From positions 1 to 42,487 of the IMG/VR virus record IMGVR_UViG_3300032238_000349: 42,487 nt of DNA; one strand, given 5' to 3'. This DNA is from a virus. The position numbers and the translations under genes are program-made. Of this stretch, positions 1-42,487 are shown one piece after another. Position 1 is the stretch's first letter, and each line of letters opens with the position of its first letter. Below the pieces are notes generated by a model, which worked only from the letters and a program-made list of their open reading frames with translations, made no database searches and was not told where the DNA came from.

Positions 1-708
1 CATACTGGTAAGACTATAGATGAATACAGTACCAGTGCTTGGCAAATCAAACAAGACTATCCAGACAGTGAAGATGGTGTATACTGGATACAGAATGATG
101 ATATCAACAACGGTGATCCATTCCAAGTCTACTGTGATATGACTACGCTAGGTGGTGGCTGGACATTGATTGTACAAAATTCAGCTTGCGAGTGGCAAAC
201 TAATCAGGTCTTTTTACACAATGAAACAACGGCTCCTACACAGTTAGTAGGATATGATGTACAATCAACTGACTATAACTACAGCATCCTAAGTTGGGCT
301 GATAAAATTAAAAGCGCAGAGTCTGGTTTTGATTTTATGATCACTGCTCGCGAACACGGATCACTAGGCGGTGCGTGGAAGGCTAATGAAGCATATTCAT
401 TTGTACAAACTCTTGAAGACGGAGACTTGGGAGATGCACAGTTAGGTACACCGGGCTGGCGCAAGAACATTACAGAATTAGCACGTTGGGGCTACAATGG
501 TAATACATGGAACTACGATGATAATGCTATGGAAGCACGTATGCCTTGGGTAGGTATTGGCATCAACTATGGTTGGTTGACCACAGATGGATTCCGCGGC
601 GGCTGGTGGGGCACATTAATTACCGGTGGCGGGTGGAATCCTGCACCGTGGTTAAGCACTATCGAAGACGGTGCTCGCCCGGGTGTAATTTGGTATTGGG
701 TAAGATAA
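1..708 (+). CDS. Fibrinogen-like domain tail/adhesion protein, 5' truncated
   Basis: The reading frame is open from base 1, so the gene starts before the window; 235 residues are visible. They carry a fibrinogen C-terminal-type (FReD) domain: GVYWI at residues 26-30, PFQVYCDM at 40-47, GGGWTLI at 51-57, and a C-terminal block with GGWWG and a final GVIWYWVR, matching the usual order of the fold. FReD domains bind sugars or acetylated groups, so a role in host surface recognition at the tail tip is likely. It sits just upstream of a LamG-like protein and other fibre genes, supporting a virion adhesin. Domain call is good; the role as adhesin is inference. The missing N-terminus probably holds the part that attaches it to the virion. 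Confidence 0.75.
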   Translation, partial: HTGKTIDEYSTSAWQIKQDYPDSEDGVYWIQNDDINNGDPFQVYCDMTTLGGGWTLIVQNSACEWQTNQVFLHNETTAPTQLVGYDVQSTDYNYSILSWADKIKSAESGFDFMITAREHGSLGGAWKANEAYSFVQTLEDGDLGDAQLGTPGWRKNITELARWGYNGNTWNYDDNAMEARMPWVGIGINYGWLTTDGFRGGWWGTLITGGGWNPAPWLSTIEDGARPGVIWYWVR

Positions 709-711
709 TCA

Positions 712-1413
712 ATGACTATTAAAATAAATCCAGGAATAAAACTAGGCCCAGGTACTAGTGTTAAGGTGCCTGTATATGTTCCGCCTCCGCAGAGTCTCAG
801 CTGGGGTGGTACTGATAATATATTTGTTCATGTAACAAGCAATACTAGTGATTGGAATCTCAGCAATCCGCCAAGTGGCCCAGGTTATTGGACTATTGAA
901 TGGTGGGAAAAAAGACCCACCGGTGCTCGTGAATTCTTTAATGCAGTATTATGTTCAGCCTATGGCGATGGTATAGACATTTACCATCAAGACGGGTGGG
1001 TATTCTTATGGAACGGTGCTTATCAGTTTCAGGAGCCTGCCAAGGATGTATGGAACCACATAGCCGTTAGCAATACTTCTACAGGTATTACAGCTTATGT
1101 TAACGGACAACCAGTAACAGTACTTGGCAGTTCGTATAGTATCTACAAAATGGCCAATGGCGTTGCAAACTTAATTATTGGTTGCAGATCTCCCGATGGT
1201 GAAGCTACGCCTTTTACACAATACTTTATTGGACAACTTGCTAATATTAAAATCAGTAATGTAGCTAGATATTCAGGAGCATTCACTCCATCAATAACTT
1301 TAGAAACTGATGCCAATACCTTGTTAGCAATCAGCGGTGAGCTAGTAGATCTCACAGGACGACACACTATAACTAACAACGGAGTATCTGTAAGCACAGA
1401 TTTCCCAACATAA
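712..1413 (+). CDS. LamG/concanavalin A-like jellyroll protein
   Basis: 233 residues, starting 3 bases after the previous stop. The middle has the pattern of laminin-G-like jellyroll domains: YWTIEWWEKR around residues 63-72, VWNHIAVSNTSTGITAYVNG (about 114-133) and a final strand near IGQLANIKISNVARY (about 173-187). The phrase 'W.HIA....G....YVNG' is diagnostic of this fold (LamG_3 group). Such domains bind carbohydrate. The N-terminal 25 residues begin with a short PGIKLGPG segment that may be the attachment part. Neighbours are a fibrinogen-like protein and a papain-like protease, so I read it as a second surface-binding virion protein. No signal peptide is seen. Confidence 0.7.
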   Translation: MTIKINPGIKLGPGTSVKVPVYVPPPQSLSWGGTDNIFVHVTSNTSDWNLSNPPSGPGYWTIEWWEKRPTGAREFFNAVLCSAYGDGIDIYHQDGWVFLWNGAYQFQEPAKDVWNHIAVSNTSTGITAYVNGQPVTVLGSSYSIYKMANGVANLIIGCRSPDGEATPFTQYFIGQLANIKISNVARYSGAFTPSITLETDANTLLAISGELVDLTGRHTITNNGVSVSTDFPT

Positions 1414-1423
1414 CGGAGCAAAT

Positions 1424-2278
1424 ATGAAAACAGCAGGCGTAAATTTATCAACAATCAATGTGTCAGGAATCTTTAATCCTAAATTTTTAGGAAAATATCG
1501 TTGGATTCCAGATCCCCCGGATGCAAGAGACCACTTATATCAACTAGACAACACATTAACACTAGCGCCAGTTGTTGATTTAAGGCAGTATTGTAGTCCA
1601 ATTGAGGATCAAGGTAACATTGGTTCATGTACTGGAAATGCTATTGCTGGACAAATTGAATTAATACAACGCAAAGTAAACTCTACATCTGGTAAAGACA
1701 TCAGTAGATTGTTTATCTATTATGAAGAACGTGTGCTAATAGGAAGTGTACGCTACGATTCAGGTGCGTATATTCGTGATGGCATTAAAGTATGTTATAC
1801 CAAAGGTGCTCCTGTAGAAGCATTGTGGCCATATAATACTGCTAGATTTGCTACCAAACCTCCTACAGCCGCATACACAGATGCGCTAAGACGTAAAGTA
1901 ACTGGCTATCAACGTTGTACAAATTTTGCCGCAGTTAAAAACGCAATAGCCGCTGGTAATCCTGTTACAATTGGATTTAACGTTTACTCTAGCTTTGAAG
2001 ATGCATGGGCAGATATTCCTTCGGGTCAACCAGGATCAGGCATGATGCCTTTTCCTAATACAGCAACAGAACAACTACTTGGCGGACATGCTGTTTGCAT
2101 AGTAGGTTACAACGATAACATGCCGGTGGCAGGTCGTTCTCCTGGACGTTTTATTTGCCGTAATAGTTGGGGAACATCATGGGGAGATAATGGATATTTT
2201 TATATGCCCTACGATGTAATTAAAACTACTAGTATGAGTAGCGATTTCTGGTTAATTTCAGCTGTGAGAAATCCTTAA
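1424..2278 (+). CDS. Papain-like (C1 family) cysteine peptidase
   Basis: 284 residues with the full papain catalytic set: oxyanion Gln63 and nucleophile Cys69 in EDQGNIGSCTGNA, His222 in GGHAVCIVGYND, and Asn247 in CRNSWGTSWGDNGYF. The N-terminal extension is only about 50 residues, too short for a typical inhibitory propeptide, and no signal peptide is visible, so it is probably made active and used in the cytoplasm or carried on the virion. It lies between adhesin genes and a desaturase; a ribosome site (GGAG) precedes ATG 1424. It could trim tail proteins, digest host surface proteins, or act inside the cell; the sequence does not decide. Family assignment is strong. Confidence 0.85.
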   Translation: MKTAGVNLSTINVSGIFNPKFLGKYRWIPDPPDARDHLYQLDNTLTLAPVVDLRQYCSPIEDQGNIGSCTGNAIAGQIELIQRKVNSTSGKDISRLFIYYEERVLIGSVRYDSGAYIRDGIKVCYTKGAPVEALWPYNTARFATKPPTAAYTDALRRKVTGYQRCTNFAAVKNAIAAGNPVTIGFNVYSSFEDAWADIPSGQPGSGMMPFPNTATEQLLGGHAVCIVGYNDNMPVAGRSPGRFICRNSWGTSWGDNGYFYMPYDVIKTTSMSSDFWLISAVRNP

Positions 2279-2985
2279 TGGAAATAATTTTAATAACTCT
2301 TGTGCTTACGCACATTACAATCGCCTGTGTCACTTTATATCTACATCGTAGTCAAGCACATAGAGCAGTAGAGTTTCACCCGATTGTTAGTCAGTTTATG
2401 CGTTTTTGGCTTTGGCTAACAACAGGAATGGTTACCAAGCAATGGGTAGCAATACATCGCAAACACCATAGATACAGCGATCAAGAAGGTGATCCGCACA
2501 CTCCGCACGTTTACGGAATTTGGCGTGTGTTATTTAAAGGTGCGGGACTATATCACTCTGCTAGCAAAGATACAGAGATGATTAATCAGTACGGAGTAGG
2601 CACGCCCAATGACTGGATTGAACGTGTCATTTATACACCCCACAGCCGCCTCGGTATTCTTCTAATGCTGATTATAGATCTATTGTTCTTTGGACCGTGG
2701 GGATTTATAGTGTGGGGTGTACAAATGCTATGGATTCCATTTTGGGCCGCAGGAGTTATTAACGGAGTAGCACATTGGATAGGATACAGGAATGGGGAAA
2801 CTAAAGATCACAGCGGTAATATTAGCCCTTGGGGCATTTTGGTTGGCGGCGAAGAGCTTCATAACAACCATCATCTAGCACCTGCTAGCCCTAAGTTAAG
2901 TCGAAAATGGTTTGAATTTGACATAGGGTGGGCATATATACGCATATTACAAACCCTAAAATTAGCAAAACTCAAAACCAGCTAA
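2278..2985 (+). CDS. Fatty acid desaturase (delta-9 type)
   Basis: 235 residues, start overlapping the peptidase stop (TAATG). Three histidine boxes that bind the di-iron centre are present: HRSQAH (23-28), HRKHH (60-64) and HNNHH (195-199). The phrase HRKHHRYSDQEGDPHTP is typical of acyl-CoA/acyl-lipid delta-9 desaturases. Hydrophobic segments lie at about 2-21, 40-52, 121-140 and 142-162. It would put a double bond into host acyl chains using O2 and electrons from a host donor, so it is a membrane-lipid auxiliary metabolic gene. It is shorter than many bacterial desaturases (about 300 residues) but has all boxes. Its place inside the tail module, translationally coupled to a peptidase, is unusual. 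The stop overlaps a late-type promoter. Confidence 0.9.
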   Translation: MEIILITLVLTHITIACVTLYLHRSQAHRAVEFHPIVSQFMRFWLWLTTGMVTKQWVAIHRKHHRYSDQEGDPHTPHVYGIWRVLFKGAGLYHSASKDTEMINQYGVGTPNDWIERVIYTPHSRLGILLMLIIDLLFFGPWGFIVWGVQMLWIPFWAAGVINGVAHWIGYRNGETKDHSGNISPWGILVGGEELHNNHHLAPASPKLSRKWFEFDIGWAYIRILQTLKLAKLKTS

Positions 2986-2988
2986 ATA
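2982..2988 (+). promoter_or_regulatory. T4-late-type promoter CTAAATA
   Basis: CTAAATA lies 20 bases before the ATG at 3008 and overlaps the stop codon of the desaturase gene. It resembles the -10-like TATAAATA element of T4 late promoters, and the same motif recurs before other virion-type genes here (13824, 22333, 26862, 36171). No -35 element is seen, as expected for late promoters. Position and recurrence support it; no transcript data. Confidence 0.55.
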
Positions 2989-3007
2989 GTGTAAAGAGAG
3001 TAAAAAT

Positions 3008-3502
3008 ATGGCCTTTACACAACCAATACATATTAATATCGGTTCTTACGCAAACGACGGTACAGGCGTTGATTTAAGAACAGCTTTTGATTATGTAAAT
3101 CAAAATTTTAACCATATCTACAGTAGTGTAGTAATTACTGGAGCTAGTAATCTTGGCACAGGCGAGGATGTATTTGCCAGCCAATCGGGTGCCACTTTAT
3201 CTTTTAAATCAATTGCCGCAGGCGCAGGTCTTAGTGTTGCTAGTGACGGAACTACTATCACTCTTACAAACACAAAAGTATTGCAAGACGATACTGCCCC
3301 TACTCTAGGTAGCAATTTAAATTTAAACGGACATAACATACTAGGTACTGGTAGTAACGGTTATACAGGAGACGTTCAATCCACAGTTTGGGGACTTGAC
3401 GTTAGAGATATTAAGATGCAGTTAGATACATTAACTGGTGATTTTGATCTAGGCACGTTTGCCGCACCTTATACAGGTGGAATAGATCTAGGCGTATTTT
3501 AA
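3008..3502 (+). CDS. Structural protein, tail fibre/baseplate type
   Basis: 164 residues. The N-terminus (TQPIHINIGSYANDGTGVDL followed by R-AFDYVNQNF) is a pattern I associate with virion proteins of aquatic T4-like phages, in which a short N-terminal module 'NDGTG..LR.AF..VN.NF' precedes beta-rich repeats. The rest is rich in Ser, Thr, Gly and Asn and ends in LNLNGHNILGTGS and a short tail (YTGGIDLGVF), as in fibre-like proteins. A late-type promoter stands just upstream and a fibre gene follows 17 bases downstream. The protein at 9363-9935 starts with a related module. Exact role unknown. Confidence 0.55.
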   Translation: MAFTQPIHINIGSYANDGTGVDLRTAFDYVNQNFNHIYSSVVITGASNLGTGEDVFASQSGATLSFKSIAAGAGLSVASDGTTITLTNTKVLQDDTAPTLGSNLNLNGHNILGTGSNGYTGDVQSTVWGLDVRDIKMQLDTLTGDFDLGTFAAPYTGGIDLGVF

Positions 3503-3519
3503 GGAATTAGGAGAATTAA

Positions 3520-4893
3520 ATGGCTTTTAAAATTAGACGAGGTTTAGATGACGATAGACTAGCTTATGTGTTTGAAGAAGGCGAGTTAATCTATACAACT
3601 GATACTTACAAACTATATGTTGGAGATGGTGAGACCTCTGGCGGAAATTTAGTTTCTTCACAAATTACTAGTGTAAACGGAAAGACTGATACTACAGTAA
3701 GTTTAACTACTGTTGACATTCCAGAAAGTGGCGGCAACTTTTATTTTAGCAATGAAAGAGCACAAGATGCTATAGGCACAGCACTTACTACAGGAACACA
3801 TACTGGTATTAGTTTTACCTACGGTTCGACTCAAGATAATGCAAACAGAATTGACGCAACAGTAACCGCAGTAGATGCAGGTCTAGTAAACAGTATAGCA
3901 TTTTATCAAAGTACATCAGCTGTAGTAACACCAACTGATAGTTTAAAATTTAATAACGTTAGCAATACTCTTACTTTAGAATCAGGTACGTTTGTTGTTC
4001 AAGCAGGTAATAGTGGTCGTGTACTATCTGCGTTTGATACCTTTAGTAACTCAAGTGCTACTAATTTGATTGCGTTAAGAAAAGCAAGAGGAAGTGTAAC
4101 ATCTCCATTAGCTGTTACGTCTGGGGATGTTATTTCTCAAATCGGTCTACAAGGATACGACGGAACTGCTTTCCAAAACGCTGTAGTACTTTCCGCTAGT
4201 GCGTTTGGTACTGTTGGCTCAGGAGTAGTACCTGGTATTTTTACTCTGTCAACAACAGATTATTATGGAACATTGATTCCAAGATTTAGAGCGGACGATA
4301 CCGGTCGTGTTTATATTGGTCCATATCAAAACATTGACCCCGGTAGTGGAAGTTTGTTAGTGAGACAAAGTGCAAATTCATTAGCAACTAGTACTATCTC
4401 AGGACGTAACGTGTCTAGTGCAAGTTCAGCGAGCGGTGCTATAATTTCTCTTAGTAGATTTAGAGGAACATACCTAGCACCTACTGCTACACTGGTTGGT
4501 GATACACTTGCTGAAATTAGAGCATCTGGTTGGGATGGTCTTAGCGGAACACTTGCCGCTCCTACAACTAGTTTATCTTCTAGTATTTCATTTGTGGCTG
4601 AAGGATCTATTTCTGCAGGTAAAATTCCTGGTTCGATTAATCTAAAAATTGCTAACACACTAGGCACCCTAGGCACTGTGATGAAATTAAGTAATCTTAG
4701 CTCGTCATCTGCAGGACTAGTTGAAGTTACTGGTGGTATGACCGTATCAAGTTATGTGCAAGTTGGTAGCACTGGCGGTAGTGGAACTTCTGTTATCACA
4801 TCGCCTGTGGCAGGTATGATTATATTAGATACCTCATCATCTCCTGGAGTATTCAAAGGATATAATGGTTCGGCTTGGGTAGCACTAAGTTAA
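3520..4893 (+). CDS. Tail fibre-like protein with tropism-determinant-type N-terminus
   Basis: 457 residues, preceded by a good ribosome site (TTAGGAGAATTAA before ATG). The N-terminus (KIRRGLDDDR, then FEEGELIYTTDTYKLYVGDG at about residues 18-37) matches the small module found at the N-terminus of many phage fibres and in the major tropism determinant family. The remaining 400 residues are low-complexity, Ser/Thr/Gly-rich beta-type sequence, ending with VTGGMTVSSYVQVG and a C-terminal LDTSSSPGVFKGYNGSAWVA motif, a common end of phage fibre proteins ('..G.F.GYNGSAW..'). It is likely a trimeric tail or neck fibre. No chaperone domain is visible at the C-terminus. Confidence 0.7.
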   Translation: MAFKIRRGLDDDRLAYVFEEGELIYTTDTYKLYVGDGETSGGNLVSSQITSVNGKTDTTVSLTTVDIPESGGNFYFSNERAQDAIGTALTTGTHTGISFTYGSTQDNANRIDATVTAVDAGLVNSIAFYQSTSAVVTPTDSLKFNNVSNTLTLESGTFVVQAGNSGRVLSAFDTFSNSSATNLIALRKARGSVTSPLAVTSGDVISQIGLQGYDGTAFQNAVVLSASAFGTVGSGVVPGIFTLSTTDYYGTLIPRFRADDTGRVYIGPYQNIDPGSGSLLVRQSANSLATSTISGRNVSSASSASGAIISLSRFRGTYLAPTATLVGDTLAEIRASGWDGLSGTLAAPTTSLSSSISFVAEGSISAGKIPGSINLKIANTLGTLGTVMKLSNLSSSSAGLVEVTGGMTVSSYVQVGSTGGSGTSVITSPVAGMIILDTSSSPGVFKGYNGSAWVALS

Positions 4894-4903
4894 TAGGTGA
4901 ATT

Positions 4904-7900
4904 ATGGCCTTAAATGTATGGAATCAAAGTTCTGGTTATTCGTTTGGCCTTCGCCAGGAAAGAACAAAACTGGCCTTAGACTTACCTGTTATTACTAGCG
5001 AAGGTATTGCGTTTAATGTAATTTCAGGAACGTTGCCTCCCGGATTAAGAATTTCAGGGCATCAAATAGTAGGGACTCCGTTCGAAGTTCCAAGAACAAC
5101 CACTTATCGATTTTGTGTAAGAGCATCTGCATCTGGAGAAATAAGCGATAGGACATTTACTATTGATATTGCCGGACCAGACGAGCCTACATTTTTAACA
5201 GCCGAAGGTGATTTGCCAGCTGGCCCTAGCAATTCTTACTTTGTGCTAGATGCTAGTTACATTGAATTTCAAATTGATGCCGTAGACTTTGATACAGCCT
5301 CAGGACAAAAATTACATTATTTTATTGCAGATGACGACGGAGAGCTTCCGCCCGGACTAAGTCTCAGTGACGATGGTCTTATTTCAGGATTTGCAACACC
5401 ATCGTTGTCTATTAAAATTTCAGACGGTACCGGTGCCTATGACAACGGATACTATGATGGTGTAGTTTACGATTTTGGCACAAGACCAAGTAATGGTTTT
5501 GCCAGTTTCTTATATGATCAAATAACCTACGATTATAGCACACCGACTAATCCGCCAAAAAAAGTTAATCGTAACTACGAATTTTATATTAGTTTAACAG
5601 ACGGCGATACTGTTGCTAGACGACGATATCGAATGTTTGTTGTAGCAGATGATTTTTTTAGAGCAGACAACACATTTCTTCCAGCTGGTACTGGTGTATA
5701 CAAAGCAGACGGTACATTTTTACGTTCACCAGTGTGGAAGACTCCTGAGTATCTTGGAATTGTACGAGCCAACAACTATGTAACTAAAATTTTAGATACA
5801 TATGAAACTGGAGATTCAACTCTAGTATTATATGAAATTGTTAGCGGAAGTTTGCCTCCAGGAATGGAATTTGATATTTCAACTAGTGAAATATTTGGAA
5901 ATGTGCCTTATCAACCAGCAGTTACAAAACGTTATTCGTTTACAGTTGCGGCAACAAGATTTACTCCTCAAATTTCAGAAACAACTGTCACAAACAGAAC
6001 TTTTTACATTGATGTCCAAGGCGAAGTTGATAGTGTTATAACATGGGAAACTGATGCTAATTTAGGAATAATCCCAGCTAATTTTATTAGTAATCTTCAT
6101 ATCACTGCTAACACAACTATTGAAAATGCGTTACTAGTTTATACTGTTGAGAGTGGTAGACTTCCGCCTGGACTAACACTAATGCCAGACGGAGAAATTG
6201 TAGGCAAGGTTAATCAGTATGGTACTCCTGTTAATCTTGGACTAACAAGATTTTACGATGAGGATGCTGGCGTTAATTCAACTACTACTACAATATTATC
6301 TCAAACTTTAACTCCAGCATTTGGATCTATTAATGTTTTTACCGCAACTGTTAATCCAGCAACTGCTACTGGACGAGTAGCATTTAAAGACGGTAATACA
6401 ATTATTGGTTACGGTATTTTATCAAATGGTGTTACACAATTTGTTTACAGTTCACTTTCATTAGGGACACACAAAGTAAAAGCAACCTATCAAGGCGACG
6501 GAGTATATAGTTCTAGTTCTAGCTCTGCGTTGACTCTTGTTGTAGGACTTGCTCCTACATATATCACTCTTGTTGTTGATAATACTTCTGTAGTCTACGG
6601 AACATTCATAAATCTTTCTGCAACTATTAACAGTCCTAGTGGCCTAGTTTCAGGAAATATTATATTTAAAAATGGCTCTAATGTTATTGGTGTTGGAACT
6701 ATTATTAATAGCCAAGCCACTTTATCGTTGGGATCATTGCCAGTTGCGTCAAATACATTAACTGCGGAATTTTTAGGTTCAGCTAATTTCGACTTGTCTA
6801 TTAGTAATTCTGTAACAGTAGAAGTTTCTGCTGTCACTGGAACTACACCATCTCTAATATCTTTAGGATTTAATACACTTATTCCAAGTTATAAATCTGT
6901 ATTTGAAATTACAGCAACTATTATTCCAAATGACGCCACTGGTACAGTTATATTTTTATCAGACGGTTCTATCATTGGGTCTGTTGCTGTTTCAAATGGA
7001 CAAGCAATGTTATCAACTAGCTCGCTAACAGGTGGACCGCATAGTATTACTGCTGTATACACAGGTAACTCAACCTATGCAGGAAGCACTTCTGGTTCTA
7101 GTCCAATTGAAGTTATTAAATTAGATACTGCTGTTGAATTTGAATCTAGCGCATACGAGCCTCGTTATGGTGAAGGATTTATATTATCTGCACAAATTAC
7201 AACATCAATTGGAATTCCAACCGGAACTGTAACATTTTACGATGGACTAGTAGATATTGGAATGTCTACTCTAGTAGGCGGTGTTGCATTGTTTAATGTT
7301 AGCAATAGAACTACAGTAGGCATACACAGCTTTAGTGCAGAGTATAGCGGAGATCAAAACTATTCATCGAGTTCTACTCCAATTACACTAAATGTTAAAG
7401 TATTAGAAAGTATTGTTGAATATAGTGCAAACAGTATTAGCGGTAGTGCTACTTCTTTAGAGCTAGGTGGTGTAAGACCTGTACAATACAATCAATGGAC
7501 TATTAACGGCAATGAACTTAAATTCCAAGGTACTGGATTACCTTATCATAGTTACGGCAATGTTACTTCTATAAACGATCCAGTTGTACAAGAATACAAT
7601 TTAACATTGCCATACCGAGCAGGAACAAAACTTCAAGGTAACGATACTCCGATAGGATTAGGTATAATAGGATTAAGTTTAAACGGCGTTGCTATTTTTA
7701 GTCCTAACGCTGGAGACGTTGTTCCTTTAGGCTATGTTGCAGTTCCAGGATTCCATTACAATGTTAGTAGCGAGCAAGGATCAATTGTTAACTATAGTCT
7801 AGGAGAAGATCATGCCGGTGGCGCAACTTCTGCTAACGGCATTTATCACTATCGAGATGGAAACTTTTTTGATTCGTGGTACACTGGAGAAGGCGAAAAT

Positions 7901-8365
7901 AATAGTGTACCAGAAACTAGTCTTGGCTTTGCAGATAATTTAATAATTCCGTATTTGAATAACGGATTATTCCATCCAAATGGCCATAGTAAAATTTTAG
8001 GATTTGCGGCAGACGGTTATCCTATATACGGACCATATGGTTTTAGTGTTGCAACAACTAGTGCAAGTGTAACAAGAAGAATGACTACTGGTTACAGATT
8101 AAAAAATGTAAGCTCTAGAATTGGAACTGCGGCTGAAGATATCGAATTGTATCCTATGGGAATATTTGTAGAAGACTTTGAATATGCGTCAAGTCCGCCA
8201 TCTGATCTCGACGAACATAACGGTCGCTATTGTGTTACACCAGAATTCCCTAACGGCACCTATGCTTATTTTATAACTGTTGATTCACAAAACAATCCAG
8301 TGTATCCGTACATTATTGGTAACACCTTTTACGGAACTCCGACAGATTTAGGAGGAGCACCATAA
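4904..8365 (+). CDS. Giant Ig-repeat adhesin with C-terminal YHYH domain
   Basis: 1153 residues. The first part has putative-Ig (He_PIG) repeats marked by LPPGL-type turns at residues 44, 148, 317 and 420, each followed by G-x-I-x-G. Residues about 465-825 hold four tandem Big_3-type Ig repeats (pattern 'ATGTV.F.DG...IG...L..G.A......L..G.H...A.Y.GD..Y..S.S'). The C-terminal third is a YHYH domain: IYHYRD at 980-985, with NNGLFHPNGHSKILGFAADG and YPIYGPYG downstream. YHYH domains occur in secreted bacterial proteins and in large phage tail proteins. It is probably a long extended tail protein contacting the cell surface. It ends with a TAATG overlap to the next gene, which starts with strands that look like the end of another Ig domain. 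Confidence 0.8.
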   Translation: MALNVWNQSSGYSFGLRQERTKLALDLPVITSEGIAFNVISGTLPPGLRISGHQIVGTPFEVPRTTTYRFCVRASASGEISDRTFTIDIAGPDEPTFLTAEGDLPAGPSNSYFVLDASYIEFQIDAVDFDTASGQKLHYFIADDDGELPPGLSLSDDGLISGFATPSLSIKISDGTGAYDNGYYDGVVYDFGTRPSNGFASFLYDQITYDYSTPTNPPKKVNRNYEFYISLTDGDTVARRRYRMFVVADDFFRADNTFLPAGTGVYKADGTFLRSPVWKTPEYLGIVRANNYVTKILDTYETGDSTLVLYEIVSGSLPPGMEFDISTSEIFGNVPYQPAVTKRYSFTVAATRFTPQISETTVTNRTFYIDVQGEVDSVITWETDANLGIIPANFISNLHITANTTIENALLVYTVESGRLPPGLTLMPDGEIVGKVNQYGTPVNLGLTRFYDEDAGVNSTTTTILSQTLTPAFGSINVFTATVNPATATGRVAFKDGNTIIGYGILSNGVTQFVYSSLSLGTHKVKATYQGDGVYSSSSSSALTLVVGLAPTYITLVVDNTSVVYGTFINLSATINSPSGLVSGNIIFKNGSNVIGVGTIINSQATLSLGSLPVASNTLTAEFLGSANFDLSISNSVTVEVSAVTGTTPSLISLGFNTLIPSYKSVFEITATIIPNDATGTVIFLSDGSIIGSVAVSNGQAMLSTSSLTGGPHSITAVYTGNSTYAGSTSGSSPIEVIKLDTAVEFESSAYEPRYGEGFILSAQITTSIGIPTGTVTFYDGLVDIGMSTLVGGVALFNVSNRTTVGIHSFSAEYSGDQNYSSSSTPITLNVKVLESIVEYSANSISGSATSLELGGVRPVQYNQWTINGNELKFQGTGLPYHSYGNVTSINDPVVQEYNLTLPYRAGTKLQGNDTPIGLGIIGLSLNGVAIFSPNAGDVVPLGYVAVPGFHYNVSSEQGSIVNYSLGEDHAGGATSANGIYHYRDGNFFDSWYTGEGENNSVPETSLGFADNLIIPYLNNGLFHPNGHSKILGFAADGYPIYGPYGFSVATTSASVTRRMTTGYRLKNVSSRIGTAAEDIELYPMGIFVEDFEYASSPPSDLDEHNGRYCVTPEFPNGTYAYFITVDSQNNPVYPYIIGNTFYGTPTDLGGAP

Positions 8366-9366
8366 TGCCTAAAATTTTTACTACGTTTGATAACGACACA
8401 ACCACTATTGACAGATCATATACATTTGTAGCTAAGGCTAAAGATCAGTACGGGTATAGCGCAACTACTAGAGAATTTACAATTAATGTAAGCACTCCTA
8501 ACAATAAACTTTATAGTTCAATTAGTGTACGTCCATTTTTAGATCAAGAGCAAAGAGCATCATTTAAAACATTTATTAATAACAGTACAATTTTTCCGCC
8601 AAGCAGTATCTATAGACCAAGTGACAGTTCGTTTGGACTTCAACAGCAACTTAAGATGGCAATCTATTCTGGTATAGAAACTAGAGATGCGGCGGCGTTT
8701 GTTAGTGCTATTGGACTTAATCATAAACGCAAACGTTTTGCGTTTGGTGATGTTAAAAAAGCCTATGCTATCTATCCAGGTACTAAAACCGTAGTTTATG
8801 AAGTTATCTATGTAGAAATGGTAGATCCACTAGAACCTAGAAAACAAGTGTTAAACAATTCTGTATTAGAAGAATATGTTGATCCACATGTTATCAGAGT
8901 TGACTCTAGCAATAATTTCTACTCTAGAGAAACAGATATTCTAAACATAACTAGCGACCCTTACGGAAGTCGTCCTGATCCTTTGATTACTATTGATCGA
9001 ACTAATTATCATGCTAGTGATCCAAATAATAGATATTCTTATCCTAATAGTGTAAGTATTTGGCGCAATCGACTAAAAATTTGGAAAGATGATAATAACG
9101 TTGGATTTGATACAGAGCGCAATTATTTGCCGTTATGGATGAGAAGTATACAGCCGGGAACTAAAGAAGAGCTAGGGTTTGTGCTAGGTATTCCTATTTG
9201 TTTTTGCTTACCCGGTAAAGCAGATGATATTTTGTTGAATATCAAGTATAGCGGGTTTGATTTTAAAACTTTAGATTATACAGTGGATCGATACGTAATT
9301 GATTCTGTCGAGGGGTTAACTGCCGATAAATATCTAGTGTTTAAAAACGATAGGAATACAATATGA
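8365..9366 (+). CDS. Baseplate/tail structural protein with partial Ig-like N-terminus
   Basis: 333 residues, coupled to the adhesin gene by a one-base overlap. Residues about 12-46 (DRSYTFVAKAKDQYGYSATT then REFTINVS) look like the last strands of a cadherin/Ig-like domain, as if the adhesin and this protein were once one chain. The rest (SISVRPFLDQEQRASFKTFI, and EVIYVEMVDPLEPR near 148-161) resembles parts of large baseplate-associated proteins of aquatic T4-like phages, and the ending has no recognisable enzyme motif. It precedes another structural-type gene. Structural role is likely, precise name is not possible by eye. Confidence 0.5.
   Translation: MPKIFTTFDNDTTTIDRSYTFVAKAKDQYGYSATTREFTINVSTPNNKLYSSISVRPFLDQEQRASFKTFINNSTIFPPSSIYRPSDSSFGLQQQLKMAIYSGIETRDAAAFVSAIGLNHKRKRFAFGDVKKAYAIYPGTKTVVYEVIYVEMVDPLEPRKQVLNNSVLEEYVDPHVIRVDSSNNFYSRETDILNITSDPYGSRPDPLITIDRTNYHASDPNNRYSYPNSVSIWRNRLKIWKDDNNVGFDTERNYLPLWMRSIQPGTKEELGFVLGIPICFCLPGKADDILLNIKYSGFDFKTLDYTVDRYVIDSVEGLTADKYLVFKNDRNTI
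9326..9332 (+). promoter_or_regulatory. Possible T4-late-type promoter ATAAATA
   Basis: ATAAATA inside the end of the preceding gene, 31 bases before the ATG at 9363. It matches the late-type motif seen before other virion genes. Being in coding sequence (an Asp-Lys-Tyr context), it could be chance in AT-rich DNA. Confidence 0.3.
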
Positions 9367-9935
9367 CCAGTGCAGTTACAGCAATAGCTGAATCAATCGA
9401 TCAAGAATACCCAATCGCTGGTATTGATAATAATAGCCAAGGGTTTCGTGATAATTTTACATTTATTAAAGAAGGGCTTGCTACTGCGGGTAGTGAAATT
9501 ACCGCTTTACAAAATTCTTCTGCAAGATTAACACAAGATAATAACTTTGGTGGAAATTCTATTACAGACGCTGTATATAACAGATTATACGGAGCGGTGT
9601 TTAACTACGGTGTTGTTGACGACAGTATTATTCAAGTTAGTGTAGCGAACGGTCCTCTTCAAGTAATAACTATTGGAAATCAAAACACAGTTACGTTATC
9701 TCTAAGAGACTGGCCAAATATGAATAGATTCGGTACCATCCGCATTCATATTTTTACAAATCAAACTTCTGCAAAAACTATTAACTTTGGTACATCAAAC
9801 GGTGGTGTTGTTAATAAGGATGCAAGTTTTCCTAATCCTTTTACTATTCCTGCTAACAGCACTAGTCGTGTTGTCGAGCTTTGGACTTATAACGGCGGCA
9901 ATACGGTATACTTAAAATTGTTAGGAAGTTTCTAA
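9363..9935 (+). CDS. Virion structural protein
   Basis: 190 residues, start overlapping the preceding stop (ATGA). The N-terminus has the module YPIAGIDNNSQGFRDNFTFI followed by a short helix (EITALQNSSARL), which recurs in structural proteins of aquatic T4-like phages and is related to the N-terminus of the protein at 3008. Residues about 80-190 form a beta-rich domain ending in SRVVELWTYNGGNTVYLKLL. The pattern suits a virion fibre or baseplate-linked protein. No enzymatic motif. Followed directly by a small helical protein gene. Confidence 0.5.
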   Translation: MTSAVTAIAESIDQEYPIAGIDNNSQGFRDNFTFIKEGLATAGSEITALQNSSARLTQDNNFGGNSITDAVYNRLYGAVFNYGVVDDSIIQVSVANGPLQVITIGNQNTVTLSLRDWPNMNRFGTIRIHIFTNQTSAKTINFGTSNGGVVNKDASFPNPFTIPANSTSRVVELWTYNGGNTVYLKLLGSF

Positions 9936-10165
9936 TGCATCCATTAGTTACAGACCTCGATTCTTTAAAAGATGCAGAGCTTGAATCTCGCATCCAAAGT
10001 CTGTCTAGAAAATACTTCCAAAGTCAAAATCCAGATGTGCAACAGCAAATAGTGATGTTGCTAGAATCTTATAAATCCGAACTTGGGTCCCGCAGAGCTA
10101 GACAATGGCAGGCAGAGTACCAAAAACGAGATAAAGATCTTGACAATTTAATTAAAGTCAATTAA
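9935..10165 (+). CDS. Small helical conserved phage protein
   Basis: 76 residues, coupled by TAATG to the structural gene upstream. It is charged and predicted mostly helical: a first helix near SLKDAELESRIQSLSRKYF and a second near VQQQIVMLLESYKSELGSRR, ending with RQWQAEYQKRD. No cysteines, no membrane segment. I have no function for it; its place at the end of the tail module suggests an assembly factor or small virion part. A sigma70-like promoter begins inside its last codons. Confidence 0.55.
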   Translation: MHPLVTDLDSLKDAELESRIQSLSRKYFQSQNPDVQQQIVMLLESYKSELGSRRARQWQAEYQKRDKDLDNLIKVN

Positions 10166-10168
10166 AAT
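10140..10168 (+). promoter_or_regulatory. Sigma70-type promoter TTGACA-N17-TAAAAT
   Basis: TTGACA at 10140-10145 and TAAAAT at 10163-10168, spacer 17. Transcription would start at about 10175, that is at or one base before the ATG at 10176, so the DnaE-like gene may be made from a leaderless message. A 5-bp inverted repeat (TAGGC 10170-10174, GCCTA 10180-10184) puts the start codon in a hairpin loop. Confidence 0.55.
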
Positions 10169-10175
10169 ATAGGCT

Positions 10176-10685
10176 ATGCGCCTAGACAAATATTCTAACC
10201 CCATTTTTAACGAACAAGATTTGTTTGATGCCTTGTACAAAGGTTATCAAATAAATCCTTCAGATATTGTATTTGTTGAAGAACGAAATTCTGAAATTCA
10301 AACGCTTGAAGAACAAACAGGGTTTAGATTGTTTGAGCCTATTAATAGTACAACACTAACTGTTGAAACATTGGATCAAGAATGGGCTAGCCAATGGTAT
10401 ATGCCCACCGAATACAAAACTCTAGACCTTGAAGGGTTCCTTGTTGATAAATGCCCTAAAGAAAATTATCAAAGACTAATAGAGGAACTTCAAGAGTTTA
10501 GAGAAAGAAATATGCTAGATTTGTTACGCTGGCTCAAATACTTTGTTGACACTTGCCGTGCTAACAACGTAGTTTGGGGTGTAGGGCGAGGATCTAGTGT
10601 AGCTAGTTACATATTATATCTAATTGGCGTACATAAGATAGATAGCATTAAATATAATTTGGACTGGCAGGAATTCCTGAGATAA
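10176..10685 (+). CDS. DNA polymerase III alpha (DnaE)-like fragment protein
   Basis: 169 residues. The C-terminal 35 residues, with VWGVGRGSSVASYILYLIGV (about 132-151) and then DSIKYNLDWQEFLR to the end, match the start of the C-family polymerase palm of bacterial DnaE ('GPGRGSAAGSLVAY..GIT.IDP..Y.LLFERFLN'). Full DnaE is about 1100 residues; this protein stops exactly after the 'ERFLN' equivalent and lacks the catalytic aspartates, so it cannot polymerise. The N-terminal half (LFEPINSTTL, WYMPTEYKTLDLEGFLVDKC) also resembles the linker before that motif. It is a complete, promoter-driven ORF, so probably a functional small protein. It might bind nucleotides or interfere with host replication; that is inference. 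Confidence 0.55.
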   Translation: MRLDKYSNPIFNEQDLFDALYKGYQINPSDIVFVEERNSEIQTLEEQTGFRLFEPINSTTLTVETLDQEWASQWYMPTEYKTLDLEGFLVDKCPKENYQRLIEELQEFRERNMLDLLRWLKYFVDTCRANNVVWGVGRGSSVASYILYLIGVHKIDSIKYNLDWQEFLR

Positions 10686-10713
10686 GTACATATATAACCA
10701 TAAGGAGACTGTT

Positions 10714-11022
10714 ATGGCAATGAAAGAGCAACAAAGAGCGGTTTATCGTTCTATGCAAGGAAAAGAGGTTGATATGAATAAACTTATCAATCAAAATGAA
10801 ATGACTGTAGCTGTAGGCAACGTAAAAGTTAATGCTCGTGGTGATGAGCTAGGTCCCGGTGGACGCATTGCTCGTAAGCGCGAAGATGTTATGGCTGAGT
10901 ATTACACAAACAATCCAAATGCCGCACCGGATGAGGTAGTAACTAGACCAAAAGTAGTTGCAGAAACTAAAGAAGTTGAAGCGGAAGACACTATCATTAG
11001 TAAATTAAAATCGAAAGGTTAA
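10714..11022 (+). CDS. Conserved hypothetical protein upstream of GroES-like gene
   Basis: 102 residues, preceded by a strong ribosome site (TAAGGAGACTGTT). The sequence has MYRSMQGKEVDMNKLINQNE-like helical start (Tyr-Arg-Ser-Met-Gln at 12-16), a middle block GNVKVNARGDELGPGGRIAR (about 35-54) and an acidic C-terminus. No cysteine, no membrane segment. The gene is two bases from the GroES-like gene, so they are probably co-expressed. Many T4-like aquatic phages carry a similar small protein, but I know no function. Confidence 0.55.
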   Translation: MAMKEQQRAVYRSMQGKEVDMNKLINQNEMTVAVGNVKVNARGDELGPGGRIARKREDVMAEYYTNNPNAAPDEVVTRPKVVAETKEVEAEDTIISKLKSKG

Positions 11023-11023
11023 T

Positions 11024-11416
11024 ATGAAAGCTAGACGTAGTCAAATTCACCCTATCGGTGATCATGTGTTAGTATCTGACATGAATTTTGGCGAACAAGT
11101 TAGTGCGGGTGGCATTGTATTACGCAGTGATGATGGTAAAAGCGAAGGTGTAAAACCTCGTTGGTGTCATGTGTGGGCTGTTGGTCCAAGACAAACTGAC
11201 TTTAAAGTAGGCGAATGGATCTATGTTGAGCATGGACGTTGGACTAGAGGATTAGATGTTGAAGAAGACGACGGTACTCCTGTAACTATCCGGCGGGTTG
11301 ATCTTAAGGCAGTTATGTTGTCGGCTGATGAAAAACCAAATGACATTGAGCTTGGGCAATACACTACACCCGAACAAGGGTCTAATCATAGACCCGAAGA
11401 CTTTGTTAGATATTAA
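11024..11416 (+). CDS. GroES/gp31-like co-chaperonin
   Basis: 130 residues. The GroES fold is visible in IHPIGDHVLVSDM (8-20), and the mobile loop SAGGIVLRSDDGK keeps the GroEL-contact residues I31-V32-L33. VWAVGPRQTDFKVGEWIYVE matches the GroES 'V.AVG.G....V..GD.V.' region. In T4, gp31 replaces GroES with the host GroEL to fold the major capsid protein; this protein likely does the same. It is longer than GroES (about 95) because of a C-terminal extension. It is followed by a strong terminator. Confidence 0.85.
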   Translation: MKARRSQIHPIGDHVLVSDMNFGEQVSAGGIVLRSDDGKSEGVKPRWCHVWAVGPRQTDFKVGEWIYVEHGRWTRGLDVEEDDGTPVTIRRVDLKAVMLSADEKPNDIELGQYTTPEQGSNHRPEDFVRY

Positions 11417-11430
11417 TTATACCTTTGAGC

Positions 11431-11462
11431 AATAGGGCTCTTGACGAGCCCTATTCTTTTCT
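11431..11462 (+). terminator. Rho-independent terminator after groES-like gene
   Basis: A perfect 10-bp stem, AATAGGGCTC (11431-11440) and GAGCCCTATT (11446-11455), with loop TTGAC, followed by CTTTTCT. It ends the tail/GroES transcription unit. The loop and right arm also contain the -35 element of the next promoter. Confidence 0.85.
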
Positions 11463-11469
11463 GTATAAT
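11441..11469 (+). promoter_or_regulatory. Sigma70-type promoter TTGACG-N17-TATAAT inside the terminator
   Basis: TTGACG (11441-11446) is the loop and first stem base of the terminator; TATAAT is at 11464-11469, spacer 17. The start would be near 11476. It would transcribe the small genes at 11504-11813 and probably gp44. Confidence 0.7.
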
Positions 11470-11503
11470 AACAAGATGAATATCGGATTTGCAAGGACTC
11501 TAA

Positions 11504-11662
11504 ATGAAATGTACAACTTGTAATAAAGAATACCAACCAAACTGTGACTATAAACAAGGACGATGCCCGATGCATCCGCCCATGTTAACCAATTATCATT
11601 TTAGATTTTATAATCTAGTACAGTTTATTAAAGGATTATTTAAACGTGGAAGTTCAACCTAA
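11504..11662 (+). CDS. Small Cys-rich (zinc-ribbon-like) protein
   Basis: 52 residues, beginning MKCTTCNKEYQPNCDYKQGR and followed by CPMHPPML. Cysteines at 3, 6, 14 and 21 and His24 suggest a zinc-binding knuckle. Short proteins with 'C..C...Y.P.CD..QGRCPH..P' are common in phages and are usually of unknown function. The C-terminal half is hydrophobic/basic (FRFYNLVQFIKGLFKRG). Start 11504 was chosen for the conserved MxCxxC N-terminus and the AAGGAC upstream. It lies right behind the terminator/promoter element. Confidence 0.65.
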   Translation: MKCTTCNKEYQPNCDYKQGRCPMHPPMLTNYHFRFYNLVQFIKGLFKRGSST

Positions 11663-11813
11663 AGACACAAGCAAGGGACATTTTTATGTCAGCCTTGTAA
11701 AGAGTGCCATTCGCATTGTAGCGGGGGGCTGTTTGATTACCGGTAACTTGCTAATGGCAGGTGTTTGTCTTATAATGGCAGAAGTACTAGGCGTTGTAGA
11801 AGAATTAGTATGA
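11646..11813 (+). CDS. Small putative membrane protein, GTG start
   Basis: 55 residues if it starts at GTG 11646, which overlaps the end of the zinc-ribbon-like gene. The protein is V-EVQPKDTSKGHFYVSLVKS followed by a hydrophobic stretch (IRIVAGGCLITGNLLMAGVC, then LIMAEVLGVVEELV) that could be one membrane segment. It ends in an ATGA overlap with the next gene, which supports its being translated. The start is uncertain because there is no in-frame ATG near the front. Function unknown. Confidence 0.5.
   Translation: MEVQPKDTSKGHFYVSLVKSAIRIVAGGCLITGNLLMAGVCLIMAEVLGVVEELV
11748..11776 (+). promoter_or_regulatory. Possible sigma70-type promoter TTGCTA-N17-TATAAT
   Basis: TTGCTA (11748-11753) and TATAAT (11771-11776), spacer 17, inside the 55-residue gene. 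It would start transcription near 11783 and serve the 75-residue gene at 11810 and gp44. Confidence 0.45.
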
Positions 11814-12037
11814 AAGAAAAATTAATTAAAGAAGCTGGATTTAGCACAACTTTTGAAATAGATCGATTAGAAAAGTTAATTGAGATAACAATTAAAGAAT
11901 GTGTTGTTGCTATTAAAAATACTCCAACCCATTGTGCATTTACAACGCACGACTTAGGCACAGTACAATGTACTATTGATAAAACTATTGAAACAGTATA
12001 TAATCACTTTAACATGGATAAAAGAGGCAAACTATGA
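11810..12037 (+). CDS. Small hypothetical protein before gp44
   Basis: 75 residues from ATG 11810 (ATGA overlap with the preceding gene). An upstream TTG in the same frame would add 15 residues that overlap the other gene and look unrelated, so I reject it. The protein is helical (EIDRLEKLIEITIKECVVAI), with two cysteines, and ends NHFNMDKRGKL. Its stop overlaps the gp44 start. It is not similar in length to T4 gp62, the small clamp-loader subunit, and I cannot name it. Confidence 0.5.
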   Translation: MKEKLIKEAGFSTTFEIDRLEKLIEITIKECVVAIKNTPTHCAFTTHDLGTVQCTIDKTIETVYNHFNMDKRGKL

Positions 12038-12948
12038 AAGAACTATGGGTGGAAAAATATCGCCCCAACACTATTGACGGATATGTGTTTAGGGACTCGC
12101 ATCAACGACAACAAGTAGAAAGCTGGGTTAAGCAAGGAACCATTCCTCATTTGTTGTTTAGCGGTAACGCAGGCATTGGTAAAACTACCCTAGCTAAAAT
12201 TCTGCTTAATGAATTAAACATACAAGAACTTGACATTTTAGAAATTAACGCATCACGTACTAACTCAGTTGAAGATGTGCGTGATAAGATTGTTAACTTT
12301 GTTCAAATGATTCCATTTGGTGACTTTAAGGTTGTACTACTTGATGAAGCTGATTATCTATCCCCCAACGCTCAGGCGGCATTGCGCGGTGTTATGGAAG
12401 AGTACCATACTACTGCTAGGTTTATCCTTACTTGTAACTATCCTAACAGGATTATTCCTGCATTGCATAGTCGTTGTCAAGGGTTTCATATAGAACGAGT
12501 TGACATGACGGAGTTTACTGCTCGTGTTGCAGAGATTTTAATTACAGAAGAGATTAACTTTTCAATTGATACATTGGACACTTTTGTTAAAGCAACTTAT
12601 CCAGACTTGCGTAAGTGTATTAATATGGTACAAATGAATAGTTTAGATGGCGAACTACATACGCCAGAAAAAGGAGATTCAGGTGAAGCAGACTACAAGA
12701 TTGAAATGGTCGAGCTATTCAAAAAAGGCAAGATTAGCGAAGCCCGTAAGCTCGTCTGCGGCCAGGCTCGCCCAGAGGAGATGGAAGAAATTTATAGATG
12801 GCTCTATGATAACGTTGCCATCTTTGGAGACGAATCGTCTCAAGACAAAGCTATTCTTGTTATCAAGCAAGGTCTTGTTGATCACACATTGGTCATTGAT
12901 CCGGAGATTAACCTCGCGGCAACGCTGATTAGGTTAAGTCATTTATAA
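12034..12948 (+). CDS. 44: Clamp loader ATPase subunit, T4 gp44-like
   Basis: 304 residues, an AAA+ protein of the RFC small-subunit type. Residues ELWVEKYRP at 3-11 are the classical RFC start; Walker A GNAGIGKT at 44-51; Walker B VVLLDEAD at 100-107; SRC motif 146-148 containing the trans-acting arginine finger; sensor-1 region TCNYPNRI 133-140. With the small subunit it opens and loads the gp45 ring onto primed DNA. T4 gp44 is 319 residues. No gp62 gene is recognised in the window. It is the last gene of its transcription unit: a hairpin terminator follows within 4 bases of the stop. Confidence 0.93.
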   Translation: MKELWVEKYRPNTIDGYVFRDSHQRQQVESWVKQGTIPHLLFSGNAGIGKTTLAKILLNELNIQELDILEINASRTNSVEDVRDKIVNFVQMIPFGDFKVVLLDEADYLSPNAQAALRGVMEEYHTTARFILTCNYPNRIIPALHSRCQGFHIERVDMTEFTARVAEILITEEINFSIDTLDTFVKATYPDLRKCINMVQMNSLDGELHTPEKGDSGEADYKIEMVELFKKGKISEARKLVCGQARPEEMEEIYRWLYDNVAIFGDESSQDKAILVIKQGLVDHTLVIDPEINLAATLIRLSHL

Positions 12949-12951
12949 AAC

Positions 12952-12977
12952 AAAAGGGCTCCGAAGAGCCCTTTTTT
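12952..12977. terminator. Bidirectional terminator between gp44 and phoH-like gene
   Basis: Stem AAAAGGGCTC (12952-12961) and GAGCCCTTTT (12966-12975), loop CGAA, with T-run downstream on +, A-run upstream that serves as T-run for the minus strand. On the minus strand the loop is C(UUCG)G, an extra-stable tetraloop. It separates the convergent gp44 and PhoH genes and overlaps the PhoH stop codon. Confidence 0.9.
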
Positions 12978-13692
12978 AATCACCGTAGACTTTGAGTACC
13001 TCCTTGACTGCGTCATGTCTCTCAATATCTTTTGTTTCAAAATACTGCACATCAATGTGTCTCGTATTTTTGACACGATCTAGCAAATTACAAAATTCTA
13101 TTAGACCGTTGTCTTCTAATCTGTCTGCTTGTTTCAAATCTCCCGTTACTACCATTTTAGACCCCTCCCCAAGTCTAGTTAGTAGCATCTTCATTTGATT
13201 TGGTGTTGCGTTCTGCATTTCATCTGCGATGATATAGGCATTCTTAAAAGTTCTACCACGCATATAAGCTAATGGGCTTATTTCGATAATATTCTCCTTT
13301 AACATTTCAACTATTTCTCTTTGTAGATAGTATTCTCCTAGAACATCAAAAATGGGTTTAGTCCAAGGTTCCATTTTTTGATTAACATCACCTGGTAAAA
13401 ATCCTAGGTCCTCATCCACACTTACGGCGGGTCTTGTAACAATAATACGATCAACCTTACCTTCCTGAAATTGCTTAATTCCATTTTGTACAGCTAACAG
13501 AGTTTTACCCGTGCCTGCCGGCCCGATGGCAAATAGTATGTTAGTTGAATCATCTTGGAGTTTTTGTATGTAGGTTTTTTGGTTCTCATTTCGAGGGTGC
13601 AAACTTACACGGTGCTTTTTTTCAGGCACATAATTGTTGAAATCGATAACGTTTACGTTGCTTGTAAAGCGTTTTTTCACTCGTTTACTCAT
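12976..13692 (-). CDS. phoH: PhoH-like ATPase
   Basis: 238 residues from ATG 13692. The frame stays open to 13788, but the ribosome site AGGAGA lies just before 13692 and the extra residues are not PhoH-like, so this start is chosen. Walker A is GPAGTGKT at about residues 57-64, followed by TRPAVSVDEDLGFLPGD, then the Walker B-type ADEMQN and TGDLKQ. PhoH is a P-loop ATPase/nuclease-like protein common in aquatic phages; it has been linked to phosphate stress but its role in infection is unknown. It is one of only two minus-strand genes here, facing gp44 over a shared terminator. Confidence 0.92.
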   Translation of the reverse strand: MSKRVKKRFTSNVNVIDFNNYVPEKKHRVSLHPRNENQKTYIQKLQDDSTNILFAIGPAGTGKTLLAVQNGIKQFQEGKVDRIIVTRPAVSVDEDLGFLPGDVNQKMEPWTKPIFDVLGEYYLQREIVEMLKENIIEISPLAYMRGRTFKNAYIIADEMQNATPNQMKMLLTRLGEGSKMVVTGDLKQADRLEDNGLIEFCNLLDRVKNTRHIDVQYFETKDIERHDAVKEVLKVYGD

Positions 13693-13763
13693 TGTTGTTT
13701 CGTCTCCTACTTTGGGGAAAGTAGAACGACCTGTAGTGACCGCCCGATAACTACCGTTCGTCC
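13693..13763 (-). other. Structured 5' leader of the PhoH gene
   Basis: On the minus-strand RNA, two hairpins precede the start. The first is GAACGGTAGT pairing with ACTAC-aggt-CGTTC (13724-13759, a 4-base bulge). The second is CTACTTT-CCCC-AAAGTAG (13707-13724), a perfect 7-bp stem whose right arm runs into the ribosome site AGGAG. This could limit translation. No promoter is convincing on this strand; a TTTACT/AGTAAA inverted repeat lies further up at 13774-13798. Confidence 0.5.
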
Positions 13764-13823
13764 TACACAAATATTTACTAGAAAACACAAAAAGTAAACT
13801 GATAATATATCAAAACGCTAGGG

Positions 13824-13830
13824 CTAAATA
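13824..13830 (+). promoter_or_regulatory. T4-late-type promoter CTAAATA
   Basis: CTAAATA 22 bases before the ATG at 13853, in the divergent gap between the PhoH gene and the lysis/structural unit. It has the same spacing as the motif at 2982. It probably drives 13853 and the lysis genes downstream late in infection. Confidence 0.55.
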
Positions 13831-13852
13831 CATAGTAGAAAAGAGCAAACCT

Positions 13853-14425
13853 ATGCACGACATAAAAGACGTTATTAAAAATATAGAAAGCATTTACGAA
13901 AGTAACAGCAATCTAGCCGCGCTTAAAGACTTTGAGCGTGTATTAGACGAAGTTAATATGTATGTTTACGAAAACTGGGTCGAAGGCGAAATTGCCTATG
14001 GTCCTAGACTAGATCGACACTGGATTACAGCTGGATTTATGTGGCCGCGTGATAAGATGCCAGATCCTATGGCTGCTAAACGTCTAACAGATTTAGGTTG
14101 CAAAGTAAAATACGAACGAACACACATGATTGAGGCTAGGAAAATTAGAGGTCCTGAAGACATTCGTCCTGGCACTAAAAAAGGGCATTTAGATCACAAA
14201 CCAGTATGGGTTGTAGAAATTACTATGCCAAAGAAATTAGCTTTTGATATTTACAAAGGTTACATGGATAAGTTGCGTGAAGAACGTTACGGCAAAAATG
14301 TCAAAGCAGGATCTGCCGCGCCTCAACCTGCTGAAGCGGCAGCGGCTGCACCGATGGTTCCACCGGCTGGGGGTGCTCCGACGGCTGCTCCTGGTGGCGA
14401 AGCGGCACCGGCACCAGCGGCGTAA
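13853..14425 (+). CDS. Conserved aquatic T4-like phage protein, Ala/Pro-rich tail
   Basis: 190 residues. An N-terminal helical domain (IKDVIKNIESIYESNSNLAA) leads into a compact aromatic core with WVEGEIAYGPRLDRHWITAG, FMWPRDKMPDPMAAKRL and VWVVEITMPKKLAFDI. The last 40 residues are Ala/Pro/Gly-rich (AAAAAPMVPPAGG), likely a flexible linker. No catalytic motif recognised. It is transcribed from the late-type promoter just upstream, in an operon with 14435 and the endolysin, so it is probably a virion or assembly protein. Function unknown. Confidence 0.55.
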   Translation: MHDIKDVIKNIESIYESNSNLAALKDFERVLDEVNMYVYENWVEGEIAYGPRLDRHWITAGFMWPRDKMPDPMAAKRLTDLGCKVKYERTHMIEARKIRGPEDIRPGTKKGHLDHKPVWVVEITMPKKLAFDIYKGYMDKLREERYGKNVKAGSAAPQPAEAAAAAPMVPPAGGAPTAAPGGEAAPAPAA

Positions 14426-14434
14426 GGATATAAC

Positions 14435-15154
14435 ATGGCATTAAGAGCAGACGATCTACGAGACTTAGTTAAGCCTATTTTTGAAATTGATAGCTATCAG
14501 TCTAAAATGGGTAATGACAAAGATGTTGTAGTATTAAGTTTCACAGTAAACGAAAAAGAACCAGCAAAAGATCTAGTTCAATTTTGTGAAATGGGATACG
14601 ACTTTATTTTAGACGCCGATGTAACACCTGGCGAACTAGATGACGGGTCATATAAAGTGTTTGTTGAAATACAACGAACTAAAAACATTGGCGAACAAAT
14701 TGTAGAATTATTAGACGGAGTTAAAAAACTAACCGGCAATGATGATTTTCGATTTAGATATTATAAGAGCTTTAAAAGCCTGCCAGCAGATCAAAATACA
14801 TTAGCTGAAACCATTCCATTGGATGGCAACACTTATGAATTAACGATTCAAGAAAATGCTTTAAATAACTTCTCAAACTTTTTTCGTAGAAGTTCAATAG
14901 ATTCAATCGAAGGACTAATGGAAGGTATTAGATTTAAAAAATCTTATGCTGAACCTATTACCATGCGTGTCATAGACAGTGGTCCTCGAGCAGAAGTATA
15001 TGCACGAGCTGAGGGGCGATTAGGTATTGATGCTAAAGATATCGGCGAATGCATTTTCCTTACCAAGTATATTGGTAACTTTAACATAACTAAGATTGGC
15101 GATGCATTCATTTTTGAAAATGAGGGCTACGCTGTATCTTTACAAAGGACATAA
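14435..15154 (+). CDS. Conserved hypothetical phage protein, likely virion-related
   Basis: 239 residues, 9 bases after the preceding stop, ribosome site AAGGATATAAC. It is a mixed alpha/beta protein with no cysteine cluster or membrane segment: N-terminal LRDLVKPIFEIDSYQSKMGN, middle IQRTKNIGEQIVELLDGVKK, later LNNFSNFFRRSSIDSIEGLM. Repeated acidic beta turns suggest a structural domain. It is paired with 13853, and I believe both are commonly linked in aquatic T4-like phages. It is probably a head or baseplate-associated protein; the sequence does not decide. Confidence 0.5.
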   Translation: MALRADDLRDLVKPIFEIDSYQSKMGNDKDVVVLSFTVNEKEPAKDLVQFCEMGYDFILDADVTPGELDDGSYKVFVEIQRTKNIGEQIVELLDGVKKLTGNDDFRFRYYKSFKSLPADQNTLAETIPLDGNTYELTIQENALNNFSNFFRRSSIDSIEGLMEGIRFKKSYAEPITMRVIDSGPRAEVYARAEGRLGIDAKDIGECIFLTKYIGNFNITKIGDAFIFENEGYAVSLQRT

Positions 15155-15156
15155 AG

Positions 15157-15786
15157 ATGAGCGGATTTGATTTCAATTTTACACAAGCAAAGTTTGAAAC
15201 GATTATTGGAAAGAACCCTTACGCAGACCATTGGTTTGAAGCACTATGCGAAATTCTTCCAGATTATGATATTAACACAGTGCCGCGTGTTGCGGCTTTC
15301 CTAGCACAGACCGCACACGAATCAGGCGGGTATCGTGCAATTAAAGAAAACTTAAACTACAAAGCAGAAAGTCTTTGCCGTGTATGGCCAAGATATTTTC
15401 CTAATATTGACGTAGCTCGTCAATATGCACAACAACCAGAACGTATTGCTAATAGAGCGTATGCTAATCGTATGGGTAACGGACCAGAAGAAACAGGCGA
15501 TGGTTGGAAGTTTTGCGGGCGCGGCCTTATTCAGTTAACTGGTAAAAGCAACTACGAACGTTATGCACAAAGTTTAGAAATTAGCCTAGACGAAGCAAGT
15601 GAACACTTAACAACATTTGAAGGTTGTGTACAAAGTGCCGCTTGGTTCTGGGAAGCTAACAATTTAAACCAATACGCAGATAACGGCGATATGCTAACAA
15701 TGACTAAAAGAATTAACGGTGGTACATTAGGCCTAGATGATCGTATTAAACATTACAATCATGCTATGCACGTTCTACAAGGTTAA
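15157..15786 (+). CDS. Endolysin, glycoside hydrolase family 19 type
   Basis: 209 residues. The GH19/chitinase-lysozyme catalytic site is in AHESGGYRAI (His54-Glu55) and the second acid is likely E111/E112 in NGPEETGDGW; GRGLIQLTGKSNY (121-133) is the conserved family core. These enzymes cut the glycan strands of peptidoglycan. There is no signal peptide, so it needs a holin to cross the inner membrane; a holin-like gene is at 17157. It lies directly before the spanin pair, forming a lysis block. Very confident. Confidence 0.92.
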   Translation: MSGFDFNFTQAKFETIIGKNPYADHWFEALCEILPDYDINTVPRVAAFLAQTAHESGGYRAIKENLNYKAESLCRVWPRYFPNIDVARQYAQQPERIANRAYANRMGNGPEETGDGWKFCGRGLIQLTGKSNYERYAQSLEISLDEASEHLTTFEGCVQSAAWFWEANNLNQYADNGDMLTMTKRINGGTLGLDDRIKHYNHAMHVLQG

Positions 15787-15791
15787 TTATC

Positions 15792-16256
15792 ATGAGTCAG
15801 ATACATTGGATGTTGAGCCTCATTCCAGATAGTTTTCTTATCTGGGTTTATTATCTTTTACTAACCGCAGGCGTAACACTATACGTTGCTAGTAAACTAG
15901 TACGTTGGATCCCTATGATGGGCCAATATAAGTTACCTGCTGAAATTATTGGTGTAATAGTGCTTTGCGGAGCATGTTGGTTACTTGGCGGATATGGCGT
16001 TGAGCAAATGTGGCGTGAACGTGTTGCAGACTTACAAAAGAAAGTTGCAGAAGCTGAAGTAAAATCAAAAGAAATTAATACAGTTATACAAACTAAAGTC
16101 GTAGAACGTGTAAAACTTGTTGAGCAAAAAGTTGAAGTTGTTAAAACAATAATTGAAAAAGATAAAGAACTAATCAATGCAGAATGTAAAGTTCCAGAAA
16201 TTGCAGTTATTGATTATAATAAAGCAGTAGCTGATCCGTTGGAGGAGAAAAAATGA
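15792..16256 (+). CDS. Inner-membrane spanin-like protein (i-spanin)
   Basis: 154 residues with two membrane segments (about 15-37 and 50-70), then a long periplasmic alpha-helical coiled coil (VADLQKKVAEAEVKSKEINT, VVERVKLVEQKVEVVKTIIE). It overlaps by ATGA with a short lipoprotein gene, the standard arrangement of two-component spanins (Rz/Rz1 type) in which inner and outer subunits span the periplasm and fuse membranes after the wall is cut. Two membrane segments instead of one are unusual for a classical i-spanin, so the function is assigned mainly by context. Confidence 0.65.
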   Translation: MSQIHWMLSLIPDSFLIWVYYLLLTAGVTLYVASKLVRWIPMMGQYKLPAEIIGVIVLCGACWLLGGYGVEQMWRERVADLQKKVAEAEVKSKEINTVIQTKVVERVKLVEQKVEVVKTIIEKDKELINAECKVPEIAVIDYNKAVADPLEEKK

Positions 16257-16522
16257 AAAAGTTTTTATTAATTCTTCTTGTAGTTGCGGCAGCTGGTTGT
16301 ACAACTGCGCCAGTTGTAATGAAATTTCCAGATGTTCCAGAGACACTAAAAGAACCTGCTGGCAAACTTACACCGTTAGATGCTAGTAAAAAAGTAGAAC
16401 TAAGCGATATTATAGAAAATGCTAACGAAAATGCTGGCAAGTATTATGCTCTTAGAGAGAAGTATAATGCATGGATTGAATGGTACAACTCACAGAAAAA
16501 AGTGTTCGAAAGCGTTAAATAG
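16253..16522 (+). CDS. Outer-membrane spanin-like lipoprotein (o-spanin)
   Basis: 89 residues. A lipoprotein signal peptide, MKKFLLILLVVAAAGCTTAP, has a lipobox ending at Cys16. The mature part is about 73 residues, Pro-containing at first (VVMKFPDVPETLKEP), then helical with aromatic residues near the end (YYALREKYNAWIEWYN). It overlaps the previous gene by four bases. As the outer-membrane partner of the inner spanin it would complete lysis of a Gram-negative cell. Alternative: an unrelated phage lipoprotein. Confidence 0.7.
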   Translation: MKKFLLILLVVAAAGCTTAPVVMKFPDVPETLKEPAGKLTPLDASKKVELSDIIENANENAGKYYALREKYNAWIEWYNSQKKVFESVK

Positions 16523-16545
16523 TAGTATATTAAGCAGGAGCGAAA

Positions 16546-17130
16546 ATGGCACTAATAGATTCAGTATTAAATTTAATTAACAAAACACCTAAAGATCCGG
16601 ATGCACCTAAGCCTCCAGCAGGGTCACGTAGTGAACGTGAAGCAAAGATCAAAGACAAAGCAGGTATGGTAATTAACGTGTTTGCGTTATTACTTGCTGT
16701 TAATGCTTGGTACGGTGGTAAATTATCTAGCACAGTATTAAACAATACTATTAAAGCTAACGACACTTATAGTTTTTATCAGGCAAAGAGTTTAAAACAA
16801 ACACTAGCAGAGCAATCACTGTATGAAGCTAAAAAGTCTGGAGACAAAGCTCGTGCAGAAGAAATGGCCTCTAAGATTGATCGTTACGAAAACGAACCCA
16901 AAGACGGCAAGAAAGACTTGTTAGCAAAGGCTCGTGCATTAGAAGCAGAACGTGATGAAGCAAAAATGCGTAGTCCTTGGATAGGCTACGCATCAACTGC
17001 ATATCAACTAGCAATCGTATTATTGTCAGCAAGTATTCTTGCTGTTAGTATGCCGTTGTTCTGGGGTAGTTTTGCAGTAGCAGGAGTTGGATTACTATTA
17101 AGTCTAAACGGACTATTCCTTTGGATTTAA
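16546..17130 (+). CDS. DUF4337-like membrane protein
   Basis: 194 residues, ribosome site AGCAGGAGCGAAA. A membrane segment at about 42-60 (MVINVFALLLAVNAWYGG) is followed by DTYSFYQAKSLKQTLAEQSL, the hallmark of DUF4337-type proteins, then a charged helical region with EAKKSGDKARAEEMASKIDRYE and two more membrane segments at about 144-190. Bacterial members have no known function. It stands between the spanins and a holin-like gene, so a part in lysis or in membrane remodelling is possible. Confidence 0.65.
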   Translation: MALIDSVLNLINKTPKDPDAPKPPAGSRSEREAKIKDKAGMVINVFALLLAVNAWYGGKLSSTVLNNTIKANDTYSFYQAKSLKQTLAEQSLYEAKKSGDKARAEEMASKIDRYENEPKDGKKDLLAKARALEAERDEAKMRSPWIGYASTAYQLAIVLLSASILAVSMPLFWGSFAVAGVGLLLSLNGLFLWI

Positions 17131-17156
17131 ACAAACAAGACAATCAGGAGCGAACT

Positions 17157-17711
17157 ATGTCGGAAGAAGTTAAAAGCGCAAGCGAACAAAAGAAAGAAGA
17201 TTGGATGAATAGCAAATGGCGTCCAATGATGGGTTGGATGTACATGGTTGTCTGTATGATGGACATGGTCATATTTCCAATTCTATGGAGCTTATTACAA
17301 ACCCTAACACACAGTCCTATTACACAATGGAATCCACTAACACTACAAGGTGCTGGTTTATTCCATATCGCAATGGGTGCAGTTTTAGGTATTGCGGCAT
17401 TTGGTCGTACACAAGAAAAATTAGGCGGAGCAAACAATGGCGGAGCACAACTACCATCAAGCGGGTTTACAGCACCTAGCGCACCTAGCGCAGGATTCGG
17501 TGCCGCACCTGGGGGCTTCAGTTCTCCAGCACCGGTCACAAGCTCATTTGGCGCACAACCCTTGGCAAGCGGAAGCGGGTTTGGAAGCGTACCTCCAGCG
17601 CCAGCACCAAGCGCAAGTTTTACACCACCAGCAAGTTGGGGTACAACACCGATAGCAACAACAGCAAGCGGTAAAAAGGTTGTACCTGATGAACCGCAGC
17701 CAGCAATTTAA
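17157..17711 (+). CDS. Holin-like membrane protein with low-complexity tail
   Basis: 184 residues from ATG 17157; an earlier start at 17121 overlaps the previous gene and ignores the ribosome site CAGGAGCGAACT. The segment KWRPMMGWMYMVVCMMDMVI (about 20-39) with a second segment LQGAGLFHIAMGAVLGIAAF resembles phage holins that start with 'WRP..GW' (3TM holin group). The rest, from about residue 104, is Gly/Ala/Ser/Pro-rich. With a signal-less endolysin upstream, a holin is needed and this is the best candidate. The long low-complexity tail is unusual for a holin. Confidence 0.55.
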   Translation: MSEEVKSASEQKKEDWMNSKWRPMMGWMYMVVCMMDMVIFPILWSLLQTLTHSPITQWNPLTLQGAGLFHIAMGAVLGIAAFGRTQEKLGGANNGGAQLPSSGFTAPSAPSAGFGAAPGGFSSPAPVTSSFGAQPLASGSGFGSVPPAPAPSASFTPPASWGTTPIATTASGKKVVPDEPQPAI

Positions 17712-17722
17712 AGGAGCAGAAT

Positions 17723-17845
17723 ATGTTAGATACATTATTTTGGGTAGCACTAGGGGCATTTGTAGGATGGAATTTTCCACAGCCATTTTGGGCAAAGATT
17801 ATTCAAGAAAAAGTTCAAGCTATGATAGCTAAAAAAGGAGCATAA
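17723..17845 (+). CDS. Small single-pass membrane protein
   Basis: 40 residues: MLDTLFWVALGAFVGWNFPQ, then PFWAKIIQEKVQAMIAKKGA. One N-terminal membrane segment followed by a short amphipathic basic tail. Ribosome site AAGGAGCAGAAT precedes ATG 17723. It is too short for general gene lists but has good upstream signals and is evenly spaced between neighbours. It may be a lysis helper or a small membrane effector; function unknown. Confidence 0.6.
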   Translation: MLDTLFWVALGAFVGWNFPQPFWAKIIQEKVQAMIAKKGA

Positions 17846-17846
17846 T

Positions 17847-18062
17847 ATGAAATTATTATTTGCATTATTAACAAGTTTGGCATTAGCTGGTACAGCCTAT
17901 GCAGGTGGTGAAGTTAAAGAAGTTTGCACACCAAAAGTAGACAAAGCAGGTAAAGCTGTAATGGATAAGAAAACTGGTAAGCAAGCCGAAGATTGTAAGA
18001 AAATCAAAACCCATAAAAAAGTAGAAGGCGAAAAGGTTCCAGAACCAGCTAAGAAGAAGTAA
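17847..18062 (+). CDS. Small exported protein
   Basis: 71 residues. A signal peptide, MKLLFALLTSLALAGTAYAG, is followed by a cleavable AYA site and a 51-residue mature part with two cysteines (VCTPKV, DCKKIK) and a Lys-rich tail (EGEKVPEPAKKK). The two cysteines could form a disulfide in the periplasm. It is the last gene of the lysis block before the dnaJ promoter. Function unknown. Confidence 0.6.
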   Translation: MKLLFALLTSLALAGTAYAGGEVKEVCTPKVDKAGKAVMDKKTGKQAEDCKKIKTHKKVEGEKVPEPAKKK

Positions 18063-18069
18063 TCAACTC

Positions 18070-18099
18070 TTGACAGGTTCTGGGTTAATATAGTATAAT
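18070..18099 (+). promoter_or_regulatory. Sigma70-type promoter TTGACA-N18-TATAAT of dnaJ
   Basis: TTGACA (18070-18075) and TATAAT (18094-18099), spacer 18. Transcription would start near 18106, giving a 25-base leader before ATG 18131. It lies inside a nested palindrome. Confidence 0.75.
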
Positions 18100-18124
18100 T
18101 ACTATATTATTGGAACCTGTTTTC
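18073..18124 (+). promoter_or_regulatory. Nested palindrome over the dnaJ promoter (operator or terminator)
   Basis: ACAGGTTC (18073-18080) pairs with GAACCTGT (18113-18120), and AATATAGTA (18087-18095) with TACTATATT (18100-18108), nearly sharing one centre over the -10 element. TTTT follows. It could be a regulator binding site, or it could be a terminator for the lysis transcripts. Confidence 0.5.
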
Positions 18125-18130
18125 ACGACT

Positions 18131-18982
18131 ATGACAGACTTTTATCAAACACTTGGCGTTAATAGAGACGCCTCACCGGACCAAATTAAAAAAGCCTACA
18201 GAAGTTTAGCTAATAAGCATCACCCCGATAAAGGTGGAGATCAAGCTAGATTTAAAGATATTAGTGTAGCATACGAGACATTAAGCGATCCAGAAAAAAA
18301 AGCTCAGTATGACATGGGCGGAAATAACCAACATGTTCACATGAACAGTGGAAATTTTAATGACATTTTTGGGCAGGCATTCGGATTTAATTTTGGAGGT
18401 GGCGGGCATCCCTTCCATGATATATTTGGTAGACCACATGCTATGCGTAAGAATAGAGACTTGAATATTCAATGCCAAGTTACCTTGCGCGATTCTTACT
18501 CAGGAAAACAACTCGAAGCAAACTATCGACTACCTAGCGGTAAGAATCAAAACGTAGTTATTAATATACCTCCTGGCGTAGAACATGGTGCTACTATTCG
18601 TTACCCTGAACTAGGAGACGATAGTCATCCTAATTTACAACGAGGCGACTTAAATGTTACTATTGTAGTCTTACCTGATCCTAAATATGCAAGACACGGT
18701 GATGATTTGTATACCAACGTAGAAATATCTGCTATTGACGCTATGATAGGAACTCAAAAAACAATATCTAGCATTGACGGCAAAACATTAAGTTTTAAAA
18801 TTAACCCCGGAACTACTGACGGAACAGAATATGCACAAGGCGGCATGGGATTCCCAAATATTCATAGCAGAATAAAAGGTAGGTTAGTTGCCGTTATTAA
18901 AATTAAAACACCAGCTGTAACCAATCCATTATTAGTAGCGGAGTTAAGAAAGCTCAATGATGCAATTAGTCAAACATCCTGA
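18131..18982 (+). CDS. dnaJ: DnaJ-like co-chaperone (type B, CbpA-like)
   Basis: 283 residues from ATG 18131; an upstream TTG (18110) lies at the transcription start and is rejected. The J domain has HPD at 31-33 (ANKHHPDKGG), then a Gly/Phe-rich region (IFGQAFGFNFGGGG) and two C-terminal substrate-binding domains (QCQVTLRDSYSGKQLEANYR; DVTVV-like strands; GTTDGTEYAQGGMGFP). There is no zinc-finger CxxCxGxG repeat, so it is a CbpA/type B protein. It would recruit host DnaK. It overlaps the deformylase gene by 26 bases, so the two are coupled; clpA follows. Confidence 0.9.
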   Translation: MTDFYQTLGVNRDASPDQIKKAYRSLANKHHPDKGGDQARFKDISVAYETLSDPEKKAQYDMGGNNQHVHMNSGNFNDIFGQAFGFNFGGGGHPFHDIFGRPHAMRKNRDLNIQCQVTLRDSYSGKQLEANYRLPSGKNQNVVINIPPGVEHGATIRYPELGDDSHPNLQRGDLNVTIVVLPDPKYARHGDDLYTNVEISAIDAMIGTQKTISSIDGKTLSFKINPGTTDGTEYAQGGMGFPNIHSRIKGRLVAVIKIKTPAVTNPLLVAELRKLNDAISQTS

Positions 18983-19445
18983 TCCAATTCTAACACAAAA
19001 AGCTGAACAGTGGGATTTTGAAAATCACATTAATGCGGCCGCTATTGAGCGTGAGATGTTAGAAACTATGAACGCACACGGCGGCATTGGACTTGCGGCT
19101 AATCAAGTTGGGCTGTTACGTAGAGTATTTGTTATGAAACTGTCCGATGGTAGAGAAATGGGCTTTTTCAATCCTAGGATTTTAGTCGGCGACAACGCAG
19201 ATGTTAACAGTGAAGAAGGGTGTTTGAGTTTTCCAAACTTATGGCTTAAAGTTAAAAGAAATGACAAAATTACAGCCATGTATCTTGACAATACAGGAAA
19301 ACGCTGTATAATAGAACTTGAAGGACTCGATTCTAGATGTTTTCAACATGAGTTAGATCACCTAGACGGGATAACATTTACAGAACATGTAAGTGATTTA
19401 AAACTTAAAATGGCACAAAAAAAGCAAAGGAAATTAAATGGTTGA
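18957..19445 (+). CDS. def: Peptide deformylase
   Basis: 162 residues. All three motifs: GIGLAANQVG (43-52), EEGCLSFP (86-93, metal ligand Cys89) and HELDH (131-135, metal ligands H131 and H135, Glu132 catalytic). It removes the formyl group from new N-terminal methionines. Two ATGs are adjacent (18957, 18960); either may be used. Phage-coded deformylases are known in aquatic phages and are thought to favour turnover or assembly of proteins with short half-life. Start lies inside the end of dnaJ and the stop overlaps clpA by 8 bases, making one tight proteostasis operon. Confidence 0.95.
   Translation: MMQLVKHPDPILTQKAEQWDFENHINAAAIEREMLETMNAHGGIGLAANQVGLLRRVFVMKLSDGREMGFFNPRILVGDNADVNSEEGCLSFPNLWLKVKRNDKITAMYLDNTGKRCIIELEGLDSRCFQHELDHLDGITFTEHVSDLKLKMAQKKQRKLNG
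19285..19312 (+). promoter_or_regulatory. Possible internal sigma70-type promoter TTGACA-N16-TATAAT
   Basis: Both hexamers are exact (19285-19290, 19307-19312) with a 16-bp spacer, inside the deformylase gene. It would start near 19319, 119 bases before clpA. It may be chance in coding sequence, but exact hexamers are rare. Confidence 0.4.
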
Positions 19446-21708
19446 ACCAAGTGACGATCTACAAATGGTGTTTGAAAAAGCCATTACTGTAGCAAAACAA
19501 CTACAACACGAATATCTTACAATTGAACACTTGTTGTTCGCCATGTTATGTGAAGAATCGTTTGCGAATTGCGTTTCAGGCTACGGCGCTGATCCAGAAT
19601 ACATTCGTAAAAATTTAGAGCACTATCTAAAAAATAAATGCGATGAGATTGTAACTGCAACTACAGATACAAAACCTAAAAAAACGCAAACTGTAGAACG
19701 TGTGCTTAATCGTGCGTTTACACAAGTCTTGTTTAACGGTCGTCAGAAAATTGAACCTACAGATGTATTTTTAGCTATGATGGGCGAAAAACGTAGCTGG
19801 GCTCTTTATTACATCCAGCAAGCAGATATTAATAAAGACAAATTTGCTGATTATATTAATAATGAAGTTGAACAGGTGGAAGAAGAATTGCAAGACGGAT
19901 CATCAGAAAAAGCTCTTAAGGCGTTTACTACTAATCTTAACGACAGCGTTAAAAAGAATAAAATTGATCCAGTCATTGGCCGTGTAGAAGAATTAGAAAG
20001 CATTGCGCTAGCACTGGGTCGTCGTAGTAAAAATAATGTAATTCTAGTAGGCGATCCCGGCGTAGGTAAGACCGCTATTGCAGAAGGACTTGCCTACAAC
20101 ATTGTCAGCGGTTCAGTTCCTGACTTCTTAAAAGATTATACCGTGTATAATTTAGATGTTAGCGCAATGCTAGCAGGTAGTAAATATCGGGGCGACTTTG
20201 AGGAACGGTTTAAAGCAGTTCTTAAAGCACTAAGCAAAAAAGGTAAGACTGTGCTGTTCATCGACGAGGCACACATGATCTCTGGCGCAGGATCTGCTAG
20301 CAACTCTGCCAACGATCTTGCTAATATGATGAAACCGGCTCTAAGCAAAGGCAACATTAAAGTTGTGGCAAGTACTACTTGGGAAGAATATCGTAAGCAC
20401 TTTGAAAAGGATCGTGCTTTGATGAGACGCTTCCAACGCATCACTGTTGACGAGCCTACAGAAGAAGTAACATTGCAGATTCTTAAAGGTATTAAAAAGT
20501 ACTATGAGCAGTTTCATAATGTTAAAATTAAAGAAGGCGCATTACAAGCGGCTATTAAGTTGTCAGTACGTTATCAAACAGATAAAAAGTTGCCGGACAA
20601 GGCAATTGACTTAATTGATTGTGCTTGCTCACGCTTTAATTTAAAACTTGCAGGCGAAAGAATTGTTGACGAAGCAGAAATTCAACACGAACTTGCTCGT
20701 ATGGTTCAAATGCCTGAAGAGCAAATTAAAGAAGCCGAAAGTGAAGGGCTTATAAAACTTGAAGATCAACTAAAAGAAGAAGTCTACGGACAAGATACTG
20801 CTCTTACCGAAGTTGTTGAAAAGATTCTTGTTGCTCGTGCCGGACTTAAGAGTGAAAACAAACCTGTTGGATCATTTGTATTCATGGGTCCAACAGGTAC
20901 AGGTAAAACTGAAACAGCCAAGGCACTTGCTAAACACTTGGGTACTAAGTTGCTACGTTTTGATATGAGTGAATATCAAGAGAAGCACAGTATCTCTAAG
21001 CTAATTGGTAGCCCTCCAGGTTATGTTGGCTTTGAAGAGAATGCTGGCTTGTTGATTACACAGATTCAAGAAGCACCTAATGCTATTGTGTTATTTGACG
21101 AAATTGAAAAGTCACATCCAGATGTAGCAACTGTGTTGTTACAAATGATGGACAATGGTTTTGTTACCGGTAGTAACGGTAAGAAAGCAGATTGCCGAAA
21201 CACTATTATTATCCTTACCACTAACGCTGGCGCACAAGCCGCAGAAAAGAATGCCATCGGGTTTGGCAAACAGGATAGAGACTATAGTGATGCAGACTTA
21301 AAGAAGTTTTTAACTCCTGAGTTCCGTAACCGGTTAGACGGTATTGTTACATTTAGCAAACTTGAAAAGAAAACTATGATTTTAATTGTCAATAAGTTTA
21401 TTAACGAGCTTAAAGCACAAGTTAAAGACAAAGGCGTTAAGATTAAAATTGATACAGATGCTGTTGACTGGTTAATCGAAAAAGGTTTTGATGCTAAAAT
21501 GGGTGCTCGTCCACTACAACGTACTATCGACAAAGAAATTAAACGAAGTCTTGCTAAGATGATGTTGTTTGGTGATCTTAAAAACGGTGGCGGCCTTACA
21601 ATTACAGTAAATAATGATAGGTTAGAACTTATTGCTAAACCTAAAGTTCCTAAGCTACCATTGCTTAGTATAGAGGAATTAGATGGCGGTACCAGTCAAG
21701 GAAACTAA
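19438..21708 (+). CDS. clpA: ClpA-like AAA+ unfoldase
   Basis: 756 residues, the usual length of ClpA (758). N-terminal Clp-N repeats ([20 protein letters not shown]) precede two AAA+ modules, Walker A GDPGVGKT at 205-212 and GPTGTGKT at 484-491, with TPEFRNRLD near 621-629. The loop AIGFGKQD carries I607-G608-F609, the tripeptide that docks ClpA/ClpC on ClpP. No middle coiled coil as in ClpB. It probably takes over host ClpP to unfold and degrade chosen proteins. No phage ClpP in the window. Overlaps the deformylase end. Confidence 0.93.
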
Positions 21709-22321
21709 ACGATTGTTTATGGACCAGTACGGATACAAAATCGTACTGGTTGTTCCTGCGGCTGGTTGGTTTAGGGGAGCAGATTTAAACTATGCTCTTA
21801 CTAAACTTACCGAGTTTAATTTACAAGACAAAAATCCTCCTTGGAGTAAGATTAAAACTCAAGACGACTTAGATTACTGTTTTGCCTTGTACAAAACATT
21901 GTTTACTATGACAGAGTATGATCTAAGAGTAGAAAATCCATTTGTAAGTTTTTACAGCAATAATTCTAAAGATATTGAAAAACTTAGCAAAATTGACGAA
22001 GACCGAGTAAAGTACATTAGCAAACCCCCAGCAGAACCGTTAACTAAAGGAACTGTTATCATGAGTCGAGAAGGGTTTGAATATAAAGTTACACTTGGTA
22101 GGACTAGGCAAAACCATGATGAGTTCATTGAATGGGCTGAAAAGATTCCAGGCGTTAGACTAACAGGTAGTGCAAAAAAAGAGTTAAAACGTCAAGCAAG
22201 TTGGGGCGGAAGTCACTTTTATGTTAAAGATGATCGCACTTTAACCGTAACTCGCATGTTTTTAGGCGGTGGAATAGGGCGTATTGACCGCATTATTAAC
22301 CCTTCTAGCAAAACTAACTAA
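21683..22321 (+). CDS. Hypothetical protein after clpA
   Basis: 212 residues; start 21683 lies inside the end of clpA (26-base overlap). Soluble, mixed charge. Recognisable segments: KIVLVVPAAGWFRGADLNYA (about 19-38), LDYCFALYKTLFTMTEYDLR, and a C-terminal ASWGGSHFYVKDDRTLTVTR (about 177-196). No catalytic pattern, membrane segment or signal peptide. By position it belongs to the proteostasis operon and might be an adaptor for the Clp unfoldase, but that is only context. Confidence 0.5.
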   Translation: MAVPVKETKRLFMDQYGYKIVLVVPAAGWFRGADLNYALTKLTEFNLQDKNPPWSKIKTQDDLDYCFALYKTLFTMTEYDLRVENPFVSFYSNNSKDIEKLSKIDEDRVKYISKPPAEPLTKGTVIMSREGFEYKVTLGRTRQNHDEFIEWAEKIPGVRLTGSAKKELKRQASWGGSHFYVKDDRTLTVTRMFLGGGIGRIDRIINPSSKTN

Positions 22322-22332
22322 ACCACAATACG

Positions 22333-22339
22333 ATAAATA
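22333..22339 (+). promoter_or_regulatory. T4-late-type promoter ATAAATA
   Basis: ATAAATA 58 bases before ATG 22398, in a 76-base intergenic gap. It matches T4 late TATAAATA in six of eight positions plus the flanking A. It would drive the run of genes with capsid-targeting-like starts. Confidence 0.5.
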
Positions 22340-22363
22340 TACAATATAAGTATAGGATTTCGT

Positions 22364-22382
22364 ATGGCTGGCTAACAGCCAT
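22364..22382 (+). other. Leader hairpin before 22398
   Basis: A perfect 7-bp stem ATGGCTG (22364-22370) / CAGCCAT (22376-22382), loop GCTAA. It lies between the late-type promoter and the ribosome site AGGA (22384-22387) and may influence translation or protect the 5' end. A 3-codon ORF (ATG GCT GGC TAA) is inside it. Confidence 0.5.
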
Positions 22383-22397
22383 TAGGACTTAATAAAA

Positions 22398-22748
22398 ATG
22401 AAAATACAAGATTTATTTGAGAATGTACCAAACACTATATCTGATGAGGCGCCTGGCAAACTGCCATTTGATCTAGCAGATGATCTAATGTTTTTTATGC
22501 GTAACGATGACGACTTTTATCGTAAACACTATTATCCGCATGTTGTAAAATGCATTGAACACATTAAAACAGGTAAAAATTTAAGCCCTAGAGTATTTGA
22601 ACCTATGGTTAAACATGCCTACGAATGTTACACACAAAAATTTCCAATTAGAGAACTTCCAGAGAGTTTAGAAGAAGATGTCTGTGAAGATATTTGTCAT
22701 AAACTTAGAACAGAAGAAAATAAACATATTAAAAACGATATCTACTAA
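22398..22748 (+). CDS. Unknown protein with capsid-targeting-like N-terminus
   Basis: 116 residues. It starts MKIQDLFEN, with LFE at 6-8 fitting the phi-x-E cleavage rule of T4 prohead protease gp21. The rest is helical (DLADDLMFFMRNDDDFYRKH; HVVKCIEHIKTGKN) with several cysteines and acidic end (EEDVCEDICHKL). No known fold. It overlaps the ligase-like gene by one base (TAATG). With the next genes it forms the putative internal-protein run, but the localization is inference. Confidence 0.55.
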   Translation: MKIQDLFENVPNTISDEAPGKLPFDLADDLMFFMRNDDDFYRKHYYPHVVKCIEHIKTGKNLSPRVFEPMVKHAYECYTQKFPIRELPESLEEDVCEDICHKLRTEENKHIKNDIY

Positions 22749-23896
22749 TGCTACTTAGAGAACTTTTTGAAGACGTTTCGACGGCTACTAAAAAATTAGG
22801 TCGTGCTTTTAATCACTTAGAAGACCTAGTGTTTTTCTACGGTTCTAGCGGAACAATAGAAGCACTTGAACACTTAAAAGAAATTAATACTCAAGAAGGT
22901 TCTAGCACTATTCGTATGAAGTGGGACGGCAATCCTCAAATATATTGGGGAAGAGAAAAAGCAGGTGGGCCATTAGTTCTTGCAGGTCACAATGGTTGGT
23001 CAAAGAAAGCTATGACAACTAGTCCTGAAGAGATTAAAGACTTTATAGCTAACAAATCTGGAAATCCTAAGACACCCGAAGAAAAACAAGCTCGAGAAGT
23101 ATTTGCAAATCAATTTGCAAACTTGTATCCGTTGTTTGATAAAGCAACTCCAAAAGATTTTGTTGGCTTTGTTTATGCAGATGGGTTATTTTTAAGTAGA
23201 CCAAAACTAGACGCTAATGGCGTCTATAATTTTTATCCTAATCCCAAGTCAAAAACTGGTTACCACGTAATGGCATCTAGTGAATTAGGACAACGTATTG
23301 CTAACGCACAAGTTATGGTAGTAGGACATGCTTACTTTCCAGAGTTTGGCATGGATGACAGCGATCAACAACCATTAGATGACTTTGACCCGTTTAATGC
23401 TAACCCACAATTAATTGTGTTAGGTCCGATATATAATGTGTCCACGGTAGCAGTTGATACAAAAGAAATTGATAGTGTAGAACAATACTTGCAAAAAAAT
23501 GCAGTAGCCATTGACAGCTTCTTAGAAGGAGCACCTGGACTAAGTGATTTAAAGAATATCATCTATACCTATGTCAATCAAACTGCTAAAGCTAAACAAC
23601 TAGATAATCTAAGCCCACAACATTTCGTAAGTTGGTTACAGACTAGTAAAGTTAGTGCAAGCAAACAACAAAAGATTGTAGAACTTGCTCGTCAACAGAT
23701 AACAGCATTACCCGCAATCTTTGAACTAGTAAAACGTATTCAAAATATGAAGGATGCAGTTATTGATCAAATCGAAGCTGGTCCTAAAGCAGAAATATGG
23801 GATAGTCACGGCGAAGGTCGTGTACGTTACGCCGGTCCTGAAAAACAACATGGTAACGTAAAACTAGTACCACGCAAACGTTGGACACCAGCATGA
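22748..23896 (+). CDS. Ligase/nucleotidyltransferase-like protein with targeting-like N-terminus
   Basis: 382 residues, begins MLLRELFEDV (LFE at 6-8). Residues 58-61 are KWDG inside STIRMKWDGNPQIYWGRE, which resembles motif I (KxDG, the adenylated lysine) of covalent nucleotidyltransferases such as DNA and RNA ligases. Near the end, GEGRVRY (355-361) resembles motif IV (EGxV) and VKLVPRK (371-377) motif V. It resembles a conserved family of aquatic T4-like phages that I know as DUF6267-like. Substrate unknown; T4 RNA ligases are not similar enough to name. Ligase activity is inference from spacing and motifs. Confidence 0.5.
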   Translation: MLLRELFEDVSTATKKLGRAFNHLEDLVFFYGSSGTIEALEHLKEINTQEGSSTIRMKWDGNPQIYWGREKAGGPLVLAGHNGWSKKAMTTSPEEIKDFIANKSGNPKTPEEKQAREVFANQFANLYPLFDKATPKDFVGFVYADGLFLSRPKLDANGVYNFYPNPKSKTGYHVMASSELGQRIANAQVMVVGHAYFPEFGMDDSDQQPLDDFDPFNANPQLIVLGPIYNVSTVAVDTKEIDSVEQYLQKNAVAIDSFLEGAPGLSDLKNIIYTYVNQTAKAKQLDNLSPQHFVSWLQTSKVSASKQQKIVELARQQITALPAIFELVKRIQNMKDAVIDQIEAGPKAEIWDSHGEGRVRYAGPEKQHGNVKLVPRKRWTPA

Positions 23897-25035
23897 AACT
23901 AAGAGAACTTTTTGAAAGTAAAAATTCAGTAGCAATTATATTTGGCAGGTTTAATCCTCCACATAAAGGTCACAAGGCAGCTTGGCAAATTGCTAGTAAG
24001 CATCCGCATTGGTATGTTGGTACTAATCAAAGTACACAAGGCCCTAAAGACCCATTACCCTTTGATGTAAAAATTCAAGCAATGACAGCTATTTGGCCGG
24101 AAGTTCAAGAACATATTGTTGCTGAACAAAGCTGGTTAACATTAGCTAGTAAGGTGTATCAAGACCATGGGGAAGTTACATTATTTTGTCTAACAGACGA
24201 AGATTGGGTCACTAAAACTATTGTTCAATACAATGGCAAAGAAGGTACGCACGGATTTTATAATTTCCCATCAATCAAACAACAAGCAACCCCACGTTTA
24301 AGTAGTGCTACAGCATTACGTGATGCAGTTATCAAAGACGACAGAGAAGCATTTAGTCATGCTGCCGGTGTTCCAGCTGATACAGAAGTAGCAGGACACC
24401 CTTTCTTTGATCTAGTAGCACACTACTTAATGCCGTATCAAAATGCTCCTAAGAAAGTAGCAAAGAAAAAAGTTAAAGAGCCTGTTGAAGGTATGGCGCC
24501 GCCAAGTGCTCCTAACTTTAGTACAGACGGTGGACATCATACACTAGAAACAAAACGTATGAGTGCTCAAGTTAAGCTACAACGTGCTTGGGATCGTGAA
24601 CGTGCCAAGTCAGATGCTAGTCGCGAGCGTATGCGTCGTGAATTAGAATTAATTGCTGGCAAGAAGCCGCAAGAAGAACCAAAGAAAGATGTCACCGAGT
24701 TTGCAAGAAGTGGAGATGACGGCCGTGAGTTTATGTCATGGCAAGAATTTTTAACTATAGTAACTCCTACCATGCGTAAGTGGGGGTTTCATGCAGAAAA
24801 TAAAAATCCAGAAATGATGTATTCAAGACGTGGAAGAATGGAAGATGAACATTATTTTATAATATTAGATCCACAAGATGACATGGTGCATTATAGTTTT
24901 GGTACTGTAGAAGACGGTGAACCTATGATGCACGAGCAAAATTTTGTTAGTATGGATAAGCACGGTGCTAAAGTGTTATTAGATACAGCAAACGAAGGTT
25001 ATAGTTTAAGTGATATAGCCCAAGAAAAAAGATGA
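23893..25035 (+). CDS. NadM-like adenylyl/cytidylyltransferase with targeting-like N-terminus
   Basis: 380 residues from ATG 23893 (ATGA overlap). It starts MKLRELFESK (LFE at 6-8). Residues 13-27 SVAIIFGRFNPPHKGH carry the HxGH nucleotide-binding motif H24-H27; the second family motif is SSATALRDAV from Ser137. These fit nucleotidyltransferases of the NMN/cytidylyl type that transfer AMP or CMP from a nucleotide triphosphate. Residues about 210-260 are basic/helical (RAWDRERAKSDASRERMRRE), and a C-terminal domain from about 270 (FMSWQEFLTIVTPTMRKWGF) is unknown. Likely substrate: NMN or a similar nucleotide. Confidence 0.75.
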   Translation: MKLRELFESKNSVAIIFGRFNPPHKGHKAAWQIASKHPHWYVGTNQSTQGPKDPLPFDVKIQAMTAIWPEVQEHIVAEQSWLTLASKVYQDHGEVTLFCLTDEDWVTKTIVQYNGKEGTHGFYNFPSIKQQATPRLSSATALRDAVIKDDREAFSHAAGVPADTEVAGHPFFDLVAHYLMPYQNAPKKVAKKKVKEPVEGMAPPSAPNFSTDGGHHTLETKRMSAQVKLQRAWDRERAKSDASRERMRRELELIAGKKPQEEPKKDVTEFARSGDDGREFMSWQEFLTIVTPTMRKWGFHAENKNPEMMYSRRGRMEDEHYFIILDPQDDMVHYSFGTVEDGEPMMHEQNFVSMDKHGAKVLLDTANEGYSLSDIAQEKR

Positions 25036-25319
25036 AACAATATAGGATAACATCGCAAAATTTAAATCAAGATAGCAATGAAGATTGTTATCTAGATCCT
25101 AGCGACCCTATACATGAATTAAAAGCTATACAGTATCTAGCAGGATTAGGCTCAGCCGCTAGACTACAAGAATACAAAGGTATGCAAGGTAGTAATATAA
25201 GTGCTACTGGCAATACTAAAGGCGAATTAATGAAACAACACAACATTAAACCAGGCACTCCAGAATGGTTTAAATTATGGTTTAGTAAACCTTATCTTAC
25301 AGGAGAAAAACCTGTATGA
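25032..25319 (+). CDS. Small hypothetical protein
   Basis: 95 residues, ATGA overlaps on both sides. Acidic, soluble: ITSQNLNQDSNEDCYLDPSD, then LKAIQYLAGLGSAARLQEYK. The end has KPGTPEWFKLWFSKPYLTGE, a 'GTPEWF.LWF' phrase that I have seen in small phage proteins. It does not have the MKxxELxE-type start of its neighbours. No function known. Confidence 0.5.
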   Translation: MKQYRITSQNLNQDSNEDCYLDPSDPIHELKAIQYLAGLGSAARLQEYKGMQGSNISATGNTKGELMKQHNIKPGTPEWFKLWFSKPYLTGEKPV

Positions 25320-25849
25320 GAGCAAACGAATTTACTCGTAAAGATAACGAAGATTATCACCCAAACGATACACCGCGCGGTCCAGAGTTTAAACCTACAA
25401 TGCCAGCAGGTACTGTTAGAGTAGATGTTAGTGATGTTTATGATTGGTATAAGCTAGGAAAAAATATTGCTAATTTAAAACGTGCTAAGGCCAGTGACTT
25501 TGGTAAAGGTCCTCCTAGTACTATTATGTCTTTTGGTAGTGAACCGGAAGAACACAAATATATTGCGGCTTTGAAGAAACTAGGACTTACAACAACAGAC
25601 ATTGATCCGTTAGACCCTAATCAACCTAAGGACATGCCTCGTCAATCAGTTGATCCAACATACAATGTAGGTGAAAACTTTGCAGATGGGCGTCATCCTG
25701 AAGATAAAGGTGATAGTGCTAGACACGGTATTCCTAAAGGTGCAAGTATAGCACAGCTAAAAAAAATACGTTCTAGCGACAGCGCAAGTCCACGTAAAAA
25801 ACAGCTAGCTCATTGGCAGATAAATATGAGACAAGGTAAAAAGAAATGA
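25316..25849 (+). CDS. Hypothetical basic protein
   Basis: 177 residues, coupled on both sides by ATGA overlaps. The start MRANEFTRKDNEDYHPNDTP is related to but not clearly matching the targeting-like pattern. The middle has a folded-looking block (AGTVRVDVSDVYDWYKLGKN; PPSTIMSFGSEPEEHKYIAA), and the C-terminus is basic (LKKIRSSDSASPRKKQLAHW ... RQGKKK). Such basic tails suit a DNA-associated internal head protein, but that is inference. Confidence 0.5.
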   Translation: MRANEFTRKDNEDYHPNDTPRGPEFKPTMPAGTVRVDVSDVYDWYKLGKNIANLKRAKASDFGKGPPSTIMSFGSEPEEHKYIAALKKLGLTTTDIDPLDPNQPKDMPRQSVDPTYNVGENFADGRHPEDKGDSARHGIPKGASIAQLKKIRSSDSASPRKKQLAHWQINMRQGKKK

Positions 25850-26235
25850 AAGTCTACGAAATTTTATCAGAAAACGAGAGCGGTGCTACTGGTGGCGGTA
25901 AGGGTAAACCTGGCAAATTGCATCCTCACCAAAAAGATGCTATTAAAGGGATGACTACCTATCCAGAATTACCAGGTTGGTATTATGATATGTATAGATT
26001 TGGTGTACATATGGCTGGAAGTCCAGACAATCAGCCAATGGCACAAAAAAGCCCTACAGCTAACCAGTTGTCAACTTTAGCATACACGGATGCAGAAGAA
26101 AAGATTATTAACAAAAGTAAACGAGATATGGGGTTAAAGGGTAAAACTTTGACTTCAAACCGCAGTGAGGAACCTGGAGAGACAAATACTACTAGCCCGG
26201 TTCCAAAGCGTAAAAAGAACAAATACGGTGTATAA
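25846..26235 (+). CDS. Internal-protein candidate, paralogue A
   Basis: 129 residues. Starts MKVYEILSENESG, with LSE at 7-9 a possible prohead protease site. It shares its core (TTYPELPGWYYDMYRFGVHM versus TTYPSLNQ..YMNYRYGVAL) and its last ten residues PKRKKNKYGV with the next gene, so the two are tandem paralogues. Basic, Gly/Lys-rich near the start. No enzyme motif. Probably a DNA-binding or core head protein; inference. Confidence 0.55.
   Translation: MKVYEILSENESGATGGGKGKPGKLHPHQKDAIKGMTTYPELPGWYYDMYRFGVHMAGSPDNQPMAQKSPTANQLSTLAYTDAEEKIINKSKRDMGLKGKTLTSNRSEEPGETNTTSPVPKRKKNKYGV
26200..26235 (+). repeat. 36-base direct repeat, copy 1 (C-terminal PKRKKNKYGV)
   Basis: The last 36 bases of the gene match 26571-26606 in 35 of 36 positions. 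The near identity, including codons, points to a recent duplication or gene conversion of the C-terminal tag. Confidence 0.8.
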
Positions 26236-26237
26236 CT

Positions 26238-26606
26238 ATGAAAGTACGTGAAATTATTGCAGAAGGTGGAACAAAAAAAATCCGCAAAAGTCACAAAAAT
26301 TCAATGATGAATATTACAACATATCCTAGCCTAAATCAAAGTACAGGGTCTGCATATATGAATTATAGATACGGAGTTGCTCTAGCAGGAGCTCCTGAAA
26401 TACCTATGCCTGCTGACAATTACATTGGTGGGGATCCTTTACTTGCCACTTATACACAAGAAGAAGCAGAAATGATGGATTATGCGGCAAAACAAGTAGG
26501 CGCAGGTAAAGGACAAAAATGGAGCGATAACAAGAGTAAAGAACTTGATAGCGTGAATAAAAATAGTGCCGTTCCAAAGCGTAAAAAGAACAAATACGGA
26601 GTATAA
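26238..26606 (+). CDS. Internal-protein candidate, paralogue B
   Basis: 122 residues. Starts MKVREIIAEGG: IAE at 7-9 is the same cleavage triplet as in T4 MKTYQEFIAE, the capsid-targeting sequence of internal proteins. The core AYMNYRYGVALAGAPEIPMP and the C-terminal PKRKKNKYGV match paralogue A. No ribosome site is obvious and the gene begins 3 bases after the previous stop, so it likely relies on coupling. Strongest single match to the T4 signal in the run. Confidence 0.6.
   Translation: MKVREIIAEGGTKKIRKSHKNSMMNITTYPSLNQSTGSAYMNYRYGVALAGAPEIPMPADNYIGGDPLLATYTQEEAEMMDYAAKQVGAGKGQKWSDNKSKELDSVNKNSAVPKRKKNKYGV
26571..26606 (+). repeat. 36-base direct repeat, copy 2 (C-terminal PKRKKNKYGV)
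   Basis: Second copy of the repeat at 26200-26235, one mismatch (T to A in the Gly codon). Confidence 0.8.
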
Positions 26607-26607
26607 G

Positions 26608-26865
26608 ATGAAGGTTTATGAAATTTTAGAAACAGCTTCTGCAGGCGCAACAAGCTCCGCTAATATAGGAACTGTTATTAGCCCCCAAGTTAAACTAGGA
26701 TCAGCACGTGGTAAAAAGAGTTATACTGGCAGTCCAAGTACAGGATCAGGCACAAAAGCGCCACCGCAACCCAAGGTTATTCAGCCTAAAAAGAAAGATG
26801 GCACTGCTGTAAACGGACTAGATATGAAGGGCGCAAACTTATTCGGCGCACCCATAAAACGCTAA
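26608..26865 (+). CDS. Small internal-protein candidate
   Basis: 85 residues from ATG 26608; the frame runs further upstream but would overlap paralogue B, and the MKVYEILETA start fits its neighbours (ILE at 6-8). Low-complexity, Ser/Gly/Lys/Pro-rich (SARGKKSYTGSPSTGSGTKA), ending with a short ordered tail (AVNGLDMKGANLFGAPIKR). No cysteine or membrane segment. The stop overlaps the late-type promoter at 26862. Function unknown. Confidence 0.55.
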   Translation: MKVYEILETASAGATSSANIGTVISPQVKLGSARGKKSYTGSPSTGSGTKAPPQPKVIQPKKKDGTAVNGLDMKGANLFGAPIKR

Positions 26866-26868
26866 ATA
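26862..26868 (+). promoter_or_regulatory. T4-late-type promoter CTAAATA
   Basis: CTAAATA 18 bases before ATG 26887, overlapping the previous stop exactly as at 2982. Probably starts late transcription of the Lys-rich protein and the genes after it. Confidence 0.55.
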
Positions 26869-26886
26869 TAACTAACACTGGAGATT

Positions 26887-28002
26887 ATGATGGATTTAAT
26901 GCAACAACAAAACGATGATCACGAAGCTAGCATGGCTCGTGCTGATTTGTTCAAATGCGCCCAATACTCATTCAAATTATTTAAAATGATACACGATGGA
27001 CAACAACTAGAAGGTTGGGTCCAAGCAAAGATTACTAAAGCCGCTGACTACATTGCCAGCGTATATCACTATATGGAATACGAAATGAAGTTTAGTGAGT
27101 ACGGTGAGCAGATTGAAAACAGCGATATGTACAGCGAAAGCCAACGTGCCGCTCTTAAAAACATGCTTACAGAAGCTAAGTCTAAAATGAAAGAGCTAAC
27201 AAAAGCTCAGGCTAAAAAGATTAAAGAAGCTAACCTTCTAAGTCCTCCAGACGGTGCTACAGCACCTCCTCCTAAAGGAAAAGACGGAAAGTATCCTTTT
27301 GTAGTTTCCGGTCCTAATAAAGGAAAACGTTGGAGTCCACAAACTCCAGGTCCAACAAATCCTGCTATGAAGGAAGCTACTAAAGCTAAGAAAGATTACG
27401 ACGGTGATGGTGAAATTGAATCTCCAAAAGACGAAGTTTGGGGATCACGTGCCAAGGCTGCTAAGAAAGCAGGTAAACCTTTCAAAGAAAATATGAAAGT
27501 TGGCGATACTAAAAAGACTCGCACTGGCGAATTAACAAAAACTAAAACTGGCGTAGTTCATAAGCGCACAGATTATAAAGATGACGAGCACGGTGAAGCA
27601 CCGAGCACAGTAAAACAAAAGTCAGCGGCTGAAAAGAAAGCTGATAAAAGTAATGACATTAAACTGCCTAAGCACAGTGGCAACACCTGGGGTATGAAAG
27701 GTGGCGAGAAGTTTGGTAAAAAAACAGAAAGTGCTAAACCAGATTTTTTAGATATGGACAAAGATGGTGACAAAAAAGAGCCAATGAAGAAAGCCGTTAA
27801 AGACAAAAAAGTAGACGAAGCAGGAAAACCAAGCGCAGGTATGAGTGCTGCCGCTAAATCAGCATTAGCTAAAAAAGCAAGTGCAGGTAAAGACATTGGT
27901 AAGCCAGGTAAGAGTTTTGATAAAGTAGCTAAAGCCGCAGGTGGTGGTGAGAAAGGCAAGAAGATTGCCGCTGCCGCTATGTGGAAAAACGCTGCCAAAT
28001 AA
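26887..28002 (+). CDS. Lys-rich head/core protein candidate with EF-hand-like loops
   Basis: 371 residues, highly basic. N-terminal helical domain (RADLFKCAQYSFKLFKMIHD, WVQAKITKAADYIASVYHYM) is of a type conserved in aquatic T4-like phages. A linker PPPKGKDGKYPFVVSGPNKG follows. DYDGDGEIESPKDE and DMDKDGDKKEP resemble EF-hand/dockerin Ca-binding loops (DxDxDG). The C-terminal third is Lys/Ala/Gly-rich, ending GEKGKKIAAAAMWKNAAK. It looks like a scaffold/core or internal head protein. Start ATG 26887; the second Met (26890) is possible. Ribosome site CTGGAGATT. Confidence 0.55.
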   Translation: MMDLMQQQNDDHEASMARADLFKCAQYSFKLFKMIHDGQQLEGWVQAKITKAADYIASVYHYMEYEMKFSEYGEQIENSDMYSESQRAALKNMLTEAKSKMKELTKAQAKKIKEANLLSPPDGATAPPPKGKDGKYPFVVSGPNKGKRWSPQTPGPTNPAMKEATKAKKDYDGDGEIESPKDEVWGSRAKAAKKAGKPFKENMKVGDTKKTRTGELTKTKTGVVHKRTDYKDDEHGEAPSTVKQKSAAEKKADKSNDIKLPKHSGNTWGMKGGEKFGKKTESAKPDFLDMDKDGDKKEPMKKAVKDKKVDEAGKPSAGMSAAAKSALAKKASAGKDIGKPGKSFDKVAKAAGGGEKGKKIAAAAMWKNAAK

Positions 28003-28012
28003 GGACTGAACA

Positions 28013-28759
28013 ATGGACATGAAAAAAATCCTACAAGCATTGGACGGAGCAAGCTCTACGCCAGTTCAAGGTTCTAATGACATGGCAAAATTTTTGTCCA
28101 TTGTAACTGAAGGCAAAGACACAAAAACCAATCGTCTAACTAGTGCCGAGCAAATTGCTGTTCAGCACTACACTGACCCAGAATCTAAAGTAACTACTAG
28201 TCCAGTATTGAACAAATCACAAAACGAACATATGATTAAAAAATATGTTGATATGGTTTTAGCAGAACGTGCTGAAGAATTAGAAGCTCAAAAAACTGCT
28301 ATTAAAGAACGTGCCGCTCGTGTTGTTCAAAACATGAAAGAAAATTCTGTTTCTGAAATTAGCGGTGCGCTAAGAGGACGTTATGCACATAAGGCAAGAC
28401 TAAAACAAGCCGGTGCTGAAATGGATAAGTTCTTTAACAGAGATAATCCTGAAAGAGTTGCAAGTGCAGATCGTGAAATTGCTAAACGTGAAAAAGGTTT
28501 AGGCATGGTCAAGACTCGTACAGACAAATGGCTAGCTAGTGAAAAAGAAAAAGCCGCACAAGCCGCTATTGTTCAAAAACAGCAAGATAAAGAAAATCTT
28601 CCTCAGTTAAAAGCAAAGTTAGCACAATTAAAATCTAAATTTGATCCTAATTTTGAATATAGTGACGATCATACTTTTTGGAGTAATCAAAAAGAACTTC
28701 AAGGTCGTATCCATGCTTTACAAAGACAAATACATGATATCGGCGAAGGTGACGAGTAA
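28013..28759 (+). CDS. Hypothetical helical, possibly core protein
   Basis: 248 residues, mostly helical and charged: MDMKKILQALDGASS, then a long coil (MVLAERAEELEAQKTAIKER; KAAQAAIVQKQQDKENLPQL; KELQGRIHALQRQIHDIGEG). KFLSIVTEGKD contains VTE at 31-33, a possible cleavage site for a prohead protease. Ribosome site AAGGACTG precedes ATG 28013. Ends coupled to the Dps-like gene (TAATG). Long helices and context in the run suggest a prohead core role, but this is not proven. Confidence 0.5.
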   Translation: MDMKKILQALDGASSTPVQGSNDMAKFLSIVTEGKDTKTNRLTSAEQIAVQHYTDPESKVTTSPVLNKSQNEHMIKKYVDMVLAERAEELEAQKTAIKERAARVVQNMKENSVSEISGALRGRYAHKARLKQAGAEMDKFFNRDNPERVASADREIAKREKGLGMVKTRTDKWLASEKEKAAQAAIVQKQQDKENLPQLKAKLAQLKSKFDPNFEYSDDHTFWSNQKELQGRIHALQRQIHDIGEGDE

Positions 28760-29193
28760 TGGACGAGTTAAAACAAGCATTAAAAGTTGCACACGCAAGT
28801 AACTTTAGTTTTTATCTAAAAACTCACGGCTTCCATTGGAATGTTGAAGGTCCAAATTTTCCTCAGTTACATGAATTGTTTGCAAACATCTACGAAGATG
28901 TTTACGGAGTAGTAGATCGTTACGCAGAAGAAATTCGTGCTTTACAAAGCTATGCTCCTGCAAGTTTAGGACGTTTTCAAAATCTAAGTCAAATACAAGA
29001 TCAAGTTGAAATTGTAGATGCTCGTCAAATGTTACAAATTCTTCACGACGATAATCTACTAATGTTAGATATTATCAAACAAACATATGATATAGCAGAA
29101 CAAGCTGGCGCACATGGATTAAGTAATTTCTTAGCGGAACGCCAAGACATGCATAAGAAATGGGGATGGCAGTTAAGAGCAACATTAAAATAA
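28759..29193 (+). CDS. dps: Dps-like ferritin-fold protein
   Basis: 144 residues, a four-helix ferritin-type protein. KTHGFHWNVEGPNFPQLHEL (21-40) is the Dps signature. In E. coli Dps the ferroxidase ligands are spaced H-x11-H-x3-D-x10-D-x3-E; here these are H26, H38, A42, D53, E57, so the first Asp is replaced by Ala. The end, NFLAERQDMHKKWGWQLRAT, also matches. Dps binds and protects DNA and stores iron with H2O2. It lacks the long basic N-tail of E. coli Dps and any targeting-like start. Coupled to the helical protein upstream. Phage-coded Dps is unusual. Confidence 0.85.
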   Translation: MDELKQALKVAHASNFSFYLKTHGFHWNVEGPNFPQLHELFANIYEDVYGVVDRYAEEIRALQSYAPASLGRFQNLSQIQDQVEIVDARQMLQILHDDNLLMLDIIKQTYDIAEQAGAHGLSNFLAERQDMHKKWGWQLRATLK

Positions 29194-29298
29194 CACACCT
29201 TAGGACCGTTACGTTTACGGTGTGTAGGGCGGCTACTGCCCATAGGAAACGATTCGCTACCGGGAACTATGAAGTGAGCACAGTTATTGGGGATTGAA
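29194..29298 (+). other. Structured 105-base intergenic leader
   Basis: Most genes here touch or overlap; this gap is 105 bases. It holds an outer stem ACACACC (29193-29199) / GGTGTGT (29219-29225), then GGGC(29227-29230)-GGCTACT-GCCC(29238-29241), then weaker pairs. The next gene's ribosome site GGGGATTG lies at its end. It might be a leader structure or small RNA; I see no tRNA or known riboswitch. Confidence 0.4.
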
Positions 29299-30420
29299 AT
29301 GGATTTAAGAAACTTGATGAAAAAGTTAGATACTATTGCTTCTAGACAATATTTGACAGAAGCAATAACTATGGCTGATGTACAAACTGCTGTAGGCCAA
29401 GAAAAAGACGAACAAAAACGTGCAGGCATTTTAAATGACTTAGCATGGAAAAACAATTTACCAGGGTTATATGATCCAGTAAGTGGTTATTTTGTTAGAA
29501 AACAAAGCCAGCCAGTTTCCGGTGAAGGTAGTTATAGCATCTCAGCAACAGCTAGAGAAGCTGATACCCAGGCATTAGCTAAAATGGGGTTAGTGCCAAG
29601 TACTGCTAAAACATCTGCACTAGGTGGACTAGTAGGCGTAGGAAAGAATAGTTGGGGCGGATTAGATAAAGAGCAAAGTGCGGCAAATGATCAAGCATCA
29701 ACAGATATTAAAAATCAAAGTGCTAAAGTGTACGGCGATCAAGCTAGTGCTGAATATATCAAACCAAGATTAGAAAAACTAAATGCCTTAGTTGCTAAAA
29801 TTAGTAGCGCAGGTGCACCATCAACTGTAAGCAGTGGAGCGGCTACACAACCTGCAAAAGAACCAGAGCAATGGGAAAAAGATTCAGCTAGGCAAGCAGA
29901 GTGGCTAAAAAGTTTAAAAGTTCAACCAACAAAACTTAAAGCGCCTATTCAGAATTCAAGTTATGAAAACATAGCTAAATCATTAATTGAAAGTTTTGGT
30001 TACCAATTAGACGAGAAAGTTACGCTAGGCACAGGCCCAGTTGTACAAAAAGATGTTGGTAACGGTATGACTATTAGTGTTGGTCAATATCAAAGTGAAG
30101 TTGCTGAAATCAGAAAACTCATGGGCGAACTAGGTGATGTTAATGATCCTGCTGTTGAAAAGGCACTACAAGCCGCACAAGATGCATTAGATAATTTAGA
30201 AAAACAAGGCAAAGCTGAACAACCAGGCGGCGGTACACAAACAACAACATCTACTACACCTACAGCTAAAAAAGATCCGGCGGCTATAGACAGTCCAGAG
30301 ACACAAAAGAAAATTGCAAGATTTAAAGAACTATTAACTAAAGCTGGCGGTAGTGGTTTTGAAAAACGCACTCCAGCTGAAATACAAGCTAGTGCAGATT
30401 TGAAGAAGGCAGGAATATAA
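29299..30420 (+). CDS. Internal-protein candidate with C-terminal tag
   Basis: 373 residues from ATG 29299; an upstream TTG at 29287 is rejected because GGGGATTG is a ribosome site before 29299. The start has MDLRNLMKKLDTIASRQYLT then E at 21, giving LTE before an Ala, a possible prohead protease site. Low-complexity Thr/Gln/Ala stretches (around GGGTQTTTSTTPTAKK) alternate with helical blocks. The last 19 residues EKRTPAEIQASADLKKAGI match the end of the next protein. No enzyme motif. Confidence 0.5.
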   Translation: MDLRNLMKKLDTIASRQYLTEAITMADVQTAVGQEKDEQKRAGILNDLAWKNNLPGLYDPVSGYFVRKQSQPVSGEGSYSISATAREADTQALAKMGLVPSTAKTSALGGLVGVGKNSWGGLDKEQSAANDQASTDIKNQSAKVYGDQASAEYIKPRLEKLNALVAKISSAGAPSTVSSGAATQPAKEPEQWEKDSARQAEWLKSLKVQPTKLKAPIQNSSYENIAKSLIESFGYQLDEKVTLGTGPVVQKDVGNGMTISVGQYQSEVAEIRKLMGELGDVNDPAVEKALQAAQDALDNLEKQGKAEQPGGGTQTTTSTTPTAKKDPAAIDSPETQKKIARFKELLTKAGGSGFEKRTPAEIQASADLKKAGI

Positions 30421-30421
30421 T

Positions 30422-31261
30422 ATGAACTTTTATACAGACCCATTACTAGACAAACTAAGATTAATTGAATCTGGACAACCTCTTAATGAAGGACTAAGCC
30501 CTGAAGAAAAGCAAGAACTAGATAGTCTTTACAAAGAGCTTGCAGGTTGGGGTGGCGTAGATTCAGAAATGGATACACTAATTTCTGCTTATAAAAAACT
30601 ACCAGCGGGTGGTGATACAACTACTACTACTCCGGATGCAAAGAAAAAAATTATGGCTCCTGTTGATCCGGGAACTGTAGAATTACAAAAATGGTTAATT
30701 TCTAAAGGCTACAACTTAGGTCCGGATGGTGCAGACGGTCGTTGGGGTAAAAATACACAAAAAGGTATAGATGCATTTTGGGCTGATTGGCAAGCTAAAA
30801 AAATTAGCAAGCCTGATCAAGATCAATACCAAAAACTACTAGGTGCCGCTAAAGATACTGAATGGACTAGATATTGGTTTAGTAAGCAAAAAGCTGCCGG
30901 CGCCGCAACTAGTACAGCGGCTGGTGCGGCAACACAGCCAGCGGCTGGTGCAACAGGATCTGGCGCTATTCCAGCTGACGCCAATAAGAAAGAACCATAT
31001 TGGGTCAATGGTACTCGATATGAATGGGGTACTAGAGGTTGGAAGGCTACTGCACAACCTGGCGATGCGTTTCAATGGAACTCTACAAGAGCTCGCTCAA
31101 TGACTAAATTTACTGGTCCGGATTCTGCATATCAAACCGGTGGGACAGCTACAGCGGCTGCTCCTGCTCCAAGCGGTGCGGCGACTCAGCCAAGCAGTAC
31201 TGAAAAGCGTACTCCGGCTGAAATTAAAGCTAGTCAAGATTTAAAGAAAGCAGGCGTATAA
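30422..31261 (+). CDS. Peptidoglycan-binding-domain internal-protein candidate
   Basis: 279 residues, 1 base after the preceding stop. The start has MNFYTDPLLDKLRLIESGQP then LNE, two candidate phi-x-E sites. Residues about 79-115 are a PG_binding_1-type fold (VELQKWLISKGYNLGPDGAD then GRWGKNTQKGIDAF). Such domains bind peptidoglycan and are found in lysins and tail or internal proteins. After Ala/Thr-rich linkers, a WVNGTRYEWGTRGWK block follows and the C-terminus EKRTPAEIKASQDLKKAGV repeats the previous protein's end. It could help wall penetration. Confidence 0.6.
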   Translation: MNFYTDPLLDKLRLIESGQPLNEGLSPEEKQELDSLYKELAGWGGVDSEMDTLISAYKKLPAGGDTTTTTPDAKKKIMAPVDPGTVELQKWLISKGYNLGPDGADGRWGKNTQKGIDAFWADWQAKKISKPDQDQYQKLLGAAKDTEWTRYWFSKQKAAGAATSTAAGAATQPAAGATGSGAIPADANKKEPYWVNGTRYEWGTRGWKATAQPGDAFQWNSTRARSMTKFTGPDSAYQTGGTATAAAPAPSGAATQPSSTEKRTPAEIKASQDLKKAGV

Positions 31262-31281
31262 TTAGAAACTTTAAGTCAAAT

Positions 31282-31306
31282 AAAAAGCACCCTAGGGTGC
31301 TTTTTT
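31282..31306. terminator. Bidirectional terminator
   Basis: AAAAAGCACC (31282-31291) and GGTGCTTTTT (31296-31305) with a CTAG loop, followed by T on + and preceded by A on minus strand. It ends the internal-protein run on + and the moron gene on minus, overlapping its stop codon. Confidence 0.9.
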
Positions 31307-31622
31307 AATGCCAGTTACCTTGAAAACAATGTCGAACTTCATGTCCTACGCTATGCATGGTAGGTTTTTTCTTAGTAATAATAGTACAATTATTACCCTC
31401 CCAAAAACTACAAGCATCGACCGCATATCCAAAGACATTATGTCCCCTTCGAGCATACTCCTGCTCGCAAGTTTTTTGAACATTATCTACAACACGCCAT
31501 GTTAGCGTAATTGTGCTAGTTTTGTTAACTGTAGCATCAAACGGTGCAGAAGGATCATCCCAATCGGCATGAGCTAATGTTATTTGGCTAGCAATTAAAA
31601 GTGCTGTGAGTGTGTGTTTCAT
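31305..31622 (-). CDS. Exported HExxH protein, single-gene moron
   Basis: 105 residues from ATG 31622. The frame continues upstream to 31886 but into an unrelated stretch and past the promoter, so this start is chosen. A signal peptide MKHTLTALLIASQITLAHA is followed by a 86-residue mature part with six-residue Cys spacings (TCEQEY, ACSFWEGNNC) and SVGHEVRHCFQGNWH at the end; HEVRH (94-98) has the HExxH zinc-protease signature. It has its own promoter and terminator and faces the phage genes. Probably expressed independently in the host. Substrate unknown. Confidence 0.65.
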   Translation of the reverse strand: MKHTLTALLIASQITLAHADWDDPSAPFDATVNKTSTITLTWRVVDNVQKTCEQEYARRGHNVFGYAVDACSFWEGNNCTIITKKKPTMHSVGHEVRHCFQGNWH

Positions 31623-31628
31623 ATGTAA

Positions 31629-31657
31629 ATTATAACTTCGATTAGCCATTAAGTCAA
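31629..31657 (-). promoter_or_regulatory. Minus-strand sigma70-type promoter TTGACT-N17-TATAAT
   Basis: On the minus strand TTGACT (31652-31657) and TATAAT (31629-31634), spacer 17. Transcription would start about 6-7 bases after the -10, at the ATG 31622 itself, so the message would be leaderless. Confidence 0.65.
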
Positions 31658-31676
31658 TAACTTTTGGGTCCAAAAT

Positions 31677-32324
31677 ATGGATAAATATTACTCTATGCTT
31701 CATCGTGCTAATACCAATATTTTGGGAAACCCAAATTGCGATAAAGTTGTAGAAAATCTTAGTATTGAAGATTTTGATTACTACGACAAAGATGGATTTG
31801 AGCTTAATATAGCTGAACAAAAATTCTATCGTGCATCTGGGCATCCAATTGATTATTACTGCCTCAATCATCATTGTTTTCAACAACCTTGGTTTGAAAT
31901 TGAACCAGCTGGTACTAAAGCCGGTTTAATTATTGACCATTCACTAATTTTACATAGATGTACATATGGCGGACACGCAAGAGATCAAATTTTTAAATGG
32001 TTAGAAAAAACTCCCAAGGCAAGTCATTTATTAAACTGTCGTCCAAAATGGGGTTTTGATTTTGCGTTAGATTTCTGTACAGAAGATAAAACTATATATG
32101 AAATTCTTCATATTGAAGTTGACAGTACAAACTATAAAGAGTTTTGTAATAAAGTAATCAGTACGGAGCAATTTATTAGACACACTGATTGGATTGATAC
32201 TGCTAACCGCGTTATTAATAAAAAAGATGAATGGCAACATCTAAAAGGCTTTGAACAAAATCATTGGAAGGCAAATTATATATTGGGCTGGAAGAAAGCC
32301 GAATATACCGAAAAGGTTGCATAA
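31677..32324 (+). CDS. Hypothetical protein
   Basis: 215 residues from ATG 31677, or 209 from ATG 31695; neither has a clear ribosome site. The protein is rich in His, Cys and Trp (HPIDYYCLNHHCFQQPWFEI; LHRCTYGGHARDQIFKWLEK; CRPKWGFDFALDFCTEDKTI) and lacks membrane segments. The His/Cys distribution might bind metal, but I see no known pattern. A late-type ATAAATA (31681-31687) lies inside the first codons and may belong to a later start. Divergent to the moron. Function unknown. Confidence 0.5.
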   Translation: MDKYYSMLHRANTNILGNPNCDKVVENLSIEDFDYYDKDGFELNIAEQKFYRASGHPIDYYCLNHHCFQQPWFEIEPAGTKAGLIIDHSLILHRCTYGGHARDQIFKWLEKTPKASHLLNCRPKWGFDFALDFCTEDKTIYEILHIEVDSTNYKEFCNKVISTEQFIRHTDWIDTANRVINKKDEWQHLKGFEQNHWKANYILGWKKAEYTEKVA

Positions 32325-32345
32325 GTTAGATAATTACTTTATAAT
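32317..32345 (+). promoter_or_regulatory. Sigma70-type promoter TTGCAT-N17-TATAAT of dsbA-like gene
   Basis: TTGCAT (32317-32322) and TATAAT (32340-32345), spacer 17, starting near 32352, 18 bases before ATG 32370. A ribosome site AAGGAGATATT follows. Confidence 0.65.
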
Positions 32346-32369
32346 AGGCAGACTAGGCAAGGAGATATT

Positions 32370-32633
32370 ATGTCAAGAATGTACGGACCAGAAGAAAAGG
32401 CCAAATTAGAACGTTTAATTAACGAAGGTGGCACAGTACTACGTGAGATTGAAGATCTTAAAGAAGGTCTTAAAGAAACTGTTAAAGCAGTTGCAGAAGA
32501 GTTAGAAATTAAACCCAGTATCATTAACAAAGCAATTACTATTGCTCATAAGGATAATTGGAAGTCTCATGAAAATGAATGGGACGAAATTGAAATGATT
32601 TTAGGTGTAACTAATCGTTTACCTAAAGATTAA
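32370..32633 (+). CDS. dsbA: DsbA-like dsDNA-binding late transcription protein
   Basis: 87 residues, close to T4 DsbA (89). Helical: LINEGGTVLREIEDLKEGLK, then TVKAVAEELEIKPSIINKAI and AHKDNWKSHENEWDEIEMIL. The pattern 'VLREIEDL...L..T.KA.AEEL.IKPSI.NKAI' is what I associate with phage T4-type DsbA, which binds DNA at late promoters. Its own promoter is host-type, as expected for a gene made before late transcription. Short, so function by similarity only. Confidence 0.6.
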   Translation: MSRMYGPEEKAKLERLINEGGTVLREIEDLKEGLKETVKAVAEELEIKPSIINKAITIAHKDNWKSHENEWDEIEMILGVTNRLPKD

Positions 32634-32645
32634 GCAAAATATATA
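32618..32645 (+). promoter_or_regulatory. Possible weak promoter of the polymerase gene
   Basis: TTTACC (32618-32623) and TATATA (32640-32645), spacer 16. Weak -35; transcription may instead continue from the dsbA promoter. Confidence 0.3.
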
Positions 32646-32654
32646 GGAAAGGTC

Positions 32655-32707
32655 GGCGGGCCATAATCCGCACAGTAGGTGTTTGTCAGCCCTAAATGAC
32701 AAAGGAG
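32655..32707 (+). promoter_or_regulatory. Operator-like double hairpin before DNA polymerase
   Basis: Two hairpins with 8-base loops: GCGG (32656-32659)/CCGC (32668-32671), loop GCCATAAT; and TTTGTCA (32682-32688)/TGACAAA (32697-32703), loop GCCCTAAA. The second abuts the ribosome site (AAAGGAG, 32701-32707). In T4, gp43 represses its own translation by binding a hairpin with an 8-base loop over the ribosome site. Confidence 0.6.
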
Positions 32708-32712
32708 AAACT

Positions 32713-35382
32713 ATGAGCTATGTAGACGCATGGTTTGATCGCGAGAACGACATTGTCAAAATTGTCGAACGATCAAAACAAGGCAAACGAGAATTTAAAG
32801 ATATCCCAGTCCGATATACTTTTTATTACGAGGATGCAAAAGGTAAATTTCAATCAATTTACGGAAATCCTCTAAGTAGAATTCAAACACGCAATTCAAA
32901 AGATTTCCGCAAGGAAATGGCCATACACTCTAACAAGAAACTGTATGAAGCCGATATTAATCCAATCTTTGTTACACTAAGTGAACACTACTTAAATCAA
33001 GATGCTCCTAAACTAAATGTAGCATTTTTCGATATTGAAGTGGACTTCGATCCAGAACGTGGCTATGCAAGTCCAGATGATGCTTTCATGCCTATTACTG
33101 CTATCGCTGTTCACCTGCAATGGTTGGAAACTATGATTTGTTTGGCTATTCCTCCTAAAGGAATGAGCATTAAAGAAGCTGAGGAACTTGTTAAAGAGTT
33201 TCCTAACACGCACATCTTTGACAACGAAGCAGACTTACTAGATACATTCCTGAATCTAATTCAAGATGCAGATATATTAACAGGTTGGAATAGTGAAGGT
33301 TTTGATATTCCGTATACTGTTAATCGTGTTACTAAAGTTCTAAGTAAAGACGATACCCGCAGATTTTGTCTGTTTAATCAGCTTCCAAAGAAACGTGAAT
33401 ACGAAAAGTTTGGACGACAGTCTGTTACATATGACTTTGTAGGTCGTGTACACTTAGACAGTTTGGAATTATATCGCAAGTACACGTATGAAGAACGTCA
33501 TAGTTACAGACTTGATGCTATTGCAGAATACGAACTAGGCGAACGTAAAACACAATACGAAGGCACGTTAGATCAACTTTATAACAATGACTTTAAAAAG
33601 TTTGTTGAATATAATAGACAAGACTGTGCGCTTTTGGATCGTCTTGATAAAAAGTTAAAGTTCTTAGATCTTGCTAACACACTAGCACATGAAAATACTG
33701 TGTTGCTACAAACAACAATGGGTGCGGTTGCTGTGACCGAGCAGGCTATTATTAACGAAGCACATCGACGCGGATTCCAAGTTCCTAATAGAACTAAAAT
33801 GGATGATAGAGAAGGCAATGAAGGTGCGGCCGGTGCGTATGTTGCTTACCCTAAAGAAGGTATTCAAGACTGGGTTGGCTCACTAGACATTAACTCGCTT
33901 TATCCATCAGCTATTCGTGCGCTGAATATGGGGCCAGAAACCATTGTAGGACAGTTACGTCAAACAACCACTCAAGAATATATCGATGGGCAAGTAGCCA
34001 AAGGTAAAAGTTTTGCGGCAGCTTGGGAGGGTGTGTTTGGCAGTTTAGAATATACTTCTGTCATGGAGAAGGACAGAGCTAGCGAAATTGTCATTGACTG
34101 GGAAGACAACACTAATGATGTATTAAGCGGTGCAGAGATTTATAAACTTATATATGAAAGCAATCAGCCCTGGATGCTTTCAGCTAACGGTACAATCTTC
34201 ACCTATGAAAAAGAAGGTATTATTCCAGGGCTACTAAAGCGTTGGTATGCAGAACGTAAAGAGATGCAGGCCAAGCTAAAAGAAGCAATCAAAGCGGGGA
34301 ATAAAATTGAAGAAGAATACTGGGACAAAAGACAACTTGTCAAAAAAATTAATCTTAATTCGCTCTATGGCGCTATTCTTAATTCTGGCTGTCGCTTTTT
34401 CGATAAGCGTATTGGGCAATCTACCACTCTTACTGGACGTCAAATTGCCAAACATATGGCTGGTAAGGTAAACGAAATAGTTACAGGGGAATTTAACCAC
34501 GTAGGTAAAGCTATTATCTACGGTGATACTGACTCATGTTACTTTAGTGCTTATAGGACACTTAAAAAAGAAATCGATGCTGGGCATATTCCATGGACTA
34601 AAGAAACTGTTATACAACTTTATGATCAAATTGGAGAAGAAGTTAACGCAACATTTCCAGATTTTATGCTAGAAGCATTTCACTGTCCAAAGTCACGTGG
34701 TGAGGTGATTAAAGCAGGACGTGAAATTGTTGGTTCAAAGGCATTGTTTATTACTAAGAAACGTTATGCTGTTCTTTATTACGACAAGGAAGGTAAGCGC
34801 ACAGACGTAGAAGGTAAGCCTGGCAAGATTAAAGCCATGGGTTTGGATTTGAAGCGCAGTGATACTCCGGAATTCATACAGAACTTTTTAAGTGATGTTC
34901 TTGAAAAGGTATTAACTGGTGCAACTGAACAAGATGTTTTAGATCATATTAGCGAGTTCCGTTCACAGTTTAAAGCAAGACCTGGGTGGGAGAAAGGTAG
35001 TCCTAAACGTGCTAACAAGATTACTGAGTATCAAGAGAAAGAAAAGAAAGCAGGTAAGGCTAACATGCCCGGTCATGTTCGAGCAAGTATTAATTGGAAT
35101 ACACTCAAGCGCATGTTTGATGACAAATATTCAATGTCGATTACTGATGGTGCAAAAGTAATTGTTTGTAAACTAAAACAAAATCCGTTAGGATTTACAT
35201 CAGTTGCTTACCCAGTTGACGAACTTAGACTACCACAATGGTTTAAGGACTTGCCATTTGACGATGCAGAAATGGAACAAACAATTATCGATAACAAATT
35301 AGACAACCTAATCGGTGTATTGAATTGGGACGTCCGTAGCACAGAAGAAAAAAATACTTTTAACAGCTTATTTGAGTTCTAA
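32713..35382 (+). CDS. 43: DNA polymerase, family B, T4 gp43-like
   Basis: 889 residues from ATG 32713 (T4: 898). The frame is open upstream to a TTG at 32683, rejected because AAGGAG lies just before 32713. Exonuclease motifs: DIEVDF at 107-112, NSEGFD and YNRQDC. Polymerase motifs: DINSLYPS, KKINLNSLYG and YGDTDS at 603-608 with catalytic D605 and D607; KKRY follows. The C-terminus ends NSLFEF, a clamp-binding peptide like that of T4. It replicates phage DNA with the gp44/gp45 proteins found here. Translation is probably controlled by the leader hairpins. Confidence 0.97.
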   Translation: MSYVDAWFDRENDIVKIVERSKQGKREFKDIPVRYTFYYEDAKGKFQSIYGNPLSRIQTRNSKDFRKEMAIHSNKKLYEADINPIFVTLSEHYLNQDAPKLNVAFFDIEVDFDPERGYASPDDAFMPITAIAVHLQWLETMICLAIPPKGMSIKEAEELVKEFPNTHIFDNEADLLDTFLNLIQDADILTGWNSEGFDIPYTVNRVTKVLSKDDTRRFCLFNQLPKKREYEKFGRQSVTYDFVGRVHLDSLELYRKYTYEERHSYRLDAIAEYELGERKTQYEGTLDQLYNNDFKKFVEYNRQDCALLDRLDKKLKFLDLANTLAHENTVLLQTTMGAVAVTEQAIINEAHRRGFQVPNRTKMDDREGNEGAAGAYVAYPKEGIQDWVGSLDINSLYPSAIRALNMGPETIVGQLRQTTTQEYIDGQVAKGKSFAAAWEGVFGSLEYTSVMEKDRASEIVIDWEDNTNDVLSGAEIYKLIYESNQPWMLSANGTIFTYEKEGIIPGLLKRWYAERKEMQAKLKEAIKAGNKIEEEYWDKRQLVKKINLNSLYGAILNSGCRFFDKRIGQSTTLTGRQIAKHMAGKVNEIVTGEFNHVGKAIIYGDTDSCYFSAYRTLKKEIDAGHIPWTKETVIQLYDQIGEEVNATFPDFMLEAFHCPKSRGEVIKAGREIVGSKALFITKKRYAVLYYDKEGKRTDVEGKPGKIKAMGLDLKRSDTPEFIQNFLSDVLEKVLTGATEQDVLDHISEFRSQFKARPGWEKGSPKRANKITEYQEKEKKAGKANMPGHVRASINWNTLKRMFDDKYSMSITDGAKVIVCKLKQNPLGFTSVAYPVDELRLPQWFKDLPFDDAEMEQTIIDNKLDNLIGVLNWDVRSTEEKNTFNSLFEF

Positions 35383-35383
35383 T

Positions 35384-36166
35384 ATGAAAATAATAATTGC
35401 AGGATATGGCTTTGTAGGCAAAGCAGTGGTAGGTGCTTTAGAAATAAAACACGACATTGTTATTGTTGACCCAAAGTATACAGAAAATAAAATTACAGAC
35501 CATCAAGATGCAGAAGGTATTATTATTTGTGTTAATACTCCTTACATAGAAAAAGGAGGTTGCGATGCAAGTATTATTTGTGAAGTATTGGATCAAGTTC
35601 CAATACACATACCAGTACTGATTAAAAGTACAGTTACCCCAGCAGTAGTCGATGCATTAGAAACTATGTACAAGGATCATTGGATTGTATATAGTCCGGA
35701 GTTTTTACGTGCTCGATCTGCTAGTCAAGATTTCTTAAATCAGAAACACATTATTATAGGTGGTGATGATACTGATTGTTACTGGCAGGGCATACTACAA
35801 GGGTCTTTGCCTAACTGTAATCTAGTATTAAACTGCTCTGCTAAAGAAGCTTCAATTATCAAATATGCGTCAAATAGTTTCCTAGCATTAAAAACTAGTT
35901 ATTTTAATCAATTATTTGATATTTGCCTAAATACCGGTATGGATTTTGATACTGTTAGACATGTTCTAGCACAAGATCCCCGTATTGGTTCAGACCATAC
36001 TATGGTACCTGGACCAGATGGAGAACGTGGCTGGGGTGGTCACTGTTTTCCAAAAGACACTAACTCATTCGTACAATGGGCTAGATCTGTAAATTCGCCC
36101 ATTAGTACGTTGGAAATGGCTATCGAATATAACAATAGCCTAAGAAAAACACTTGACAAATCATAA
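35384..36166 (+). CDS. UDP-glucose/GDP-mannose dehydrogenase-like protein
   Basis: 260 residues from ATG 35384 (an upstream TTG in frame overlaps gp43 and is rejected). N-terminal Rossmann motif IAGYGFVGKA (5-14), SPEFLRA (104-110) and the catalytic cysteine C221 in WGGHCFPKDT; K170/N174 lie in the conserved ASIIKYASNSFLALK. These enzymes oxidise a nucleotide sugar to an acid using NAD. It is much shorter than the bacterial enzymes (about 390-450) and lacks the C-terminal UDP-binding domain, so activity needs testing. The gene is squeezed between gp43 and gp45. Confidence 0.8.
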   Translation: MKIIIAGYGFVGKAVVGALEIKHDIVIVDPKYTENKITDHQDAEGIIICVNTPYIEKGGCDASIICEVLDQVPIHIPVLIKSTVTPAVVDALETMYKDHWIVYSPEFLRARSASQDFLNQKHIIIGGDDTDCYWQGILQGSLPNCNLVLNCSAKEASIIKYASNSFLALKTSYFNQLFDICLNTGMDFDTVRHVLAQDPRIGSDHTMVPGPDGERGWGGHCFPKDTNSFVQWARSVNSPISTLEMAIEYNNSLRKTLDKS

Positions 36167-36181
36167 ATTTCTAAATATAAT
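36153..36181 (+). promoter_or_regulatory. Sigma70-type promoter TTGACA-N17-TATAAT of clamp gene
   Basis: TTGACA (36153-36158) and TATAAT (36176-36181), spacer 17, both exact. Start near 36188, 12 bases before ATG 36200. It overlaps a late-type motif. Confidence 0.8.
36171..36177 (+). promoter_or_regulatory. T4-late-type promoter CTAAATA overlapping the sigma70 -10
   Basis: CTAAATA (36171-36177) shares bases with the TATAAT at 36176-36181. The clamp gene could thus be read by both host-type and late-type polymerase. Confidence 0.5.
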
Positions 36182-36199
36182 CAAACAAGGAGAACTATA

Positions 36200-36931
36200 A
36201 TGAAAGATATTCTACAAGACATCGTGGCACATACACATCAATTGGGTATTATTCCACTTGTTAAAATTACAGGCACTGCAAACGAAACATTAGTTGAGGC
36301 AATGGCTGAAGACCGCTCAGTTATTATTAACGCTAAGACTACTAATCCAGTAGCAGAGTTCGACGGGGTGTTTGGCATGCCAAACTTAGACAAACTTAAA
36401 ATTCACTTAAACTGTGAAGAATATAAAGAGGGTGCTGGTATTAGTGTTGTTAAGCAACAACGCAACGGAGCAGATATTCCAACAGGCTTGCACTTTGAAA
36501 ATGCAACAGGCGACTTTGAAAACGACTATCGTTTTATGAGTACAGAAATTGTAAATGAAAAATTAAAGACTGTTAAATTCAAAGGCGCAAAATGGGACAT
36601 TGAATTTGAACCTACTGTTAACAGTATTCAGCGTTTGAAATTCCAAGCTCAAGCACATACTGAAGAAAATGTGTTCCAAGTTCGAACTGAAGATAATGAT
36701 CTAGTATTCTTCTTTGGTGATGCAAGTACACACGCAGGTTCATTTGTGTTCCAATCGGGTGTAAACGGTAAGTTAAAACAAACTTGGTCATGGCCTGTTG
36801 CTACTGTAATGAGTATTCTTAATTTAAGTGGCAATAAAACTATGCGTATTGCAGATGCAGGTGCATTACAAATTACTGTGGACAGTGGTATGTCTGTATA
36901 TGATTACATCTTACCAGCACAAAGCAAGTAA
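36200..36931 (+). CDS. 45: Sliding clamp, T4 gp45-like
   Basis: 243 residues (T4: 228), ribosome site AAGGAGAACTATA. The clamp pattern is seen in KDILQDIVAHTHQLGIIPLV, MPNLDKLKIHLNCEEYKEGA, and the repeated-beta end DAGALQITVDSGMSVYDYIL. It forms a ring on DNA for the polymerase and, in T4, activates late transcription through gp55 and gp33. Genes for gp44, gp43 and gp45 are all here. Ends overlapping the next gene (TAATG). Confidence 0.88.
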   Translation: MKDILQDIVAHTHQLGIIPLVKITGTANETLVEAMAEDRSVIINAKTTNPVAEFDGVFGMPNLDKLKIHLNCEEYKEGAGISVVKQQRNGADIPTGLHFENATGDFENDYRFMSTEIVNEKLKTVKFKGAKWDIEFEPTVNSIQRLKFQAQAHTEENVFQVRTEDNDLVFFFGDASTHAGSFVFQSGVNGKLKQTWSWPVATVMSILNLSGNKTMRIADAGALQITVDSGMSVYDYILPAQSK

Positions 36932-37284
36932 TGAATAGTACACAAATATTATCTGCATGTCTAGCATCCTTAATGTTGTGTGGGTTAGTTTATAATCACA
37001 CTGGATGGAGAAACATTAAAGAATGCTATAGCATGTGGTTTACAAAGGAATATTGGACCAATTACAATCGTGTAGAGTTTGCTAGTTGGGCGGCAAAAGC
37101 CATTATCATTATTCCTGGCTTAATATTCGGAATACAAATTTGGTGGTTGTATTTCTTAACACTTGCAACCAGCTTAACACTCATTTGGGCTAGCAATAAA
37201 AAGCTATTACCAACTCTTGTAGGATTTAATACTATATGGGTATGGATTAGTTGTATGGTGCTGGCACAACATTTGGTAAACTAA
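36931..37284 (+). CDS. Membrane protein of unknown function
   Basis: 117 residues, one-base overlaps on both sides. Hydrophobic segments at about 5-22, 50-69, 70-85 and 92-113 (IIIIPGLIFGIQIWWLYFLT; LVGFNTIWVWISCMVLAQHL), with a short charged loop between the first two. Likely three to four membrane passes. It stands before the TGT-like gene. No family recognised; could support host membrane changes or be an anti-phage-exclusion protein. Confidence 0.5.
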   Translation: MNSTQILSACLASLMLCGLVYNHTGWRNIKECYSMWFTKEYWTNYNRVEFASWAAKAIIIIPGLIFGIQIWWLYFLTLATSLTLIWASNKKLLPTLVGFNTIWVWISCMVLAQHLVN

Positions 37285-38816
37285 TGAATAGAAACTTAAC
37301 AGCAACACAAAATGACTATGCCTACTTTTTACCGGCTACGTCAGGCTTCTATAGTACATTCATAGGCAAACAACGCTATGGAAACTATGTAGATCCTGCA
37401 CGTATTCCTGCAAGTTTAGCTAACGGAGTAGAAAGTTTAAATTACCTTGACCCGGACAAAGGTCAGTTTTATTACGATCATTGTTTATACTCTGCAGGTC
37501 ATGCTAACTTAGATCTAACCAAACCCGACGAAACAGAAGACATGTTCCGTAATAGGAATCGTAATACAAGTTGGGTGCTAGGTGACTCTGGAGGATTCCA
37601 GATTGGTAAAGGTGTTTGGCCTGCTGACTGGAAAGATCCCAACTGTCCCAAAGCCGCACTAAAGCGTAAACAAGTTTTAACGTGGATGGATAGTCTAATG
37701 GACTATGGCATGGGTCTTGATATTCCAGCGTGGGTGGCTCGTAGTCCAGCAGGTCGTACTGCTACAGGAATTAGTACATATAACGAAGCAGTACAAGGTA
37801 CCTTTATTAATAATGAATATTTTATTAACAATCGTAATGGTAACTGTAAGTTCTTAAATGTTCTTCAAGGTGAAAACCATACTGATGCTGAAGGTTGGTA
37901 TCAGCATATGAAGAAATATTGTGATCCAAAACAATACGGTGATCGTGCATTTAACGGTTGGGGTATGGGTGGACAGAACATGTGTGATATTCATCTTGTA
38001 CTCAAACGTCTAGTAGCATTACGATTTGATGGCTTATTAGAAAAAGGTCATCAAGATTGGATGCACTTCTTAGGTACCTCTAAATTAGAGTGGGCTGTAT
38101 TATTAACTGACATTCAACGTGCTGTTCGCAAACATCATAACGATCAGTTCACTATTAGTTTTGACTGTGCCAGTCCGTTTCTAGCCACTGCCAACGGACA
38201 AATTTATATTAATACAGAAACAGACGATCGTACTAAATGGGTATATCGTATGCAAGCTTCAGCAGACGACAAGAAATATGCTACGGATACTAGACTGTTT
38301 AAAGATGCTGTACTACAAGATAAGATATTTGAACGTTTTGAATCAAGTCCAATTATTGATCAAATGCAAATGAAAGATATTTGTATCTACAAGCCAGGCG
38401 ACCTAAATAAGAATGGTAAAGAAGGCAAGACTAGTTGGGACTCGTTTAGCTATGCTCTAATGATGGGTCACAATGTTTGGATGCACTTAAATGCAGTCCA
38501 AGAAGCCAATCGCCAATATGATTTGGGCAAATTACCGTCCATGTTAGTTGACGAACGTTTTGATAGAGTGTATTATAAGGACATAGTAGAAGCAATTTTT
38601 TCAACTAGTGATCGAGGTATAGCCAATGCTATTGTAGAAGAATACAGTAGATATTGGATGAGTATTATTGGTACTAGAGGCGCAACAGGTAAAAAGACAG
38701 TGAATGCACAAACACATGCAGAAATTCACTTTGATATTGAAGCAAATCTAGAACTAGAAAAGAAAATAAAAGCCGAACCTAAAGAAATTGTCCTTAACCC
38801 TAACTTGTTTGAATAA
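37284..38816 (+). CDS. TGT/DpdA-like base-exchange enzyme
   Basis: 510 residues from ATG 37284 (overlaps the previous stop). LGDSGGFQIGKG with Asp101 matches the 'DSGGFQ' of tRNA-guanine transglycosylases, WGMGGQN (226-232) the 'IGG' loop, and ISFDCASPF with Asp294 the nucleophile region 'FDC..PTR'. HNVWMHLNAVQEANR near residue 410 matches the C-terminal helix. D101 and D294 fit TGT catalytic Asp positions (102 and 280 in the bacterial enzyme). The zinc CxCxxC cluster is not visible. Phage homologues (DpdA) insert 7-deazaguanine into DNA; a tRNA target is the alternative. Confidence 0.7.
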   Translation: MNRNLTATQNDYAYFLPATSGFYSTFIGKQRYGNYVDPARIPASLANGVESLNYLDPDKGQFYYDHCLYSAGHANLDLTKPDETEDMFRNRNRNTSWVLGDSGGFQIGKGVWPADWKDPNCPKAALKRKQVLTWMDSLMDYGMGLDIPAWVARSPAGRTATGISTYNEAVQGTFINNEYFINNRNGNCKFLNVLQGENHTDAEGWYQHMKKYCDPKQYGDRAFNGWGMGGQNMCDIHLVLKRLVALRFDGLLEKGHQDWMHFLGTSKLEWAVLLTDIQRAVRKHHNDQFTISFDCASPFLATANGQIYINTETDDRTKWVYRMQASADDKKYATDTRLFKDAVLQDKIFERFESSPIIDQMQMKDICIYKPGDLNKNGKEGKTSWDSFSYALMMGHNVWMHLNAVQEANRQYDLGKLPSMLVDERFDRVYYKDIVEAIFSTSDRGIANAIVEEYSRYWMSIIGTRGATGKKTVNAQTHAEIHFDIEANLELEKKIKAEPKEIVLNPNLFE

Positions 38817-39067
38817 TGACATTACCTGATGAAAGATATCGAGCAGTAGTGCAGACTCAAAGATTCCTATTGGAAATTTTAACTACTCCTCGAGTTCCAA
38901 AAGCGATCAAAGATCAAGCTAGAAGCTGTTTGCGTCATTATCCTAGCGAGTGGGAGATGGATCAGGCGGCTGATGCAAGCCCGCACATCTTTGCCAAGCG
39001 CATGGAAGACGTAACTAGACTTTTTAAACAATACGAACAGTCAAAGGCAAAACAGAATGAAGCGTGA
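38816..39067 (+). CDS. BPSL0761-like small protein
   Basis: 83 residues, TAATG overlap. It starts MTLPDERYRAVVQTQRFLLE and continues TTPRVPKAIKDQARSCLRHYPSE, a pattern very close to BPSL0761 family proteins of Burkholderia-like and other Proteobacteria ('MTMPDER.RA....R.FL..L..P...PRVP..VR..A..LLRHYP'). Function unknown. It is bacterial in character, a sign of the host range. Coupled to the next gene by an 11-base overlap. Confidence 0.6.
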   Translation: MTLPDERYRAVVQTQRFLLEILTTPRVPKAIKDQARSCLRHYPSEWEMDQAADASPHIFAKRMEDVTRLFKQYEQSKAKQNEA

Positions 39068-39605
39068 TTATAAAGACGGTGTAAGTGATAGTGTAGACTT
39101 CTTTATTGGGAATGAAGTAGAACACACGCCAGCATTTGGCATGCGTACATTATTTGTAACAGGCATACATCACGAACAAGTGATTGAGCACTTGCTCGGT
39201 GATGAAAATGCTCTGCTTGATACTACTAAACATATTAATCATATTTTCTTTGGTGCTAATCACAGTTTTAATCCAAAACACAACGACTACGAAGGTTGGA
39301 AACAATGGGAAGATATGATTACATACTTCTTAGATCAAGACTATCTATGTAGCTTAGACATTCCTCTAAGTGCCGTCGAAGAATTTAATGACGGCGGATT
39401 AAATGACTATTCAAATTTTATTCCGCAAATAAGAGTTCCAATTCCCTACATTAAATTGTGGAATTATAATACAATGCTTAAAATCGATGACAAAGATTTT
39501 AAGGCAACTAATCCCGGTGTATGGTCCCACAGTCTACATACACTAATGGATCGTAGTAAGTTTACAGACTGGTCACAATATAAAAACGATACTATTATCA
39601 AATGA
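39057..39605 (+). CDS. Conserved phage protein next to TGT-like gene
   Basis: 182 residues. Starts MKRDYKDGVSDSVDFFIGNE, followed by VEHTPAFGMRTLFVTGIHHE, then an acidic middle (HNDYEGWKQWEDMITYFLDQ) and IPQIRVPIPYIKLWNYNTML. It has no membrane segment. It resembles proteins found near other 7-deazaguanine-type or cyanophage genes as far as I remember, but I know no function and cannot confirm. Coupled to the small gene before it and to the membrane protein after it. Confidence 0.5.
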   Translation: MKRDYKDGVSDSVDFFIGNEVEHTPAFGMRTLFVTGIHHEQVIEHLLGDENALLDTTKHINHIFFGANHSFNPKHNDYEGWKQWEDMITYFLDQDYLCSLDIPLSAVEEFNDGGLNDYSNFIPQIRVPIPYIKLWNYNTMLKIDDKDFKATNPGVWSHSLHTLMDRSKFTDWSQYKNDTIIK

Positions 39606-39754
39606 GCAAAATTGTAAAATTTGGAAATTACGTTATCCCTGCATTATGTTTGTTTAACATTTTTGCTGTTCAAGGTGAAGCTAAACTAGGATGGGCTGTT
39701 GCCTTTGCTGGTTGGACGGCACATTTACTAGAGGTTCGCAAACATGATCATTAA
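39602..39754 (+). CDS. Small two-segment membrane protein
   Basis: 50 residues: MSKIVKFGNYVIPALCLFNI, FAVQGEAKLGWAVAFAGWTA, HLLEVRKHDH. Two hydrophobic segments separated by a short loop make a hairpin in the membrane. Start overlaps the previous stop (ATGA), end overlaps the next start by 11 bases, so it is translated in a coupled chain. Function unknown. Confidence 0.55.
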   Translation: MSKIVKFGNYVIPALCLFNIFAVQGEAKLGWAVAFAGWTAHLLEVRKHDH

Positions 39755-40133
39755 ACAAGATATTCGTCCTAATAAAATGATTTGGGTTACCTTCCGCAAA
39801 GAAGGTATGCACAAATACCCAGCCGCACTAACCGATCCAACACTTGCAACAGGTGATGAATATGATGTTAGTTTTCTAGGATATCCACATCGTCACATCT
39901 TCCATTTTAAAGTTTGGATTAGTGTTACACATGACGATAGAGATATTGAGTTTATTCAGTTTAAACGCTGGTTGGAGAACTTGTACAAAGAGGGTACACT
40001 CCAATTAGATTTTAAGAGTTGCGAGATGATGTCAGGCGATTTGTTTGACGCTATCTCAGCAAAGTATCCAGGTCGTGAGATCTGGATTGAGGTCTCCGAA
40101 GACGGAGAAAATGGTTCATTTATCAAATATTAA
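39744..40133 (+). CDS. Small conserved protein, possibly T-fold/QueD-like
   Basis: 129 residues. Segment FLGYPHRHIFHFKVWISVTH (44-63) followed by DDRDIEFIQFKRWLENLY, and later YPGREIWIEVSEDGENG, resemble the 'HGH.Y.V.V...' , 'GMV.DF..LK' and 'V.V.E' blocks of QueD/6-pyruvoyl-tetrahydropterin synthases (T-fold). The zinc HxH is seen as HRHIFH, but the catalytic cysteine of QueD is not clear. Next to a TGT/DpdA-like gene this would fit a 7-deazaguanine pathway, but the similarity is weak. Otherwise unknown. Confidence 0.4.
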   Translation: MIIKQDIRPNKMIWVTFRKEGMHKYPAALTDPTLATGDEYDVSFLGYPHRHIFHFKVWISVTHDDRDIEFIQFKRWLENLYKEGTLQLDFKSCEMMSGDLFDAISAKYPGREIWIEVSEDGENGSFIKY

Positions 40134-40147
40134 AATAAGAGGCTATT

Positions 40148-40384
40148 ATGGCTAAAAATTACCGCGATGTTAACTATTGGGAAACTAAACCTGAGATTGT
40201 TAAAATCTTTGACGACTTAGAGGCGTTCCACGATTTTTGTAGATTTGAGATGGCTCCGTTTAATGAAGCCGACTTGTACAATAATCGTAGTTGGGTTTGG
40301 AGAAACTTTGCCGATAAGAATCGTAAGTTCAGAACATCTAAACCCTACTTTAAGAAGAATTTCACAAGTAGACAAAATGGCTAA
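40148..40384 (+). CDS. Small conserved hypothetical protein
   Basis: 78 residues. MAKNYRDVNYWETKPEIVKI is followed by FDDLEAFHDFCRFEMAPFNE and a basic, aromatic tail (WVWRNFADKNRKFRTSKPYF). No membrane segment. Such short proteins recur in aquatic T4-like phages with no known role. A ribosome site (AAGAGGCT) precedes it, and its end overlaps the glycosyltransferase start by 8 bases. Confidence 0.55.
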   Translation: MAKNYRDVNYWETKPEIVKIFDDLEAFHDFCRFEMAPFNEADLYNNRSWVWRNFADKNRKFRTSKPYFKKNFTSRQNG

Positions 40385-41450
40385 TGTTTGGCTAGTTGAT
40401 TTAGAAGCTGTTGAGACAAGGTACACGGGTCAGTGGAAGACCCATGTGCCTGCTCTTTTACGAAAGGCAGGACACAATGTTCAAGTTTTATCTGGGCCTA
40501 CGGATATTCCTACAGCCACTACTCCTGGTGCTTTTCTTAATTTTGGTGGCACCAATATATACAAGGCTCAACAAGTTGAGCAAATGGGCAGGTTATTTTG
40601 TAACGGAGCCGTTCATCCCGGCGATCACTTTATTTTTACTGATGCTTGGCACCCTGGTGTCATCAACTTAAAATACATGAGTGAGTTGCTGGGTATTCCG
40701 GTAACAACACACGGACTTTGGCATGCGGGCAGTTATGATCCTCAAGATTTCTTAGGACGTCTCGTTGGTGCTAAACCTTGGGTAAGACACGCTGAAAAGA
40801 GTTTCTTCCACTCATTTGATTATAACTACTTTGCTACAGAGTTTCATATCGACATGTTTACTACACACTTGTTCCATGATACTCTTACTCCGCCAAACTA
40901 TTATACCAATCAAAGTAAGATTGTTAGGACAGGTTGGCCTATGGAGTATTTTCAAGATACTCTTGCACCTTATAAAGGCATGAAGAAACGAGATATGATC
41001 TTGTTTCCGCACCGTATTGCTCCAGAGAAGCAAGTTGAAATTTTTAGAGACTTAGCTAAACATCTGCCACAATACGAGTTTGTTGTTTGTCAAGACACAC
41101 AACTTACTAAGCATGAGTATCATACTCTGTTAGGAGAAGCTAAAATGGTCTTTAGTGCTAATCTACAAGAAACGCTTGGCATTAGTTGGTACGAAGGTTG
41201 TGTAGTAGACGCTATTCCAATGGTACCGGATAGACTTAGCTACAGCGAAATGGCATTTGATACATTTAAGTATGATAGCACATGGACCGAAAGCTACGAA
41301 GCATATGATTCTTGTAGGCCTGCAATATGTAATAAAATTATGCAGTACATGAATCACTACGAACAATTTATACCGCAAGTTCGTAAACAAACGGAGGCAT
41401 TACATGAGCAATTCTTCAGCGCCACTGGATTACTCAATAACATCAATTGA
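40377..41450 (+). CDS. Glycosyltransferase, GT4/GT1-like fold
   Basis: 357 residues from ATG 40377; the frame is open upstream but the earlier part overlaps another gene. N-terminal NVWLVDLEAVETRYTGQWKT with a Gly/His-rich acceptor-side segment; the nucleotide-sugar-binding half has FPHRIAPEKQVEIFRDLAKH and NLQETLGISWYEGCVVDAIP (E-x7-E type motif of GT-B enzymes). Likely transfers a sugar to DNA, protein or an envelope component. T4 glucosylates its DNA with GT-B enzymes, but I cannot assign the acceptor. With the sugar dehydrogenase this points to sugar-related modification. Confidence 0.65.
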   Translation: MANVWLVDLEAVETRYTGQWKTHVPALLRKAGHNVQVLSGPTDIPTATTPGAFLNFGGTNIYKAQQVEQMGRLFCNGAVHPGDHFIFTDAWHPGVINLKYMSELLGIPVTTHGLWHAGSYDPQDFLGRLVGAKPWVRHAEKSFFHSFDYNYFATEFHIDMFTTHLFHDTLTPPNYYTNQSKIVRTGWPMEYFQDTLAPYKGMKKRDMILFPHRIAPEKQVEIFRDLAKHLPQYEFVVCQDTQLTKHEYHTLLGEAKMVFSANLQETLGISWYEGCVVDAIPMVPDRLSYSEMAFDTFKYDSTWTESYEAYDSCRPAICNKIMQYMNHYEQFIPQVRKQTEALHEQFFSATGLLNNIN

Positions 41451-41769
41451 TAATTCGGATACTATTACTTTAACTGGGACTGATACAATTTATAATTATG
41501 CTACAGGTTCCACAGTTACAATTATGCCATCTACATCAACTTATACTATTGGAAATACTATATCTGTAGGTGCCGGTACTATCAGCGGTATTAGTAGTGA
41601 TACGTTTATTTGGAAATCTCCTACAGAATTTATTGACAGTTTTCCAGACTGGAACCGAATTGAAAAGATGTGTGAACTATATCCTGGGCTAGAAATAGCA
41701 TTTCAAAAGTTTAAAACAACTTATTATCTTGTGAAAGACGATTATGATAACCCAAAAGATAAAACTTAA
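41404..41769 (+). CDS. Small hypothetical protein, beta-rich start
   Basis: 121 residues, start inside the glycosyltransferase end with ribosome site GGAGG. The first half is Ser/Thr-rich, beta type (TITLTGTDTIYNYATGSTVT), the second half has a conserved-looking block FIDSFPDWNRIEKMCELYPG and AFQKFKTTYYLVKDDYDNPK. The two halves look like a fusion of a fibre-like part and a small helical phage domain. The end overlaps the cupin gene. Function unknown. Confidence 0.5.
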   Translation: MSNSSAPLDYSITSIDNSDTITLTGTDTIYNYATGSTVTIMPSTSTYTIGNTISVGAGTISGISSDTFIWKSPTEFIDSFPDWNRIEKMCELYPGLEIAFQKFKTTYYLVKDDYDNPKDKT

Positions 41770-42223
41770 ATTCTTAGCATGGCTTGAACGACATGATCGT
41801 AAACGTGTTATTATGGATCGTGTTGACAATGAACCATACTTAGAACGATACTATTTGTTCCTTAAAGATAGAACATGGTTTCCATTTAACGTCTTTCTTC
41901 ACAAATTTCTTAAAAGCGATCCCGACGATGTTCATGATCATCCGTGGCCCTACGCTACTTTAATTCTTAAAGGTGGCTATTATGAATGGGTTCCCATTTT
42001 TAACTCAGATAATCAAAAAATTGGAGAGATTTGTCACTGGCGTGGACCCGGTCACTTTCGTATTTGTGGTGCTAATAGCTATCATCGCATTGAGCTTGAC
42101 CCTACGGTAACCGCGTGGACGTTGTTTATGCCAGGACCTCAAAAACGAGAATGGGGATTTCTCGTAAAGAATAAATGGATACCAAATGGCGACTATTTAC
42201 AACAACGCAAACTCAACAACTAG
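41744..42223 (+). CDS. Cupin-fold protein
   Basis: 159 residues, start overlapping the preceding gene. HDHPWPYATLILKGGYYEWV (71-90) has the metal-binding HxH-type cupin motif 1, and GPGHFRICGANSYHRIELDP is motif 2; GPQKREWGF follows. Metal ligands would be H71 and H73, a downstream H near 114 (SYHR) and possibly E80. Cupins can be isomerases, dioxygenases or sugar epimerases. Next to a glycosyltransferase it may act on a sugar or base; that is only context. Confidence 0.6.
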   Translation: MITQKIKLKFLAWLERHDRKRVIMDRVDNEPYLERYYLFLKDRTWFPFNVFLHKFLKSDPDDVHDHPWPYATLILKGGYYEWVPIFNSDNQKIGEICHWRGPGHFRICGANSYHRIELDPTVTAWTLFMPGPQKREWGFLVKNKWIPNGDYLQQRKLNN

Positions 42224-42487
42224 TCCAGGGTACGGAGCAGTACCTCCACAACTAAGCGGGCATGTGTATACCACTAACACTACAGGTACGTCTGGACAGT
42301 TTTTAACATCAACCGGCATTAATGGTACGTCATGGACTACCGGTACTGTTGCCAATCCGTACAATGCGGCAATAACTATTAAACAAAGCAATCCTGCAGA
42401 ATTGGAAGTCAAAGGTAAGATGGTATTAAACGGAAGAGACTTAGAAGAACGGTTAGACACAATTGAAAAAGTCTTGCAAATTCCTGA
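42186..42487 (+). CDS. Conserved structural-type protein, 3' truncated
   Basis: Reads open to the end of the window (100 complete codons). Starts MATIYNNANSTTSPGYGAVP, continues with beta-type repeats and a helical end LEVKGKMVLNGRDLEERLDT then IEKVLQIP. The phrase 'NGRDLEERL.TIEKVL.IP' is common in proteins of aquatic T4-like phages near the tail/neck. Likely a virion or assembly protein. Overlaps the cupin gene by 38 bases. The C-terminal remainder lies outside. Confidence 0.55.
   Translation, partial: MATIYNNANSTTSPGYGAVPPQLSGHVYTTNTTGTSGQFLTSTGINGTSWTTGTVANPYNAAITIKQSNPAELEVKGKMVLNGRDLEERLDTIEKVLQIP

Follow-up and report, generated by a model that had tools for sequence, protein, structure and literature searches.

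A run of genes with capsid-targeting-like starts in a jumbo T4-like phage fragment and its probable cargo of internal head proteins

The 42,487-nt stretch of DNA analysed here (IMG/VR record IMGVR_UViG_3300032238_000349, hereafter the window) comes from the genome of a jumbo T4-like phage, of which it covers only a part. It contains a single 13-gene run of ~9 kb which, with a probability of roughly 0.85, encodes an expanded repertoire of internal head proteins, targeted to the capsid and processed by a protease. Six proteins, all encoded within this run, begin with closely similar short peptides (at positions 22398, 22748, 23893, 25846, 26238 and 26608), as an earlier note on this DNA had claimed. 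A strict pattern recognizes these six as the only tagged ATG-started ORFs of the window on either strand, in agreement with the further claim that such a start is found nowhere else in it. The precursors would start with a capsid targeting sequence, M[KR][LIA]xx[LI]xE (~8-9 residues), or with a longer propeptide of 14-33 residues, and this N-terminal peptide would bind the prohead scaffold. A gp21-type prohead protease would then cleave behind the Glu (L/I-x-E^, the caret marking the predicted cut), releasing a mature cargo that would stay beside the DNA in the head until its ejection into the host. This cargo would include a NaMN/NMN-adenylyltransferase-like enzyme, a DUF6267 protein bearing ligase-like motifs, a mimic of the capsid protein start (26608) and several small proteins. 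For this phage, we infer that the peptides bind the scaffold and that the proteins are cleaved, packaged and injected, their delivery into the host being assumed by analogy with T4.

In gene 23893-25035 (all features described here are on the + strand), the tag MKLRELFE^ (23893..23916) precedes a predicted mature nucleotidyltransferase of the HIGH superfamily with a C-terminal extension (23917..25032; GRFNPPHKGH, LSSATALR). Both the HxGH motif (HKGH) and the (I/L)SSxxxR-type motif (LSSATALR) of this superfamily are present together with the expected fold, the Foldseek matches being NaMN adenylyltransferase 3e27 (E=1.7e-5) and NadM 2qjo (2e-5); the PHROG match is to cytidyltransferase (E=2e-15). 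The predicted product is NaMN/NMN adenylyltransferase-like in fold. Among 42 distinct N-termini of the family, E8 is found in 42, F7 in 41, L3 in 40 and L6 in 38, followed by a variable linker (residues 9-12) and then the conserved fold. Elsewhere, proteins of this enzyme fold carry a tag in Melnitz, Syn33, S-SM1, S-WAM1 and DLP_6, whereas those of GAP32 and S-H9-1 have none; consequently, the tag is a separable addition. The distant homologue from cyanophage S-SM1 (SSM1_190) begins MKKFSAFLNE^A, and this enzyme (T4-GC190, "cytidylyltransferase") was detected by mass spectrometry in purified virions (PMC3037559). The S-SM1 locus thus shares with ours the enzyme family, the gene order (DUF6267 then transferase), the tagged N-terminus and, in S-SM1, a place in the virion. 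It differs in that the passages of the 2010 study which list T4-GC190 as a virion protein make no mention of a targeting peptide, and in that no tag was seen on its DUF6267 neighbour.

The DUF6267 gene itself (22748-23896; Pfam DUF6267, E=9e-15) starts with the tag MLLRELFE^ (22748..22771), and its predicted mature domain (22772..23893) bears a ligase-like series of motifs, KWDG / YADG / EGxV / VKLVPRK. Residues K58, W59, D60 and G61, E356, G357 and V359, and K372 are invariant in 30 homologues. In the AF2 model residues 1-17 have a pLDDT below 50 and the remainder ~90, leaving the tag region unstructured. Neither its sequence nor its fold gave a significant match among solved structures, the best Foldseek match being T4 RNA ligase 1 (E=0.15). 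From its motifs, the protein may be nucleotidyltransferase-like. In one related locus (L059) DUF6267 and the transferase are naturally fused as DUF6267-KDLTE^S-transferase, the site being kept between the two enzymes.

The remaining short tags are on small proteins. MKIQDLFE^ (22398..22421) opens the 116-aa product of gene 22398-22748, whose function is unknown; the starts of its closest homologues align as M[KR]I[KQR][DE]L[FLV]E (MKIQDLFEN, MRIRELLEN, MRIKELLEG, MRIRDLVEN), while distant members of the family lack the tag (e.g., MKIFELYN). MKVYEILSE^ (25846..25872) and MKVREIIAE^ (26238..26264) open paralogous proteins of 129 and 122 aa with a common C-terminus, KRKKNKYGV. The 26238 family, in which homologues begin MRAKEFIVE^Q or MKVFEIISE^Q, occurs elsewhere as the C-terminal domain of fused enzymes. 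The product of 25316..25849 bears a degenerate tag, MRANEFTRK, devoid of the Glu site that its homologues keep (MRAKEFIVE, MRAQEFIVE). No tag is present on two other proteins of the run, that of 25032 and a Dps/ferritin-like protein (28759..29193; PF00210, E=3e-17; PHROG DNA-binding protein, E=7e-28). A search of the run proteins with PADLOC returned a single weak and partial match.

The sixth tag, MKVYEILE^ (26608..26631), opens an 85-aa protein which, behind the Glu, reproduces the mature start of the capsid protein: ILE^TASAGATSSAN versus KYLAE^SASAGATSAGN in the major capsid protein of a relative, the site reading KYL[AS]E^SASAGATSAGN among relatives. Capsid sites of the SASAGATS type are also reused at internal positions of other proteins, with Glu at P1 each time.

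Longer or internal sites extend the set. The two additional candidates proposed by the earlier note were recovered: gene 29299-30420 encodes a 21-residue propeptide ending in QYLTE^A (29299..29361), and gene 30422-31261 a candidate propeptide (30422..30490) with the sites LIE^S (E16) and LNE^G (E23). The 29299 site is kept in all homologues found (LLE^A, LAE^A, LSE^A, LNE^A) despite changes in length; the listed coordinates of the gene, 29287-30420, start at a TTG further upstream. The peptidoglycan-binding domain of 30422 is weak (PF01471, E=0.0012, below its cut-off), and related domains are borne by tagged proteins elsewhere. The C-terminal sequence TPAEI.AS.DLKKAG was rejected as a possible second signal, being confined to 29299 and 30422 of the window. 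Three features had been overlooked: the degenerate start of 25316, an internal L-T-E^A site (E96; 27166..27174) in gene 26887-28002, and a 33-residue propeptide, MDMKKILQALDG...DMAKFLSIVTE^ (28013..28111), in gene 28013-28759. At the E96 position the closest subfamily of 26887 keeps LTEA, LMEA or LQEA, and another subfamily has LLE[SG] slightly further on. The 28013 propeptide is a module of ~21 proteins that differ downstream, ending in [IV]xE in nearly all of them. Two longer propeptide classes, with LxE^A (29299) and IVxE^ (28013), thus terminate at phi-x-E although their length varies.

Related phages provide the broader evidence. The tag M[KR][LIA]xx[LI]xE recurs on ~76 protein families across 142 related loci, proteins having been clustered without their first 12 residues (77 of 438 clusters were tagged, 76 once false matches were dropped). 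What these unrelated families have in common is the tag, not the linker that follows it. Matches to MKLFQM(V/I)QE in some loci were discarded as tags, as they correspond to the stretch FKLFKMIHDGQ of the 26887 family, whose Met is internal. Leu or Ile occupies P3 in 63 of the 76 tagged families, in agreement with the L/I-x-E cleavage rule of T4 gp21 (PMC9026906). No gp21 was found in the 42-kb window, since the latter is only a fragment, but the gene is present in 6 long contigs of relatives and in 6/6 cultured relatives. As in T4-type capsid targeting sequences, we find a short N-terminal peptide ending in L/I-x-E, its presence on non-homologous proteins and, in 26608, a site resembling the capsid protein site. 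A nucleotide search for close phages returned none.

Further phages were compared. Agrobacterium phage Atu_ph07, a jumbo T4-like outgroup with 131 virion proteins, possesses a virion-protein cluster (CDS 31-76) from which 29 proteins were found in virions (PMC6102473). Like the run described here, it has an array of tagged genes, in its case within a cluster defined by mass spectrometry: 12 of its 20 tags fall in the block containing CDS 31-76 (p = 9e-10, a cluster-level comparison). Its tags, M[KR]W..L[TN]E (gp53-gp62, plus gp63 and gp43), differ from ours by a Trp at position 3, and most of the proteins that bear them are paralogues of a single family sharing the motif YRG[MI]. These YRGM paralogues have no ADP-ribosyltransferase match in Pfam and are of unknown function in PHROGs; their resemblance to ADP-ribosyltransferase is a lead. 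The strict pattern is near chance in phage CBB (3/510) and absent from Melnitz (0/180), because the tag consensus drifts between clades; the Melnitz tags are a variant of it. A loose motif, any phi-x-E in the first residues, was rejected as a predictor of virion proteins, showing no enrichment in CBB (11/37 virion versus 24/96 non-virion proteins, p = 0.66). Taken together, gp21 in relatives, the multi-family tag, the P3 rule, the capsid site of 26608, the S-SM1 virions and the Atu_ph07 cluster support the earlier proposal of an enlarged set of internal head proteins that includes enzymes.

Transcription of the run agrees less well with what had been proposed. Nearly all run genes were said to lie behind TAAATA late-type motifs, yet only 3 of the 13 (22398, 25846 and 26887) have one within 80 bp upstream, and TATAAATA was not found in the window; a T4 late promoter (TATAAATA/TAAATA) before nearly every run gene is therefore not what we observe. 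One TAAATA (22334..22339) lies 64 bp upstream of the run and others at 25821 and 26863. The motif is enriched upstream of genes window-wide (7/53 within 50 bp versus 1.0 expected), making a late-type promoter plausible. The overlapping run genes may form about three transcription units.

It might be argued that short phi-x-E peptides are common and that the six starts reflect coincidence combined with local gene duplication. Loose phi-x-E starts indeed occur in ~19% of CBB genes (98/510), and 25846 and 26238 are paralogous. Yet 6 of the 54 window genes are tagged, against a mean of 0.11 and a maximum of 3 when residues 2-12 of every protein were shuffled (5000 trials), and P(>=6 of 54) is 6e-8 using the internal-Met rate of related proteins (28/7527). 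In the 142 related loci the tag is found at 249/1724 starts versus 28/7527 internal Met. As the strict pattern was composed after the six sequences were known, the relatives serve as the independent test: on three long, unselected related-phage contigs 16/680 gene starts versus 4/3555 internal Met match (odds ratio 21, p = 4e-10), a ~20-fold enrichment that excludes the equal frequencies at the two positions which chance would give. With ~76 tagged families and an invariant Glu in the adenylyltransferase family, coincidence is very improbable.

The tags could instead mark scaffold or core components that are cleaved and discarded during assembly, leaving no cargo for the host. T4 core proteins gp22 and gp67 are likewise cut at L/I-x-E (PMC9026906), the gp22-like protein of relatives begins MLEALKSLFE^N, and several run proteins are small, repetitive or rich in Lys and Gly. 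However, core proteins undergo multiple cuts, whereas each enzyme of this run shows a single N-terminal site and, behind it, a conserved fold that is left intact. The S-SM1 homologue remains in mature virions (PMC3037559), and gene content differs among phages, which better fits cargo; we regard this explanation as unlikely. Even less likely is a common start that acts on translation initiation or expression through codon context, or serves as a shared docking peptide that stays uncut. The peptide does occupy the extreme N-terminus, with Lys/Arg codons first that can aid initiation, but it is the amino acids that are conserved, with an invariant E and Leu/Ile at P3. Moreover, sites lacking a Met persist at internal positions, in the fusion (KDLTE^S) and before SASAGATS, and long propeptides retain the site while their length varies.

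The processed internal head protein reading has precedents. T4 IPI, IPII, IPIII and Alt are unrelated proteins with a short N-terminal propeptide ending in phi-x-E, T4-like gp21 is found here in relatives, and fusions to the T4 capsid targeting sequence package foreign proteins (PMC9026906). Unlike T4, which has a handful of such proteins (IPI-III, Alt), this phage has, within a single 9-kb run, six short tags as well as two to three longer propeptides; its clade bears tags on ~76 families, several kinds of enzymes included. By description, the giant phages phiKZ and SPN3US are similar in having many protease-processed, ejected head proteins (PMC5694885, PMC7411985), but they form a separate group with its own prohead protease. 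Polyvalent or head-packaged NAD-ADPr effectors are another case of enzymes whose packaging and delivery along with the DNA have been predicted (PMC9503650, PMC5512222). Those predictions rely on fusion to head proteins or gene neighbourhood, whereas here a cleavable targeting peptide, read from sequence, would mark the cargo.

The host of this virus thus probably receives, along with the viral DNA, a protein cargo of unusual size. More tentatively, and at somewhat less than even odds, a general packaging code may exist across T4-superfamily phages, in which an 8-9-residue start or a longer propeptide makes any gene a head cargo. Dozens of such cargoes would exist in this clade, and NAD-metabolism-like and ligase-like enzymes would be delivered at time zero, possibly restoring NAD+ or repairing RNA before phage gene expression. 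Phage head cargo is normally identified phage by phage with mass spectrometry; if the start reliably marks cargo, injected proteins would be readable from genomes, those of uncultured jumbo phages included. It would also account for the nucleotidyltransferase in cyanophage virions, provide tags that could be used as they are to load proteins into phage heads, and point to the first enzymes used on the host, which would be candidate anti-defence and takeover proteins.

The six short N-terminal peptides ending in Glu ("tags") that the earlier note reported for genes 22398, 22748, 23893, 25846, 26238 and 26608 (named by start position) of the 13-gene run 22398-31261 were all found, and are indeed confined to the run, since a strict pattern gives no seventh in the window. 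Only 0.11 tags per window are expected by chance (residues 2-12 shuffled); measured against their frequency at internal Met residues, finding six has P = 6e-8. As the strict pattern was drawn up with these six starts already in view, relatives provide the fair test: within the run's neighbourhood in related phages it matched 249/1724 starts against 28/7527 internal Met, and in three long related-phage contigs 16/680 against 4/3555 (p = 4e-10).

The source, a complete linear virus record of 42,487 bases, is a fragment of a phage genome. Its DNA polymerase is nearest to those of jumbo T4-like phages (Sinorhizobium phage Phosso, 49%; Agrobacterium phage Atu_ph07, 46%; then Rak2-like phages), and the run is bordered by tail-region, ClpA-like and replication genes. 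The T4 prohead protease gp21 was not found in the 42,487-base window and is encoded by 6 of 14 long related contigs. TAAATA, said to precede nearly all run genes, lies ahead of only 3 of the 13. Window-wide it is enriched 5' of genes (7/53 within 50 bp, 1.0 expected), frequently as CTAAATA 24-36 bp ahead of the start, and is probably the late promoter core of this phage.

The tag (consensus M-[KR]-[LIA]-x(2-3)-[LI]-x-E) occurs on 77 of 438 protein clusters built without the first 12 residues, or 76 once false matches are dropped; because clusters were set by sequence similarity at 60% coverage, some are interrelated (e.g., the transferases), and truly unrelated tagged kinds are fewer, yet by inspection number dozens. 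Leu or Ile occupies P3, the third residue before the predicted cut (/), in 63 of the 76, although the search equally permitted V, F, M and Y; this preference is the L/I-x-E cleavage rule of T4 gp21 (PMC9026906). Among 42 distinct N-termini of the adenylyl/cytidylyl-transferase-like family (gene 23893), E8 is invariant, with F7 in 41, L3 in 40, and L6 and R4 in 38 each, while positions 9-12 vary (entropy 2.3-3.1 bits) and conservation resumes at the fold. The AlphaFold2 model of the DUF6267 protein (mean pLDDT 90.6) falls below 50 at residues 1-17 only. These features suggest that the tag is a separate, unfolded element under selection. Untagged transferases of GAP32 (MKKTCIMVYGRFNP) and S-H9-1 open directly at the fold, which others precede with MKKFSEIIE (Melnitz), MRFRQFIIE (S-WAM1), MKNIKDILE (DLP_6) or MKKFSAFLTE (Syn33). 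Judging from these sequences, the tag is a separable addition to the transferase. In locus L059, DUF6267 and transferase form one protein, probably corresponding to phrog_455, whose junction KDLTE/SVGICYGRWNPPH is a site without Met. In L013 the transferase is joined to a 26238-like protein via EMRAHQFVKE/G, where an in-frame restart is also conceivable.

Candidate sites extend to up to 10 of the 13 run genes, 30422 included; none was detected in the Dps-like and 25032 proteins, and the tag of the 25316 protein is degenerate. Members of the 28013 family range from 179 to 554 residues yet have a 33-residue start in common, MDMKKILQALDG...DMKKFLSIVxE/, and several BLAST matches end at the Glu. 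The LTE site proposed for 29299 holds throughout its family, whose starts of unequal length (14 to 21 residues) all end LTE/A, LLE/A, LAE/A, LSE/A or LNE/A. An internal L[TMQ]EA is retained in the subfamily closest to 26887. The Dps/ferritin-like gene (28759-29193) is untagged within the cargo run and similarly placed in relatives. The otherwise little alike products of 29299-30420 and 30422-31261 share a 22-residue C-terminus, TPAEI.AS.DLKKAG[VI], not found in related loci. Genes 25846-26235 and 26238-26606 and their homologues encode small paralogues whose C-terminus, AKPK[KR]NKYGV, hardly varies; such proteins also occur as the C-terminal domain of fused transferases.

The relatives' capsid protein reads KYLAE or KYLSE followed by S-A-S/T-A-G-A-T-S-A-G-N, and by homology with T4 gp23 would be cut at this Glu. 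Window protein 26608 reads MKVYEILE/TASAGATSSAN, and SAxAGATS recurs internally in other proteins after Glu (MAE/SASAGATS, VSE/SATAGATS, GMNE/TATAGATS and others), the sole exception being a 1640-aa protein without such a site. At the sequence level, these predicted sites are the capsid protein's own.

Virion data from other phages bear on packaging. Virions purified from cyanophage S-SM1 yielded 41 proteins, including a putative cytidylyltransferase, T4-GC190 (PMC3037559). This protein, SSM1_190, begins MKKFSAFLNE/AERS and its gene adjoins a DUF6267 gene, the pair being ordered as in the window. For Atu_ph07, the published count is 131 virion proteins, 29 of them from CDS 31-76, of which two were earlier predicted structural (PMC6102473). 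Numbering from protein accessions, anchored at gp2 (ClpX) and gp70 (primase-helicase), places 12 of 20 tagged genes within that block, a block-level match with approximate limits; among the 12 are gp53-gp63, which are consecutive. These (locus L245, 13485-24593) form a tagged paralogue array with a conserved YRG[MI] motif, one member being fused to a zeta-toxin/kinase domain. The array brings to mind ADP-ribosyltransferases (T4 Alt, for example); a family search of the paralogues returned no match backing this. Among 55 listed virion proteins of CBB, where the strict tag is scarcely present, the loose motif (any phi-x-E near the start) was not enriched; with the strict tag so scarce, this result counts neither for nor against packaging.

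As to the predicted cargo, the transferase matches NaMN/NMN adenylyltransferase by fold (E 1.7e-5). DUF6267 (22748-23896), adjacent or fused to it, carries the series KWDG, YADG, EGxV, VKLVPRK; KWDG and EGxV are invariant and, with the C-terminal VKLVPRK stretch, follow the motif order of ATP-dependent ligases. A fold search with DUF6267 gave nothing significant; it may represent a new branch of covalent nucleotidyltransferases. In L002 (8757-10004), L105 and L097, the tag is separated from DUF6267 by a WSQKYKNSINCSNPKGFSQKAHCAGRKK module, after which comes a second candidate site, VNEAE. Domains on tagged proteins elsewhere in the clade include phage lysozyme with PG-binding, cell-wall hydrolase, pterin dehydratase, NTP transferase, ParB-like and DUF6321.

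We propose that cargo precursors would be synthesised late. By inference from T4, the tag would most likely bind the prohead core, gp21 would cut after the Glu, and the mature protein would be kept with the DNA in the head and ejected at infection. From their folds, we would guess that the cargo enzymes act early in NAD+ supply or RNA repair. The principle is already known from T4. What is new, no earlier description having been found in a literature search with most subscription journals outside its coverage, is the scale, the tagging of enzymes as cargo, the second use to which the capsid protein's site is put, a second propeptide class, and the tying of a targeting peptide to a known yet unexplained virion enzyme.
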